Positions 1 to 55,951 of a stretch of DNA of 55,951 nucleotides are shown in pieces. The stretch is from Planctomycetota bacterium (lineage in GTDB: Bacteria; Planctomycetota; Planctomycetia; Planctomycetales; Planctomycetaceae): assembly GCA_003670925.1 (NCBI GenBank), contig QWQG01000073.1, forward strand, positions 1 through 55,951, in the 5' to 3' direction. Each line of letters begins with the position of its first letter. Position 1 is the first letter of the stretch. A program made the translations under genes and the position numbers. Below the pieces are notes generated by a model, which did no database searches, was not told the origin of the DNA, and was given only the letters and a program-made list of their open reading frames with translations.

Positions 1-153
1 AAAATCATCCAAAACCGGTCCCTGCTACACACAAATCGCCGTCTGCGCGACGCAAGTCACCGCGCACCCTTATATCTTCACCGAAAAACCGATCCCAAAC
101 GACAGCCGTTTTCAGCTCAACACCCATTTCCCGACGCGCAATAGCTCCGTGAA
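1..153. other. Short segment downstream of the truncated intron RT, nothing recognised
   Basis: No domain V-like hairpin and no convincing coding frame. The minus-strand frame following the RT stop gives a few residues that could be decayed RT sequence (ELLRVGKWVLS), but this is too weak to call. Confidence 0.3.
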
Positions 154-1119
154 TCAATGACGCATCGAAACGCCGCGGTTGCGACGAGTGATCTCTTTCA
201 CGCGATCACGAAACTTACGTTCGTTCTTCGGGCTGACTCGAATCTGTCCGCCCCAGCCGTCGAAAGCAAAGCCGAGAAACTCGACTCCTTCTGTTCGGCA
301 GACGCGGCTCTTCTGGTGATTGATCACCAGCTTCAGTTTGCGAGTCAAATAGTTCTCAATCGAACGGGCCACGCGAACGGCGGCTTCTCCGGATTTGGTG
401 AAGACGAGAAAGTCGTCGGCATAGCGGACGAAGTGCAGACCACGACGCTCCAATTCCTTATCGAAATCATCCAGAAGGATGTTGGCTAAGATCGGAGAAA
501 GTGGACCACCCTGCATCGTGCCTTCGATCGAAGGTTGCAGTTCACGTTCGACCATCACGCCTGCTCGCAGGTAGCGACCTATCAGCCTCAGCAATCGTCG
601 GTCATGCACTTTCCGTGCGACTCTGACCATCAAAATATCGTGTTGGACTCGATCGAAGAACTTCGAAAGATCCATATCGATACATTGGCGATAGCCTGAT
701 CTAATATAACGCTGCACCTGCTTCGCTGCGTCCTGAGCGGAACGCTTTGGTCGAAATCCAAAGCTTGATTCCGAGAAGCTCGGATCGAAGATTGGGGTCA
801 GGATTTGTAAGACGGCTTGTTGAATCAAACGGTCCATCACGTTAGGAATGCCGAGATGCCGCTGACTGCCGTCCGGTTTGGGAATGGACTTTCTCCGAGC
901 AGGGCTCGGCTGATAAGTCCCTTCCAGAAGTTGTTGTTTGATCACTGGCCAGTGCTCGCGGCAGTGTTCTGGAAATTCGTTGATCGTGATCCCGTCGGGG
1001 CCAGGGGCTCCGCGGTTCGATCGCACTTTGTTCCAGGCACGCACGAGATTGTCCGGATCAACAATCTTCTCCATTAACAAGTCTGAAGATTGCTCCAGGG
1101 TTTTCGCGGTTGTCATCAT
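154..1119 (-). CDS. ltrA: Group II intron reverse transcriptase/maturase, C-terminally truncated
   Basis: Intron-encoded protein that would splice its host intron and copy it into new sites. The 321-residue frame shows the RT fingers and palm in order: the G-x-x-G-x-D-G opening near residues 37-43, SFGFRP near 119-124, DMDLSKFFD at 148-156, the QGGPLSP turn near 203-209 and the catalytic YADD at 233-236, then the EFLGF segment. It stops just after RNRGVS, where family members continue into the rest of the X/maturase (thumb) domain and usually exceed 400 residues, so the 3' part is lost. The start follows the recognisable 5' intron RNA on the same strand. The enzyme could retain a polymerase core but is unlikely to be a working maturase. 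Family assignment is secure; loss of function is inferred. Confidence 0.88.
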   Translation of the reverse strand: MMTTAKTLEQSSDLLMEKIVDPDNLVRAWNKVRSNRGAPGPDGITINEFPEHCREHWPVIKQQLLEGTYQPSPARRKSIPKPDGSQRHLGIPNVMDRLIQQAVLQILTPIFDPSFSESSFGFRPKRSAQDAAKQVQRYIRSGYRQCIDMDLSKFFDRVQHDILMVRVARKVHDRRLLRLIGRYLRAGVMVERELQPSIEGTMQGGPLSPILANILLDDFDKELERRGLHFVRYADDFLVFTKSGEAAVRVARSIENYLTRKLKLVINHQKSRVCRTEGVEFLGFAFDGWGGQIRVSPKNERKFRDRVKEITRRNRGVSMRH

Positions 1120-1800
1120 GGCCGCTGGCTCCGATTGATCTCGCTGAGACTCCGACGGGCGCGGTGAAACCTTCTGGTGTCGGGGTTATCTAAACTCCGC
1201 GAACTGGTTTCGGTGCGTGTCGGACGGATCAAGGCCATGACGGGAAACTCCCTGTAAGAAATGTTTGGCCCTTCGCGTCTCCGCTGGTGGCGGAGTACGC
1301 TACTACGGCCTCTGCTGACTTCTGCTCGCCCGCGACGTGTTGCCACATCGAGGTCCGCGCTTCGAGCAAGCTCTACTGGCGGATACGCTTGCAGATCTCC
1401 CCAAATAAGAACGTGAACTTTCGCTGCACAAGCTCGTCATCTACTCCGGAGTCTGTCGGGAACGGTTTCGCTGTCCACGGGCAGCTCACCTCAGGGTCTC
1501 TCTAAGCCTCTATGACGTTTCTGTTCGTAGCCTCGCAGTTTTGGCGTGAATGTGTCCGAGTGGCGACTGATCAAACTCGGCGTTTACGCAGCACATTCGC
1601 AGGCTTCCTTTCCACGGTCGATCGCTCTTCCGCAGTTGCCCTCGCCTTGTACTTCACTCACAAAGAAACATTTGGCATACTGCCTCCTCAATGAGTCCCG
1701 TTTTCGTACAGGGGACTGGCCGACCTCACGGTCGACTTCACCCCACAAGTCCGCGCCCATGTTGGGCGTACCGATACACGCGGAGCCGCCGATCACGCGG
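154..1800 (-). mobile_element. Group II intron remnant (5' RNA domains plus truncated RT, 3' end missing)
   Basis: Upstream of the RT start, about 1120-1800 read on the minus strand has no convincing protein but carries stretches typical of the 5' half of bacterial group II introns, for example a GAGGTGAGCTGCCC block near 1485-1498 and GAAGTCAGCAGAGGCCGTAG near 1307-1326. The catalytic domain V hairpin and domain VI, which should follow the RT, are not seen in the 153 bases left of the RT stop. The element therefore looks 3'-deleted and dead. The outer 5' boundary near 1800 is approximate. Confidence 0.55.
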
Positions 1801-1864
1801 TTTCAAGTGGCGAATCGTCCCCGGCGACCCGGTGATCGCAATTCGTTAATTGGCTTAGATCGAT

Positions 1865-2356
1865 ATGGAATCAATTGACGACCGTAAGCGCCGTTTCTTG
1901 CCGCAAATGTTGCGAGTAACTGTCGTTGTCGGCGTTGTCCTATTGCTACTGCCTCTGATTCCGCTTTTGCTTGCAACCTACTTTGCATACGCCATTGTAC
2001 TGCAAGTGGTCATTTGGGCTTGCTGGTCTACTCGCGGCGTGAACGTACTTCTTGTGTACTCCAATAGCCCACACTGGCATGAGTACATCGAAGCTAACAT
2101 CATTCCACGATTGCCTTCTTCAACAGTGACGATAAACTGGTCGGAGCGCCGCAATTGGAAACGGTTCTCGCTTCCCGTGATGGCGGCCCGATTCTTCGGT
2201 GGGTCACGTGAATTCAATCCTATGATTGTCGTATTTCGTCCATTCCACTGGGCAAAGACGTATCGCTTCTGGCAAGCATTCAAAGACTACAAACACGGAA
2301 AAACCGAAGCACTGCACGCATTGGAGAAAGAAGTGTTCAGCGCCTCGACTTTTTGA
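1865..2356 (+). CDS. Hypothetical protein with one N-terminal membrane segment
   Basis: Not recognised. The 163-residue product begins with a short charged stretch (MESIDDRKRR), then a long hydrophobic region at about residues 17-50 that could form one or two membrane helices, then a soluble part containing a VNVLLVYSNSPHWHEYIE segment that resembles a Rossmann-like beta-alpha unit. The C-terminus (ALEKEVFSASTF) overlaps the 3' end of the IS91-type transposase gene on the other strand by 20 bases, so the natural end may have been replaced by the insertion. It lies between two mobile elements. The hydrophobic pattern and non-repetitive composition make it plausible as a gene; function unknown. 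Confidence 0.55.
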   Translation: MESIDDRKRRFLPQMLRVTVVVGVVLLLLPLIPLLLATYFAYAIVLQVVIWACWSTRGVNVLLVYSNSPHWHEYIEANIIPRLPSSTVTINWSERRNWKRFSLPVMAARFFGGSREFNPMIVVFRPFHWAKTYRFWQAFKDYKHGKTEALHALEKEVFSASTF

Positions 2357-3365
2357 TGTCAGCGCGTACGGCGATCGAGCACGGCGACGGGCGTGTTTTC
2401 AAATGGTGGTGAATGATCGATTGATGTCGTTTCATCACTGTGCGCGAGTTCGATGCCATCCAGCCGTAGTGCCGCACCTTCCGAAATCCCTTCGGCAGCA
2501 CATGCTGCAGAAAGCCCCGCACAAACTTCCAGCCTGTAACGGTTTTCGTCAGCACCTGCGTTGATCCGGACGGCGTGTACTTGTACGTCACGGTCGATTC
2601 TGTGTATTCCAGAATGCGATTGTCACTGATCGCGACTCGGAAGACATAAGGCGCAAGATACTTCAGCACCGCTCGACCATCCTGCACGGGTTCGACATCG
2701 ACGACCCAGTCTTTCCGCCAGACAGATGGGTCGACGTTCTTCTCGAAGCCTGCGGCGCGCATCGCTTCGCGAAACTTCTGCCGATAGATCTTTCCGGCCG
2801 CCGCCTCCGAAAACAGAAAGTTGGTCAGCGTCGCCAGCCACTGCGATCCATCGGCATTCAGTCCTCCCCCCGGCACGACGAAGTGCACGTGCGGATGATA
2901 GACGATCGGATCACGTCCCCACGTCTGCAGCACTCCGAAGAAGCCGACGTTGTCCGAGCCCAGCCATTTCGGATTCGTCAGTAGTTTCTGAATCGTTTCC
3001 GATCCTGCGGAAAAGATCGCTTCGTAGCCCTCGCGCGGACAGGCGCGCAGCAGTCCCCGCAGTTCCTCGGGGACTGTAAACGTCACGAGGAAATGCTGAA
3101 TCGGCAGCAGGCGATCGGTTTGCTTCTGCAGCCACCGCTGAGTCTTCTCGTGCTGACAATTCGGACAATGCCGATTGCCGCACGAACGTCCGACCCAGTG
3201 CTGATGGTGGCACTGACTGCACGCAAAGATCACATGCCCCAGCTCGCCCGTGCGACAGCGCTGAATCGCGCTGAGCACTTTGCGCTGCTGAAGTGTAACT
3301 TTGTCGTGACACTCACGAAGAAACACGTCGCCATGCTGCCGCAGACAATCGGCGACGGTCGGCAT
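2337..3365 (-). CDS. IS91-family HUH (Y2) transposase
   Basis: Rolling-circle transposase for an IS91-like element. The N-terminal zinc-binding region has Cys49, Cys52, Cys62, Cys67 and Cys70, followed by the HUH nuclease motif HPHVH at 157-161, which binds the catalytic metal, and the KYLAPYVFR segment whose tyrosines are expected to attack DNA. The 342 residues are on the short side for the family, and the sequence after MKRHQSI loses the usual C-terminal continuation, so the 3' end of the element may be cut. The start lies 19 bases beyond the stop of a broken tyrosine recombinase on the same strand, an arrangement common in planctomycete IS91 elements. Activity is uncertain. Confidence 0.88.
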   Translation of the reverse strand: MPTVADCLRQHGDVFLRECHDKVTLQQRKVLSAIQRCRTGELGHVIFACSQCHHQHWVGRSCGNRHCPNCQHEKTQRWLQKQTDRLLPIQHFLVTFTVPEELRGLLRACPREGYEAIFSAGSETIQKLLTNPKWLGSDNVGFFGVLQTWGRDPIVYHPHVHFVVPGGGLNADGSQWLATLTNFLFSEAAAGKIYRQKFREAMRAAGFEKNVDPSVWRKDWVVDVEPVQDGRAVLKYLAPYVFRVAISDNRILEYTESTVTYKYTPSGSTQVLTKTVTGWKFVRGFLQHVLPKGFRKVRHYGWMASNSRTVMKRHQSIIHHHLKTRPSPCSIAVRADIKKSRR

Positions 3366-3384
3366 GTCGGCGAAGAAATGCGAA

Positions 3385-3817
3385 CTATTTCACCGGAGCC
3401 GGCACTGCGCCGCCGTTGTCCTCCGGTGGTTTCGGTCGCGGACGACGAAACAGATCGATGATCACACGCTGCGCATCAACCGCCGCAGTGTGCGTCAGGT
3501 GCAGATAAATCATCGTCGTCTGCAGACTGCTGTGGCCGAGGTACTGCTGAATCAGTCGCAGCGGAACTCCGGCTTCCAGCAGATGCGTCGCATAGCAGTG
3601 CCGCAAAGTGTGCGTCGAGATTCTCTTGCCGAAGTCGATCTTCTTCGTGATCTGTTTGATCGCGCCCTGCACGGCCGTGACAGACATTGGAGTTTTCGCC
3701 TGCGATCGTCCTTGCGGATGCGACACGCCGCGATGATCGCGTCCGTCCGCCGTCAATGATCTGATGAACCTGCGCAATGGTCAGCACTTCCGGCAGCGAC
3801 TTGACGTTCTGCTGCTA
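3385..3817 (-). pseudogene. Tyrosine recombinase (XerC/D-like) remnant of the IS91 element, internally deleted
   Basis: The C-terminal catalytic part is intact: HTLRH, then the LGH motif, then the Tyr nucleophile within TTMIYLHLT. It corresponds to the last roughly 100 residues of a site-specific recombinase. Upstream, in a different frame, the typical N-terminal linker KSLPEVLTIAQVHQIID is visible at about 3750-3815. The segment that should lie between them, including the first catalytic Arg and Lys, is missing, and the two parts are joined out of frame near 3750. The core-binding domain before SLPEVL is also gone. This is therefore a pseudogene with at least two deletions. It ends 19 bases before the transposase start. 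Confidence 0.75.
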
Positions 3818-3827
3818 ACTCAGCCCC

Positions 3828-3924
3828 ATGCAAAAGCACATTGCATACAAATCCCTCGTGTTCGGTGGCTTCGCGATTCTCGTCGCTGGCCTCGTGGCGT
3901 TCGTTACTCTCGGCCAAACGAGAA
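3828..3924 (+). pseudogene. Orphan N-terminal fragment of a membrane protein (chimeric junction)
   Basis: An ATG at 3828 opens a frame MQKHIAYKSLVFGGFAILVA and on through about residue 31 that looks like a genuine signal anchor or transmembrane N-terminus. After about 3924 the same frame runs into antisense sequence of the oxidoreductase pseudogene and becomes unlike protein. No good ribosome binding site precedes it. It is best read as the leftover start of an unrelated gene fused to the remnant on its right. Confidence 0.3.
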
Positions 3925-4399
3925 AATGGTCAGGGTCATCGGCTTCTCGCAGTAGACATCTTTCCCTGCGAGCATGGCCTCAATCGCAATCTTGGCGTGC
4001 CAATGATCAGGTGTGGAAATGTGCACGATGTCGATATCTTTGCGATCGATAACCTCGCGATAATCAGCCACACTTCCGGGAGCATTACCGGTCCAATCCC
4101 TGACCAATTCGGCTGCAAGTGCCCGACGGCTTCCAACGGCATCGCACACCGCAACGTCGTCATCAAACGGACGAAAATCCGGCGCGCTACCATGAGGTCC
4201 ATCAATGCCGGTGGCCTTCTGACATCAGCGACTGCCCGTCCCAATGGCCCCTCACGCGGGGTCGGTCATTTGGGCTGACGAAGCCCATGGCCCGCAGATT
4301 GCGCGTTGTCCAGACAGCAGCCCCGGCCCAGACAAGAGAACTCTTCAGCAGGTGACGACGACTAGGAGTTGCGTGCGGCATTGGGGATCGCCTCGACAT
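3925..4399 (-). pseudogene. Gfo/Idh/MocA family oxidoreductase, N-terminal remnant with frameshift and stop
   Basis: Members are NAD(P)-dependent sugar or inositol dehydrogenases, in planctomycetes often Tat-exported. Visible parts are a twin-arginine leader (PSRRHLLKSSLVWAGAA), the start of the Rossmann fold, and the strongly conserved [20 protein letters not shown] followed by [14 protein letters not shown]. Three lesions are seen: a single-base frameshift near 4247-4255 inside the glycine-rich nucleotide-binding loop (readable as GAIGTGSR in the shifted frame), a TGA at 4225-4227 where relatives usually have Trp, and loss of everything beyond the EKPMTLTI strand at about 3925. Only about a third of a typical gene remains. 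Clearly a pseudogene. Confidence 0.85.
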
Positions 4400-4458
4400 A
4401 GCGGATGGAGATTTGAAAACACGAAAATGGTAACGGCTAGAAATTCGGTAACGGCAGG

Positions 4459-5727
4459 TTATCTTGCGGTGTCGACATCGGTCGGCGTCTTTGCCAGCAC
4501 GACATCATCGGGCAGGATGTGGCCCATTTTTTCTTTTTTTGTCGTCATGTAACCGGTGCGCTGTGATTGCGGCGGTGCCACGATCGGGACTTGTTGGATG
4601 ACATGGAGATCAACTCCGGTATAGACGAAGGCATCGGTCTTTTTTGGGTTGTTGGTCAGCAACCGGACGCGCGACAGACCAAGATCCTTCAGCACCTGCA
4701 GGCCGACCATATAGTCGCGCATATCGGCCTTAAATCCAAGACGATGATTGGCCTCTACGGTGTCGAGACCCTGATCCTGAAGCTGATACGCTTTCAGCTT
4801 GGCCAGGAGGCCGATGCCGCGCCCTTCTTGAGGCAGATAAACCACGGCCCCGGTGCCTTCCTTGAAGATCATGTTCATGGCCATACGTAATTGATCTCCA
4901 CAGTCACAGCGCAGGGAATCTAGGACGTCACCGGTAAAGCACGAAGAGTGCATGCGCACCAGCGGAGCATCGACCTTGCTAAGATCGCCCCAGACCAGTG
5001 CGAGTGGTTCTTGGATCTCATGGGCCACCTGATAACCGATCACCATCGGAGTACCAAATTCCGCCGTCGGCATCGGGACCGAGACAATCCGCGTAATCAA
5101 CTGCTCACGGAGGCGGCGAAAGCGGATCAGGTCTTCGATGGAAATCATCGGGATATCGTATTCATGGGCGATCGCTTGCAATTCGTTCAAGTCTGCCATG
5201 CCATGATTAGTCTGGCTACAGATTTCAATGAGGGCACCGATCGGGCGTTTACCGGCGAACCGCATCAGGTCGATTGTGGCCTCCGTATGACCGGCTCGCC
5301 GCAGGACGCCTCCGTCCATGGCAGCGAGTGGATTCACATGCCCCGGCTGCAGAAAATCGTCAGCGACAGCGGCGGGATCTGCGAGTGCACGAATCGTGCG
5401 CGCGCGATTGAGTGCACTCACACCGGTGCCGGCGGAGACGTGATCGACGGCACGGAGGAATGCCGTTTTGTTTGGCGCGTTGTTGCTGGATTCATCCACG
5501 ACCGGGCGCAGCTTGAGCCTTGCAGCTTCTTCGGCCGCGACGGGGACACACAGCGTGCCGCGACCGATTCTCAGCATGAAATCGACCTGCTCCGGCGTGA
5601 TCGTTTCCGCCGCACAGATAAAATCGCCTTCGTTCTCACGGTCTTCATCGTCGACAACAATAATCATGCCACCCTTTTGAAGGGCATCGATCGCCTGCTG
5701 GATAGATTGCAGCGGCACGGGTTTCAA
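4459..5727 (-). CDS. ribBA: Bifunctional 3,4-dihydroxy-2-butanone 4-phosphate synthase / GTP cyclohydrolase II
   Basis: Cytoplasmic enzyme supplying both precursors of riboflavin: the RibB half converts ribulose 5-phosphate to dihydroxybutanone phosphate and formate, the RibA half opens GTP. The RibB domain (about residues 5-205) shows DDEDRENEGDF at 26-36 and RAGHTEA at 144-150. The RibA domain shows the zinc cysteines Cys263, Cys274 and Cys276 and the PQEGRGIGL loop. The usual NDDGTMAR segment of RibB is replaced by SQTNHGMAD, a departure that may lower RibB activity, although the preceding Glu is kept. At 422 residues it has the usual length. The start chosen is TTG at 5725-5727; no FMN riboswitch was recognised upstream. 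It stands alone, away from other rib genes. Confidence 0.95.
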   Translation of the reverse strand: MKPVPLQSIQQAIDALQKGGMIIVVDDEDRENEGDFICAAETITPEQVDFMLRIGRGTLCVPVAAEEAARLKLRPVVDESSNNAPNKTAFLRAVDHVSAGTGVSALNRARTIRALADPAAVADDFLQPGHVNPLAAMDGGVLRRAGHTEATIDLMRFAGKRPIGALIEICSQTNHGMADLNELQAIAHEYDIPMISIEDLIRFRRLREQLITRIVSVPMPTAEFGTPMVIGYQVAHEIQEPLALVWGDLSKVDAPLVRMHSSCFTGDVLDSLRCDCGDQLRMAMNMIFKEGTGAVVYLPQEGRGIGLLAKLKAYQLQDQGLDTVEANHRLGFKADMRDYMVGLQVLKDLGLSRVRLLTNNPKKTDAFVYTGVDLHVIQQVPIVAPPQSQRTGYMTTKKEKMGHILPDDVVLAKTPTDVDTAR

Positions 5728-6017
5728 TTCTGCGTAAAATGGTGGAATGGAATCTGGGTGGCTGATTCCTGTCAGCCGCTCTCCTACATTCTACGCAACA
5801 TTGGGTTCCAGACAACTCGGTCGTGTGTACCTCGCACACCGGCGATGCGAATCGCCGCTCATCCCACGAACTCGGCTGACCAAAATTTGGTTTTCATGGA
5901 GAGTTTTTTTTGGGGTTCGGGCAGATTTGCCCGCAACGCCAGCGAGGAATTCAACTATTGAACGGCTTTTGCTCGGGCTGCAAGACAAGTTGATCTTAAT
6001 TTCGCAGCGATGGGCAA

Positions 6018-6503
6018 CTAAGCGTTGTCGCTGCGGCTTGAACTGGATCGTTTTCGGGATTTCGAACGACCAGATCGCAGCGAATTCTGAGAGGTGGTTA
6101 GGAACTTCTTCGAAAACAAGTGCAACGGCCAGAGGCAAGCGCGGAACAATCGGCCAATGGTCTGACTGAGATTTGAGTCGATACGGCCCGTCCAACGTGC
6201 AAATCGCACAAACCAGCCCACCGTGATATAATTGCGACTCCGTTTTTTCCTACGCACGAGCGGTTTGGACCATAGCCTTGAGACGCTCGCTGACACGCCC
6301 CGTTTCTCGCAGAATAATGGCCCCACCACCGGAATGGAGGCGATAACGGCGACTGGTTTTCGAAATGTATTGAAGCAGTGCGGACATCGAAATGTACGGA
6401 CGGGAAAAATCCAAAATAGACGCCGCCAACCCGTCAGCGATTGCTGTTTCAGCTTTTCACGGCAGAATCGACAATCCCATCCTGTTCGGTCATCTTCCAA
6501 CAT
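6018..6503 (-). CDS. Hypothetical zinc-ribbon protein
   Basis: No specific family recognised. The 161-residue product opens with CRFCREKL and, after RRLFWIFPVRTFR, CPHCFNTFRKP, giving two CxxC knuckles about 24 residues apart, as expected for a zinc ribbon. A hydrophobic stretch (VAVIASIPVVGPLF) follows, then a basic C-terminal half ending in an Arg/Lys/Ser-rich tail. This order of CxxC, aromatic-basic spacer, CxxC and hydrophobic segment resembles small planctomycete proteins that look like membrane-associated zinc ribbons. The start is the ATG at 6501-6503, with a possible TTG one codon upstream. It is on the same strand as ribBA, with 290 bases between them. The basic tail could alternatively bind nucleic acid. 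Confidence 0.55.
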   Translation of the reverse strand: MLEDDRTGWDCRFCREKLKQQSLTGWRRLFWIFPVRTFRCPHCFNTFRKPVAVIASIPVVGPLFCEKRGVSASVSRLWSKPLVRRKKRSRNYITVGWFVRFARWTGRIDSNLSQTIGRLFRACLWPLHLFSKKFLTTSQNSLRSGRSKSRKRSSSSRSDNA

Positions 6504-6947
6504 CAAGGTTGTTCACTAAAATTACAAGAGCCAATCCTAGGGTTTTAGATCAGCTTCGGGGAGCGAATGAAAAGCGAAAATGTCCAAACTTAGAGCCGTG
6601 GTAATGCCGGTGCTTGGTCTAATGTACAGGTGCTTGGTAGAACCTCTACCAGAGGAACTGCCCCAATGCCACTCACTTTGGTTTCGGACTCAACAACCCG
6701 AAGCGTCAGCGAGGGAATTCTCGCTGAAAATAAACAGCCTCAGCCCCTCGCTGACGCTTCGGGTTACAAAGTGAGTGCCATTAGGAACTGCCCCGCGAGC
6801 AGTAAAACTGAATTCGTTGTGCCACGGGCAGGCTGGATTTCCCAACAAACAAACATTCGCTCAGCCATGCATATTCGGCAAATTCGTCAAATGCGGCATC
6901 ATCGATGCATCAGGCGCGAGGGAGTCTACTTCCCGAGAGAACGGCCG
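6504..6947. other. 444-base intergenic region with palindromic repeat
   Basis: No coding frame is convincing. It holds a long imperfect palindrome (6665-6782, listed separately), a direct repeat of GGTGCTTGGT at about 6609-6618 and 6629-6638, and a small hairpin GGTAGA-ACC-TCTACC beside the second copy. Confidence 0.5.
6665..6782. repeat. Long palindromic intergenic repeat
   Basis: Two nested inverted arms. The inner arms are a perfect 21-base match, 6695-6715 against 6745-6765 (core CCCGAAGCGTCAGCGAGGG). The outer arms, about 6665-6680 against 6767-6782 (core CACTCACTTTG), have one mismatch. The DNA between the inner arms is AT-richer. As single-stranded RNA or DNA this would fold into a large cruciform. 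It resembles dispersed palindromes I associate with planctomycete genomes and could act as a bidirectional terminator or a mobile palindrome. Confidence 0.7.
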
Positions 6948-7952
6948 TTAGTTCCGGGGAAGCCATTCGTAGTCAAGAATCTGCAACCGATGATCACTCA
7001 GCAACGTGGATTGTAATTGGTAACGCACGGGTTTCAGACGCGGCCCGATGATGCACTGATCAATGGCGAGGCATGGCACCGGGACGGGCCATGTATACGA
7101 CCAACCCACGCCCGCTGCATCGTAAGCGTGTCGATAACCTGAGGGAAGATCGCAGAAAGCCAGTGATCGTCGTGGGGCGTTGAAGTCACCCACAGACACG
7201 TCGATTTTCCGATCCGCCAGCAGCGCGACAAATGGTCGTAAATAGGGATCACGTGCGAGGCCGATTCGCGAAGTCATGTCAGCAATCATCAACGCTAGCG
7301 AGCCTTCGGAAAATTGACACGTCACATGCCACGCCTGCAGCGCACCGCCGCGCACAAGTGGTCCGCTTTTAGTCATCAATCCGTGACAGGCGACCGCCAT
7401 GCCGTCAATCACAAGCACGTCGAATCCGGTGAGTGTTGCGGCGTCAAACAACGTTGGGATTTCAGACAATACGATGACGTCGGGATGCAGGCTTTCAATG
7501 TATCGCCACTGCTTTTCCCACCCCATCACGCCCCGTGCCAGATTCCAGTGGACGAGTCGCACCGGAGTCAGATTGGTTGGCGTATCCTGGGTCACCGTGT
7601 CGGAATGCGAGGGCGTCTGATGTCTGTCCATCGTTGAGTTCGGCGTGGCTGGGGAAGATGGTCGCTGCCATTGATTTTCAACCCCCAGCAGCATTCCCAG
7701 GGGTGCAATTAATAGCCCAAAAATCAGGCGGCGACTTGTGCGGAAAAATGTAAATAGCAGCAATAGCCCTCCGACGAGTACGGGCGTCGGAAAATAGAAC
7801 ATCAGGCCCGTCCAAAAATTACGATCGCGCAAAATCTGGCCCAACACCCAAACAGCAACCAGTCCGATCGACAGAATCCGAACAGTTCCGGAAAAATCTA
7901 TACCAATCTTCCTTGATCCCATGACGAATCCCGCACGGCTCAAAGCACTCAT
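6948..7952 (-). CDS. Membrane-anchored endonuclease/exonuclease/phosphatase (EEP) family protein
   Basis: The EEP fold covers metal-dependent nucleases and phosphodiesterases; the substrate here is unknown. The N-terminal 90 residues contain about three hydrophobic helices (ILSIGLVAVWVLGQIL, MFYFPTPVLVGGLLLLF, LIFGLLIAPLGMLLGV), a layout shared with exported or periplasm-facing EEP proteins. A polar linker follows, then the catalytic domain with the WN pair in VHWNLARG, the metal Glu in LSEIP, GDFNAPRRS, and the terminal SDHRLQI. All key EEP residues appear present. At 334 residues it has normal length for a membrane EEP protein. An in-frame ATG ten codons downstream (7922) is an alternative start. 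It shares a strand with the zinc-ribbon gene but is over 400 bases from it. Confidence 0.85.
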   Translation of the reverse strand: MSALSRAGFVMGSRKIGIDFSGTVRILSIGLVAVWVLGQILRDRNFWTGLMFYFPTPVLVGGLLLLFTFFRTSRRLIFGLLIAPLGMLLGVENQWQRPSSPATPNSTMDRHQTPSHSDTVTQDTPTNLTPVRLVHWNLARGVMGWEKQWRYIESLHPDVIVLSEIPTLFDAATLTGFDVLVIDGMAVACHGLMTKSGPLVRGGALQAWHVTCQFSEGSLALMIADMTSRIGLARDPYLRPFVALLADRKIDVSVGDFNAPRRSLAFCDLPSGYRHAYDAAGVGWSYTWPVPVPCLAIDQCIIGPRLKPVRYQLQSTLLSDHRLQILDYEWLPRN

Positions 7953-8307
7953 TAAACATTCAAACGGAGCATCTTGTCACCCACGCTGGCTTAACTGGAG
8001 TGTAGCCGGATTCGGAAGAGTTCGGAGGTGTGCCTGATTTCATGGCCGAATTTTTCCAAATCTCGCGACAACAAAGCATCTCAAGCACACCCGTGCGGAA
8101 GAGAGCCGGACGAAAACTATCGGCAATCAGTCATCGAAGGGGGGGGCGGCTCTCGTGTCTTCGTTGGGCGAAACTGTCAGACTTGCGCCAAAGGATCGCT
8201 GACTCGACGATTTGGCTTCGCTATACTCTGGGGCGGATCATTTAAGATCCGTGGCCACGGCGTCGTAACCTAGGGCAATTTTTCACATTTTTATCGAACA
8301 CGTTTCC
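7953..8307. other. Divergent intergenic region upstream of leuC
   Basis: No gene seen in 355 bases. It lies between the divergent EEP gene and leuC and must carry promoters for both. A candidate leuC promoter with a dyad is listed separately. No leucine-codon leader peptide and no T-box were recognised. Confidence 0.4.
8205..8251 (+). promoter_or_regulatory. Candidate leuC promoter with dyad at the predicted start site
   Basis: A TATACT -10-like hexamer lies at 8222-8227, with a weak -35 (CTGACT) 17 bases upstream. Immediately downstream, CGGATC-ATTTAA-GATCCG at 8234-8251 is a perfect 6-base dyad sitting where transcription would begin. It could be an operator or a 5' hairpin. Consensus quality is modest. 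Confidence 0.25.
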
Positions 8308-9729
8308 ATGTCTGACAAACGCAATCTGTTCAACAAAGTCTGGGATTTGCACACCGTACAAACGCTGCCTGGCGGGCAGACGCAGTTGTTTATCGGTCTG
8401 CATTTGATTCACGAAGTCACCAGCCCACAGGCGTTTGAGATTTTGCGAGACCGGAAGCTCAAAGTGGCCTTCCCAGAACGCACCATTGCGACGGTCGATC
8501 ATATTGTGCCGACAGGCAGTCAGGCTCGTCCGTTTCTAGACGATTTGGCCGAACAGATGATGTCCGCCATCGAAAAAAACTGTGCTGATTTTGGTGTGAC
8601 GCTGCTTGATCTGAAAGATGATCGTCAGGGCATCGTGCATGTCGTCGGACCTGAACAAGGATTGACTCAGCCCGGCATGACGATCGTGTGCGGGGACAGT
8701 CACACCAGCACGCACGGAGCGTTCGGCAGCATCGCCATCGGGATCGGCACCAGCAATGTTGCGGAAGTCCTCGCGACGCAGACGATGTTCCTCAATCGCC
8801 CGAAAGTTCGGCAGGTCGTCGTCCATGGCCAGCTTGCTCCGGGCGTCTACGCCAAAGACGTAATCCTGTACATCATCCAGAAACTCGGCGTGCAAGGCGG
8901 CGTGGGCTATGCCTACGAATTTGCGGGTTCAACCTTTGACGTAATGTCCATTGAAGAACGCATGACGGTGTGCAACATGAGCATCGAAGGCGGAGCTCGT
9001 TGCGGCTATATCAATCCTGATCAAACGACTGTCGACTACTTAAGAGGTCGTCCGTTTTCTCCCAAAGACGCGGACTTTGAACGAGCCACCCCATGGTGGT
9101 TGAGTCTTGCTTCGGGTGAGGATGCTCAGTTCGACGATGTGGTTGTCTTCGATGCGGCCGATATTGAACCGACTGTGACTTGGGGAATCACGCCGGCTCA
9201 ATCTGTCGGAGTCAGCCAGCCGCTGCCCCGAATCAGCGAAGTCGCGCCGGAAGAGCAGACGCTAATCCGTGAGGCATTGAAATTTATGGGACTTGAAGAA
9301 GGTCAGCCGATCAAAGGCACAAAAATCGACGTTGCATTTATCGGATCGTGTACGAACTCCCGCATGTCTGACCTGCGTGAGGCCGCACGGATCGTCGCAG
9401 GCCACAAAGTTGCGGGGCATGTGAAAGCAATTGTGGTGCCCGGTTCGCAGCTCGTTCGCAGGCAGGCGATGGCAGAAGGTCTGCATCTGATCTTCGAAGC
9501 CGCCGGTTTCGAATGGCGTGCTGCGGGATGTTCCATGTGCCTCGCCATGAATCCTGACAAACTCCAAGGCCGTGAAGTCTGTGCCTCGTCGAGCAACCGT
9601 AACTTCAAAGGCCGCCAAGGCAGCCCAACGGGACGCACGCTGCTGATGAGCCCAGCCATGGTGGCAGCGGCAGCGATTGAGGGGCATGTGACGGATATCC
9701 GCGAGTTTGCTGGAGCAGCGGTTTGCTGA
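8308..9729 (+). CDS. leuC: 3-isopropylmalate dehydratase large subunit
   Basis: With LeuD it isomerises 2-isopropylmalate to 3-isopropylmalate in leucine synthesis in the cytoplasm. It is an aconitase-superfamily protein; the [4Fe-4S] cluster ligands are visible as Cys348 ([11 protein letters not shown]), Cys408 and Cys411 ([13 protein letters not shown]). [12 protein letters not shown], also diagnostic, lies near residues 130-141. At 473 residues it matches the usual bacterial LeuC length and starts [15 protein letters not shown], as the family does. leuD follows after 64 bases on the same strand and is presumably co-transcribed. Confidence 0.97.
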
Positions 9730-9793
9730 ACGAGCATGAGGCGTTTGGATATCGAAAACTACTTTAAAAAAATCTCTGACTGAACGATCAAAC

Positions 9794-10393
9794 ATGTCCA
9801 ACAACGAAATCAAATCTGTCACCGCCACCGGCATTTCTCTTCTGCTCGACGACATCGACACGGACCGCATCATTCCAGCTCGATTTCTGCGATGCGTGAC
9901 GTTCGATGGTCTTGGCGAGCATGCATTCGAAGACGATCGTCAGCAGGATCCGGCTCATCCGTTCAACCAGCTGCAGTTTCAGGGGGCCGGCATTCTGGCG
10001 GCCGGGCGAAATTTTGGCTGCGGGTCGTCACGCGAACATGCACCTCAGTCGCTGATGCGCTGGGGAATCAAGGCGGTCATTGCAGAATCGTTCGCGGAGA
10101 TTTTCTTCGGTAACTGCGGCTCACTTGGCATTCCTGCCGTGAAGGCCAGTCGTGCCGATCTGGAAAAACTGGCGGCGGCGATTCAGAAAAATCCGAAGCT
10201 GGAAATCACCGTCGATCTGCAGAAGTTGACCGTCACGGCGGGCGATATTGCATTCACCGTGACCATGCCCGACAGTGCTCGCGACGCGCTGGTCACCGGC
10301 CAATGGGATTACCTTGGTCGCCTGCTGAACGCCGCCGACAAAGTGACGGAACATGCAAAGACTGTTCCGTACTTGAGCGGCTTCCGAGCGTAG
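9794..10393 (+). CDS. leuD: 3-isopropylmalate dehydratase small subunit
   Basis: Swivel-domain partner of LeuC that completes the isopropylmalate isomerase active site. Family signatures include [14 protein letters not shown] at about residues 18-31, the [17 protein letters not shown] loop that binds substrate, and [18 protein letters not shown]. The 199 residues are the typical length. It directly follows leuC on the same strand, which supports a leuCD operon; no leuA or leuB is in the window. Confidence 0.97.
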
Positions 10394-10704
10394 TGCCTTG
10401 TCTTACTCCACGCGGCCGGAAATGAGTCCGGCGAGCGGAGCGGCGCGAGCCCTCCGGTACCTCGTTTTTGTCCCGGCAAGCTGACGCATGCCGCTCGCCA
10501 ATTGTCTCACTCATCACCGCGCGGAGTATAAGACTTGATTTTGGAGCAGGTCGGAACAGTCAAAGCGGCGTTCCGGGAGGTCGGCCAATTGCCGGTACGG
10601 CGCTTCGCCTGGTCCGGCGTACAGATTCAACCCCAATTTTGTGTCTTGACAAGACAGTCGTGCTGTTTTCCGAACAGGTAACGCCATTTCCATAATGCGC
10701 AGAT
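10394..10704. other. 311-base convergent intergenic region with GC-rich inverted repeats
   Basis: Between the convergent leuD and pckA genes. It holds a perfect small dyad GCCGGA-AATGAG-TCCGGC near 10415-10432 and a spaced inverted repeat GGCGAGCGG at 10430-10438 against CCGCTCGCC at 10491-10499. No T-run follows either, so a classical intrinsic terminator is not evident, though folding could still end transcription. No gene seen. Confidence 0.4.
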
Positions 10705-12297
10705 TTACGACGCAGCAGGTCCGGACGACACAACGCTGGCATCCACTGCGTTTGCGTACTTTTCGAAGTTGGTGCGAAAGCGAGCCGCCAGTTTGCGGGA
10801 CGCTTCTTCAAAAGCGGTCGCGTTGCGCCAGGACAGGCAGGGCTGCATCATTTCTGCCGGAACGCCTTCACATTCCGTCACGATGTCCAGCCCCATAATG
10901 GGCTCTCGCACGACCGGTGCCGATGCGAGTTGGCCGGAGTGAATGCCATCCACGATCGCGCGCGTGAACCGCAGCGGCATCCGGCTGCCGGTGCCATAGG
11001 ATCCGCCTGACCATCCCGTATTGACCAGCCAGACATTGGCTTCGTGCCTGCGAATCTTTTCTGCCAGCAGCTTTGCATACACGCCCGGGTGCCACACGAG
11101 AAAGGGTCCTCCGAAACATGGAGAAAACGTCGCTTCCGGTTCGGTAACGCCGACTTCAGTTCCGGCCACTTTCGCCGTATACCCGCTGATAAAATAGTAC
11201 ATTGCCTGTTCCGGAGTGAGCCTAGCAACTGGCGGAAAAATGCCAAATGCATCGCACGTCAGGAAGATAATGTCAGAAGGATGACTGGCGACACAGGGAA
11301 TCTTTGCATTCCGCATGAATTCAATCGGATACGCACCACGCGTGTTTTGAGTAATCGACGTGTCGTTGAAATCCACATGGTGATGAGATTTGTCGTACAC
11401 CACATTTTCCAGCACAGTGCCAAACTTCAACGCTTCGAAGATTTCCGGTTCCGACTCCAGCGTCAGGTACACGGCCTTGGCATAGCAACCGCCTTCGATG
11501 TTGAAGACCCCGTTGTCTGACCAGCCATGTTCATCATCACCGATCAAATAACGTTTCGGATCGGCCGATAGCGTTGTCTTACCAGTGCCGGAGAGTCCGA
11601 ACATGATCGAAGACTTGGCAGAATTGCGATCCGCAGTAGCCGAACAATGCATCGAGAGAATGCCTTTGCTGGGCAGGAAGTAGTTCATAAACGTGAACAC
11701 GGCCTTTTTCATTTCGCCGGCGTATTCTGTTCCCAGCAACACAACTTCACGCTTCTCCAGACTCAGATCAACACTGGTCCGCGATGTCATACCGGTCGTG
11801 TAGCGATTCGCCGGAAACCCACCAGCGTTGTAGATCACCAAATCCGGCTCACCGAAACTCACCAAATCCTGATCCGAAGGGCGAATCAGCATGTTGTGCA
11901 TGAACAAGGCGTGGTAAGGTCGCGCACAGATGACGCGGACCTTGATCCGCGTGTCGGGATCCCAACCCGCATAGGCGTCGACACAATAAATCTTGGTGCG
12001 GGTGTTGAGATAATCGATCGCGCGCTCGCGGTTGATGGAAAATGTCATTTCGTCCTGAGGAAAATTCACAGGCCCCCACCAGACGTTGTTTTCAGAATCC
12101 GGATGTCTGACGACACGTTTGTCTTTGGGAGATCGCCCCGTCTTGTCACCAGAATACGCGATCAGGCAACCCGTATCAGAAATGCTGGTCCCTAGTTCGT
12201 GCCGAATCGCTTCTTCATATAAACTACCGGGCGACAGATTTCGAAAAATTTCTGTGACTGTGATGCCATGAGCATGCAGCGAAAACGGTGCGGCCAT
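10705..12297 (-). CDS. pckA: Phosphoenolpyruvate carboxykinase (ATP)
   Basis: Cytoplasmic enzyme converting oxaloacetate and ATP to phosphoenolpyruvate, CO2 and ADP, the entry step of gluconeogenesis. The P-loop GLSGTGKTT is at 234-242 and the kinase-2 motif LIGDDEHGW at 251-259; the RSPKDK segment at 55-60 and the C-terminal SGYTAKVAGTE stretch are also typical of the ATP-dependent class rather than the GTP class. The 530 residues match the family length. The ATG at 12297 is preceded by an AAGGA-like site. Single gene, with no apparent operon partner. Confidence 0.97.
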   Translation of the reverse strand: MAAPFSLHAHGITVTEIFRNLSPGSLYEEAIRHELGTSISDTGCLIAYSGDKTGRSPKDKRVVRHPDSENNVWWGPVNFPQDEMTFSINRERAIDYLNTRTKIYCVDAYAGWDPDTRIKVRVICARPYHALFMHNMLIRPSDQDLVSFGEPDLVIYNAGGFPANRYTTGMTSRTSVDLSLEKREVVLLGTEYAGEMKKAVFTFMNYFLPSKGILSMHCSATADRNSAKSSIMFGLSGTGKTTLSADPKRYLIGDDEHGWSDNGVFNIEGGCYAKAVYLTLESEPEIFEALKFGTVLENVVYDKSHHHVDFNDTSITQNTRGAYPIEFMRNAKIPCVASHPSDIIFLTCDAFGIFPPVARLTPEQAMYYFISGYTAKVAGTEVGVTEPEATFSPCFGGPFLVWHPGVYAKLLAEKIRRHEANVWLVNTGWSGGSYGTGSRMPLRFTRAIVDGIHSGQLASAPVVREPIMGLDIVTECEGVPAEMMQPCLSWRNATAFEEASRKLAARFRTNFEKYANAVDASVVSSGPAAS

Positions 12298-12394
12298 TGA
12301 GCGCGTCCTTACCTGGCAAAATGATCTTTAGCTAAATATCCCTGTGTTGTCGCTTTCCATTGAGGAATGTCAATTCGAACCTGCCCCTTCTGAC

Positions 12395-12511
12395 ATGGCA
12401 ATGCCTGAATCCATGCTTCAGGAATCGACTCCGCAAAGTTTGCAGACTTCCGATGAAACAGATTACGCTGCAGAGCATGTTGATCAGGTGAATTCAGACT
12501 GGAGATTTTAA
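12395..12511 (+). CDS. Possible 38-residue leader ORF coupled to the hydrolase gene
   Basis: An ATG at 12395 opens a 38-residue acidic frame (MAMPESMLQESTP, later DETDYAAEHVDQ) ending TAA at 12509-12511. That stop shares its last A with the ATG of the hydrolase gene (TAATG), an arrangement usual in translational coupling, and the hydrolase's GGAG lies inside the small frame. The product matches nothing I know and has no clear Shine-Dalgarno. It could equally be chance. Confidence 0.22.
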   Translation: MAMPESMLQESTPQSLQTSDETDYAAEHVDQVNSDWRF

Positions 12512-14259
12512 TGCGTTATTTGTGGACTGTCGTCCTGCTGTCTGCGTTAAATCTTGGGGTGGGGGCTGCCGACGAAAACTCGACGAATCACCTGTGGTAC
12601 GGCACGATGGACGTCGGGACGCGTCTGTTTCGCTTCCGGCTTGAACCCATCCCAGGGGCTGATCATTTGACTGAACGACAACTTTTCAGTCTGGATGAGG
12701 GTGGTCAGGTTTTTCGCTTGGATAATTTTCAACTGGACGACGCGGAACTTAAGTTTGGGCTCAAACTGACGAAAGCCACATATGCAGGCAAGCTTACCGA
12801 CGGCGGCAAGACCTCAACCGGCAGTTGGAACCAATCTGGGAAGGACTTTGACCTTATCCTTCGGAGGGTGGAGGTCGTTCCTGTAGATCGTCCGGCTGAG
12901 ATCTGGACCGGCACGATGCACTCGCTGTTTCAAAAACTGACGATGCGATTCCGCGTGTATCGTGAAGATGACGACACGGAGCACATCTATTTCGACAGTG
13001 TGTCGCAGAAAGCGGGCGGCTTCAAAGCCGTGCGAACTACGCAGGGCGATCAATGGACAATCAATGTCGCGGCGATTGGTGGAGTCTTCGAGGGGGTCTT
13101 AAATGCAGAGAAGACCGAAGTGAAGGGAAAATTAACGCAAGGCGGCGCAACGTTGGACCTCGTCTTGACGCAGGAAAAGTCGCTCAGTGCAGAACCCGTG
13201 AACCCCCCCGTAAGACCGCAAACCCCAGTTGCTCCATTCCCCTATCTTATCGAAGAAGTCTCATTCCGTAATGAGGCCGAAGGTGTCCAGCTTGCGGGGA
13301 CGCTGACCATCCCTCTGCTCGATCATCCATGCCCGGCCGTCGTGCTGATTTCAGGTTCCGGCCCACAGGACCGTGATGAAACTCTCTTGGATCACAAGCC
13401 ATTCTGGGTGATCGCCGATCATCTTTCCAGACATGGGATCGCCGTGCTGCGCTTTGACGATCGAGGTACTGGTGCTTCACAGGGAGATTTCTCATCCGCC
13501 ACCAGTGAAAACTTTGCCAATGATGCCGAAGCGGCATTTGATCAACTGGCACGCGATGACAGGATTGCCCCGAACTCCATTGGACTCATGGGCCACAGCG
13601 AAGGCGGCCTGATTGCACCAATGGTGGCCGCGCGCCGCAACGACATTGCGTTTACGATTCTATTGGCTGGCACCGGCGTGAACGGCAAGGAGATTCTGTT
13701 GTCTCAAGGACAACTCATTCTTCAGGCCGAAGGCGTGACCGACAAAAATTTGCTGAACATTCAACGCATGACGCAACTGGCAATGATTGATACGGTGCTG
13801 GAAACCGCTCCAACTGCGACTCTGGATGTACTGATCGCAGCCGCCATGCTGCGAATCACCGAATTGCTGCCGGAAGAATTACGGTCGGAAGATAGCCTCA
13901 AAGGCACCGTATCGGCGGGCATCCAACGGATGCACAGTCCTTGGTTTCGTTTTTTTCTGACGTACGAACCAGCCACACTGCTCCAGCAAGTCAAATGTCC
14001 GGTCTTAGCCCTGAATGGCGAAAAAGATGTGCAGGTCGATCCACGCCTGAATCTGCTGGCCATCGAAGCGGCCCTGGAGAAAGGCGGCAACACACGTTTT
14101 CGAACGGTGGAATTTCCAGCACTGAACCATCTGTTTCAATCCTGCACGACCGGTAGTCTGAGCGAATACGAGACGATCGAGGAAACAATTTCCCTCGCGG
14201 TGCTTCAGATAATCACCGCGTGGATCACTGAGGTGACCACCGCGAATTCGATACAGTAA
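12511..14259 (+). CDS. Exported alpha/beta hydrolase
   Basis: Secreted or periplasmic serine hydrolase, substrate unknown. A signal peptide (MRYLWTVVLLSALNLGVGAADE) is followed by a roughly 220-residue beta-rich N-terminal region in two repeats (each with a TKATYAGKLTDGG or EKTEVKGKLTQGG style hairpin), then the hydrolase domain. The oxyanion-loop region reads SGSGPQDRD, the nucleophile elbow is GHSEGG with Ser363, the acid is likely the Asp in NGEKDVQVDP, and the His is in ALNHLF. The same architecture is seen in dienelactone-hydrolase-like peptidase or esterase relatives of the DAP2 superfamily. At 582 residues it is complete. GGAG precedes the ATG by 6 bases. Confidence 0.85.
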   Translation: MRYLWTVVLLSALNLGVGAADENSTNHLWYGTMDVGTRLFRFRLEPIPGADHLTERQLFSLDEGGQVFRLDNFQLDDAELKFGLKLTKATYAGKLTDGGKTSTGSWNQSGKDFDLILRRVEVVPVDRPAEIWTGTMHSLFQKLTMRFRVYREDDDTEHIYFDSVSQKAGGFKAVRTTQGDQWTINVAAIGGVFEGVLNAEKTEVKGKLTQGGATLDLVLTQEKSLSAEPVNPPVRPQTPVAPFPYLIEEVSFRNEAEGVQLAGTLTIPLLDHPCPAVVLISGSGPQDRDETLLDHKPFWVIADHLSRHGIAVLRFDDRGTGASQGDFSSATSENFANDAEAAFDQLARDDRIAPNSIGLMGHSEGGLIAPMVAARRNDIAFTILLAGTGVNGKEILLSQGQLILQAEGVTDKNLLNIQRMTQLAMIDTVLETAPTATLDVLIAAAMLRITELLPEELRSEDSLKGTVSAGIQRMHSPWFRFFLTYEPATLLQQVKCPVLALNGEKDVQVDPRLNLLAIEAALEKGGNTRFRTVEFPALNHLFQSCTTGSLSEYETIEETISLAVLQIITAWITEVTTANSIQ

Positions 14260-14583
14260 GTAGGGCCGTGTGACGGCCTAAAATCCAGTGAGGACTGAAC
14301 GCGTCCTGCTTAACTGGAGCATTTTGCGTGATTCCGGCACGCCAGCCCTGTCAGAATGCCAAAGTTTTCCACGGGCATGATGGCTCGGGGAAAATATCTG
14401 TAATTCTTGCGATGCGGCCGAAAATTATTTCAAGTGCGCAAAGTAACGAAAATTCTGATTTAGCTGGCTCTGATGGGTTTAAGAGCGTCCGGAGTCTGGT
14501 CGAAAACAAAGACACGGGGCGCAGGATGATTCCGCGCATGATGAACTGTGAATTGGCGTTTTGACTGCGTGGGAGTCATCCCA
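14260..14583. other. 324-base intergenic region
   Basis: Contains a weak hairpin just after the hydrolase stop (TAGGGCCGT-GTG-ACGGCCTA, with one bulge, near 14262-14281) not followed by a T-run, so a terminator is only possible. Nothing else recognised. Confidence 0.35.
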
Positions 14584-16881
14584 ATGGCGATGGCGGAATT
14601 GCACTTTAAGGTTCGGCGGTTCTTGCCGATCGCAGTATTGGTTGGCTTGCTGCAGACCAGTGTTGTCGATGCGCAGATTAAGCTGTCGCCCGGTCGTGTA
14701 CCGATCGGCGATAACGAACTGAATTCACCGATTGATGAACCACAGGTCACAATTGACGAGCATTCCTCGAATGCTGTTATGCGTCCCACACCGCTCGTTA
14801 TTCAGCAGGCGAAAGACCCGTTAGTCAAGTTGGTCTACGAGACGCGAGAAGCCCAGCGGCGGAGATTATTGTCCACGGACGAACATACACCGTGGCAGAT
14901 CATGCATGGGATGCTTGCTCTCCGCGAAGAGTTTCTGATTCGGCACAATGGGAAGCCTGTCAGTTGTCTTGAGTGGATTAAAACCGGGCCAACTTTCGAA
15001 AACGAAAACTGGTTTGAAAAGACTCAGGTTCGAGTGCTGACTGGACGTGGTGGCAACAAAGCCTCCGAAATGATGACGGTTGGCCGAGGCCATCCCTACA
15101 ACAAGCCGTATGCATTTGAAGGTCATATCAATCAGTTTGTCGCCATTCTCTCGATGAGCGGAGTACCGCTGGAAACGCAGTTCAATACGCCTCAGGGACC
15201 AGTCTCCATGCGTGACATGCTCACGTACGCCAAGATGACGGTCAACGAGAAAGAAGAAGTGACTTGGACGCTGTGGGCACTCAGTCGTTATCTGCCTCCG
15301 GATGCCGAATGGACGAATGCGCAGGGTGAAAAATGGAGCATCGAACGCCTCGTAAAAATTGAGACGGCAAAATCTCTCCAAGGGTCGCCATGTGGCGGTA
15401 CGCATGGTCTGTTTGCTTTGGCTCATGCACGCAACGTGTATCTTCGATCCGGAAAACCACTGGTCGGTGTCTGGCTGGAAGCCGAACAAAAAATTCGCCG
15501 CTATATCCAGACGGCGCGGATGCAGCAAAACACCAACGGCACTCTGTCGTCGAACTATTTCCGCGGCCGTGAGTCCAAGCCGGACTTCGATAAGCGGATG
15601 GCCAGCAGCGGACATCTGCTGGAGTTTTTGATGATGGCTTTGCCTTCGCAAGAATTGAACACACCGTGGGTCCGCCGCGCGATTGAAGCAACATCCAACG
15701 ACCTGATGGCAAATCGAAAAGCCGAAGTAAGTTGTTCGCCACTGTATCATGCGACCAGTGCTCTCAGTATCTATCTCGATCGGATTACCGCTGTGGCTCC
15801 GAATATTGCGCAAGGCGCGCCGCAGACTCTCACAATTTCAAATGCCAATGAAATCAAGACGACGGATGCGTCATTGAGCCGGCCTGTTGTCGATCCGCCA
15901 GAAATCGTCAACTCAGAATCGGTCAAAACGCCGGTGATGGAATCTTCCGGTGTCGATTCGAACGGAGCACCGAAAGCACTCACCGGGCCAGCAACTCCGG
16001 TGCCCGATGTGCCGGCAAAGGCTGAAGTCGAGCCAACACCAACACCACTGCCAATCTCAGGTGAACCCACTCCTGATCCAACGCCCGCCAGTCAAGTCGG
16101 TACCGGTGACCCCGTGGTACCCCAAGCCGAATCGAGCGGGGCAGATCCTAATGTTGAGCCGGCAGAAAAGGCAAGTACTGCGGAAACGACCATTCGCTCT
16201 GCAGACGAAGCAACTGATCCAGACCTGAAAGTGAAACCTGTGGTGCCGAGGTCTCCGGAAGTTATCGCAGCACCTAATGAGGCCGCGGTACCTGTTGATC
16301 CGGCAGCCACAGTCGCTGGCTTGCCAGAAGTCGCACTCCCTGCGCCACCCGCTCAATTGCTCCCCCAAATCGCCGCGACGACCGTTGCTTCGACAGACAA
16401 AATCCGCGTATTCGGGCCGCAACCAGCACCGCCCACACACATCACGCCGCAATCAAATCCACGGGCAAATAGGCTCGGCGGCGATCAGCCACAGACTCCC
16501 CTCAACGTGAGTCGCGCACCCGAACCTCAACTCGTCGCTGCGCCTAGCGTCGCTGTCCCGATGACTCCACCTGATCCGGACGGTCCATCTACTCCCGTAC
16601 CGGCAGTGCCGCTCCTCAGTGAATTGCTGCTGGTATTCCCGGAAAACCAACTGTTGCCAACGCCGGTGGCTGTGGAACTCAACGTGGGAAATTCTGACGC
16701 TCTGCCACTCGAAACAACGACAGTCCCCGGGCGGACTGTCGGTAGTTCCAAAATTCTGTCGAACGACAAAAATCATCCACCCACCGAGCTGCCTCAAGGC
16801 AAGAAACTCGAACGTTGGAAAGCCACGCAAACCGAACGCCGCAAAGTCACCATCGTGCAGGAAAAAACTCCCGGGAAATAA
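14584..16881 (+). CDS. Exported protein with helical N-terminal domain and long Pro/Ala/Thr-rich tail
   Basis: Function not recognised. The start chosen is the ATG at 14584, twelve codons inside a longer open frame, because it gives a normal signal peptide (MAMAELHFKVRRFLPIAVLVGLLQTSVVDAQ). Residues from about 80 to 405 are a well-behaved, probably helical domain containing the segments HGMLALREEFL, GRGHPYNKPYAFEGH, CGGTHGLFALAHA and SGHLLEFLMMALP, which recalls alpha/alpha-barrel enzymes, but catalytic residues cannot be named. From about 415 to the end there are more than 300 residues of Pro-, Ala-, Thr- and Val-rich low complexity, with a basic last 30 residues (KKLERWKATQTERRK). The tail may span peptidoglycan or serve as a stalk. 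It converges with the SPFH gene after 18 bases. Confidence 0.7.
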   Translation: MAMAELHFKVRRFLPIAVLVGLLQTSVVDAQIKLSPGRVPIGDNELNSPIDEPQVTIDEHSSNAVMRPTPLVIQQAKDPLVKLVYETREAQRRRLLSTDEHTPWQIMHGMLALREEFLIRHNGKPVSCLEWIKTGPTFENENWFEKTQVRVLTGRGGNKASEMMTVGRGHPYNKPYAFEGHINQFVAILSMSGVPLETQFNTPQGPVSMRDMLTYAKMTVNEKEEVTWTLWALSRYLPPDAEWTNAQGEKWSIERLVKIETAKSLQGSPCGGTHGLFALAHARNVYLRSGKPLVGVWLEAEQKIRRYIQTARMQQNTNGTLSSNYFRGRESKPDFDKRMASSGHLLEFLMMALPSQELNTPWVRRAIEATSNDLMANRKAEVSCSPLYHATSALSIYLDRITAVAPNIAQGAPQTLTISNANEIKTTDASLSRPVVDPPEIVNSESVKTPVMESSGVDSNGAPKALTGPATPVPDVPAKAEVEPTPTPLPISGEPTPDPTPASQVGTGDPVVPQAESSGADPNVEPAEKASTAETTIRSADEATDPDLKVKPVVPRSPEVIAAPNEAAVPVDPAATVAGLPEVALPAPPAQLLPQIAATTVASTDKIRVFGPQPAPPTHITPQSNPRANRLGGDQPQTPLNVSRAPEPQLVAAPSVAVPMTPPDPDGPSTPVPAVPLLSELLLVFPENQLLPTPVAVELNVGNSDALPLETTTVPGRTVGSSKILSNDKNHPPTELPQGKKLERWKATQTERRKVTIVQEKTPGK

Positions 16882-16899
16882 GGTCTGAATTGCAGCAGA

Positions 16900-18012
16900 T
16901 TAAGGCTGTGCCGGCGGAATTGGCGGAGGAGCGGGCGGACCGAAGGCGAATGCAAGTTGAGGAACCTGACCTGCGGCCACCCAGCTAGCCATGCCGGCGG
17001 ACCAGACAAGTGTCGATTTTGTGATCTGACCGGCAGCGATTCCGCTAGCGACTTGATCCGGATTATATGGTCCTTGCCCTTGACCATTGACTGCCACATG
17101 CCACGCGGATGGGAGCGTTGGAGGAATCGCAGGTGCGGCCCCCGTCGGCGAAAACATGCCCGGCTGCAGCATGCGACCTGCCATAGCCATCCCGAGTCCC
17201 AGTCCCATGCCTTCCGCCGCACCACCACCCCCGGAATTTTCGGCTGCAGCTGTCATGGCCTGACCCATCTGGTACTGCTGGAATTTTCCAAGATCTCCCA
17301 TGACACCGATGCTTGTCCTCGTATCCATTGCCTTCTCTACGGCTTCCGGCAGTGAGATATTCACGATGATCAACTGCGGTATTTCCAGACCGTATTCGTC
17401 GTCGATTTTTTCTTGGACGGACTTTCGCAGGGTTTCACCAAACTCACGATACTTTGCAGCCAGATCCAACGCCGCTATGTTTGAAGAGCCTAGCAACTCC
17501 GCGACACAACTGACGATAATCGAGCGCAACAGTTCCGTGACCGCATCAGCCCCGACTTCCTGACTGGTACCAACAAGTTCTGTCAGCAACGCTTTGGCAT
17601 TCGCGGCTTTGACGGCATACGTTCCAAACGCTCGAATTCGGATGGGACCGAATTCCGGATCACGCATCATGATGGGATTGGGCGTGCCCCATTTCAGATC
17701 GGTAATCTGTTTGGTGCTAACGAAATACACCTCGGATCGGAACGGACTATTGAAACCGTACTTCCAGCCGGCAATCGTACTCAGGATTGGCAGGTTGTCT
17801 GTCTTGAGTTCATAGTTGCCCGGTTCAAACACATCGGCAATCTGTCCGCGATGGACAAAGATGGCAACCTGCCCCGGACGTACAATCAACTGCGCACCGT
17901 GCTTGATTTCGTTTTGATAGCGAGGAAAACGCCACACGAGCGTGTGCCGAGAATCATCGACCCATTCGATGATGTCAACCAATTCACCACGCAGCTTGTC
18001 AAATAACCCCAT
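16900..18012 (-). CDS. SPFH-domain protein with C-terminal GYF_2 (DUF4339) domain
   Basis: SPFH proteins of this subgroup (YdjI or virion-core-like) are membrane-associated scaffolds. The start is set at MGLFDKLRGELVDIIEW, the conserved opening of the family, four residues into the longer frame that begins at 18021. The SPFH domain covers about residues 15-240 (RPGQVAIFVHRGQIADVFEPG, then GVMGDLGKFQQYQ). A Gly/Ala/Met-rich linker follows, and the last 80 residues hold a GYF_2 unit (WHVAVNGQGQGPYNPDQV, then WSAGMASWVAAG), which usually binds proline-rich partners. A Pro-rich tail ends the protein. The neighbouring convergent gene encodes a protein with a long Pro-rich tail, a possible GYF_2 ligand, which is speculative. 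Confidence 0.88.
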   Translation of the reverse strand: MGLFDKLRGELVDIIEWVDDSRHTLVWRFPRYQNEIKHGAQLIVRPGQVAIFVHRGQIADVFEPGNYELKTDNLPILSTIAGWKYGFNSPFRSEVYFVSTKQITDLKWGTPNPIMMRDPEFGPIRIRAFGTYAVKAANAKALLTELVGTSQEVGADAVTELLRSIIVSCVAELLGSSNIAALDLAAKYREFGETLRKSVQEKIDDEYGLEIPQLIIVNISLPEAVEKAMDTRTSIGVMGDLGKFQQYQMGQAMTAAAENSGGGGAAEGMGLGLGMAMAGRMLQPGMFSPTGAAPAIPPTLPSAWHVAVNGQGQGPYNPDQVASGIAAGQITKSTLVWSAGMASWVAAGQVPQLAFAFGPPAPPPIPPAQP

Positions 18013-18100
18013 CAGATACACTTCTTTCAGATTCAGTTTTTAAAATTGACATTGATTTAACATGAGCAGTAGCGCGAATGAACTGCATCACGAATCCCGT

Positions 18101-18835
18101 TTACCGGAGATCTTTGAGGCGAATCTCTTTGAACTCCACCCACATCGGTTTTCCGGCGTGCAATTGCAACGCCAAGATGCCTTCCAGTAATGTCAGATTT
18201 GGATCCAAGTCTGTGAAGTCCAGAATTAACCGACCGTTCATGTAGTGCTGAATATGATTTGCCTTGGCGCTAATAATGACATCGTTCCAGTCGTCCAGTT
18301 TGAATAGTTCCATCCAGCCATCCTGATCAATCAGGGCTTCCGTGACTTTCTTGCCGTCCGCTTCCCATGCGGCCTTTTCTCCGACAAGGCAGATCCGGCC
18401 GCGTTTGCCCCCTTCGTCATAAATAAAGCCAGACACGTTTGGTAACGTCGTTTCGTTCCGCAGTTCATGCTGATATCCTCGGACAACCCACTTGTTGCGC
18501 ACATTGTCGGCAGTAATATGTTTTGAACGGTATTGAATGCCTGAATTGTTGGTCGCATTGCAACGGAACGAGAGTCGCAGTTCAAAGTTTTTTGTGGTGC
18601 CGTCTTTCCAGATGATAAACGTATTGCCCTGTGCCGCGTGTTCCTCTGTCGTCTCGCCGTGAATCACGCCATCCTTTACGGACCAGAGTTGCGGGTCTCC
18701 ATCCCAGCCGATCAGATCGATGCCATTAAAGAGGCTGACAAACTCCCCGGTTTCTTCCGGAGCTTTGACGATATCGTCACCATGCACCACAACGGAAACA
18801 GCAAAGATCAACGTCAGAGTCACGCAACGCAGCAT
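18101..18835 (-). CDS. DUF1080 (3-keto-disaccharide hydrolase) family protein
   Basis: Exported concanavalin-like beta-sandwich protein; characterised relatives act on 3-keto-glycosides, and planctomycetes carry many copies. The signal peptide MLRCVTLTLIFAVSVVVHGD is followed by the family opening FVSLFNGIDLIGWDGDPQLWSVKDGVIHGE, then NFELRLSFRCNATNNSGIQYRS, YQHELRN and the closing ILALQLHAGKPMWVEFKEIRLKDL. At 244 residues it is a single-domain member. It is followed 89 bases later, on the same strand, by the SPFH gene. The exact substrate cannot be told. Confidence 0.92.
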   Translation of the reverse strand: MLRCVTLTLIFAVSVVVHGDDIVKAPEETGEFVSLFNGIDLIGWDGDPQLWSVKDGVIHGETTEEHAAQGNTFIIWKDGTTKNFELRLSFRCNATNNSGIQYRSKHITADNVRNKWVVRGYQHELRNETTLPNVSGFIYDEGGKRGRICLVGEKAAWEADGKKVTEALIDQDGWMELFKLDDWNDVIISAKANHIQHYMNGRLILDFTDLDPNLTLLEGILALQLHAGKPMWVEFKEIRLKDLR

Positions 18836-19126
18836 GGCGATCTCCTTGTGACAAAAGAAAGGGCAAATTCAGACCGTCAATCTAAGACTGGTCGGGCAAG
18901 ATTATGACACCTTTCCCGCGACTTCAACAGAGTTTGAGATACCGATTCACGCGAAGTTGGTACGAATTCTTTCGGAGCCGTCGTCGAGTCGCGCCGTCCT
19001 GTTGACGCGCGGCGCAACTGAACACGGCCACGCGGTCTCTGTCAAGCACCTTTGAAGAACTTGCCAAAATGGACTCAGGGCATCACTGTCAGGGGGAGCG
19101 CCTGAACTACAGGCCCACGATCATGC

Positions 19127-19549
19127 TCAATCACTCGAATTTGGGCGGCGGCGGGATTGCTTTTTGTCTGACCGGACATGCTTATCATTCAGGCGACGTT
19201 GTTTGGCCCCGCGTGACGGAGCGCTGGCTTTTCGTTTTGGTGGGACGACTGCGACACTCAGCAGAAGTTCGATAAGTTTGCCCAAACAGTCCTGGGTGTT
19301 TCGCCCTTGGTCGCGGTATCGCTGACTGGTGATTAGGAGCATTCCTTCTTTGTTGATACGCCGGCGATAACGCATGAGAAAGCGTTCGCGAACGTCCTGC
19401 GGAATTGATGGCGACCGCGTCACGTCCCATGTCAAAAGTGCCTTGGAACAGACTTTGTTGACATTCTGGCCGCCCGGACCACCGCTGCGCGAAAACGCAA
19501 ACGTGAATTCCGAGTCGGGAAGCTGGATTCGCGCGTTGACCTCAAGCAT
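19127..19549 (-). CDS. arfB: Peptidyl-tRNA hydrolase ArfB (alternative ribosome rescue)
   Basis: Releases peptides from ribosomes stalled on truncated mRNA by entering the empty A site. The GGQ catalytic motif is in SRSGGPGGQNVNKV near residues 20-33, with the RF1-like domain through RYRDQGRNTQDCL, then a basic C-terminal tail (KRKASAPSRGAKQRRLNDKHVRSDKKQSRRR) that in ArfB lies in the mRNA channel. The 140 residues fit the family. It starts 5 bases after the fabF stop, so it is likely translated from the same transcript. Confidence 0.92.
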   Translation of the reverse strand: MLEVNARIQLPDSEFTFAFSRSGGPGGQNVNKVCSKALLTWDVTRSPSIPQDVRERFLMRYRRRINKEGMLLITSQRYRDQGRNTQDCLGKLIELLLSVAVVPPKRKASAPSRGAKQRRLNDKHVRSDKKQSRRRPNSSD

Positions 19550-19554
19550 CGCAA

Positions 19555-20799
19555 CTACGCCTCACCGAAGACCAAGCACGCATTGTGCCCACCGAACGCG
19601 AAACTATTTTTCATGGTGCGGCGAATCCGCATGTGGCGCGGTCTGTGCGGAACATAATCCAGATCACACTGTGGGTCAGGTTCGTCAAGATTGATAGTGG
19701 GAGGTGCAATCTGACGCAGCATCGCGGTGATGCAAAATGCCGATTCCACCCCGCCAGATGCCCCCATCAGATGGCCAAGCTGGCTTTTGGTACTAGACAC
19801 CGCCAACGCATCGGCATGCCTGCCGAATACCGCTCTGATCGCATTGGTTTCAGCGATGTCACCGAGCGGCGTGCCCGTCCCATGAGCATTGATATAATCA
19901 ATTTCGTCCGAACGCAAACCGCTATCTCGCAGCGCAGCGTTCATCGCATAGGCAGCACCCGCACCTTTGGGATCGGGGACCGTCAGATGAATGGCATCAG
20001 CAGATTGACCATACCCCAGCACTTCACCCAGAATTGTGGCTCCGCGTTTCAACGCAAATTCCCGCTCCTCCAAAATCAGAATTCCGGCACCCTCCGAAAG
20101 CACAAATCCGTCGCGATCACGCTCGAATGGACGGCTGGCCTGATGCGGTGCGTCATTGCGTTTGGAAAGCGCGCCTGTCCGGGCAAAACCTGCGATCCCC
20201 ATGGGTGTCACCCCGGCTTCCGATCCCCCCGCAATCATGACATCGGCCACACCCAATTGGATGATCCGCGATGCATCGCCAATCGCATTTGTCCCCGATG
20301 CACACGCCGTGCAGACTGCCGTCGTTGGACCGCGGAGTCCCCAGCGCACCGAAATATTACCACTGGCTGCGTTAATGATCAGCTTCGGAATCATGAACGG
20401 CGAAATCCGATCCGGGCCCCGGTCAAAGAGCATCGAATGCTGCGTTTCAATTTCGTTCAGTCCGCCAATCCCACTTCCCACCAGCACGCCGTAGCGATAG
20501 GGATCACCTTGGGTGAAGTCGATCGCCGCCTGTTGAATGGCTTTGTCCGCCGCGACGAGTGCAAACTGCGAGAAACGATCGATCCGCCGCTCGTCCTTAG
20601 CATCGAACGCGATCTGATCGCCGGCATGAAAGTTGCGAATTTCACCGCCGAATCGAACCTTGAAGTCCCGGCAGTCGAACCGTTGGATTAACCCAACGCC
20701 GCTTTGTCCAGCACACACGGCGTCCCAGACGCCGTCAATCTCGCAGCCAAGTGCGGTGACGACGCCGAGACCCGTCACTACAACTCGACGACGTGACAT
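19555..20799 (-). CDS. fabF: Beta-ketoacyl-ACP synthase II
   Basis: Condenses malonyl-ACP with acyl-ACP in fatty acid elongation. The start MSRRRVVVTGLGVVTALG is the family's usual first strand; the open frame reaches further upstream to 21024, but those 75 codons lack similarity. The catalytic Cys166 is in TACASGTNAIGD, and the two His are in NAHGTGTPLGD and LGHLMGASGGVE. The closing NSFAFGGHNACLVF is typical. At 414 residues it is complete. The acpP gene is 160 bases upstream on the same strand and arfB directly downstream. Confidence 0.96.
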   Translation of the reverse strand: MSRRRVVVTGLGVVTALGCEIDGVWDAVCAGQSGVGLIQRFDCRDFKVRFGGEIRNFHAGDQIAFDAKDERRIDRFSQFALVAADKAIQQAAIDFTQGDPYRYGVLVGSGIGGLNEIETQHSMLFDRGPDRISPFMIPKLIINAASGNISVRWGLRGPTTAVCTACASGTNAIGDASRIIQLGVADVMIAGGSEAGVTPMGIAGFARTGALSKRNDAPHQASRPFERDRDGFVLSEGAGILILEEREFALKRGATILGEVLGYGQSADAIHLTVPDPKGAGAAYAMNAALRDSGLRSDEIDYINAHGTGTPLGDIAETNAIRAVFGRHADALAVSSTKSQLGHLMGASGGVESAFCITAMLRQIAPPTINLDEPDPQCDLDYVPHRPRHMRIRRTMKNSFAFGGHNACLVFGEA

Positions 20800-20959
20800 G
20801 GTTCGGCTCGCGACGCAAAAAAGTACTCGCAACCCCGGCTGGAAATCCCACGCCAGCGAGTTGTCTGAATCAATCCTGACAGCACATCGCAAACCACTGT
20901 TCTGCACAGAACAGATGCCAGCCGTGACCTGCCAATCCGGAAAGTGCGAGCAGTTAGAA

Positions 20960-21190
20960 TCAGGACTTGCCTTCAATATAGGTAATCGCGTTCCCAACCG
21001 TCTTGATCTTGTCATAGTCCTCATCAGGAATCTTCACGTCAAACTCATCTTCCAGAGCCATGACAAGTTCCACGATGTCCAATGAGTCGGCCTTAAGATC
21101 ATCGACAAATGAGCTGTCGCGAGATATCTCTTCCTTCGGAACGTCGAGCTGATCACTGACAATACCAATCACTTTTTCTTCAATCGACAC
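20960..21190 (-). CDS. acpP: Acyl carrier protein
   Basis: Carries growing acyl chains on a phosphopantetheine arm. The attachment serine is Ser36 in ADSLDIVEL, and the protein is acidic with the expected four-helix pattern. A GTG start at 21188-21190 is chosen because it gives the usual [15 protein letters not shown] opening and 76 residues and is preceded by GGAGGG eight bases upstream; the longer frame that begins at 21388 has no ACP similarity before this point. fabF follows on the same strand, the common acpP-fabF order. Confidence 0.95.
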
Positions 21191-21494
21191 TGATAAATCC
21201 CTCCAGCGAAACAAAACACCAACGATGAGTTTCCTACCCATCTTTGGTCCTTCATGGAACTTTTCCGGTGGCCTGCGCCAACACAGCCTGTGCTCCGGTC
21301 CACGAATCGTGGGGAAGATATATCGGGTTTGCGATTTCATGTAAACCCGTCCGCTCAGCCAGACTGCTGCATTTCCAGACTCCCACAAGATTTCAGCGGG
21401 TTCAGCGGTAATTTTTTGAGAAAACGAGCGATTTCTGGGGATCCGGGTAACAATTGGCGGCTAAGTAGGGCGAGCCCACTCAACGCCCCGCGGT
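21191..21494. other. 304-base region upstream of acpP
   Basis: Lies between the kinase stop and acpP. Its minus strand is open in the acpP frame for 66 codons upstream of the GTG, but the composition is not protein-like. It presumably contains the acpP promoter. No rpmF, plsX, fabD or fabG is seen here. Confidence 0.35.
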
Positions 21495-23231
21495 TTATTG
21501 CATCGACCGCCGTTGTTGCCGATAGTATTTCAGGCCAGGAAAAAAGAACGTCAACGCGGACATCACTCCGAACAGAGACACACTGACATTTGGGAAATCG
21601 CTGTGCAAACTGCTGTGTTCAATCGCTGCCATGACCAGTGCCGTAGCAAACATCAGGATCGACTGTATGTAAAAGCTGCCGGATAAAATCCCAGCTTTTG
21701 CGAGGAAAACCATCCCCGCGATGGCGCCCAGCACCGGTGAAAATGCCAGTACCGGTTGGTCCATGATCGATTCTACCCAGAACAGCATCGACGACGCGAT
21801 CATACTGCCGCCCCAGATGTGGGCGATCTGACGTTCGACGGCCGTGATCGGCCCCGCGCGATGTCGCAGATTCCAAAAAATAGCAGCCCAGAGACCCAAT
21901 CCCACAACCCACAGGCCAACGAATGGCCAACGTTCCGTCACGCCCCGAAACTGCATCAAGTTGGTAATTACACAGAGCAGAAGTACAACGAGACTGTGCC
22001 ACATCCAGAGCAGACCCCAGTTCTGCAAAATCGCCGCATGATGCGATTCGCGAAACAGCCGCGTCATCACCTGCGCGATCGTCGATGAGCGCGCACTCAC
22101 CGGTTCGCTGTTAAGCCACGCCCGGAGATCCGCTGCCAACGCACCGGCAGAAGAATATCGCAGATCCTGCGGCTTCTGCAGACATTTCAGGACGACCATT
22201 TCCAGATCCGAATCGACCGCACGATTCAGCATCCGGATATTCGGCGGATCCTGTTCGATCACCATCAGTACGGTGTCCAATGGCGAAGCCGCCTGAAACG
22301 GAGGACGTCCGGTGAGCATCGCAAATAGCACCGCTCCAAGGCTGTAGACATCGGTGGCCACGTCGATCGAATCTGTTTGACCAGCCGCTTGCTCCGGCGA
22401 CATCCATGCCGGTGTTCCAAGGATCGCCCCGCTCTGCGTGAGATTCGTAAGATCGGAACCCATGCTCCCGGACGCCATTGATTCTGCTTCAACGTTCACG
22501 CGCTTTGCCAAACCAAAGTCTGTCACGAACGGCGTGCCGTCAACGGCGATCAGAATGTTGCTGGGTTTGAGGTCTCGATGTAGCACGCCCGCGCGATGCG
22601 CTGCCCCGATGGCCTCCACAATCGGGACCAGCAACGCCGCCGCTTCGCGCGGCTTCATGGGGCCGCTCATGAGACGCTGTGACAGCGTCGTGCCCTCAAT
22701 AAATTGCATACTGAACCACGGTTGACCGTTGTGTTCGCCTACTTCGTACACCGGCACAATGTTGGGATGACTGAGCCGCGCGGCAGCCAACGCTTCAGCC
22801 CGCAACCGTGCCAGATCCTGCGCCGCTGCAAATGCCGCGTTGGGAATCATTTTTAGAGCTACCGTGCGCTCTAAGCTCGCCTGAAACGCGCGATACACGA
22901 CTCCCATTCCGCCTCGGCCAATTTCCTGACGCAGTTCGTATTCGCCAATCATGGTGCCGATCGCCGATCCCGCGGCAAGGGAACCGGATGTCCGAGGGAA
23001 AGTCGAACCGCCACCAGTCAGGTGATTCAGATCCGTGGATTGCAGCATGGCGATGTCGTCGACAATCAGCGTCGTTGCAAAGAGTTCGCGGAGATCGCGT
23101 GCCAGATCCGGATGCAGCCGCACTGCGTCGTCTAGCCTCTTTTGCGGCGACCCAGGCTTTGAAGCCTGCATCATCTGATCAAATACGACAGCCAACCGTT
23201 CATCGCGATCATCTATAGCCGCGTCTGACAT
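21495..23231 (-). CDS. Transmembrane serine/threonine protein kinase
   Basis: Hanks-type kinase, presumably signalling at the inner membrane. The start is the ATG at 23231, behind GGGATAGGAGATTGGGAC; upstream codons to 23303 are unlikely. A short helical N-terminal region (residues 10-70, HPDLARDLRELF) precedes the kinase domain at about 98-370: Gly loop GRGGMG at 105-110, Lys127 in VALK, HRDLKPSN with Asp220, and DFG at 238-240 followed by GTPAWMSPEQA. All catalytic residues are present. The last 150 residues hold about six hydrophobic helices instead of the extracellular sensor seen in PknB. At 578 residues, this layout is common in planctomycete kinases. Its substrate is unknown. Confidence 0.93.
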   Translation of the reverse strand: MSDAAIDDRDERLAVVFDQMMQASKPGSPQKRLDDAVRLHPDLARDLRELFATTLIVDDIAMLQSTDLNHLTGGGSTFPRTSGSLAAGSAIGTMIGEYELRQEIGRGGMGVVYRAFQASLERTVALKMIPNAAFAAAQDLARLRAEALAAARLSHPNIVPVYEVGEHNGQPWFSMQFIEGTTLSQRLMSGPMKPREAAALLVPIVEAIGAAHRAGVLHRDLKPSNILIAVDGTPFVTDFGLAKRVNVEAESMASGSMGSDLTNLTQSGAILGTPAWMSPEQAAGQTDSIDVATDVYSLGAVLFAMLTGRPPFQAASPLDTVLMVIEQDPPNIRMLNRAVDSDLEMVVLKCLQKPQDLRYSSAGALAADLRAWLNSEPVSARSSTIAQVMTRLFRESHHAAILQNWGLLWMWHSLVVLLLCVITNLMQFRGVTERWPFVGLWVVGLGLWAAIFWNLRHRAGPITAVERQIAHIWGGSMIASSMLFWVESIMDQPVLAFSPVLGAIAGMVFLAKAGILSGSFYIQSILMFATALVMAAIEHSSLHSDFPNVSVSLFGVMSALTFFFPGLKYYRQQRRSMQ

Positions 23232-23467
23232 GTCCCAATCTCCTATCCCGTCTCGTCTCGTCGCTACGGCATCCAGCAATCTCTTGGCAGTGAAACTAGC
23301 CATCTCGCTCCGCTGAGATGAACCTTACAGCAGCGGTACCATGGTCAACCATCCGCTCGCAGCCTAGGCAACCCCTAGCGCCCTGTACTATCGTTGAACC
23401 GCAGCCAACTCACCAGCGTCCTCACCCGGAATGATCGCGGCGAAATAGAGAGAACTCGGATGATGAA

Positions 23468-23935
23468 TCACTGTCGGGCTGGTGGCATCTCTTCGTCGTT
23501 TAGAAAATCCATCTTCATGACACGCGTCGATGCCGGAGCTTCTGACTTCCAGTCGATGCGCGGAGCGTCAGCCCAAAGTTGTTCTAGATTATAGAGTGCC
23601 CGGCCTTCTGCTGTGAACACATGCAGAACCACGTCGCCGTAGTCCGTCAGAATCCAGTTGCCTTCAGTTCGATACCCTTCGATATTCAAACGCCGGTTTC
23701 CATCTTCGCGCTTGAGTTTGCGATTGACTTCATCCGCGATGGCGTGCATCTGACGATGGCTGGATCCCGTCGCGATCACAAAGAAGTCCACAATCGATGT
23801 AATTCCTGTCAAATCTAGGACCAGAATTTCTTGGCCACGCAGTTGATCGGCAATCGCTGCAGCGGCGACTGCATTCGTCCGACTGACATCATACTGCGCT
23901 TTCGATCGTGGAGCAGCAAGCTGCGGCGGTTCCAT
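23468..23935 (-). CDS. rsfS: Ribosome silencing factor RsfS
   Basis: Binds ribosomal protein L14 on the 50S subunit and blocks subunit joining when nutrients are scarce. The core runs ILVLDLTGITSIVDFFVIATG, HRQMHAIADEVNRKL, and GNWILTDYGDVVLHVF to the YNLEQLWADAP end that defines the DUF143 family. The start used is the ATG at 23935 (155 residues); the frame stays open to a TTG at 23992, and neither has a strong Shine-Dalgarno, so the N-terminus is uncertain. It is a single gene here, without the usual nadD partner. Confidence 0.93.
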   Translation of the reverse strand: MEPPQLAAPRSKAQYDVSRTNAVAAAAIADQLRGQEILVLDLTGITSIVDFFVIATGSSHRQMHAIADEVNRKLKREDGNRRLNIEGYRTEGNWILTDYGDVVLHVFTAEGRALYNLEQLWADAPRIDWKSEAPASTRVMKMDFLNDEEMPPARQ

Positions 23936-24321
23936 ACTGGAGTCGTTTTTTGGAGTCGTTTTTTCGGATGTCGTCACAGAATGGGCTCGCAAAGTGTTTA
24001 GAGTGTCAAGAGCCGCAGTCTAACCGGATCTGATCCACCTGACCACTCAGCAGAAAAGAGGACGGGCTGCGGGGACAGTCGCGGATTTCAGGAGGATAGA
24101 CGAATCCTATTTCACGAGAATCGCAGGATTGTTGCTGTTTGTTATGGTTTTCGTATTCTGGAATAGTTCACAGAACTCACTGAAACAGGTGGTTGCAGGT
24201 ATGACCACACCGGCGGAATTGCTCTCAATATTCAGTCTGTTTTCCTGACATTGTGGCTTTGTGTGAGACTGTGGTCGCGTTCCCCACATCTGTCCCGAAG
24301 TAAGTCAGGTTCCACGGTACT
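23936..24321. other. 386-base intergenic region
   Basis: Lies between rsfS and corA, both on the minus strand, so it holds the end of corA transcription and the start of rsfS. No clear T-tailed hairpin and no gene recognised; short open frames here look random. Confidence 0.35.
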
Positions 24322-25449
24322 TCAAATCCAGCCTTTGCGCCGGAACCAGAACAGGAAGCTGCTAGCGATTGTGAGCATGACGGCAATGGTGATTGGGTAA
24401 GCGTATCGGTAGTGAAGTTCCGGCATATAATGGAAATTCATGCCATAAAACCCAGCGATAAAACTCAAAGGCATGAACAGCGTCGCAATCATGGTCAGGG
24501 TCTTCATCACCTCGTTGCTGCGCAGACTGATCTCCGCGAGGTGAAAGTCCCGCAGATCTGCGCAGAGTTCGCGATAGGTTTCAATGACGTCCATGAGTTG
24601 GATAGTGTGGTCATAACAGTCACGAAGATACGTGCGCGTGATGTTCGAAATTAGAACACAGTCGTCACGCATTAACGCGGCTATGGCTTCGCGTTGGGGC
24701 CAGACGGTGCGGCGGAGCAGCAATAAGTCGGCACGCACGTCACGAATTGCCAGTCGCTGTCCGGGATCGACACCGAATTCCAATTTTTCGTCGATCGTAT
24801 TGAGCCGATCTCCAATCTCCTCGATGATTGGGAAATAGGTGTCGATCACAAGATCCATAATTGCATACGCCAGATAGTCAGCTCCGTATTCTCGAATGCG
24901 GCCTCGTGCCGTCAGAATTCTTTCGCGAACAACTTCCAGTGCGTTGCAGCCATCGTGGATCGAAACCACAAATCCATCACCGACAAACAGGCTGACTTGT
25001 TCACTGATCATATTGCCATTGGTCTCATGAGCCGGCATGCGGATGACAATAAACAGATGCTCGCCGTAGGCTTCCACTTTACATCGCTGATGCGTATTGA
25101 CGACGTCTTCAAGAGCCAAGGGGTGAAGTTGAAATGCTTCCCCTAGGCGGCGGAGAGTTTCTGCATCGGCGGTGCCTTCGAGTCGAAACCAGTAGACCCG
25201 GTCCTCCGGGACGTCTTCATTCAGTTCGGCCACCGTATCGATGACTTCTTCCTCAGCTAACTCCGCGTTGTAGGAAATTCGTGTGAGCCGACATTTCTCC
25301 GAAATCGGATCGGCACCACGTTCGATTGAACCCGGCAATGCACCGATTCCAGTAGAACGTCGGAATCCGCGATATACGCCATGTTTTGAAACCGGTGTCA
25401 TGCTGAACTTTCTGAGTTTTACCGAACAGTCCATGGACTGTGATACCAT
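24322..25449 (-). CDS. corA: Magnesium/cobalt transporter CorA
   Basis: Pentameric inner-membrane Mg2+ channel. The large cytoplasmic alpha/beta domain is followed by a long helix and two C-terminal membrane helices; the selectivity motif GMN is at 336-338 in FIAGFYGMNFHYMPEL, and the protein ends with a basic FRRKGWI. The 375 residues fit the family. The frame begins at 25449; an ATG 16 codons downstream (25401) is also possible and neither start has a strong ribosome site. Divergent from the 5-oxoprolinase operon, with about 100 bases of shared upstream DNA. Confidence 0.95.
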   Translation of the reverse strand: MVSQSMDCSVKLRKFSMTPVSKHGVYRGFRRSTGIGALPGSIERGADPISEKCRLTRISYNAELAEEEVIDTVAELNEDVPEDRVYWFRLEGTADAETLRRLGEAFQLHPLALEDVVNTHQRCKVEAYGEHLFIVIRMPAHETNGNMISEQVSLFVGDGFVVSIHDGCNALEVVRERILTARGRIREYGADYLAYAIMDLVIDTYFPIIEEIGDRLNTIDEKLEFGVDPGQRLAIRDVRADLLLLRRTVWPQREAIAALMRDDCVLISNITRTYLRDCYDHTIQLMDVIETYRELCADLRDFHLAEISLRSNEVMKTLTMIATLFMPLSFIAGFYGMNFHYMPELHYRYAYPITIAVMLTIASSFLFWFRRKGWI

Positions 25450-25551
25450 TTGGATCTCGTCACTTTATGATCAATGGCGACTTTTGTACAAGAACGACCA
25501 CCGCGGTGTCCGATGGCGGGCCCGGTTCTCACATGATTTACACTGGTTTCC

Positions 25552-26235
25552 ATGACTCCATCCATTGAACCTTTGGGCGATTCTGCGGCAATCGTCGCTT
25601 GGCGACTACTGGATGATGCGACTGCTTGGCAGGCAGTCCAGAGTGCCACTGAATATTTTGATCGCAACCGGAGCGATGGTGTGCTGGCCATCGCTCCGGC
25701 TTTCAAATCCCTGACGGTCTACTATGACTGCGAAAAACTGACATGGTCAGAGGCTGAAAAATGGATTTTGGACTCCTTGCGATTTGTGCCAATCACGCAG
25801 CAAACGCCGCGACGACAACTGGATATTCCTGTCTGTTACGCCCCCGAATTCGCCCTCGATCTGACCGCAGTGGCTGCTGCGCACGATCTGCATCCCGACG
25901 AAGTGATCCGCCTGCATGCAAACGCGAATTATGTGGTCCAGATGCTCGGTTTTTCACCTGGTTTCCCGTATCTGGCCGGACTGCCTTCCCAACTGCACAC
26001 GCCGCGCCGGGCTTCACCTCGCATTCAGGTGCCAGCCGGTTCCGTAGCAATCGGCGGCGGCCAGACCGGGATTTATTCGTGCACGTCGCCGGGTGGCTGG
26101 CACATTATCGGACGGACGCCTGTGCAACTGTTTAATCTGCAACGTGATTCGCCGTGTCTCCTCCAAACCGGAGACGCCATCCGCTTCGTGCCAATCGATC
26201 GCCAACAATTCGCTGACTATACGGAGCGAACATGA
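25552..26235 (+). CDS. pxpB: 5-oxoprolinase subunit PxpB (KipI-like)
   Basis: Part of the three-subunit ATP-dependent enzyme that opens 5-oxoproline to glutamate, a damage-control step for spontaneously formed pyroglutamate. Family marks include an LGDSAAIV-like opening, LHANANYVVQMLGFSPGFPYLAGL, PRRASPRIQVPAGSVAIGG, and GGWHIIGRTP. The 227 residues are normal. Its stop overlaps the pxpC start by 4 bases (ATGA), which indicates coupled translation. It is the first gene of a pxpBCA operon. Confidence 0.94.
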   Translation: MTPSIEPLGDSAAIVAWRLLDDATAWQAVQSATEYFDRNRSDGVLAIAPAFKSLTVYYDCEKLTWSEAEKWILDSLRFVPITQQTPRRQLDIPVCYAPEFALDLTAVAAAHDLHPDEVIRLHANANYVVQMLGFSPGFPYLAGLPSQLHTPRRASPRIQVPAGSVAIGGGQTGIYSCTSPGGWHIIGRTPVQLFNLQRDSPCLLQTGDAIRFVPIDRQQFADYTERT

Positions 26236-27257
26236 ATCGAATTCACATCATCCGCTCCGGACTGTGTTCGACGGTGCAAGACCTAGGCCGCGCGAAATTT
26301 CGGCATCTCGGCGTTCCGTTAGGCGGCGCGTTAGATTCCGGAGCGCATGAAGTTGCCAATCGACTCGTGGGGAACTCGGCCCATGCGGCGACGATCGAAA
26401 TGACGTTGACGGGCGCTGAAATCGAATTCATCGCTGAAACACTGATTGCGATCACGGGTGCGGACATGGCCGCCACGCGGCATGACCGAGACAATCTAAC
26501 GCAGCCCCTTGCCCAGCACTGTCCGCTTGTGATCCCGGCTGGCTCACGCATTCGATTTCAGACAGCACGACGTGGCTGTCGGTGCTATCTGGCCATTGCC
26601 GGCGGCATTGATGTGCCGGTTGTCATGGAAAGTCGATCCACTGCTCTCCGTGCGACCTTCGGTGGCCACTGCGGACGAATGCTGGTGGCTGGCGATGAGT
26701 TGGCGATTGGCACACCTGCTGAAACTGGCCGGCAGACAATGGAGCGGTTGTCGGCAAAGCAGGCGAACACGGGGATGCCAATTTTTCAAAATTGGTTCGT
26801 GCGTCCGATCGATCTGCCGCATCCGGATATGGCAACGCTGCGAATTGTCACCGGGACGCACACGTCTTGGTTAAGTCGCTCAGGGCTTGCAAGGCTGCTG
26901 GAATCTGCGTTCCGCATCTCAGCCCACTCTGACCGCATGGGTTATCGTCTCACCGATCAGCAACTTGAACTTGAACACCACGCAGAGCTCTTGTCCGAAG
27001 GCGTAATCCCGGGAACTTTGCAATTGCCTCCGGACGGCAACCCGATTCTCCTCATGGCCGACAGTGCACCGACAGGCGGTTATCCGCGGATTGGCCATGT
27101 GATCGCTGCGGATCTTAGCATCGCAGCTCAATTGCGGCCTGGCCAGTTTATCCGCTTCGCGATGGTGACGCTTGATCAGGCCCAAGTCTTTTTTCGACAG
27201 CAGCGGCGAATGTTGACGAAGGCGTTGCGCATGGCTGAGCTGATGCTTGAACACTAG
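26232..27257 (+). CDS. pxpC: 5-oxoprolinase subunit PxpC (biotin-dependent carboxyltransferase family, KipA-like)
   Basis: Second component of the PxpABC oxoprolinase. The opening IHIIRSGLCSTVQDLGRAKFRHLGVPLGGALD is typical, as are GAEIEFIAETLIAITGADM, CYLAIAGGIDVPVVMESRST and SEGVIPGTLQLPPDGNPILLMADSAPTGGYPRIG. At 341 residues it is complete. It overlaps pxpB by 4 bases upstream, and pxpA begins 11 bases past its stop. Confidence 0.94.
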   Translation: MNRIHIIRSGLCSTVQDLGRAKFRHLGVPLGGALDSGAHEVANRLVGNSAHAATIEMTLTGAEIEFIAETLIAITGADMAATRHDRDNLTQPLAQHCPLVIPAGSRIRFQTARRGCRCYLAIAGGIDVPVVMESRSTALRATFGGHCGRMLVAGDELAIGTPAETGRQTMERLSAKQANTGMPIFQNWFVRPIDLPHPDMATLRIVTGTHTSWLSRSGLARLLESAFRISAHSDRMGYRLTDQQLELEHHAELLSEGVIPGTLQLPPDGNPILLMADSAPTGGYPRIGHVIAADLSIAAQLRPGQFIRFAMVTLDQAQVFFRQQRRMLTKALRMAELMLEH

Positions 27258-27267
27258 ACTGCCCGAC

Positions 27268-28026
27268 ATGCTTTCTATCGATCTCAATTGTGATCTTGGC
27301 GAAATTGTAGGCTCCGAAGGCGAAACGCTTGAGGCCCAGTTGATGCGTCATGTTTCATCGATCAATGTGGCATGTGGCGGACATGCGGGCGACGCGGATC
27401 GTGTCCGCAACGTGGTTGCCCGCGCGCTGCCTCTGAACCTCGCAATTGGCGCCCATCCGGGCTATGTTGATCGCGTAAATTTTGGACGCAACGTGGTGCC
27501 GATGTCGCTGCCGGAAATCTACGATCTCGTTTCGCAACAGATTCAGGTTGTAACGCAGATTGTGAAAGAACTCGGGGGCAGGCTGCAGCATGTGAAGCCG
27601 CACGGAGCGCTTTACAACTTGGCCGCAACATCGCCGGAGACAGCGCACGCGATTGCCGCTGCAGTCCACGCTCTCGATCCGCAATGCCAGCTTGTGGGAC
27701 TCTCCGGGAGTTGCCTCACTGCGGCCGCGGTCACGGTCGGCCTGCGGGCTGTGCATGAAGTCTTCGCCGATCGGAACTATCTAGCGGACGGTTCGCTTGT
27801 GCCGCGAAGTCAGCCGCACGCTGTACTTCACAACGCACCGCAGATTGCCGCCCGCGCTGCTGTAATCGTCGAAACCGGAGTCGTAGTCGCAGTCGATGGT
27901 ACGCGACTCACCCTGAAATGCGATTCACTCTGCATTCACAGCGACACCCCGCATGCGGTTGTCATTGCAGCAGAGATGCAACGCGTCTTCGGAGAACGTC
28001 AGATCACCATTCGGGCGATTGCTTAA
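27268..28026 (+). CDS. pxpA: 5-oxoprolinase subunit PxpA (LamB/YcsF family)
   Basis: Third subunit of the oxoprolinase, with a TIM-like fold. The ATG at 27268 gives the standard start MLSIDLNCDLGE; a TTG at 27247 in the same frame, overlapping pxpC, is possible. SSINVACGGHAGD, AIGAHPGYVD, HVKPHGALYN and DRNYLADGSLVPRSQPHAV are all family signatures. With this start it has 252 residues, as expected. It closes the operon and ends 12 bases from the convergent ThuA-cytochrome gene. Confidence 0.95.
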   Translation: MLSIDLNCDLGEIVGSEGETLEAQLMRHVSSINVACGGHAGDADRVRNVVARALPLNLAIGAHPGYVDRVNFGRNVVPMSLPEIYDLVSQQIQVVTQIVKELGGRLQHVKPHGALYNLAATSPETAHAIAAAVHALDPQCQLVGLSGSCLTAAAVTVGLRAVHEVFADRNYLADGSLVPRSQPHAVLHNAPQIAARAAVIVETGVVVAVDGTRLTLKCDSLCIHSDTPHAVVIAAEMQRVFGERQITIRAIA

Positions 28027-28038
28027 GACGTGAGCACC

Positions 28039-30678
28039 CTAGTTCAACATTCTGGCACCTGGTGTCACAAGATCATTGAACCGATCGATCGGTTCGTGGG
28101 CTGACCAAGCAATCCCGCGCAACAACAACGTGCGAAACAGAGGATCGTCAAACGTCCAGCTGTAGTGGCCGGGGATGCTCACGAAGACTCGGCCATTGCC
28201 TTTCTGGGCCGTCCACATTTGAGGTGTCGGAGCACCTTCTTCAGTGCTGGTGGCCAACAGTGTGACGTCCTGCGGCTGCCCAGTGAGTTTCCAGTAACTT
28301 TCGTCGTAAAGTTGCAACTGTTCAAAGTTCCGCACGATCGGATGATCGGTGTTGTGAATATCCAGAGTCAGGGGCCCGTGCCGAAAGGCAATCCGACCAC
28401 CCCAAGATGCGTATCCAATTCGCTTCGAAAATTCTTCCACTTGAGCATTGCCATTGACGGCCCAGTGAATGTAAACCGCACCGCCACCGCGGGCAAAAAA
28501 TGTGTCCATTTTTTCCGGCCGGTCTTGTGCGAAACTCCCTTTCTGGAAAAACAACAGCACATCAGCCGTAGCCAGTTGTGCGTCGCTCGGAAATTCTGTC
28601 GCCGTCGATATCGCCACGTTGTCGGCGGCTGAAAGAAGTTCTTCCCAAACGGATTTCCACGCCGGATAATCGTGCTCACCCGGCCCATGATCCTTCGGGC
28701 CATCGACCAGCACAATGTTCAACGGACGGGTGGGCTCAGGAATCTGCGGCGATCCAGCCAAGGCAATGGCGACTTCCGCTTGCGTGCGCAGCGGGGGTGC
28801 GGTGAGTGGCGATTCGAGCGGCATGTGCGGCGGCAACGTCATCAGATAAGTGATCAGATCTTTCAGCTGCTCGGCCGTGAGCTTTTGCCCAATTCCGGTC
28901 GGCATCACCGATGTCTTCGACGCAGTCATGGATTGAATGTCGGTTTTGGACAGCTTCGTGACGGCACCTTTTTCGTCGCCCAACAGGAGTTGATCACCGT
29001 CCGCTTGGAGGACCCCGGTGAGCACGCGTCCGTCCTTGAGTGCGATCACATGGCCGATGTAATCGGGGTTGATTCCAAAACTTGGATTGGTCACATCGCG
29101 CATCACGGATGCGTAGTCACGATGCACGAGATTCATCAGATCTGGCCCTATTCTGGCTCCAATGCCACCTACGGCATGACACTTGAAGCAACTCGCCGCC
29201 TCGCTCCGGAATATTTTGCGCCCGCGTGCCCAGCTGCCGCCTTCTAGTTCTGCGATCTTTACAGGCGCAGCCAGCGTGGTCGCATCACTCGTTGTGTGCA
29301 CGTCGACCCACGGCAGAATGAAGCGATGAAGTTGCAAAGGCCGCAGTGAGGAATCGTCGTTCGTCTGCACAGAGACCGTCAGTTGAGGAAAATCACCATC
29401 ACCCGTTTGCATCGCGACCACCACATCCACGGGATCAGTAACATCTGCAGATGTCCTGAACGTGGCCAATTGCCATTCCACATTGGATTGATCACATACC
29501 ACGGCAATCTCGGTCACAGGCTGATTTTTCTGTGTGTCGCGGGTAGCTTGGACAACACATCCGTGATCACTGCTGAAGGTCACAATGGCTTCTGCGGCGG
29601 GCCATTCGTAGTCAATGCTGGCGTCGGGCTGAATCGCCGGACGTAGGATCTGATGCAAGTTCAACTTTGATTTGAGTGTCAAGATTCCGGGTTGCTCAAG
29701 TGCGGTCCAAAGCGCTGCGTGGCCTGCACTGGCCGTGAGCATTGTCTTGGCAACCGTCAGGTCCGCATGCGGCAACCAGCCAGCCCATGCCGGCGTTGCG
29801 TTTCCTTCGGCTGGCGTCCATCGCGCTTCAACGCCGTGAAGCGCGAAGTTCACATCAAGCTCTGACTGCAACGGGACCGTCACGGCATAATAGTCGTCCG
29901 CTTTCATTTGAGCCGTACTAATGATCAGGGTTCGTAGATCGCTGGTAACTGCTGTTCCAGTGACAGGTAATCCAAAACGTGGTTTGATCAACTGGGCCCG
30001 CACGGCGGCAGACGGCGGCATAAGATTCTCAAAGCAATCTCCGGCGCGGACGTGTTCGCCGTATTCGATGCGGATGCGTTCCTTGAGTTGACGAAATTCG
30101 GTCGCGTCCAGCGGTCGATCGAACGCAATCCGAATCTCATGTGGTCCTTCAGCCCATGTCGCAACGGGACGTGCAGCGTCGGGTTGTTGCATTTGAATTC
30201 GAAACAGCTTTCCGAGTCCGAAGTAAAGGTTGCCATCCTGATCCATCGTGATCCCAATGGCCCCCACATTCTGCGGGATCTCTTTCCTGCCGGTCGCTAC
30301 GATGATTTCTGCATCTGCTTTGTCATCCACGTTGGTATCCACGATGAGTGACACTTTGCCCTTGCGTGGCACAAAAACACCTTGGCCTTTTGCATCGCCG
30401 ATCCGCACTAGCACGGGACGCAACTTCTCATCCACTTGATCAAACACGCGTTGCGATCTGGAGCCATCTGGCCACGATGTCATAACATCGCTGGCGCCAA
30501 ATTCAGGGCTGTTCAGCGACTTGCGAAACGCATTGACGCGCGACGCATCCAGCCAGAGTTGCAGTCCGTCATCTGCCGTAAGTTCTTGATCGACCCGTGC
30601 CGAAACGTGCGCACGTGCTTCGCCCGTGACAGCCAACAGCAGACACACCAGCAGCGAAGGTAGGGGGAAATGCAGCAT
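28039..30678 (-). CDS. Exported ThuA-domain protein fused to a planctomycete heme-binding (c-type) domain
   Basis: Periplasmic protein of unknown reaction. The signal peptide is MLHFPLPSLLVCLLLAVTGEARA, starting at 30678 (the frame opens three codons earlier). After about 450 residues of beta-rich sequence, a c-type heme site SCFKCHAVGG is followed by IGPDLMNL, ending in MPTGIGQKLTAEQLKDLITYLMTLPP, the planctomycete putative heme-binding domain. The last 230 residues are a ThuA (class I glutamine amidotransferase-like) domain: IVLVDGPKDHGPGEHDYP, FFARGGGAVYIHWA, and PGHYSWTFDDPLFRTLLLRGIAWSA. ThuA proteins are linked to sugar (trehalose) metabolism; a heme domain suggests an electron-transfer link. 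Divergent from the DUF1501 pair. Confidence 0.88.
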   Translation of the reverse strand: MLHFPLPSLLVCLLLAVTGEARAHVSARVDQELTADDGLQLWLDASRVNAFRKSLNSPEFGASDVMTSWPDGSRSQRVFDQVDEKLRPVLVRIGDAKGQGVFVPRKGKVSLIVDTNVDDKADAEIIVATGRKEIPQNVGAIGITMDQDGNLYFGLGKLFRIQMQQPDAARPVATWAEGPHEIRIAFDRPLDATEFRQLKERIRIEYGEHVRAGDCFENLMPPSAAVRAQLIKPRFGLPVTGTAVTSDLRTLIISTAQMKADDYYAVTVPLQSELDVNFALHGVEARWTPAEGNATPAWAGWLPHADLTVAKTMLTASAGHAALWTALEQPGILTLKSKLNLHQILRPAIQPDASIDYEWPAAEAIVTFSSDHGCVVQATRDTQKNQPVTEIAVVCDQSNVEWQLATFRTSADVTDPVDVVVAMQTGDGDFPQLTVSVQTNDDSSLRPLQLHRFILPWVDVHTTSDATTLAAPVKIAELEGGSWARGRKIFRSEAASCFKCHAVGGIGARIGPDLMNLVHRDYASVMRDVTNPSFGINPDYIGHVIALKDGRVLTGVLQADGDQLLLGDEKGAVTKLSKTDIQSMTASKTSVMPTGIGQKLTAEQLKDLITYLMTLPPHMPLESPLTAPPLRTQAEVAIALAGSPQIPEPTRPLNIVLVDGPKDHGPGEHDYPAWKSVWEELLSAADNVAISTATEFPSDAQLATADVLLFFQKGSFAQDRPEKMDTFFARGGGAVYIHWAVNGNAQVEEFSKRIGYASWGGRIAFRHGPLTLDIHNTDHPIVRNFEQLQLYDESYWKLTGQPQDVTLLATSTEEGAPTPQMWTAQKGNGRVFVSIPGHYSWTFDDPLFRTLLLRGIAWSAHEPIDRFNDLVTPGARMLN

Positions 30679-30908
30679 CGTGATCATTCCGATTTGTGAA
30701 TTTATCCAGCATCTCGCAACTTATACCTCACACGGGCTGAAATGAGGCACGTGGAGATCGCCTAAGTCGTGAGACTTTATCATTCGACGAGACGTGGGCT
30801 GCCGTTTCTGGGTGTACGGCTTGCGGTTGAGTGGAAACGCGGGGTATCCTCCCGTGGCAACTTTTGATGCTTCCCGCCCACGAAAATGCTCGCCTAAGGC
30901 GTTTCTGC

Positions 30909-32267
30909 ATGCTTTCAATCTTCGGACAACGTCCCTCGTCTTTTTGTGACGGGCACGCGCGTCGCCATTTCCTCAAGATTGGCGGACTGGCATTGGGGGG
31001 CATGAGCTTGCCCCAGATCCTGAAGGCTGAAGAAGGAGCGTCGGCACCGAGTGGAAACAAACTGCCGCACAAGGCTGTGATTATGATCTATTTGTCTGGT
31101 GGACCATCGCACCAAGACATGTATGACCTAAAGATGGATGCACCGGTGGAAATTCGAGGCTCTTTTAAGCCGATTCATACGAACGTGCCAGGGATCGAAA
31201 TTTGTGAACACATGCCCCGCTTAGCGCAGATGATGGATAAATTTGCCATTATCCGATCGCTCTATGGGTCGCCCGATCAGCATGCATCGGATACTTGTTT
31301 GAGTGGATTCCCGATCGGAGCAAGAGGGCGCCAGGACAATCGGCCGTCACTGGGGTCTGCGGTGTCTCGGCTGCACGGGGCCGTGGATCGCGCGATCCCG
31401 CCGTTTGTAGGACTGACGACAAAGACCGGTCACGTACCCTATTCGAATCCGGGACTGCCAGGGTTTCTTGGTTCAGCCTACGCTCCGTTTCAGCCAGAAA
31501 GCGAAGGCATGGCCAACATGCGGCTGAACAATATTACGCTTGATCGTCTGCGCGACCGTGAGGCTCTGCTGACCAGTTTCGATGCCTTTCGTCGTTACTC
31601 AGAAGCCAGCACCAACATGCAAGGCATGGATTCGAACACAAAGAAAGCATTCGACGTGCTGACTTCGAGCAAGCTTGTTGAGGCACTGGATCTCGAAAAA
31701 GAAGATCCGACTCTCCGAGATCGTTACGGGCGCGGGGCCTCAACACCGGCGTTCGGTGAAGACGCGGGGCCGCACTGGATGGATCAGTTTCTGATGGCGC
31801 GTCGATTGGTTGAAGCAGGCGTGCGTTGTGTGACGCTCTCTTTCGGCAGCTGGGATCGTCACGGTGCAAATTTTGAACGTCTGCCAGAACAGTTGGCGAA
31901 GTTTGATCAGGGCATCACCGCGTTGGTGGAGGACCTGCATACCCGCGGACTCGACCAAGATGTCAGCGTCGTGGCATGGGGCGAATTCGGACGCACGCCT
32001 CGGATCAATCCGGGCGGCGGGCGAGACCATTGGCCTCAGGCATCGTGTGCTTTGCTGGCGGGCGGCGGAATGCGGATGGGGCAAGTGATCGGTTCGACAA
32101 ATCGTTTGGGTGAAGTTCCCCAGGATCGGCCAATTCACTACCAAGAAGTGTTTGCGACACTTTATCATCAACTGGGGATTGATGTGCGCACGACTACGAT
32201 TCCGGATAATAGTGGACGACCACAATATCTGCTGGATCATCAGTCCGTGGTGAAGGAGTTGGTGTAG
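30909..32267 (+). CDS. DUF1501 protein, Tat-exported
   Basis: DUF1501 proteins resemble the alkaline phosphatase/sulfatase fold and are abundant in planctomycetes; the reaction is unknown. The start is the ATG at 30909, because the twin-arginine leader (HARRHFLKIGGLALGGMSLPQ) then sits near residue 19; the frame is open to 30831. Signatures include IMIYLSGGPSHQDMYDLKMDAP, GVRCVTLSFGSWDRHG, VVAWGEFGRTPRIN and GGGRDHWPQASCALLAGGGMRMG. With this start it has 452 residues. The next gene, another DUF1501, begins 23 bases downstream on the same strand. Confidence 0.9.
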   Translation: MLSIFGQRPSSFCDGHARRHFLKIGGLALGGMSLPQILKAEEGASAPSGNKLPHKAVIMIYLSGGPSHQDMYDLKMDAPVEIRGSFKPIHTNVPGIEICEHMPRLAQMMDKFAIIRSLYGSPDQHASDTCLSGFPIGARGRQDNRPSLGSAVSRLHGAVDRAIPPFVGLTTKTGHVPYSNPGLPGFLGSAYAPFQPESEGMANMRLNNITLDRLRDREALLTSFDAFRRYSEASTNMQGMDSNTKKAFDVLTSSKLVEALDLEKEDPTLRDRYGRGASTPAFGEDAGPHWMDQFLMARRLVEAGVRCVTLSFGSWDRHGANFERLPEQLAKFDQGITALVEDLHTRGLDQDVSVVAWGEFGRTPRINPGGGRDHWPQASCALLAGGGMRMGQVIGSTNRLGEVPQDRPIHYQEVFATLYHQLGIDVRTTTIPDNSGRPQYLLDHQSVVKELV

Positions 32268-32289
32268 AGCACTTGTTGAGTTTGCCAAA

Positions 32290-33777
32290 TTGCACCTTAA
32301 GTTTTGTGAGCTGAGTTTGAGCCAAAACAAAAATCTCCTCCATCCGCAGGTCTCCCGCCGAACCGCTGTTCAGGCCGGAGCCATCGGATTACTCGGGATG
32401 GGCAGCAATCATCTGCGCGCGTTGCAGGCCGCAGACTCCGGGGCATCTGCGGCGGGCACGGCGAAATGTTGCATCTACATTTTTCTGTCGGGTGGACTTT
32501 CGCAGCACGAAAGTTTTGATCCAAAACCTCAGGCACCACTCGAAGTCCGCGGCGAGTTTGCCTCCATTGCCACGCAAACGCCTGGCCTTAACATTACCGA
32601 GCATCTTCCGGGCTTGGCTCAGCGAAGTTCGCGGTGGTCAGTCGTGCGCTCGTTGACTCATCCCAGCAATGATCACACGCTGGGGCATTACTATATGCTG
32701 ACTGGACGCAGTGGAGAGACGCCAGGCTTTCGCGGGGACCGGCAACCACGTTCCAGCGACTTTCCTTCGATCTCATCGACCGTGGGAGACGCGCTGCCTG
32801 CACGCAGTAATCTGCCTCCGGCCATCGTGCTGCCGGAGCGTTTGGTACACTGGTCCGGCGGCACAATGCCTGGAGCTTTCGGCGGGCTGATGGGCTCGCA
32901 TCGCGACCCGTTTTTTGTCGAAGCGTCGCCCTATGGAAACCCATTCTGGCGCGGAGCCTATCCGGAGTACACATTTCCGAACGAAACGAAGAAAGCCCCG
33001 ACCTCACCGGATGATCGAGTCTACCAAGCACCAAGCTTGGCGTTGTCTCCCGGCATGACCATGCACCGCATGCATTCGCGGACTGGTCTGCTGAATGTGC
33101 TCGACAGGCAACGACGTGAACTGGAGCAATCCGCCACCGCCAAGCACTATGATGAATTTCGCCAGTCTGCGATTTCGTTGCTGTCCGAACCGTCCGTGCG
33201 AAATGCATTTGACGTCACGAAAGCCGATGATACGACTCAGGATCGATACGGGCGCAACAGTTTCGGCTGGTCGTTGCTCATGGCGCGGCGACTCGTGGAG
33301 GCCGGAGTCAACCTCATCCAGGTGAATCTTGGCAATAATGAGTGCTGGGACACCCATGGCGACATCTTCCATCGGATGAAAAACAAACTGCTGCCGCCAA
33401 CCGACCGCGCGTTGTGTGCGTTGCTGGATGATCTGCAATCGCTGGGACTACTCGATACCACCCTGATCGTGATGGGCAGCGAATTCGGTCGCACACCAAA
33501 GCTTTCAACTTTGTCGGAATCGTTCCCGGATGCTGGCCGCGATCATTGGGGTGCCGTGCAGAGCGTCTTCTTTGCTGGTGGCGGTGTGAAGGGCGGCACA
33601 GTGATCGGCTCATCAGATGAACTTGGCGCGTATCCGGCGAGTAATCCGCAGAAGCCGGAAAACATGGCTGCGACGATGTACAATGCGTTGGGGATTCCGG
33701 CAACAGCCGTTTGGCGCGATGAATTTGAACGACCGCATCAGATTTATTTTGGCGAGCCGATCGCGGGATTAATTTAG
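32290..33777 (+). CDS. Second DUF1501 protein, Tat-like leader
   Basis: Paralogue of the preceding product. The N-terminal signal (VSRRTAVQAGAIGLLGMG) is Tat-like. The fold marks are CCIYIFLSGGLSQHESFDPKP, NLIQVNLGNNECWDTHGD, LIVMGSEFGRTPKL and GRDHWGAVQSVFFAGGGVKGG. The start is uncertain: no ATG exists before the leader, and TTG at 32290 gives 495 residues. The two genes are separated by 22 bases, so they are probably co-transcribed. No PSD1 (DUF1549/DUF1553) gene adjoins this pair, unlike the one at 37895. Confidence 0.88.
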   Translation: MHLKFCELSLSQNKNLLHPQVSRRTAVQAGAIGLLGMGSNHLRALQAADSGASAAGTAKCCIYIFLSGGLSQHESFDPKPQAPLEVRGEFASIATQTPGLNITEHLPGLAQRSSRWSVVRSLTHPSNDHTLGHYYMLTGRSGETPGFRGDRQPRSSDFPSISSTVGDALPARSNLPPAIVLPERLVHWSGGTMPGAFGGLMGSHRDPFFVEASPYGNPFWRGAYPEYTFPNETKKAPTSPDDRVYQAPSLALSPGMTMHRMHSRTGLLNVLDRQRRELEQSATAKHYDEFRQSAISLLSEPSVRNAFDVTKADDTTQDRYGRNSFGWSLLMARRLVEAGVNLIQVNLGNNECWDTHGDIFHRMKNKLLPPTDRALCALLDDLQSLGLLDTTLIVMGSEFGRTPKLSTLSESFPDAGRDHWGAVQSVFFAGGGVKGGTVIGSSDELGAYPASNPQKPENMAATMYNALGIPATAVWRDEFERPHQIYFGEPIAGLI

Positions 33778-33794
33778 CACGCCTGACAAAACAG

Positions 33795-33850
33795 GTAGCT
33801 GGATTCGCAAGAATTCAGAAATGAGGCTGAATTCTTGCGAATCCAGCTAC
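33795..33850. repeat. Perfect 24-base inverted repeat (dispersed palindrome, copy 1)
   Basis: The arms 33795-33818 and 33827-33850 are exact reverse complements (they begin GTAGCTGGATTCGCAAG) and are separated by 8 bases. It lies between the second DUF1501 gene and the beta-helix gene. A related, degraded copy lies at 41602-41665. As RNA it would make a very stable hairpin. Confidence 0.85.
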
Positions 33851-33897
33851 GAAGAGTGCTTAAGGTTTAAGGTAACAATCATCAGGAATCCTCAAAC

Positions 33898-35262
33898 ATG
33901 ACTCACCCAATTTCAGGCGTTGGTCGCCGCCGATTTTTGACAACACTCGCACGTTCGTCGGCCGTGATGACTGCGGCTTCAATGAGTCGCTCAGTCCTGG
34001 CTGCTGATCCGCCGCCGGTGATGAAACCCCGCGCCACCGATGGAGACGATCGCTTCGAACCGAATTGGGATGAACGGCTGACAATCAGTGTTGGCGAAAA
34101 AACGGGAGACATGATCGGGAAGACTGACAGAGTCATTCAGGCGGCACTGGATTATGTGGCACGTCTTGGTGGCGGCACAGTTCACGTCCAACCAGGAACC
34201 TATACCTTTCGGAACGCTGTCTGGTTACCTTCGCGCGTCCGCCTGCTTGGCAGCGGAACCGATTCTGTCATCACTCGGTTGCCATCGTCCAGAAGCGAAC
34301 TCACGCTGGATTCCGACTGGTACGATCAGGAAGTGACGCTGCAGGACGGCAACGCCTTTCAGGTAGGGGATGGCATCGTCTTTCAGGCAACCAATCCTCA
34401 CCATCAAGGCGCAACGGTGATCAAGCGAACGCTGGTAGCTCGCCATGGCAATCGTTTTAAACTCAACGATGGGCTGCGGGAGAACTTATGGCTCTCCGGC
34501 AAGCCAACCTGTGCGTCGTTGTTTCCGTTACTGACGAGCGAACACACGGCTGATGTGATCATTGAAAATATCACGCTCGACGGCAATCGCGACAACTGTG
34601 AAAACTTCAACGGCAACTACGGTGGCTGCGTATTTCTGCAAGACTGCAATCGTTATACGTTCCGGGGTGTCACAGCTCGCAATTACAACGGCGATGGAAT
34701 TAGTTTCCAGATCAGCCACGATGTGGTTGTCGAAAATTGCCACAGTCACGACAACACCGATCTTGGCGTTCACCCCGGATCTGGTTCGCAGCGACCGATC
34801 ATTCGGGGCAATACGCTGGAGCGAAACAGTCAAGGCATTTTTTGGTGTTGGGGCGTCAAATACGGACTCGCCGAAAACAACATCATTGATGGCAATAAAC
34901 TGTACGGCGTATCCATCGGCCACAACGACACCGATAACATCATGCGCCAGAATCAGATTCGCAACAGTGGCAAGTTCGGGATCCTGTTCCGGGATGAAAA
35001 TCGTGGTCTAGATTTCTGGGCAAATCGCAATATTATCGAGTACAACATTATCGAAAACAGCGGAGATGACGACGGTGCGGGAATCGAAGTGACTGGTGAG
35101 ACAAAAGACATTCAGCTTACGGGCAACACCATTACCGAAACTCGCGGCCCGGCGCGACGCGTCGGGATCCGGATTGGGGATAAGGTTGGCAAGGTTGATC
35201 TCGCCGAGAACAAGATCTCCGGCGTTGCGACAGAAATTGTTGACCGCCGAATCACGGGATAG
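33898..35262 (+). CDS. Tat-exported right-handed parallel beta-helix protein
   Basis: Pectate-lyase-fold protein, probably acting on polysaccharide outside the cytoplasm. The leader has GRRRFLTTLARSSAVMTAASM (twin-arginine). From residue 75 it shows AALDYVARLGGGTVHVQPGTY, the family opening, then many NosD-like coils with repeated N-x-I and D-G-N units (IIENITLDGNRDN, NRYTFRGVTARNYNGDGISFQ, RGNTLERNSQGIFWCW, NIIDGNKLYGVSIG, RNIIEYNIIENSGDD). Length is 454 residues. Catalytic residues cannot be assigned, so lyase activity is a guess; a sugar-binding or epimerase role is also possible. Confidence 0.85.
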   Translation: MTHPISGVGRRRFLTTLARSSAVMTAASMSRSVLAADPPPVMKPRATDGDDRFEPNWDERLTISVGEKTGDMIGKTDRVIQAALDYVARLGGGTVHVQPGTYTFRNAVWLPSRVRLLGSGTDSVITRLPSSRSELTLDSDWYDQEVTLQDGNAFQVGDGIVFQATNPHHQGATVIKRTLVARHGNRFKLNDGLRENLWLSGKPTCASLFPLLTSEHTADVIIENITLDGNRDNCENFNGNYGGCVFLQDCNRYTFRGVTARNYNGDGISFQISHDVVVENCHSHDNTDLGVHPGSGSQRPIIRGNTLERNSQGIFWCWGVKYGLAENNIIDGNKLYGVSIGHNDTDNIMRQNQIRNSGKFGILFRDENRGLDFWANRNIIEYNIIENSGDDDGAGIEVTGETKDIQLTGNTITETRGPARRVGIRIGDKVGKVDLAENKISGVATEIVDRRITG

Positions 35263-35393
35263 TCACTGTCGACACCGCGAAATGGGGTTAAATCTGGAGG
35301 CCTACCCAAAATTAGATTTTGACAAGATCGTGGTTGTTACTGATCTCGACGACGAGGCGGCCGCAGTTTGACACACAAGTTGGAAACGAAGTT

Positions 35394-37880
35394 GTGCGAA
35401 GTTTTTTTTACGTCCCGGTGATCTTGCTGCTGCATTCTCTATTCGTTGCTGAAACGTGGGTACGGGCGGATGAAGCGCGCGAAAATTTCGGAAACAACGT
35501 CTTTCCATTGCTTGCAGCAAAATGCATCTCCTGCCATGGTCCTGAAAAGCAGGAGGGAGGTTTGCGGCTAGACAGCGCGGCAATGGTTGCGCAAGGTGGT
35601 GAACGAGGTGCGGCGGTGGTCCCGGGAGATGTCGACCGCAGTCTGCTTGTAAAAGCCATTACGTTTCTTGACCCTGATTTGCAGATGCCTCCGAAACAGA
35701 AGTTGTCTGACGGCGAAATCAGCATCCTCACGGAGTGGGTCCGGTCCGATGCGGTATGGTTCGACTTAGCGGCAGAAACGGACCATCCCGCCGACGATGG
35801 GCGCGTCATCGGCGATGCATTCACGGACGAACGCAATCCTGTGCGGCGAATTTTTGGAGGCGCGCGACTGGACCTCTGGTCACTCCAAAAACCGGTCGCC
35901 GCCGCACGGCCGACGGAATTCGCACATCTGCATCCGATCGATTCGTTTGTGAGTGAGCGACTCCAGAATGTAGGTTTGGAATTATCTCCGGAGGCCGATC
36001 GCCGAACGCTGATTCGCCGCTTGACGCTCGATTTGACGGGCTTGCCGCCAACATCTGATGAGCTCGCGGCCTTTGTCGATGACCGCTCACCGGACGCGTA
36101 CGAGACGCTTGTCGATCGCTTACTTTCGTCGCCGCACTATGGTGAACGGCAGGCACGTCTTTGGCTGGACGTCGTGCGATACGCTGACACGAACGGTTAT
36201 GAACGCGATGAGTTCCGCCCGCGCGCATGGCAGTATCGCGACTACGTGATCCGGGCCTTCAACCAAGACAAGCCGTTCGACCAATTTATCCGCGAGCAAA
36301 TTGCTGGCGACGAGCTTGTCGCTGGCGTTCCGGAAAATTCAGCAGACGCCGACATGCTCTTGGCGACTGGTTTTCTGCGACTCGGCCAATGGGATAGCAC
36401 CGCCCCAATCTTTCAAGAAGAAGATCGCCTCCGTGCTGAAATGATGTCCGATCTGACCAATACGACGGCCGCCGCGTTTTTGGGGTTGACGATGTCGTGT
36501 TGTCAATGTCATGACCATAAGTACGATCCGCTGCTGCAAGCTGACCACTATCGCCTCCGCGCGTTCTTCGCTGGTGTCACGCCCCGCGATGATCTGCCGA
36601 TTTCACGCGCCGACGAACAAGCAGAAATCGACAGTCATAATGCCGAAGTCGATCGGCGAATCACCTCACTGAACTCGGAACTTGAATCTATCGATCGCCA
36701 CCAATCTGAAGCGGCGCAACGGGTTGAGGAACTGACGGCGAAGGTCTCAGAAGCCGAAGGTACGAAACGCTCGCCCGCAATGGCCATGGCTGCCACCGAT
36801 TCTGGTCCAACAGCACCCGCAACTCATGTGCTGTATCAGGGTGATGTTTCTTCGCCCCGTGAAGAAGTTGCGCCGGGATTTGTGTCACTTTTTACGCCCA
36901 GCCCGGCAGAAATCGATCCGCCTCGGGAGACCACCACCGGGCGTCGTCAGGCGTTAGCGAACTGGATCGCATCAGCGGAAAATCCATGGACGGCGCGCGT
37001 CATCGTGAATCGCATCTGGCAACAGCACTTTGGGACGGGACTGGTCGCGACGCCGAACGATTTCGGTTACAGCGGCGAGCGTCCTACACATCCTGAATTG
37101 CTCGACTGGCTGGCTGTGGAATTCATGCAACGTGGCTGGTCAATCAAAGACTTGCATCGATTGATTGTGACGTCAGACACTTGGCGGCAACGCAGTTTCA
37201 GCGAGTTTTCAGCGGTAGAACTCTCAATCCGCCACCAACTCTACGGCGTGCAGAGTGTCCGCAGGCTCGATGCGGAAACTCTGAGAGATAGTTTGCTGGC
37301 TGTGTCTGGATTATTAAAGTCGCATGAGGCAGGTAAGCCTGTCTGGCCTCCGATGGACGACGAACTGCTGCACGCTCAACCCGCTGTGCTTGAAGCCATT
37401 GAAGGAAAAGACGAGGGGCGGATGCAGGGCTGGTATCCGGATGCGCTTGAAGCGACAGACGTCCGGAGCGTGTTTCTTGTGCGCAAGCGATGTTTGCCAA
37501 TTCCATTTCTACAGGCATTTGACTTGCCTGAAACAATAGTCTCTTGCGCGCGACGTGATACGACTGTCGTCGCCCCGCAGGCATTGATGTTGCTCAACAG
37601 TCCAGATAGTATTCGCTACGCGGAGGCTCTGGCAGCCCGAGTTCAGGGTGAGCAAATCTTAGCATTGGACGACACGGCAAGTACCACAAGACTTGTGGAG
37701 ACGCTGTTCTCCACGGCATTAAATCGCATTTCAACGACTGCCGAACTTCAGTTGTCGATCGAGTTCTTGCAGCGGCATCAGGTCACACATCAGGACGCCG
37801 GAGTGGAGGCTGGTCGTCTCGCTCTAGTAGATCTCTGCCGAGCGATCTTAAATCTAAACGAGTTCGCGTACATCGATTAG
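35394..37880 (+). CDS. Planctomycete PSD1 cytochrome-like / DUF1549 / DUF1553 protein
   Basis: Exported multi-domain protein that planctomycetes pair with a DUF1501 gene; its chemistry is unknown. The start is set at GTG 35394, which gives a signal peptide (VRSFFYVPVILLLHSLFVAETW); a longer frame begins at TTG 35319. The PSD1 heme motif CISCHG comes right after the leader, within AAKCISCHGPEKQEGGLRLD. DUF1549 follows (HPIDSFVSERL, LTLDLTGLPPT, PHYGERQARLWLDVVRYADTNG), with a second CxxCH (CCQCHDHKYDP). A short coiled coil at about residues 420-465 links to DUF1553 (VIVNRIWQQHFG, APQALMLLNSP). The product has 828 residues. The DUF1501 gene begins 15 bases downstream. Confidence 0.9.
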   Translation: MRSFFYVPVILLLHSLFVAETWVRADEARENFGNNVFPLLAAKCISCHGPEKQEGGLRLDSAAMVAQGGERGAAVVPGDVDRSLLVKAITFLDPDLQMPPKQKLSDGEISILTEWVRSDAVWFDLAAETDHPADDGRVIGDAFTDERNPVRRIFGGARLDLWSLQKPVAAARPTEFAHLHPIDSFVSERLQNVGLELSPEADRRTLIRRLTLDLTGLPPTSDELAAFVDDRSPDAYETLVDRLLSSPHYGERQARLWLDVVRYADTNGYERDEFRPRAWQYRDYVIRAFNQDKPFDQFIREQIAGDELVAGVPENSADADMLLATGFLRLGQWDSTAPIFQEEDRLRAEMMSDLTNTTAAAFLGLTMSCCQCHDHKYDPLLQADHYRLRAFFAGVTPRDDLPISRADEQAEIDSHNAEVDRRITSLNSELESIDRHQSEAAQRVEELTAKVSEAEGTKRSPAMAMAATDSGPTAPATHVLYQGDVSSPREEVAPGFVSLFTPSPAEIDPPRETTTGRRQALANWIASAENPWTARVIVNRIWQQHFGTGLVATPNDFGYSGERPTHPELLDWLAVEFMQRGWSIKDLHRLIVTSDTWRQRSFSEFSAVELSIRHQLYGVQSVRRLDAETLRDSLLAVSGLLKSHEAGKPVWPPMDDELLHAQPAVLEAIEGKDEGRMQGWYPDALEATDVRSVFLVRKRCLPIPFLQAFDLPETIVSCARRDTTVVAPQALMLLNSPDSIRYAEALAARVQGEQILALDDTASTTRLVETLFSTALNRISTTAELQLSIEFLQRHQVTHQDAGVEAGRLALVDLCRAILNLNEFAYID

Positions 37881-37894
37881 CAAATCTCTGAACT

Positions 37895-39355
37895 ATGACA
37901 CCAGACTCCAACATGACCCCCGAACTGCGGCGCACATTTCTGACACAGACCGGCGCTGGTTTCGCCAGCGTCGCTCTGACCGCTCTCGTGGCAGATTCAC
38001 TGCGGGCTGAATCAAAAAAACCGGAGACAATGGATCCGTTGCAGCCATTAGCCGAACGTGTTTCACATTTTGCACCGAAGGCAAATCGCGTCATTTTTCT
38101 GTTTCAATACGGCGGCCCCGCAACTTTTGATCTCCTAGACTATAAGCCGGACTTGATCAGACTTCACGGCCAACCTGTGCCCGCATCTCTGCGCACGAAT
38201 CCAGACAAAGTTGGCGGCGTCTTCGAGCACTGCAAGGACGAACTGATGGCAGGGCCGTGGAGGTGGTCGCGGTACGGCCAAAGTGGACAGTGGGTGTCTG
38301 AATTACTTCCGCACACAGCACAGCACATCGATGAACTTTGCCAAGTCCGGTCGATGTACAGTGACAGCTCGAATCACGCACCGGCGACTTATCTGATGAA
38401 TACCGGGGCGATCCTGGGTGGCAAGCCGAGTCTGGGTTCATGGGTCACGTATGGACTGGGTTCGCTTAATCAGAATTTGCCGGGATTTGTGTTGCTCTAC
38501 AAAGTGGGTGGCCTTGGAGGTTCAGCCAACTGGAGCAATGCATTTCTGCCCGCCGCCTTTCAGGGGACGCAATTCCGGCATGAAGGTTCCCCCGTGCTCA
38601 ACCTGCAACCACCGCAGGAACTTGCCGGCGTCCAACGCTCGACGCTAGATTTTGCCCAAGCACTAAACCGAAAACATGCTGCGAAGCGTCCGGGTGTGCT
38701 CGATCTTGAGGGACGGATTGCGTCGTATGAACTCGCATACCGCATGCAGTCAGAAGCATTAGATATCGGCGAACTGTCGCTGGAGACAAAGGAGACGCAA
38801 GATGCCTATGGGCTGCACGATGACAACAAGGACAAAGCGTCTTTCGGGCGGATGTGCCTGTTGTCACGACGCCTTGTAGAAAAGGGAGTGCGATTCGTGC
38901 AACTTTACAACGCCGTCGACAAACTGGGCTGGGACGGCCACGACAACAACACGGACTACAATACCCGCAACGCTGCCCAGACTGACCAACCCATCGCGGC
39001 TCTCCTAGCTGATTTGAAACAGCGTGGAATGCTGGACACCACCCTCGTGATCTGGGCCGGAGAATTCGGGCGCACGCCGATGATGCAGGGCAACGGTGGT
39101 CGAAACCATAACCCTTACGGATTCACGATCTGGCTGGCTGGCGGTGGCGTCAAACCAGGGTCCGTGATTGGCGCGACCGATGAAATTGGCCTACGTGCGG
39201 TCGAACAAGTACAGCCTGTGAAAAATCTGCACGCCACGATTCTCACTGCGCTGGGACTGAATCCTGATGAGTTGTTCTCAGAGCATAACGGCCGGCAGGA
39301 ACGATTAACGGGCGTCGCAAAAAGCTGGGAAACGATCCCCGGGGTATTTGGATAA
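37895..39355 (+). CDS. DUF1501 protein paired with the PSD1 protein
   Basis: Third DUF1501 product. The leader LRRTFLTQTGAGFASVALTALV is Tat-like, with ATG at 37895 or 37913. Signatures are NRVIFLFQYGGPATFDLLDYKPDL, GVRFVQLYNAVDKLGWDGHD, LVIWAGEFGRTPMMQGNGGRNHNPYGFTIWLAGGGVKPG and a closing LNPDELFSEHNGRQERLTG. Length is 486 residues. The 14-base gap from the PSD1 gene indicates one transcript, and the conserved pairing suggests the two act together in the periplasm. It converges with the ABC permease gene. Confidence 0.92.
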   Translation: MTPDSNMTPELRRTFLTQTGAGFASVALTALVADSLRAESKKPETMDPLQPLAERVSHFAPKANRVIFLFQYGGPATFDLLDYKPDLIRLHGQPVPASLRTNPDKVGGVFEHCKDELMAGPWRWSRYGQSGQWVSELLPHTAQHIDELCQVRSMYSDSSNHAPATYLMNTGAILGGKPSLGSWVTYGLGSLNQNLPGFVLLYKVGGLGGSANWSNAFLPAAFQGTQFRHEGSPVLNLQPPQELAGVQRSTLDFAQALNRKHAAKRPGVLDLEGRIASYELAYRMQSEALDIGELSLETKETQDAYGLHDDNKDKASFGRMCLLSRRLVEKGVRFVQLYNAVDKLGWDGHDNNTDYNTRNAAQTDQPIAALLADLKQRGMLDTTLVIWAGEFGRTPMMQGNGGRNHNPYGFTIWLAGGGVKPGSVIGATDEIGLRAVEQVQPVKNLHATILTALGLNPDELFSEHNGRQERLTGVAKSWETIPGVFG

Positions 39356-39371
39356 CAACGCGAAGGGGTTG

Positions 39372-40715
39372 CTATTCGTGGCGCAAGGCTTCGATGGGGT
39401 CCATACTGGCCGCCGCGCGAGCGGGATAGAGGCCAAAGATGACTCCAATCCCGACGGAGATCCCGAACGCCAAGGGCAGGCTGCTCCAGACGATCTGTGG
39501 TTTCAGACTCAGGAACATCGTGCCGACTTCGGACGTCGCCTGACCGCCCTCTAACATAAATTCTTGAGCCAGCCACTTAATGCCCTCAAAGGCCACTGGA
39601 GTCAGCAATCCTAGGACAACGCCGATAAGGCCACCGCTTCCGGCCAAGACCATGGTCTCGGTGAGGAACTGCGCCGTGATATCGCTCTGCTTCGCTCCAA
39701 GTGCCCGGCGAATGCCGATTTCACGAGTGCGTTCTGTCACGGTCGCGAGCATGATGTTCATGATGCCGATGCCCCCCACCATCAGACTGATGGCTGCAAT
39801 CGATCCAAGTACGACGTTGAAAATGACCTTGATCTGCTCGGCTTGTTTGAGCAATTCCTGAGGCACAACCACGCTGTATTGGTTCGCGTCCTTGTGATTC
39901 TTGGCAAGGCTCTCGCGAATGACTGCGGCTGTAGGCACCACCTGATCCTTATCGCTGATCCGGAGCGTGATCTGATTTAACTGAACTTCTTCAGCGCTGA
40001 ATGAGCCGGTGCGGCGATCAACGTCGAGATCACCCATCCGCACACGCATGGTTTCGAGCGGAATATAAATGTCATTGTTGTAGTCCTGCCCGGACATACT
40101 GCCACCAATCGCAGCACTGGCTTCTCGTGCTTCCGTGACCCCGACAATCATGTAGCGTCGATCCGCAATTTTGACTGTTTTTCCGAGCGGATCTTCGTAC
40201 TGAAACAACGCTTGCGCCGAACCCGCGCCAAGCACTGCGATATTATCTTTGGTGCGGCGGTCTTCGTCAGTAATGAATCGCCCCTGAGCCATATTCAAAT
40301 GATTGACGTCGCGATAGTCCGGAGTACAGCCGACGATCCGGCAATTCAACTCGCGATGCAGATAACGGCAAGGCTTAGTCAATTCTCGAATCGGAATTGC
40401 CTGCTCCACAGTCGGAATTGTGCGAGACAGCAGATCGTAGTCAGCACGCAAGAGGCCATAACGCAGCACAAAAGATCCTGGTGCCTGACTGCCGGCGGTT
40501 TCACGCGGCGGTTTCACGCTGCGGACGATGATGTTCGTGGCTCCAAGTTTCAGCACCTGCTCCTGAGCCTGCTGGCTGGCCCCCTCACCGATTGCGAGCA
40601 TCGCGATGACCGAGAAAACCCCAAACACGATTCCGAGCATCGTGAGACCCGACCGCAGCTTGTGCAGCATCAGGCTTTTCAATGCCAGTTCGATGGTGCG
40701 GAGAAGATTCATCAT
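39372..40715 (-). CDS. MacB-like ABC transporter permease
   Basis: Inner-membrane permease of a type VII (MacB/LolE-like) ABC system, which works as a mechanotransmitter rather than a classical pump. The opening [36 protein letters not shown] holds the first membrane helix; a large periplasmic domain (residues about 45-290) follows, then three helices ([63 protein letters not shown]). The ending [16 protein letters not shown] is the family's. At 447 residues it is complete. It is the last gene of the efflux operon, after the ATPase gene with a 102-base gap. Confidence 0.93.
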
Positions 40716-40817
40716 GGGACGAGTTTTACTTTGCAGAGATGCATGCTCAAGCGGTCAGTGTCTCTTGATCAAATTGAATTTTGAAATCGCCGGTGACGGA
40801 GCTGTCGAGTTACAGAC

Positions 40818-41516
40818 TTACCCTGGAAAAATTCCTTCACCGGCAACAACACCGTCACGCATAAAGATTCGCCGCTTGGCCAGTTTGGCGACATTTGGTT
40901 CGTGCGTCACCATAATAATGGTGCGGCCTTCGCGATTGAGGTTCAGCAACATCTCCATGATCTCATGTTCGGTCTTCGAGTCCAGATTTCCGGTTGGCTC
41001 GTCAGCCAAAATGATTTCAGGGTTATTCACCAGCGCACGTGCAATCGCGACACGCTGCTGCTGACCTCCGGACAACTGAAAAGGGCGATGATCCATGCGA
41101 TCACCAAGACCGACCATTTCAGCGAGATGTTCAATCCACTTTTTTTCTTTGGTTCCGATCGAAGGATATCTAGCCCGATAGTGCAGCGGAACTTCGATGT
41201 TCTCCAGCACAGTATACTGTGGAATCAGATTGTATGACTGAAAAATAAAGCCGATCATCTCGTTTCGGATCGACGACAATTGATCGTCGGAAAGGACAGA
41301 CACGTCCTTTCCGCCGATAATGTATTTCCCGTATGTCGGACGATCGAGAGCTCCCAACAAATTTAAGAGCGTACTTTTTCCACTCCCCGACGACCCCATG
41401 ATAGCCACGAAATCTCCTTTCGGGAAATCAATCGTGACGCCACGCAAAGCCTCAACGGTCACAGTTCCCAGCAGGAAGTGTTTCTTCAGATCTAGGACTT
41501 GAGCAGCCAGTTCCAT
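40818..41516 (-). CDS. MacB/LolD-like ABC transporter ATPase
   Basis: Cytoplasmic ATPase that drives the MacB-like permease. Walker A is GSSGSGKST near residues 41-49, the signature is LSGGQQQR, Walker B is IILADEP, followed by TGNLDSKT and the H-loop VTHEP. At 232 residues it is a stand-alone ATPase, whereas in E. coli MacB it is fused to the permease. The ATG is at 41516. It lies 177 bases downstream of the adaptor gene, a gap containing a degraded palindrome. Confidence 0.96.
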   Translation of the reverse strand: MELAAQVLDLKKHFLLGTVTVEALRGVTIDFPKGDFVAIMGSSGSGKSTLLNLLGALDRPTYGKYIIGGKDVSVLSDDQLSSIRNEMIGFIFQSYNLIPQYTVLENIEVPLHYRARYPSIGTKEKKWIEHLAEMVGLGDRMDHRPFQLSGGQQQRVAIARALVNNPEIILADEPTGNLDSKTEHEIMEMLLNLNREGRTIIMVTHEPNVAKLAKRRIFMRDGVVAGEGIFPG

Positions 41517-41601
41517 TTGAAATTTTCTACGATGCGATGCCTTTTAGAGTGCGGCGACTTGTCGCCGCTTTTATCTTGCAGCGTCTCGGGCGTTCAACAC
41601 G

Positions 41602-41665
41602 GTAGCTGAATTCGCAAGAATTCAGCCCTCTTGCTTGAACAACTGAAATCTTGCAAATCAGCGAC
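41602..41665. repeat. Dispersed palindrome, degraded copy 2
   Basis: Bases 41602-41625 match the left arm at 33795-33818 at 23 of 24 positions, and 41643-41665 is a degenerate right arm. The left arm is itself self-complementary (CTGAATTC-GCAA-GAATTCAG). It sits inside the efflux operon between the adaptor and the ATPase genes and could fold in the mRNA there. Confidence 0.7.
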
Positions 41666-41693
41666 AACCTTGATCAATCTCGCTGCCGCTCGC

Positions 41694-43796
41694 CTAAGGA
41701 CCTTTGCCCTTGCCCTGACCACGCTGCTGAAATGCTTCCTGCATTTCTTCCAGTGTGATCTTTCCGTCGCCGTTCTTGTCACTGCGATCAAAGTATTCAG
41801 GGCGCGGATGTTCTTCCTTTGTGACGCCGCCGTCCTTGTTTTTGTCCATGCTCTCGAACATTGTTTTTGGATCCGGCATTCCGCCTGGAGGACCACCACC
41901 ACCCGGAGGACCACCGCCACTGGGAGGACCACCACCACCGGGAGGACCACCACCACCGGGAGGACGACCGCCACCTGGAGGACCACCGCCACCTGGAGGA
42001 CCACCACCACCACCGGGCTTTTGTCCCGGGGTGTCATGCTTTTCGCGATTTGCTTCGACTTCAGCAGACAGTTTGGCTTCAAGCCCACTCAGTTCTTTCG
42101 AAAAGTGCGTGCGAGGATTCATAATGACAAACTCACCCTCAGCCACGCCATCCAGAATTTCCATGTATTCGTCATTCGTATCACCGATCGTCAGTTCTCG
42201 GCGTTCCGTTTCGCTACCAATGGCGACGTACGTAAAGTAATGCCCGGACGTTGAGATGACCGCCTGAATTGGGATCTGCAGGACCGGCTCTTTACGATCC
42301 TCAACGATGATCCGGCATTCTGCGTTCATGCCTGGTTTGAGCATCCGCACGCGTGCCATGTCATCTTTAATCTCAATCGCCGTTTCGTATTCTTTAAGAT
42401 CGGTATTGGGCCAGCTGCCCGGCGTGGGCACCGAGGCCACGGTTGCCAGCATGCCGCGATAAGGTTGCCCGGGGAGAGCATCGATTTCGATCTCTACGGG
42501 TTGTCCCACCACGATGCGGCTGATTTTTGATTCGTGAATACGGGCATCGATCTTCATATTTTCGACGTCCGGAAGATTGATAATAGCCTGTCGTTCCCGC
42601 ACGGAGGCTCCTTCTTCGATGACGACGGGCTCACTGCCGCGTGAGCTGCCCTGTGAAGCATACACCACTTCGCCCGCCTGCGGTGCCACGAGGCGGCAAG
42701 CCAGAATCTGCCGCTTAAACATATCCCACTTATCCATCTCGACACTGGAAGTCAGTTGAGCTGCCACCAGTTCTGCTCGTAACTCAGTCATGATGGCTTC
42801 GCCTTCTTTTCCCGCCCGAATAGTTTCCTGTTTGGAATCGTCGGCGGCCTGTGTCAACTCGATCATCTTCCGCTCGCGCATGAAATCTTGCAGCACCTTG
42901 AGCTTGCCCTTATTCACGCCCAAAACAATGAGTGAATTTGTGACTTTCAGCCGCTCAGTTTCCAATTCATTGACATTGCTGTAACCAAGCCGCGCCTGAC
43001 TACGGATTTTGTCGTATTTTTCCATGTTCATCGACAACTCTTCTTCGGTCTTCTTCAGATCACCTTGAATCGTAGCGACTTCCTGATCGTATTCTCCGCC
43101 CGGTGCCTTGTATTTGATTAAGTCTAAGTCGGCGAGTTTTTCAAGGGATTTCGCTGTTCCCACGGCACTCGAATTTGTCGTCTCTTGGATCTCGATATCG
43201 ATGGCCGATTTTTCCTCCAACGCTTTCGCTTTCGTGACTTTAATCTGCTGCTCTTTTTCCTTTTCCACAAGGGTTGAGGAATCCAGTTCGCAGACGACAT
43301 CGCCCGAGATAAAGTCCTGACGCCGAACCACCTGTCCATCCGTCACAAGAATTTCTGAAAACTCACCGAGCGTGATTTCATAAATTTTTTCCTTGCCGTC
43401 TTCCCCACGCAACTTGATGGTCTTAGCGGATTCCGATGCCGCATCCATGAACTCCACGACGCCCTCGAATTCGGCCACGTTGGGGGCATTGACGCGACTG
43501 CCTTCCGGCACGAGCATAATAATGGTCGTGCTGCCCTCCACGCGGTTACTCAGGACAGAATTCTTCATGCTGTCCACCGTGCCGTTTTCGGTGATCATGA
43601 TTCTGAAGGGCGATTTTTCGGCCTTCTTCAGAATATACTGCGAGTTCAGCGTCGGCTTGTTCATACCCATCGCAGACATTAACTTGTTGCGAGAATATGG
43701 CACCAGATAAGCCGTGACTGCAGCGCCTATTGTTAGCAGTAACAGGACAATAATCGGGGACTTGCCCGAACGAGTTCGCGGGAATGAGCGGAGCAT
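41694..43796 (-). CDS. HlyD/MacA-type periplasmic adaptor with Gly-Pro tether and two C-terminal EF-hands
   Basis: Membrane-fusion protein expected to bridge the permease and the outer-membrane protein. An N-terminal anchor (SPIIVLLLLTIGAAVTAYLV) precedes a split lipoyl/barrel region and a long alpha-helical hairpin (about residues 175-365), then barrel and membrane-proximal domains (GMNAECRIIVEDRKEPVLQIPIQAV, GVAEGEFVIMNP). Unusually, residues 594-639 are a tandem (PPGGGG)n tether, and the last 60 residues hold two canonical EF-hand loops, DKNKDGGVTKEE at 651-662 and DKNGDGKITLEE at 673-684, ending in a short basic tail. MacA relatives of about 370-450 residues lack these additions. The ATG has AGG just upstream. 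It begins 17 bases after the TolC-like stop. Confidence 0.92.
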   Translation of the reverse strand: MLRSFPRTRSGKSPIIVLLLLTIGAAVTAYLVPYSRNKLMSAMGMNKPTLNSQYILKKAEKSPFRIMITENGTVDSMKNSVLSNRVEGSTTIIMLVPEGSRVNAPNVAEFEGVVEFMDAASESAKTIKLRGEDGKEKIYEITLGEFSEILVTDGQVVRRQDFISGDVVCELDSSTLVEKEKEQQIKVTKAKALEEKSAIDIEIQETTNSSAVGTAKSLEKLADLDLIKYKAPGGEYDQEVATIQGDLKKTEEELSMNMEKYDKIRSQARLGYSNVNELETERLKVTNSLIVLGVNKGKLKVLQDFMRERKMIELTQAADDSKQETIRAGKEGEAIMTELRAELVAAQLTSSVEMDKWDMFKRQILACRLVAPQAGEVVYASQGSSRGSEPVVIEEGASVRERQAIINLPDVENMKIDARIHESKISRIVVGQPVEIEIDALPGQPYRGMLATVASVPTPGSWPNTDLKEYETAIEIKDDMARVRMLKPGMNAECRIIVEDRKEPVLQIPIQAVISTSGHYFTYVAIGSETERRELTIGDTNDEYMEILDGVAEGEFVIMNPRTHFSKELSGLEAKLSAEVEANREKHDTPGQKPGGGGGPPGGGGPPGGGRPPGGGGPPGGGGPPSGGGPPGGGGPPGGMPDPKTMFESMDKNKDGGVTKEEHPRPEYFDRSDKNGDGKITLEEMQEAFQQRGQGKGKGP
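41880..42017 (-). repeat. 18-base-period tandem repeat encoding the (PPGGGG)n tether
   Basis: About seven and a half in-frame units encode the Pro-Gly hexapeptide at adaptor residues 594-639, with two conservative variants (PPGGGR, PPSGGG). Synonymous differences between units show it is not a recent expansion or an assembly artefact. Period and repeat make it prone to length change. Confidence 0.85.
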
Positions 43797-43813
43797 CCTC
43801 AGAGACCTTACTT

Positions 43814-46567
43814 CTAGTTCTGTGGTTGCGAATTGGGAAGAACAACACCGGGAGTCATGGCAGGAGGGACAATTTCATTGTCCTGCAAATTGTTCATCTG
43901 CAGGTAAAACGGATCGTCCCAGACTCCGCGAGGATCAAGCTGCATGATACCCATGTTTACAAAGATGTTAAGCCTATTTGTCTCATAAGTGATCCAATCG
44001 CCCACCAGTGCGTTTTGAGCATTGAGAAGGGTGGAGAGAGCGTTCAGCACGCTCAGGGCATTGCCTTGTTGGGTTGCGGTGGCCTGTAACGACGCACTAT
44101 CGTACTGTAACGCTGCGTTTCTGACTGCCGTCCTGTCGATTTCCAGACGCACCTCTTGGACTTTCAACTGACGCCAGTTTTGGCGAATATTGAGCGTAAT
44201 CGTGTCCTCAGACAACATATAACTTCTGCGCTGACGCTGATATGCGATCAATGACGTGCGGTAGGCGTTTCGCTCGTCAATCTGATCCAAGGGCGTGGTA
44301 AATGCCACACTGGCCGAGTTCGTAGGGCTACCGGCATTGTTTCCCAAGCCTTGCTTGCCTTGGAACGAGAGATTGAGCGTCGATTCTAGGGCATTGGCCG
44401 TAATTTCCATCTGTCTCCGTGAATCCATCACTTGAGCCCGGTTGTTCATCAGGTCCAGACGATTATCAAATCCGATTTCGACGACCTGCTCAATTTCAGG
44501 AAACTCCTGCGATTCAGACAGCGTGAATCGATTGAGGGCGATCGCTTCCACCCGCAGGCCTGCCTGCAGAACTTCCAGCTGCTGTGCCAAACGCAACATA
44601 TAGTCGTCCCGCAGGATGCGGGATGCATCGCGGACTTCTGACAGCAATGTCTCGACCGTGTAGGTCTCCGCTGCCGTCTTTGTGCCTGAACGTGGCAGTT
44701 CAATCCAGGCATCTGGCAATTCCGCCCGGGCGATCATGCCACTGGAATCCTTGTCCAGCTTGCTCAAGATGCCGTCCAGTGTCTCCACATCGAGGAGTTG
44801 CACTAGCATCTCCATTTGCTCCGATCCAAAGATGAAGTCCGCCTCTGTTTGTCTGAACTTAGCCTGGTCTTTCCCGAAATTCTCCACAAGTCGAATTCGC
44901 TCGTCTTCACTGCGAAAGAAGCGTTGACCGGGAAGACTGGCTTCCCAATCATCCTGCGTGGAGTCGAGCAGTTCTTGGACGGGTTTAAAGTCGTTCTTCA
45001 CGACATTGATGCCAATTGCACGCAGTTCGTTTCGCAGTTCAGCGAGTCCATTCACGTAACTTTTCAGCGATGCGAAGTCCGGCGGTGCATCGGCTTGATC
45101 TTCGCCAAGATCCGGCAGTAGTTCCTTCCCGAGTTCTTTCTGAATGACGCGAATTCTTCGTTCAAGATCGATCAAATCCCAGCTGATGATTTCAAAGGGA
45201 ACCAGTCCACTCTCGTCAATGTCAAGCTGAATATTTGGCGGCAGACCGAGGAGAATCTTCAAGGCGTCCTGCTGATCCGCCAATTCTCGTTGTTGGGCGA
45301 CAAGCGCTGCTTGAGCGTTCTGCAGAGTCCCCAACAACTGGTAGGACGAAAGCCCAGTCGCATCCTGCTTTTTCCAGCCAATCAGCTGTTGGATGGCTGT
45401 GCGATAGCCTTCATCCTCGGAAAGACTGAGCAGCCTCTGCTCATCTTCTGCCGTCATCGGCCCAGTCCACTCCATCCACAAGCCGTCATATTTAAAATGC
45501 ACTTTCAAGTCGTCCGGAATCACGATCAACTCAAGGAAATTTTCAAGCTTTTCGTGGACAACACCGGCGATGTAAGAGTCAATCGCTTTTTGCTTCTCGT
45601 ACTGTTCCTCCAATTGCCGGATATTGTTCATCTGGTTCAGGATGGTCTGTTTTTGCTGCAATACCAGCAAGTAACCTCGCGCCACTGACACGAACAGCGT
45701 TTGCCGAAATCTGGCCACTGTCCGCGCGCTGTAGAGCACGCTGCGTTCCGCCTGAGTCAGCGGCTCAAGAGCAACTTTACGACCCGCCTTAAATAATAAC
45801 GGCTGAGTCACACTATATCCGAGCAAGGGCGCCGAGTGACTTGTGTTCGAACCAAAATTCCATGTGACCGTATTCGCAAGTTCCACCGCCAATTGCCCAC
45901 CAGCAGGCAGTAACTGACTGACTCCAAACGTCTGTGTCGAAGCTCCAGTCGAGCCAGGTCGCGAGAGTGGCGCAAAGACCGTCGCTCCTGGTTCGGCTCC
46001 GGTCAGTCCCAGAAAGCGAACTCCCAACGCATAGCGTTGCTGCGTCAACGCCAAGGCATTGATGTACAAGTCCTCTAGGTTGTTCTGGTAATCACGATTG
46101 TGAATGTATGTCAGATCAACCAACTCCGGCAGCGTGACCTTCAGTAACTTGACCTCAGAGTGTCCTTCCACCGGATCCGTGCCATTCATCTCAATGCCAT
46201 ACTTCTCCAGCCACGTGGGATTTTCGATGGCAAATGCCGTTCCCAGCTTGTGCCAATTCTTATATCCCCTTCGTCCATTCACGCTATGCATGAAAACGTG
46301 CGCCGCAGGGTCGTCTGGAGGCAGTGGCTCTTTGTCCGGATCGTACGGATCATAAAACCGACTCCGCTGATCGGGCGTCAAATCGATGCGCGGAAGTTCC
46401 CAACGCGTGTCATTGAGCTTCTGGCCAATATCGTTATACGAATCTGTGTCAGCCTGCTTCCGCCAAAATTGCCGCGAGCAGCCAGCCAGCGATGAGATTC
46501 CCATCGCCCCCAGAATTAGCCATGTCACGCCTTGGCGTTTTTTACCTTGGATTGATCGCGCCAGCAT
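43814..46567 (-). CDS. TolC-like outer-membrane efflux lipoprotein with an EF-hand insert
   Basis: Outer-membrane channel of the tripartite system. The start is the ATG at 46567, behind GCAGG, giving a lipoprotein signal with lipobox SSLAGC; a TTG at 46582 is in frame but weaker. Two TolC-family repeats are visible: LPELVDLTYIHNRDYQNNLEDLYINALALTQQR in the first, and VEIGFDNRLDLMNNRAQVMDSRRQ, the usual opening, in the second. Between them is a region of about 300 residues not found in ordinary TolC, containing an LLGLPPN segment, and at residues 605-616 a canonical EF-hand loop DKDSSGMIARAE. At 917 residues it is about twice the normal length. It is the first gene of the operon. Confidence 0.9.
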   Translation of the reverse strand: MLARSIQGKKRQGVTWLILGAMGISSLAGCSRQFWRKQADTDSYNDIGQKLNDTRWELPRIDLTPDQRSRFYDPYDPDKEPLPPDDPAAHVFMHSVNGRRGYKNWHKLGTAFAIENPTWLEKYGIEMNGTDPVEGHSEVKLLKVTLPELVDLTYIHNRDYQNNLEDLYINALALTQQRYALGVRFLGLTGAEPGATVFAPLSRPGSTGASTQTFGVSQLLPAGGQLAVELANTVTWNFGSNTSHSAPLLGYSVTQPLLFKAGRKVALEPLTQAERSVLYSARTVARFRQTLFVSVARGYLLVLQQKQTILNQMNNIRQLEEQYEKQKAIDSYIAGVVHEKLENFLELIVIPDDLKVHFKYDGLWMEWTGPMTAEDEQRLLSLSEDEGYRTAIQQLIGWKKQDATGLSSYQLLGTLQNAQAALVAQQRELADQQDALKILLGLPPNIQLDIDESGLVPFEIISWDLIDLERRIRVIQKELGKELLPDLGEDQADAPPDFASLKSYVNGLAELRNELRAIGINVVKNDFKPVQELLDSTQDDWEASLPGQRFFRSEDERIRLVENFGKDQAKFRQTEADFIFGSEQMEMLVQLLDVETLDGILSKLDKDSSGMIARAELPDAWIELPRSGTKTAAETYTVETLLSEVRDASRILRDDYMLRLAQQLEVLQAGLRVEAIALNRFTLSESQEFPEIEQVVEIGFDNRLDLMNNRAQVMDSRRQMEITANALESTLNLSFQGKQGLGNNAGSPTNSASVAFTTPLDQIDERNAYRTSLIAYQRQRRSYMLSEDTITLNIRQNWRQLKVQEVRLEIDRTAVRNAALQYDSASLQATATQQGNALSVLNALSTLLNAQNALVGDWITYETNRLNIFVNMGIMQLDPRGVWDDPFYLQMNNLQDNEIVPPAMTPGVVLPNSQPQN

Positions 46568-47087
46568 CCTGCTGCTCTCCAAAATCCTGTCGCTGCTCTC
46601 GCTCGGGCCAATTCGGGAATGCTTTGGTCAGATTTTTTGAGGCCAATCTTCGCAAAGCCCTTGAACTTAGACCTCTGATGCCACCCCGAAGCCGGTTAGG
46701 CTCCAAGATTGCAAAATGCCGTCGCTGACGGTTTGAATCAGAAATCACAAGTTGCCGAGAGAATGTCTTGTAGGGATATTGCTGATTTCGACGATTACAG
46801 GCTCTGGACTTGATCAGATGACCACTCCCACCATCACGATCGGCAAAATCACTACATTCAGCACGCCTAAACCGCTACAATTCATCCAGCCAACACATCT
46901 GATTCATGCACCGCAAACGCCTCATATTAACCCGTCGCATCGCCGTTGAACGAGTCAGCGCAAGGGGAAAACAGATGCGACGGTACCAGTTCCGAAAGGG
47001 TGTGGTCGCGGACGATTCGCGCCAGCGAGGCAGGCCACTACACTGCTAAAAATTGGGGAATAGATCGGGCAAAGAGGAGCTCAGCAC
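46568..47087. other. 520-base divergent intergenic region
   Basis: Lies between the efflux operon and recJ and so contains promoters in both directions. No gene, tRNA or strong repeat was recognised; short open frames on both strands look random. Confidence 0.4.
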
Positions 47088-48848
47088 GTGGCAAGAAAAT
47101 GGACGTTTCACCCTCACGATGAAGCTGGAATTCGGCGCCTGAGTGGGCAATTGAAAGTTTCTCCGCTCTTGAGTCAGGTGCTCCTTTCGCGCGGCTTTTC
47201 GCAGGTGGATTCTGCCCGCGCATTTCTCAACGCAAAACTCAGTGACCTCCATGACCCGTCGGAGCTACCCGGGATCGATGCCGCAGCCGATTTAATGGTG
47301 CAGGCGATTGAGGCCAAACGCCGCATCACGATTTATGGCGATTATGATGTCGATGGAGTCACGGGCACCAGCATTCTGTGGCACTGTCTGCAACTGAGCA
47401 ACGCGAAGGTTGACTACTATATCCCGTGTCGCATGAACGAGGGCTACGGCCTGAACATCGCCGCGCTACAGACGCTGCACAACGAAGATCCACAGCGTCT
47501 TGTTGTGTCCGTCGATTGTGGAATCGCGAGCGTTGCCGAAGCCGCCATGGCGCGCACAATTGGTCTCGATCTGATCATCACCGATCATCACCATATCGGA
47601 CCGCAGCTTCCCGACGCCTTGGTTCTTGTGCATCCGCGTCTGCCAGGATCGACGTATCCCTTTGGTGAACTGTGTGGTGCCGGCGTGGCTTTCAAACTTG
47701 CGTGGGCAATTTGCCAGCGATTGGGCGACGGAAAAAAAGCTAGCCCGCGGATGAAAGAATTTCTCAAGCAGGCCGTAACGCTGGCTGCCCTCGGAACGGT
47801 GGCCGACGTCGTCCCGCTTTTGGATGAAAACCGTGTCATCGTACGTTACGGTCTACAGGCCCTGCGCGAACAATCGTCGTTGGGCATGCAAGCTTTAATG
47901 CGCGTGGCAGGTCTATTCGATAAACCGGAAATCCGCGCAGATGATATCGGTTTTGGACTTGGGCCGCGGATCAATGCGGCAGGTCGCTTGGGCCAAGCAC
48001 GCTTAGCAGTCGAATTATTGACAACAGAAAATGCCGAACGTGCCACAAAGCTGGCGGAGTATTTGGATACGCTCAACAACAATCGCAAAACTGTGGAACG
48101 GCGCATTCTGAAGCAGGCCAGAGAACTCGTGGCAGAACATCCGGAATGGGAAAAGCACAAGACGCTCGTCCTCGCGCATCACGACTGGCATCCCGGCGTG
48201 ATTGGAATCGTTGCTAGTCGCGTAACTGAAGAATTCAGCAAGCCAACGGTTCTAATCGCGTTGCGCGACGACGGAACTGGTCAGGGATCTGGCCGCTCAT
48301 GGGCAGGCTTTGATCTGTACGCAGGGCTGGAATCCTGTCGCGCACATGTCGTCAGTTTCGGAGGTCACAAAGCGGCGGCCGGGGTGCGTATGAAAGCCAC
48401 GGCTGTGGGTGCTGTGCGGGAAACCTTGGCGGCTTGGGCTGCGGAGAATTTTCATCCGACGGCGGCGGACACGGAACTCCGCATCGATGCCGAGGTCTTA
48501 CTTTCAGAAGTCACGTTTCCGGCAGTGCGCGAACTGGAACGCCTTGGCCCGTTTGGCCAAGAAAATCCGCTGCCTCGTTTTGTGGCGTCGCGCGTGGAGT
48601 TGGCAGAATCACCAAAAACGATGGGAGAAGGTGACAGGCATCTGGCGATTAAAGTCCGTCAGCAGGGAACAACCATGCGCGGTGTCGCGTTCGGCCGTGG
48701 TGATTGGGCCGCACAACTCAAAGCTACGGTGGGCCCAATTTCCGTCACATTCGCCCCAGTTATCAACACCTTCAATGGCTTCAATAAAGTCGAATTGCAT
48801 TTGATCGACTGGAAGCCAAGCGCTGGGGCAGAACAACCGGCAGATTAG
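47088..48848 (+). CDS. recJ: Single-stranded-DNA-specific exonuclease RecJ
   Basis: 5'-3' exonuclease of RecFOR recombination and mismatch repair. The DHH-family motifs are YGDYDVDG (Asp at 85, 87, 89), SVDCG at 141-145 and DHHH at 166-169; the DHHA1 motif SFGGHKAAAGVRM and the OB-fold C-terminus (ERLGPFGQENPLPRF) follow. At 586 residues it is normal. The start is GTG at 47088 with GAGGAG upstream, since the sequence MARKWTFHPH fits the family opening. Single gene. Confidence 0.95.
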   Translation: MARKWTFHPHDEAGIRRLSGQLKVSPLLSQVLLSRGFSQVDSARAFLNAKLSDLHDPSELPGIDAAADLMVQAIEAKRRITIYGDYDVDGVTGTSILWHCLQLSNAKVDYYIPCRMNEGYGLNIAALQTLHNEDPQRLVVSVDCGIASVAEAAMARTIGLDLIITDHHHIGPQLPDALVLVHPRLPGSTYPFGELCGAGVAFKLAWAICQRLGDGKKASPRMKEFLKQAVTLAALGTVADVVPLLDENRVIVRYGLQALREQSSLGMQALMRVAGLFDKPEIRADDIGFGLGPRINAAGRLGQARLAVELLTTENAERATKLAEYLDTLNNNRKTVERRILKQARELVAEHPEWEKHKTLVLAHHDWHPGVIGIVASRVTEEFSKPTVLIALRDDGTGQGSGRSWAGFDLYAGLESCRAHVVSFGGHKAAAGVRMKATAVGAVRETLAAWAAENFHPTAADTELRIDAEVLLSEVTFPAVRELERLGPFGQENPLPRFVASRVELAESPKTMGEGDRHLAIKVRQQGTTMRGVAFGRGDWAAQLKATVGPISVTFAPVINTFNGFNKVELHLIDWKPSAGAEQPAD

Positions 48849-49040
48849 TTGGCCCGTCACCGACTCGGCCGCACTTTGCGATCCGAATTCCCGAGACTCA
48901 GGTCGGCCCGTCGACTGCGGGGCCGCTGTTGAAGGCTCAGCACGGCGGAGGAAAATGGAGACAGTTCGTTTGCAAGAGGGTTTCAAAATCCCGAGTGCGG
49001 TCAGATGCACTCTCGAGCAACTCCGGCGTAAGATATCCGC

Positions 49041-51653
49041 ATGACATTGTGGCAAAACGTTTTGGTAACGGCAGTCTTGAATTTGCTTGTTGTGCAGGCG
49101 AATTTTGTGGTTGCACGTGCGGACGAAATCGCCGATGGCGAACGGGAGTTCGTGCAGCAGTTGCTGACTCGGCAGTTTTTTGATCTGGCCGAGCAATTCT
49201 GTGTACGGCAGTCGGAACACAGCAGCACGCCTGACGAACGCGCGGCGTGGCAGATCATGCTGGCGGATTCCCGCGCGGAACACGCATGGACATTGCAAGA
49301 GCCGGGGCGAACGCAAATTCTGACTCATGCGGTGGAAAGTATTACGGAGTTTGTTCGCAAAGAAAGTCCCAGTGCTGAGCTTGATCTGTTGTTGCGCGTG
49401 CGACAGATCGAAATCCTTTCCACGATTGCTATAATCGAGACAAAGTGTGCCGAATTCGGGCCGAAAATCGCCCCTCAGCCTTTGGCAACGCAGGCGATCG
49501 CGGAAGGACTACAGCTTGCGGAGGCCATGCTGTTGCAGATCGTGCAGATTCGGAAGGACATCGAAAGTGACGTAGCACGAGCCGCTCGTGATCGGACGCG
49601 TTATGTCGTAGCGGAGCTCATGCTGATGCAGGCGCGGCAGAATCCAGCGGATGCCGTTCTTCGAGCCCAGGCGGCCACCGCGGCCGAGCAACTCATCAAA
49701 TCGAGCGGCGACGAGGAAGTACGTTTTCAGGCTCGACGCCTGCTGGCCGAATCATTGCTCGACAGGAAGGACTTCAAAGGTTTCGGTCTGTTGCTGACAT
49801 CACTGACGTCGATGGCGGAAAATGAAACTCAGCAGATTGCGGTTGCGGCCTTGAAAATTCGCGGTCTGTTGCGCCGCAATCAGCCTTCCGAAGCATTGCA
49901 GCTCTGTCTAGATCTTGAAAAGCAGGCCCTCCGATCGGAGGAACTCAGCACGCTGCGTTTGGCTTCGCTGCTCAAACTGTGCGAACTGCTGCAGCAGCTG
50001 GACGTTCCGGATCTCAGGCAAAAAACGGCAGACGAATTTCGATTGCTCAAGCGGCGCGTAAGTTCGACTTCCAAAGGGGTGTGGCGGGACTGTGACGAAC
50101 GGATCGCCTTGCGATTCGACCATGTGGAAAAGTTCGGTGCTGAAGCAGCCACGGCCCTTGAAAGCATCGCCGATCTGATCGGGGCAGGTGATTTTGTGGC
50201 GGCGCGAAAATCACTGTTGGAAATGCGGGCATCGCTGGAACACACCGATCCAAAAATCGCGGCCACGTTAGCGATGCAGGCCGGGGAACTGGCTCTGCGC
50301 TTAGATGACTGGCCAGCGGCTCAAGCAGACTTGAATTCCGCCGTTGTGCTGTTCCGGACGGCGCAAAATCAAGAGCAGGAAGCTGTCTCTGATCTCTTAC
50401 GCATCTACGCGCTGGGACGCCATTGGGACGCCGAATTTTCTGCCCCAATAGAAATTCGTAACACGCTTGAAGCCGCGTATCGGCTGGCGTTGGAGCAGCA
50501 CCTTGTAAACTATTCAGGCTCAGTCACGACAGCGAAGGCCCGGGTATGGCGCGCCATGTTGATTCGGACGATAGACCCCATCGCAGCGGCCGAAGATTTA
50601 CTCATGCTGTCAGACGACGCGACCGAGCGTGAGTCCCTGCTGATTCAGGCTGGTGCCCTCCTGATTGATGTGGTGTTTAATTCGCAGACTGCCGCAACGG
50701 TCATTGATGCAGATCGGTTGACAGCAGCCATCAAGGCGTGGGCTACGGGTGCCGAAGAAGTGCTCGCAGAGCACGCGAACTTGGCGACATCTGCTACACC
50801 TGAAGCATGGATTCACCCAATGCTGGAGATTCAGCGTTTAATGTTTTCGCTGCAACATCGCTGGTCAGCTTCAGATGACTGGGCGAAACTGGCAGCAGAC
50901 ACAGCACGGCACCTTGCTGCGTTGGCCACGTTTGATGCACCTGATGCAGCGGCAGCACAAACAATTGATTTCCTTGGCGAGCAGCAGATTCAGATCACTG
51001 CCGCGATCGCAAATGCGCATGCCATCATGACACTTGCGGCCTGTCGACAATTGCTCGAGTTTGATGCCGTGCAGGGATCTAGGGACGTTTTGTTGCGGCA
51101 GACGCACGAGCGGCGATGTCAACTTGCCGGATTCTTGCTGCATCAGGCTAGTGCAACAACTGCTCCTGTCCCTGGTGACCCGCAGCTGGGATTCTTGGCA
51201 CTCGAGTTGCTGTGTGAAAAAGACTCAGCAACATTGCCGACCGACCGCCAACTCGCACAACTTCCGATGTTGCTTGAAGCAGCAAAAGTGGCCGATAACT
51301 TTCAACCGTTCGATGCAGTGCTAGGGGAGCTGACAGCGAAGTCTCTCACCGATGCGCAGTTGCTGAGGGTGGCAGCAATCCTAGCGGACCGAACGGCGTT
51401 AAAATCGACGAAGACTAAGTCGTCAGCATCAACAGAAATTTTCTGGAAATCGGTGCTCAAGCGGTCACGGTCAGGCGATGACCAGTGGCTTGAAGCATCC
51501 TTACAACTTGCCACAATCGCCGTTCAGAAGAAAAACCACCAAGATGCCCTAAAGGTACTCAACGTGATCGATGCCCTGCACCCCGATTGGGGAACCTCCG
51601 AAAGAAAGACGCGGGCAACAGCATTGAAGGCGCGTGTGGAGTCTAGCAAGTGA
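49041..51653 (+). CDS. Large exported helical-repeat protein, unknown function
   Basis: No family recognised. A signal peptide (MTLWQNVLVTAVLNLLVVQANFVVARA) is followed by over 800 residues that are almost entirely helical and rich in Ala, Leu, Glu and Gln, with a period suggestive of degenerate TPR or similar solenoid repeats (for example QQLLTRQFFDLAEQFCVRQSEH near the N-terminus and NHQDALKVLNVIDALHPDWG near the C-terminus). TPR-like proteins of this sort act as scaffolds. Its stop overlaps the start of the next gene by 4 bases (ATGA), so the two are translationally coupled. Length is 870 residues. Confidence 0.75.
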   Translation: MTLWQNVLVTAVLNLLVVQANFVVARADEIADGEREFVQQLLTRQFFDLAEQFCVRQSEHSSTPDERAAWQIMLADSRAEHAWTLQEPGRTQILTHAVESITEFVRKESPSAELDLLLRVRQIEILSTIAIIETKCAEFGPKIAPQPLATQAIAEGLQLAEAMLLQIVQIRKDIESDVARAARDRTRYVVAELMLMQARQNPADAVLRAQAATAAEQLIKSSGDEEVRFQARRLLAESLLDRKDFKGFGLLLTSLTSMAENETQQIAVAALKIRGLLRRNQPSEALQLCLDLEKQALRSEELSTLRLASLLKLCELLQQLDVPDLRQKTADEFRLLKRRVSSTSKGVWRDCDERIALRFDHVEKFGAEAATALESIADLIGAGDFVAARKSLLEMRASLEHTDPKIAATLAMQAGELALRLDDWPAAQADLNSAVVLFRTAQNQEQEAVSDLLRIYALGRHWDAEFSAPIEIRNTLEAAYRLALEQHLVNYSGSVTTAKARVWRAMLIRTIDPIAAAEDLLMLSDDATERESLLIQAGALLIDVVFNSQTAATVIDADRLTAAIKAWATGAEEVLAEHANLATSATPEAWIHPMLEIQRLMFSLQHRWSASDDWAKLAADTARHLAALATFDAPDAAAAQTIDFLGEQQIQITAAIANAHAIMTLAACRQLLEFDAVQGSRDVLLRQTHERRCQLAGFLLHQASATTAPVPGDPQLGFLALELLCEKDSATLPTDRQLAQLPMLLEAAKVADNFQPFDAVLGELTAKSLTDAQLLRVAAILADRTALKSTKTKSSASTEIFWKSVLKRSRSGDDQWLEASLQLATIAVQKKNHQDALKVLNVIDALHPDWGTSERKTRATALKARVESSK

Positions 51654-52636
51654 TGACTCCCGTCTTGTCATTTTCAGAAGTTGCGATTACTACGAATGTC
51701 AGGCGATTGCATGAAGTCGCGGTGCAGTCCGAGCATCGGTGGGCAGCGGTATTGAGCCGGCTAGTGCCCATCCGTCTGCTGCGTGACCTGATCCTGCCGA
51801 TCACAAAAACTGCATCCTGCAGCAAAGTTTACGATGCCGAGCACCTGGCAGATGCGGGTTTCGAAACGGTCATTTTTACTGGTCGAGTTGTCGATTTAAA
51901 ATCCTTGGGACGACTTAAGTGTGTTGCTCAGCGGACTCAGATGGTCGTTGTTATCGATCATTTCCGCCACGCTGAATTGCTGTCACAATGTGTGGGTCAA
52001 TCCGGGCTCAAAATTCAGGTTCTCATCGAGGTTGATCTTGGGGCGCAGGCAACGGGCGTTCGTCCCGGACCTGATGCATCCTTACTGGCAACAGCCACTG
52101 CACTTTTGCCGGGCTTAAGCCTCATCGGCGTGTTTGCGTCGGCCGTGGATTGCGGGGTTGAACGTGCTGGAGGTGAAACCCATGAGGCCATGGCGTCAAT
52201 TGTCACGATCGCAGAGCATGCCTTGCGGAGTATTCGCGACGTCTCTCCTGAGTGCAACGAGATGATCGTCGCCGTTTCATCAGCACGCTGGTTATCCAAG
52301 TTGGACGCACGCATCAAGTGTCTGGCTGTGAGTCCGTTTCTGAATTTCAACAACGAAAAGTATGATGCACATCAGCAACACTGCGTCTATTTAAACGCGA
52401 CAGTTATTTCACGCCCCACCCTCGAGACGTGTGTCATTGATGCAGGTAGAAACGCACTTGATGCCGAGTCAGATACTTGCGTGTACGAGCCGCCTGGAGC
52501 TTCAATTCAGCATTCAACGTTCGAGACATCCACGCTGCTGATTTCTGGCGAAGCGGCGGATCTGCGCATCGGTGATCTGGTTCGCCTGGCGGTGCGGAAC
52601 CCTGAACGACTTTTGCACCAAGTTCGACTATCGTAG
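51650..52636 (+). CDS. D-threonine aldolase / D-serine dehydratase-like protein, likely non-catalytic
   Basis: The fold resembles the alanine racemase N-terminal barrel of the DSD1 family: VYDAEHLADAGFETVIFTG matches the conserved GEAEVLADAG region and VLIEVDLGAQATGVRPGP the conserved EVDVGM-RTGV motif. Family members hold PLP on the Lys of a KTHK motif about 20 residues after the N-terminal Asn-Ile helix; here that stretch (WAAVLSRLVPIRLLRDLILP) has no Lys, and the first Lys in the protein is residue 53, too late to align. The C-terminal HxCPT metal site is also absent. It is therefore probably a pseudoenzyme, perhaps regulatory. At 328 residues it is slightly short. Translationally coupled to the solenoid protein upstream. 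Confidence 0.7.
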   Translation: MMTPVLSFSEVAITTNVRRLHEVAVQSEHRWAAVLSRLVPIRLLRDLILPITKTASCSKVYDAEHLADAGFETVIFTGRVVDLKSLGRLKCVAQRTQMVVVIDHFRHAELLSQCVGQSGLKIQVLIEVDLGAQATGVRPGPDASLLATATALLPGLSLIGVFASAVDCGVERAGGETHEAMASIVTIAEHALRSIRDVSPECNEMIVAVSSARWLSKLDARIKCLAVSPFLNFNNEKYDAHQQHCVYLNATVISRPTLETCVIDAGRNALDAESDTCVYEPPGASIQHSTFETSTLLISGEAADLRIGDLVRLAVRNPERLLHQVRLS

Positions 52637-52793
52637 GCAAACGCGCAGAGATGCAGACACGACGTCTCATCACGGTTCAGGCGGCGGGCATGGGAGCGAC
52701 GTCTAAGGAATCCATCGCTGCCGGATCTCCTGAGGGAGTTGGCAGCGACTATTGGCTAACGCAGAGCGGGAAGTCAAAGCAAATCTGCTTGGC

Positions 52794-53390
52794 TCATTCA
52801 GCAACAGGTACCTTAATCACTGGCGGCAGTGGCTCGCCCTCGGCAATGAATTTCATCGACACGGAGTTCACACAGTGTCGTGTATCCTTCGCAGTGTATC
52901 CCTCGCCGAAGAACACATGCCCCAGATGGCCGCCGCAATTCTTGCAGGTAATTTCTGTGCGATCTCCGTCTTCATCGAGATGCCGCTGTACTGTGCCTTC
53001 AATCTCGTCATCGAAACTGGGCCAACCGCAATGGCTGCTGAATTTGTGTTTCGCCAGATACAACGGCGTGTTGCACTGACGGCAGATATACGTGCCTAGA
53101 TCCTTCGTGTCGGTGTACTCACCGACATAGGGACGTTCCGTCCCCTTCTGCAGAATTACGTAGGCTTCCTGCTTAGTGAGCGCGTTGTATTGCGGCGGTA
53201 CGTTCTTTCCTGAATCCGGATGAGTCATGCCTTCGTTTCCTTTTGGTTCAGACGCTGAAACTATCGGCTCAGCTAGCTTCGATTCTGGCAACGGAGCTGG
53301 TGGACTCGGTAAAACTTCCACCGTGCCATGATCTGAGTCGCAGCCTGCGCTCAGAAAAATCATCGCCAACAGCAGATGTATCGGTCGCAT
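52794..53390 (-). CDS. msrB: Peptide methionine-(R)-S-oxide reductase, lipoprotein
   Basis: Reduces methionine R-sulfoxide in proteins; here it is exported. The start is ATG 53390, because a lipoprotein signal follows (MRPIHLLLAMIFLSAGC, lipid Cys17) and GGAGG stands 7 bases upstream; 42 further open codons upstream are not protein-like. The zinc Cys pairs are in CRQCNTP and CKNCGGHLG, GWPSF is typical, and the catalytic Cys173 lies in RHCVNS. The product has 198 residues. A promoter with a strong dyad precedes it. It converges with the aldolase-like gene. Confidence 0.95.
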   Translation of the reverse strand: MRPIHLLLAMIFLSAGCDSDHGTVEVLPSPPAPLPESKLAEPIVSASEPKGNEGMTHPDSGKNVPPQYNALTKQEAYVILQKGTERPYVGEYTDTKDLGTYICRQCNTPLYLAKHKFSSHCGWPSFDDEIEGTVQRHLDEDGDRTEITCKNCGGHLGHVFFGEGYTAKDTRHCVNSVSMKFIAEGEPLPPVIKVPVAE

Positions 53391-53424
53391 GTTAAATCCT
53401 CCATACTCGTCACATAAAACACAG

Positions 53425-53457
53425 CGAGCACGCCAAGTTGCGTGCTCGTGTATTATA
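53425..53457 (-). promoter_or_regulatory. msrB promoter with perfect 9-base dyad at the start site
   Basis: A consensus TATAAT lies at 53452-53457 (minus strand). Four bases inside it begins a perfect dyad CGAGCACGC-AACTTG-GCGTGCTCG (53425-53448), spanning the predicted start site near 53445. No good -35 is present. The dyad could bind a repressor or form a 5' hairpin in the mRNA, 35 bases from the ATG. Confidence 0.5.
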
Positions 53458-53529
53458 TAGTTGTCTAACAAATCGTACAGTCGACGGACGGTTGGAATGC
53501 GCGCTACCCCCCCCACGGCAACTCTACGC

Positions 53530-54069
53530 CTAATGTTTGAGAGGCGTGAGTAGCACTGACATCATCTTGCCACTTTCCATGCGCGGAGCCTGTTCGACAC
53601 TTGCCACATCCGCCAGACTCTTGACGACTTCGTCGAGCATTTCGATTCCGCGTTCATGGTGCGCGTTTTCGCGGCCCTTAAACATTACGTTGATTTTCAC
53701 TTTATCGCGACGCACTAGAAAGTCGCGTGCTTGGCGAACTTTGGTTTCAATATCGTGCTGACCGGTCTTGGCACGCAAGCGGAGTTGCTTCAACTGCGTC
53801 TTGTGCTGCTTCGGTCCGCTGGTTTTCTTTTGGCGTTCATAAATCACCTTCCCGTAGTTCATGATGCGACAAACGGGAGGACGTGCTTCTGGACTGACTT
53901 CGACAAGGTCAAGGCCTTCATCCAGCGCGATTCGCAGTGCTGCTGCGGTTTCCATTTCACCCAGCATCTCACCCGTCGCGCTAACGACACGGATTGGGGA
54001 AATGCGAATGCGTTCATTCATGCGCGGCAAATTGCTTTGAGGAGCCGCTGTGGGACGAGATCGTTTAAT
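53530..54069 (-). CDS. infC: Translation initiation factor IF-3, apparent AUU start
   Basis: Binds the 30S subunit and proofreads start-codon choice. The N-domain [22 protein letters not shown] and linker [28 protein letters not shown] are typical, and the C-domain runs [23 protein letters not shown] to the end. The start is taken as ATT at 54067-54069, since GGAGGT (54074-54079) lies four bases upstream and the product then opens [11 protein letters not shown]; in E. coli infC also starts with AUU, which IF-3 itself discriminates against, giving autoregulation. The only ATG nearby, MNERIRISP at residue 17, lacks a ribosome site. With AUU it has 179 residues. No rpmI or rplT follows. Confidence 0.93.
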
Positions 54070-54079
54070 GGTTACCTCC
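54067..54079 (-). promoter_or_regulatory. Shine-Dalgarno and AUU initiation site of infC
   Basis: GGAGGT-AACC-ATT reads on the minus strand. The Shine-Dalgarno is the full consensus hexamer, and the AUU sits where the start codon must be. This decides the start of infC and implies IF-3 autoregulation as known from E. coli. Confidence 0.7.
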
Positions 54080-54304
54080 GGAAAGAACAAATCGATCACA
54101 CTGTGACACCAGACTTCTGCGGGACACCGCAGCTCTTTGACCGCCAGCGGCCGTCAGCAAGACTTCAGATCCTGCTTTTTATGCCACAAATCACCATAAA
54201 TTGCCAGTGGTTTTAGTAAACGAGTTCCCGAATTGGGGACTCCGGGGCTGTCCCAAACGGGCAGTGGCATGAGTCACTGCACGAAAACCCCGCAAAATTG
54301 GAAC

Positions 54305-54586
54305 TCATTCACCCACTTCGCGTTCGGCATTTTCTTTCGCTGAATTTCTTAGATCCTGCAGAGTTCTGATGCGATCCAATGTCATTGCCAGAAAACTTAG
54401 GCCCATCACAGCAACAAACTCCAGCAGCAGCAGATTCGTACCGTACGCATTCAGAAACTTCGCCAAGGGCGCCCGCTGATCACTGAACACGACTGCGATC
54501 AAAGACATGATGGTGACAATGAAAAGGGCTGTGGCGGGGACAATCAGCTTAAACAGCAAGCTCACCGGAACACCTGGACCTCGCAT
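54305..54586 (-). CDS. Small hypothetical membrane protein
   Basis: No family recognised. The ATG at 54586 gives 93 residues beginning MRGPGVPVSLLFKLIVPATALFIVTIMSLIA, with two membrane helices (residues about 10-32 and 48-70) joined by a short polar loop (FSDQRAPLAKFLNAYGTN) and a charged tail (TLDRIRTLQDLRNSAKENAEREVGE). The frame is open upstream to 54763, but that part looks non-coding. Upstream of infC on the same strand, about 235 bases away, so co-transcription is possible. Confidence 0.55.
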   Translation of the reverse strand: MRGPGVPVSLLFKLIVPATALFIVTIMSLIAVVFSDQRAPLAKFLNAYGTNLLLLEFVAVMGLSFLAMTLDRIRTLQDLRNSAKENAEREVGE

Positions 54587-55005
54587 GGGAATGGGCCTTG
54601 ATGGGCGTTTCTGAAAATGGAACAGGAACCCGAAATAGAACGCAACGTACTTGGAGAAGACAGAGTGCGGTATGTCTGGATGGGTTTTGGACTGCGATTC
54701 CTGTGGCCTGGAGATTCTGCGGCCGAAATTCAACACAATTCGACCGCGTGCCGAAATATACACAGCGCGGGTCTAGTGCGCTGCCAATCGTGTCTTGATG
54801 TGTGCCACTGGCTCTGCAAATGCGGCGCACTGGCAGAGCCAGTGGCACACAGCTCATCAATCCATTGCTGACAGAGCACGACTGCAATACTGCTTGCAAT
54901 GCGTCAGACTTTCTGTCATGTTGGCCGTTTTGAAATGCCCACGAACAGGCGGTGGTCCGCTCTGACTTCGGCCAGCTTTTTTTCCGACGACGAACACGTC
55001 ATTCC
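54587..55005. other. 419-base divergent intergenic region with palindrome
   Basis: Holds the palindrome at 54800-54850 and presumably the promoters of the small membrane protein and the RDD gene. No gene recognised. Confidence 0.4.
54800..54850. repeat. Perfect 18-base palindromic repeat
   Basis: The arms 54800-54817 (GTGTGCCACTGGCTCTGC) and 54833-54850 are exact reverse complements around a 15-base loop, and the loop itself repeats part of the arm (CACTG). Similar palindromes occur in planctomycete intergenic DNA in my recollection. Different in sequence from the repeats at 6665 and 33795. Confidence 0.8.
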
Positions 55006-55951
55006 ATGACTCCACTGCAAAAACAGAAAGTCGATACGCGAGTCATCGTCGAAACGCCTGAAGGCGCGGACTTTCAGTTTGTGATTGCCGGTGCCGGAAC
55101 GCGGGCCGTGGCATGGCTGATCGACAGACTTATCCAGGCCGGCATCCTCGCCCTGGTGTCCATCTTGGCTCTCTTTTTGTTGCCTTTCGGCGAAGCAGGG
55201 GCCGGTCTGGGATTCGGCGGAATACTGATTATCTCCTTCGTGCTTGACTGGTTCTACTTCAGTCTGTGTGAAGCATACTGGAATGGCCAGACACCCGGCA
55301 AACGGTCTCAGGGACTTCGCGTGGTCAGAACGAACGGCACGCCGATCGATCCTGCCAACGCTATCGGCAGAAATTTTCTGCGGGCAGCCGACATGTTGCC
55401 ATTCTTCTATACCGTCGGCATGATTTCGATGCTGATGACACGGCGGTTGCAGCGACTGGGCGATCTGGTGTTCGACACCATGGTTATCGACGAACGCCGC
55501 GAATGGATCAGCCGCTCTGGAGGACTCACCGCCAACATCGAAGCCTTTCCGCGTTCTGAATGCCCACGACGCTTCAGTGTTCCCGAACGGACGTTGGCGG
55601 TGATCGAACGGTTATTCGAATCCGATCGTATCATTTCAGAAGCACGACGCGAAGAGATTTCTCGACCTTTGAGCGAAGCGCTGCGGAAGCGACTGGGCTA
55701 CGTCGATCCGCAGCCGGACCCTCGTAATCCGCATCCGTTTTTTCGCACACAGGGTTTTCGGCACACGATGTTTCTGCTGCGCGTCTTAAAGACGTTTGCT
55801 GAGAATCCGGAGGGCACAAAGTCCCTCGCAAAAAACAGCAGCGAGGAGCGCCCAACCCCCGTTGTCGCGTACCAGACGAAACGCTTCGCGGCCAGAACAG
55901 CCGACTTTGTCAATTCGGAACTTTCCAACTTCCTGGCAGATGATGCCGCAG
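55006..55951 (+). CDS. RDD family membrane protein, partial (runs off the window)
   Basis: Membrane protein of unknown transport or anchoring role. The ATG at 55006 opens MTPLQKQKVDTRVIVETPEG and stays open to the window end, so the 3' part is missing. The RDD hallmark is AGAGTRAVAWLIDRLIQAG (Arg and Asp in the first helix), followed by LVSILALFLLPFGEAG, ILIISFVLDWFYFSLCEAYWNGQTPGKRSQGLRVV, and the third helix region NFLRAADMLPFFYTVGMISMLMTRRLQRLGDLVFDT. About 140 further polar residues follow. In planctomycetes such genes often precede a SpoIIM-like (DUF95) gene; that cannot be checked here. Confidence 0.9.
   Translation, partial: MTPLQKQKVDTRVIVETPEGADFQFVIAGAGTRAVAWLIDRLIQAGILALVSILALFLLPFGEAGAGLGFGGILIISFVLDWFYFSLCEAYWNGQTPGKRSQGLRVVRTNGTPIDPANAIGRNFLRAADMLPFFYTVGMISMLMTRRLQRLGDLVFDTMVIDERREWISRSGGLTANIEAFPRSECPRRFSVPERTLAVIERLFESDRIISEARREEISRPLSEALRKRLGYVDPQPDPRNPHPFFRTQGFRHTMFLLRVLKTFAENPEGTKSLAKNSSEERPTPVVAYQTKRFAARTADFVNSELSNFLADDAA

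Follow-up and report, generated by a model that had tools for sequence, protein, structure and literature searches.

The window, a stretch of 55,951 nucleotides, carries a four-gene operon on its minus strand, and the four genes were confirmed at the positions given in an earlier note on this DNA. The TolC-like gene is read from an ATG at 46567, while the longest open reading frame for this gene starts at a TTG at 46582.

39372..40715, minus strand: MacB-like permease, 447 aa, encoded separately from the ATPase (MacB_PCD 5e-40, FtsX 6e-18)
40818..41516, minus strand: ABC ATPase, 232 aa, MacB/LolD/DarD-like (Pfam ABC_tran 6e-34)
41694..43796, minus strand: MacA/HlyD-type periplasmic adaptor, 700 aa (HlyD_D23 3e-7)
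43814..46567, minus strand: TolC-like outer-membrane lipoprotein, 917 aa (ATG at 46567; Pfam OEP 1e-5)

The gene products were classified using Pfam and NCBIfam. The ATPase matches ABC_tran and falls in the MacB/LolD group, its closest NCBIfam models being DarD (5e-71), MacB (6e-69) and LolD (3e-66), all under their respective cut-offs. The permease has the periplasmic core domain and FtsX-like C-terminus of MacB-type permeases, both above the Pfam cut-off, and matches the C-terminal part of the NCBIfam MacB model (1e-51, under the cut-off). The ATPase and permease of MacB/LolD type described in the earlier note are supported. MacB proper was ruled out, as ATPase and permease are two genes that scored 175.9 and 233 bits against an NCBIfam equivalog cut-off of 966. 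From its gene content the operon is predicted to encode a MacAB-TolC-like (type VII ABC) tripartite exporter that would assemble into a pump and carry out transport. It has in common with E. coli MacA-MacB-TolC a MacB_PCD/FtsX permease, a LolD/MacB-like ATPase, a MacA-like adaptor fold and a TolC-family channel. It differs in having separate ATPase and permease genes that do not reach the MacB equivalog cut-off, a 700 aa adaptor with a Gly/Pro tether and an EF-hand pair, and a 917 aa channel with helical inserts and an EF-hand module.

The core of the adaptor is MacA-like. HlyD_D23 was above the Pfam cut-off, and the best PDB fold matches were the MacAB-TolC chains 9qgy_G (3e-18) and 5nik_D (2e-16), which we read as MacA from their length, and MacA 4dk0 (1e-14), with TM-scores by target of 0.61-0.65 and a large rmsd. 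The following features were located in the adaptor.

42699..43277, minus strand: long alpha-helical hairpin, aa 174-366 (AlphaFold2)
41883..42029, minus strand: disordered Gly/Pro tether, aa 590-638 (pLDDT <50 over nearly its whole length)
41712..41876, minus strand: EF-hand pair domain, aa 641-695 (Pfam; pLDDT 89-92 over 641-690)
41811..41846, minus strand: EF loop 1, DKNKDGGVTKEE, aa 651-662
41745..41780, minus strand: EF loop 2, DKNGDGKITLEE, aa 673-684

The earlier note had proposed a C-terminal EF-hand loop pair on a Gly/Pro tether and had suggested a Pfam profile search among its checks. This search and a structure prediction of the adaptor both agree with the proposal. EF-hand_1 (7.3e-9), EF-hand_5 (8.4e-9) and EF-hand_6 (9.1e-8) matched the adaptor loops above their curated cut-offs. 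In the AlphaFold2 model the tail is a compact, three-helix EF-hand-like pair with pLDDT about 90 and a strand residue at position 8 in each loop, and the tether is disordered. The paired 12-residue loops carry D1, D/N3, D5, G6, a hydrophobic residue at 8 and E12, and have flanking helices. Two strict EF loops were generated in 0/20000 shuffles of the adaptor sequence. The last 61 residues have no relative among solved structures by sequence at E<=0.1.

Adaptor homologues were then collected by likeness to the window adaptor. Of these 114 proteins, 69 have an EF-hand tail, 37 lack it and 8 are cut off, as scored with a regular expression requiring most ligand positions; one protein (L118), whose tail is hidden by a run of N, is counted among the 37 and also appears as tail-less in the tree. 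The EF-hand pair is readable in 68/69 tailed homologues. Glutamate occupies loop position 12 in 67/68 first loops and 68/68 second loops, using a pattern that accepted only E, D, Q or N at this position. At least one Pfam EF-hand model was above cut-off in 10/10 tailed adaptors tested. Tailed adaptors occur in Planctomycetales and Pirellulales, including Blastopirellula marina, with taxa taken from the sequence records. The tail was found in 0/22 adaptors from other classes; these were the ones with fetched loci among 92 matching genomes, and 2/22 run off the locus end. The 37 tail-less proteins, out of 106 scorable adaptors, include 3 at loci that lack the ATPase and permease as well, and the tail is therefore not needed for pumping in general. 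In alignment A3, 37/38 rows are tailed by choice.

The coding sequences suggest that the tail is under selection, as its ligands are kept from Planctomycetales to Pirellulales and its pN/pS is mostly low. In four comparisons among the window, L098, L099 and L039, pN/pS was 0.17-0.26 for the tail, 0.27-0.60 for the tether and 0.13-0.17 for the core. Over all nine pairs the tail ranged from 0.09 to 0.49, with values above those of the tether in two pairs, and many of the pS values in these comparisons are high. A different helical module is present in the tail of 14/17 adaptors of an Isosphaeraceae-type clade versus 0/97 others, using a pattern drawn up after inspecting these tails. This unrelated module in a sister clade points to a docking position at which modules can be exchanged, more than to calcium sensing as such.

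The TolC-like protein matched OEP above the Pfam cut-off. TolC-family fold matches started at E 6.5e-7 and include 1ek9_A (E 4.4e-6), with a low TM-score by target, 0.33-0.38 for the best. The protein has an LAGC motif, in which G29-C30 is invariant in 34/34 aligned proteins. The AlphaFold2 model has a mean pLDDT of 70, with 249 residues <50, and includes an insert that, judging from the topology, would belong to the equatorial region.

44543..45181, minus strand: helical insert, aa 463-675, separating the two TolC repeats (model helices 463-478, 498-536, 554-591, 638-675)
44612..44794, minus strand: TolC EF-hand module, aa 592-652, between helices 554-591 and 638-675 (block pLDDT 77-86 over 591-640)
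44720..44755, minus strand: TolC EF loop, DKDSSGMIARAE, aa 605-616 (ligand-competent at 1, 3, 5 and 12 in 28/28)
44648..44683, minus strand: candidate for a second, degenerate EF loop, aa 629-640 (offset from the first loop by 24 residues)

Taken alone the loop in the window is weak evidence, since no Pfam EF-hand model matched the protein at E<=1 and a strict EF loop arose in 168/20000 shuffles of its sequence. Pfam alone was rejected as proof; 6/10 relatives matched at E<=1, the best at 5.9e-4 and none above cut-off. It is conservation that shows the loop to be real. All 28 members of the clade have D at position 1, D/N/S at 3, N/D/S at 5, I/L/V at 8 and E at 12, and the most variable positions are 2, 7 and 10 (2.7-2.9 bits). 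The canonical EF loop that the earlier note had placed between the TolC repeats is borne out in this way, and in the model it is flanked by helices 597-604 and 619-623. Strict EF loops were found in 0/76 TolC ORFs outside the clade, some of which are partial or doubtful, and Gimesia-type homologues show a gap where the module would lie. A profile derived from the 68 adaptor pairs matched 27/28 clade TolCs and 0/76 others at E<=1 (best 2.9e-6). For the window TolC it gave 0.017, against 0.037 for the best of 1040 shuffles, a value than which six clade members score worse. As a rule these matches span the first loop and not the second. The putative second loop has Y/L/M/I at position 8 in 26/28 and E/Q at 12 in 22/28, and strand residues are modelled at 612-613 and 635-636. 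The TolC loop may thus be what remains intact of an EF-hand pair, the second loop having decayed. The pN/pS of the EF region was 0.07-0.51 in seven pairs, similar to the remainder of the protein. The earlier note would have taken absence of the loops from orthologous operons, or unconserved ligand positions, as evidence against it; the EF-hands proved to be conserved in orthologous operons, ligand positions included.

The two EF-hand sites are separate acquisitions with different histories, because one locus (L120) has the TolC loop with a tail-less adaptor and 47/69 tailed adaptors fall outside the TolC-loop clade. The TolC loop was gained once, in one clade, as judged from a quick tree that was built without a mixture model, carries a long-branch warning and misses the TolC loop of L116, in which Q replaces G at position 6. 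Both EF-hands are genuine. With a single gain in TolC and a tail-less L120, the argument that a motif in two subunits of one machine speaks against chance is weaker than it seemed.

We tentatively favor, at a probability of about 0.45, a role for the EF-hands as calcium-stabilised docking modules on a planctomycete MacAB-TolC-like efflux pump. The pump would consist of an ATPase and a MacB-like permease, two distinct proteins at the inner membrane, together with the MacA-like adaptor and the oversized lipoprotein TolC, and would export small toxic compounds. The EF-hand pair, held on a flexible Gly/Pro tether at the adaptor C-terminus, would be calcium-loaded in the periplasm and make a folded docking knob, present in several copies per pump. 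This knob could help fix the pump to a periplasmic partner, either a pump part or a component of the cell envelope. The TolC equatorial region is thought to be where peptidoglycan or a partner lipoprotein is met. In the Fuerstiella-like clade, which includes the window, the channel has acquired an EF-hand module of its own, carried on the tip of a helical hairpin that would project from this region.

Another reading is a calcium switch, in which the EF-hands would fill and empty as periplasmic calcium changes, thereby gating the assembly or activity of the pump. Calcium may gate assembly, as put forward in the earlier note, but we consider the switch unlikely. Canonical ligands in the adaptor and TolC loops are in keeping with it, as are EF-hands on two parts of one machine within the clade. 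Adaptor loop starts are 22-23 residues apart in 22/22 members of the TolC-loop clade versus 24-25 in 46/46 others, so that the clade with the TolC loop also stands apart in adaptor spacing, but this difference may be one evolutionary event and hence one coincidence. The tail-less adaptor of L120 and the non-EF module of the sister clade also count against a switch. EfhP of Pseudomonas aeruginosa binds calcium with a Kd of 13.7 uM, and the same paper describes periplasmic calcium as mirroring the level outside the cell or surpassing it (PMC9132961). A micromolar site of this kind would be full at ordinary periplasmic and environmental calcium at all times. No greater likelihood is given to a version in which adaptor and channel EF-hands jointly let the calcium state of the envelope control assembly or opening, with the tail as a swappable socket for accessory domains, EF-hand pair or undescribed helical module by lineage.

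The module might instead be generic, a Gly/Pro-rich tether and EF-hand pair common in planctomycete exported proteins and acquired by fusion, that would add stability but do nothing particular to the pump. Its own genome has 6 EF-hand_5 matches, and two of these proteins, L179 and L180, likewise join Gly/Pro-rich stretches to EF-hands; the 59 genomes searched have 1 to 20 matches each. This reading is doubtful given the signs of selection on the tail and the sorting of tail modules by clade. Far less probable is the idea, also raised in the earlier note, that the EF-hands catch a calcium-binding cargo in dockerin fashion so that it can be secreted. Tripartite ABC exporters can move proteins, and a long flexible tether would suit capture. 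No dockerin family was detected at E<=1 by Pfam in the adaptor or TolC-like protein, however, and the loops have flanking helices and E, not D, at position 12, as in EF-hands. A search for a cargo gene adjoining the operon gave no conserved candidate in the short flanks that were clustered, although a cargo could be encoded elsewhere. Chance loops with no calcium function are hardly credible. They would fit the frequency of strict loops in TolC-like shuffles and the failure of Pfam to see the window TolC, but not the ligand conservation throughout the TolC clade, the Pfam matches in every tailed adaptor tested, or the EF-hand-like models of both tail and module.

YbjP, a TolC lipoprotein partner in E. 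coli, is likewise an accessory element near the TolC equatorial domain (PMC13082787). It is a protein apart from TolC and has a DUF3828 domain, whereas in the planctomycete pump the element belongs to the channel itself, and the two are likened by description, not sequence. EfhP (PMC9132961) and the CaBP of Caulobacter (PMC13171946) are also periplasmic EF-hand proteins, but stand-alone rather than transporter-fused. The open-access literature searched held no recognisable treatment of EF-hands in such adaptors or channels, and no earlier description of EF-hand domains on two of the four parts of a MacAB-TolC-like pump was found in it. Pumps of the MacAB-TolC type are models for drug efflux, and how the envelope holds them is an active question (the YbjP papers date from 2026). 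EF-hands at conserved, different places in two pump parts offer a natural system for asking if a tripartite exporter is controlled by calcium or by the docking of accessory elements.

MarR genes often control efflux pumps. A MarR-like gene immediately precedes TolC in the same orientation in 28/84 loci with room for it, plus one with less room, a lower bound obtained with one phmmer seed, and a MarR Pfam family was above cut-off in 6/6 of the genes tested. Among clusters of flanking ORFs, MarR was the widest (27 loci, 26 upstream and 1 downstream), followed by an apparent sulfatase (11 loci), a set of 9 loci, an apparent ABC binding protein (7 loci, from the window's clade) and then smaller sets; apart from MarR, these names are readings of protein starts. 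The 26 fetched loci searched from the window's clade, 19 of which have upstream room, gave no MarR homologue. The MarR neighbours speak for the efflux-pump reading, and their absence from this clade speaks against it. In the window itself, recJ lies divergently upstream of the operon.

On the minus strand of the window, four adjacent genes encode a TolC-like lipoprotein (the channel), an adaptor, an ABC ATPase and a MacB-like permease. The set was assigned to the MacAB-TolC/LolCDE group using Pfam and NCBIfam; the operon proteins did not attain the NCBIfam cut-off for the MacB equivalog. Alignments of 38 adaptor and 34 channel sequences were the input for AlphaFold2 models, which were then compared with the PDB. 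The adaptor matched best to chains of MacAB-TolC entries and to MacA (E 3e-18 to 1e-14), with TM-scores by target of 0.61-0.65 and a large rmsd. The channel model (mean pLDDT 70) matched TolC-family proteins with E-values from 6.5e-7, the best of these matches having TM-scores by target of only 0.33-0.38. Gly29-Cys30 of the channel is shared by every one of the 34 aligned proteins, which fits a predicted lipoprotein. Adjoining the permease end, on the plus strand (35319-39355), are genes for a CxxCH-motif protein and a second protein, which by eye we take to resemble planctomycete cytochrome/DUF1549-type and DUF1501-type proteins. No connection between this pair and the pump was seen.

The earlier note placed EF-hands in both the adaptor and the channel. 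They are genuine and conserved: the tail is present in 69/114 non-redundant adaptors and the TolC loop in 28/28 clade members. Pfam EF-hand models scored over their cut-offs on the window adaptor, and at least one did so on each of 10 further tailed adaptors picked across the tree. The tail was modelled as a compact domain (pLDDT 89-92 over 641-690) in which two loops are joined by a short shared helix, with a further helix at each end; position 8 of both loops is a strand residue. The Gly/Pro tether preceding it is disordered. Of the remaining adaptors 37 were scored as tailless, including L118, a relative in which an N run hides the region, and 8 were not scorable. Using patterns that require most ligand positions, for tails and pairs alike, a readable EF-hand pair was found in 68/69 tailed adaptors. 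Little or no variation is seen at D651, D655, G656, E662, D673, D677, G678 and E684 in an alignment in which 37/38 rows were picked because they are tailed. Four comparisons in the window's nearest group gave pN/pS of 0.17-0.26 for the tail, 0.27-0.60 for the tether and 0.13-0.17 for the core. Across all nine pairs, one of which had no change, tail values ran from 0.09 to 0.49, the maximum resting on very few changes, and the tether was lower than the tail in two.

The channel EF-hand is part of an insert separating the two TolC repeats and, in the model, is flanked by helices 554-591 and 638-675 (block pLDDT 77-86). It appears in one clade, 27 tree rows that include Fuerstiella and the window, and Gimesia-type homologues have an alignment gap in its place. 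Loop positions 1, 3, 5 and 12 are ligand-competent in every clade member and G6 is retained in 23/28, while a strict loop occurred in 0/76 TolC ORFs outside the clade. Several results call for caution over the channel loop. A strict loop is not rare by chance, arising in 168/20000 shuffles of the TolC-like protein. Pfam did not call the loop in the window protein, and matched it in 6/10 relatives, all below cut-off only. A profile of the adaptor pairs matched the window channel with an E-value of only 0.017 (best of 1040 shuffles, 0.037), though it matched 27/28 clade members and 0/76 others. Possibly the channel also carries a decayed second loop 24 residues after the first. Position 8 of this putative loop is Y, L, M or I in 26/28 and position 12 is E or Q in 22/28; the model has strand residues at the two loop sites (612-613 and 635-636), and the profile match did not extend to the second.

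By record titles, the adaptor tail ranges over Planctomycetales and Pirellulales; Blastopirellula marina DSM 3645 is among the carriers. In other planctomycete classes it was seen in 0/22 fetched adaptors (two run past the locus end), drawn from 92 genomes of those classes that had a match. A quick tree of the 114 adaptors requires at least 11 changes of tail state. Within the 27-row clade the TolC loop was scored present in 25; L116 was misscored and the L039 contig has no TolC gene. The tail is present in 22, cut off in 3, unreadable in L118 and missing from L120, where the adaptor stop codon overlaps the ATPase start. Outside the clade there are 47 tailed adaptors, and the TolC loop was found in 0/41 of these loci where a TolC ORF was seen. 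Because of L120 and these outside tails, coupling of the two EF-hands is not obligatory. One point speaks for coupling: start-to-start spacing of the adaptor loops is 22-23 residues in 22/22 clade members versus 24-25 in 46/46 others, coinciding with the TolC-loop clade.

In an Isosphaeraceae-type clade (17 tree rows) the Gly/Pro-rich adaptor tail bears, at the position held by the EF-hand pair in others, an unrelated module of ~40 residues, helical to the eye. A pattern devised after inspection of those same tails found it in 14/17 of the clade versus 0/97 elsewhere, at the adaptor C-termini of these loci:

L080, L083, L084, L086, L149, L155, L156, L157, L161, L162, L168, L173, L174, L175

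L088 and L164, two of the three clade adaptors that the pattern missed, visibly carry it as well. No Pfam family scored over cut-off in four proteins scanned; there was one weak Nif11 match (E 0.068). This replacement favours a tail that serves as a tethered site for docking, occupied by one module or another, over one whose essential task is to sense calcium. It also counts against calcium gating of the pump, raised in the earlier note, to which we give a low but appreciable probability. A comparable EF-hand protein of the periplasm has a calcium Kd of 13.7 uM, and the calcium level there is reported to mirror or exceed that outside (PMC9132961), so the EF-hands, predicted to bind calcium, are more likely to be constantly loaded than to switch. 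The dockerin-like reading offered for the same EF-hands is unlikely. For the channel module, too, docking would make sense, since the equatorial domain of E. coli TolC is close to the bound lipoprotein YbjP and TolC's equatorial domain has been proposed to interact with peptidoglycan (PMC13082787).

A MarR-like gene immediately precedes TolC, in the same orientation, in 28/84 loci with room, and in L146 with less room; MarR Pfam models scored over cut-off in 6/6 of those tested. The linkage occurs in Gimesia, Planctomicrobium and relatives (e.g. loci L052, L063 and L131), and no such gene was found in the fetched loci of the window's clade, 19 of which have room. MarR control is typical for efflux of toxic small molecules, and on this linkage we read the machine as a probable efflux pump. 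No recognisable description of EF-hands in such pumps was found in the open-access literature searched. Two other proteins of the window's genome, L179 (G000:C182) and L180 (G000:C91), have long Gly/Pro-rich stretches joined to EF-hand loops, which would fit a module used repeatedly by exported proteins of planctomycetes.
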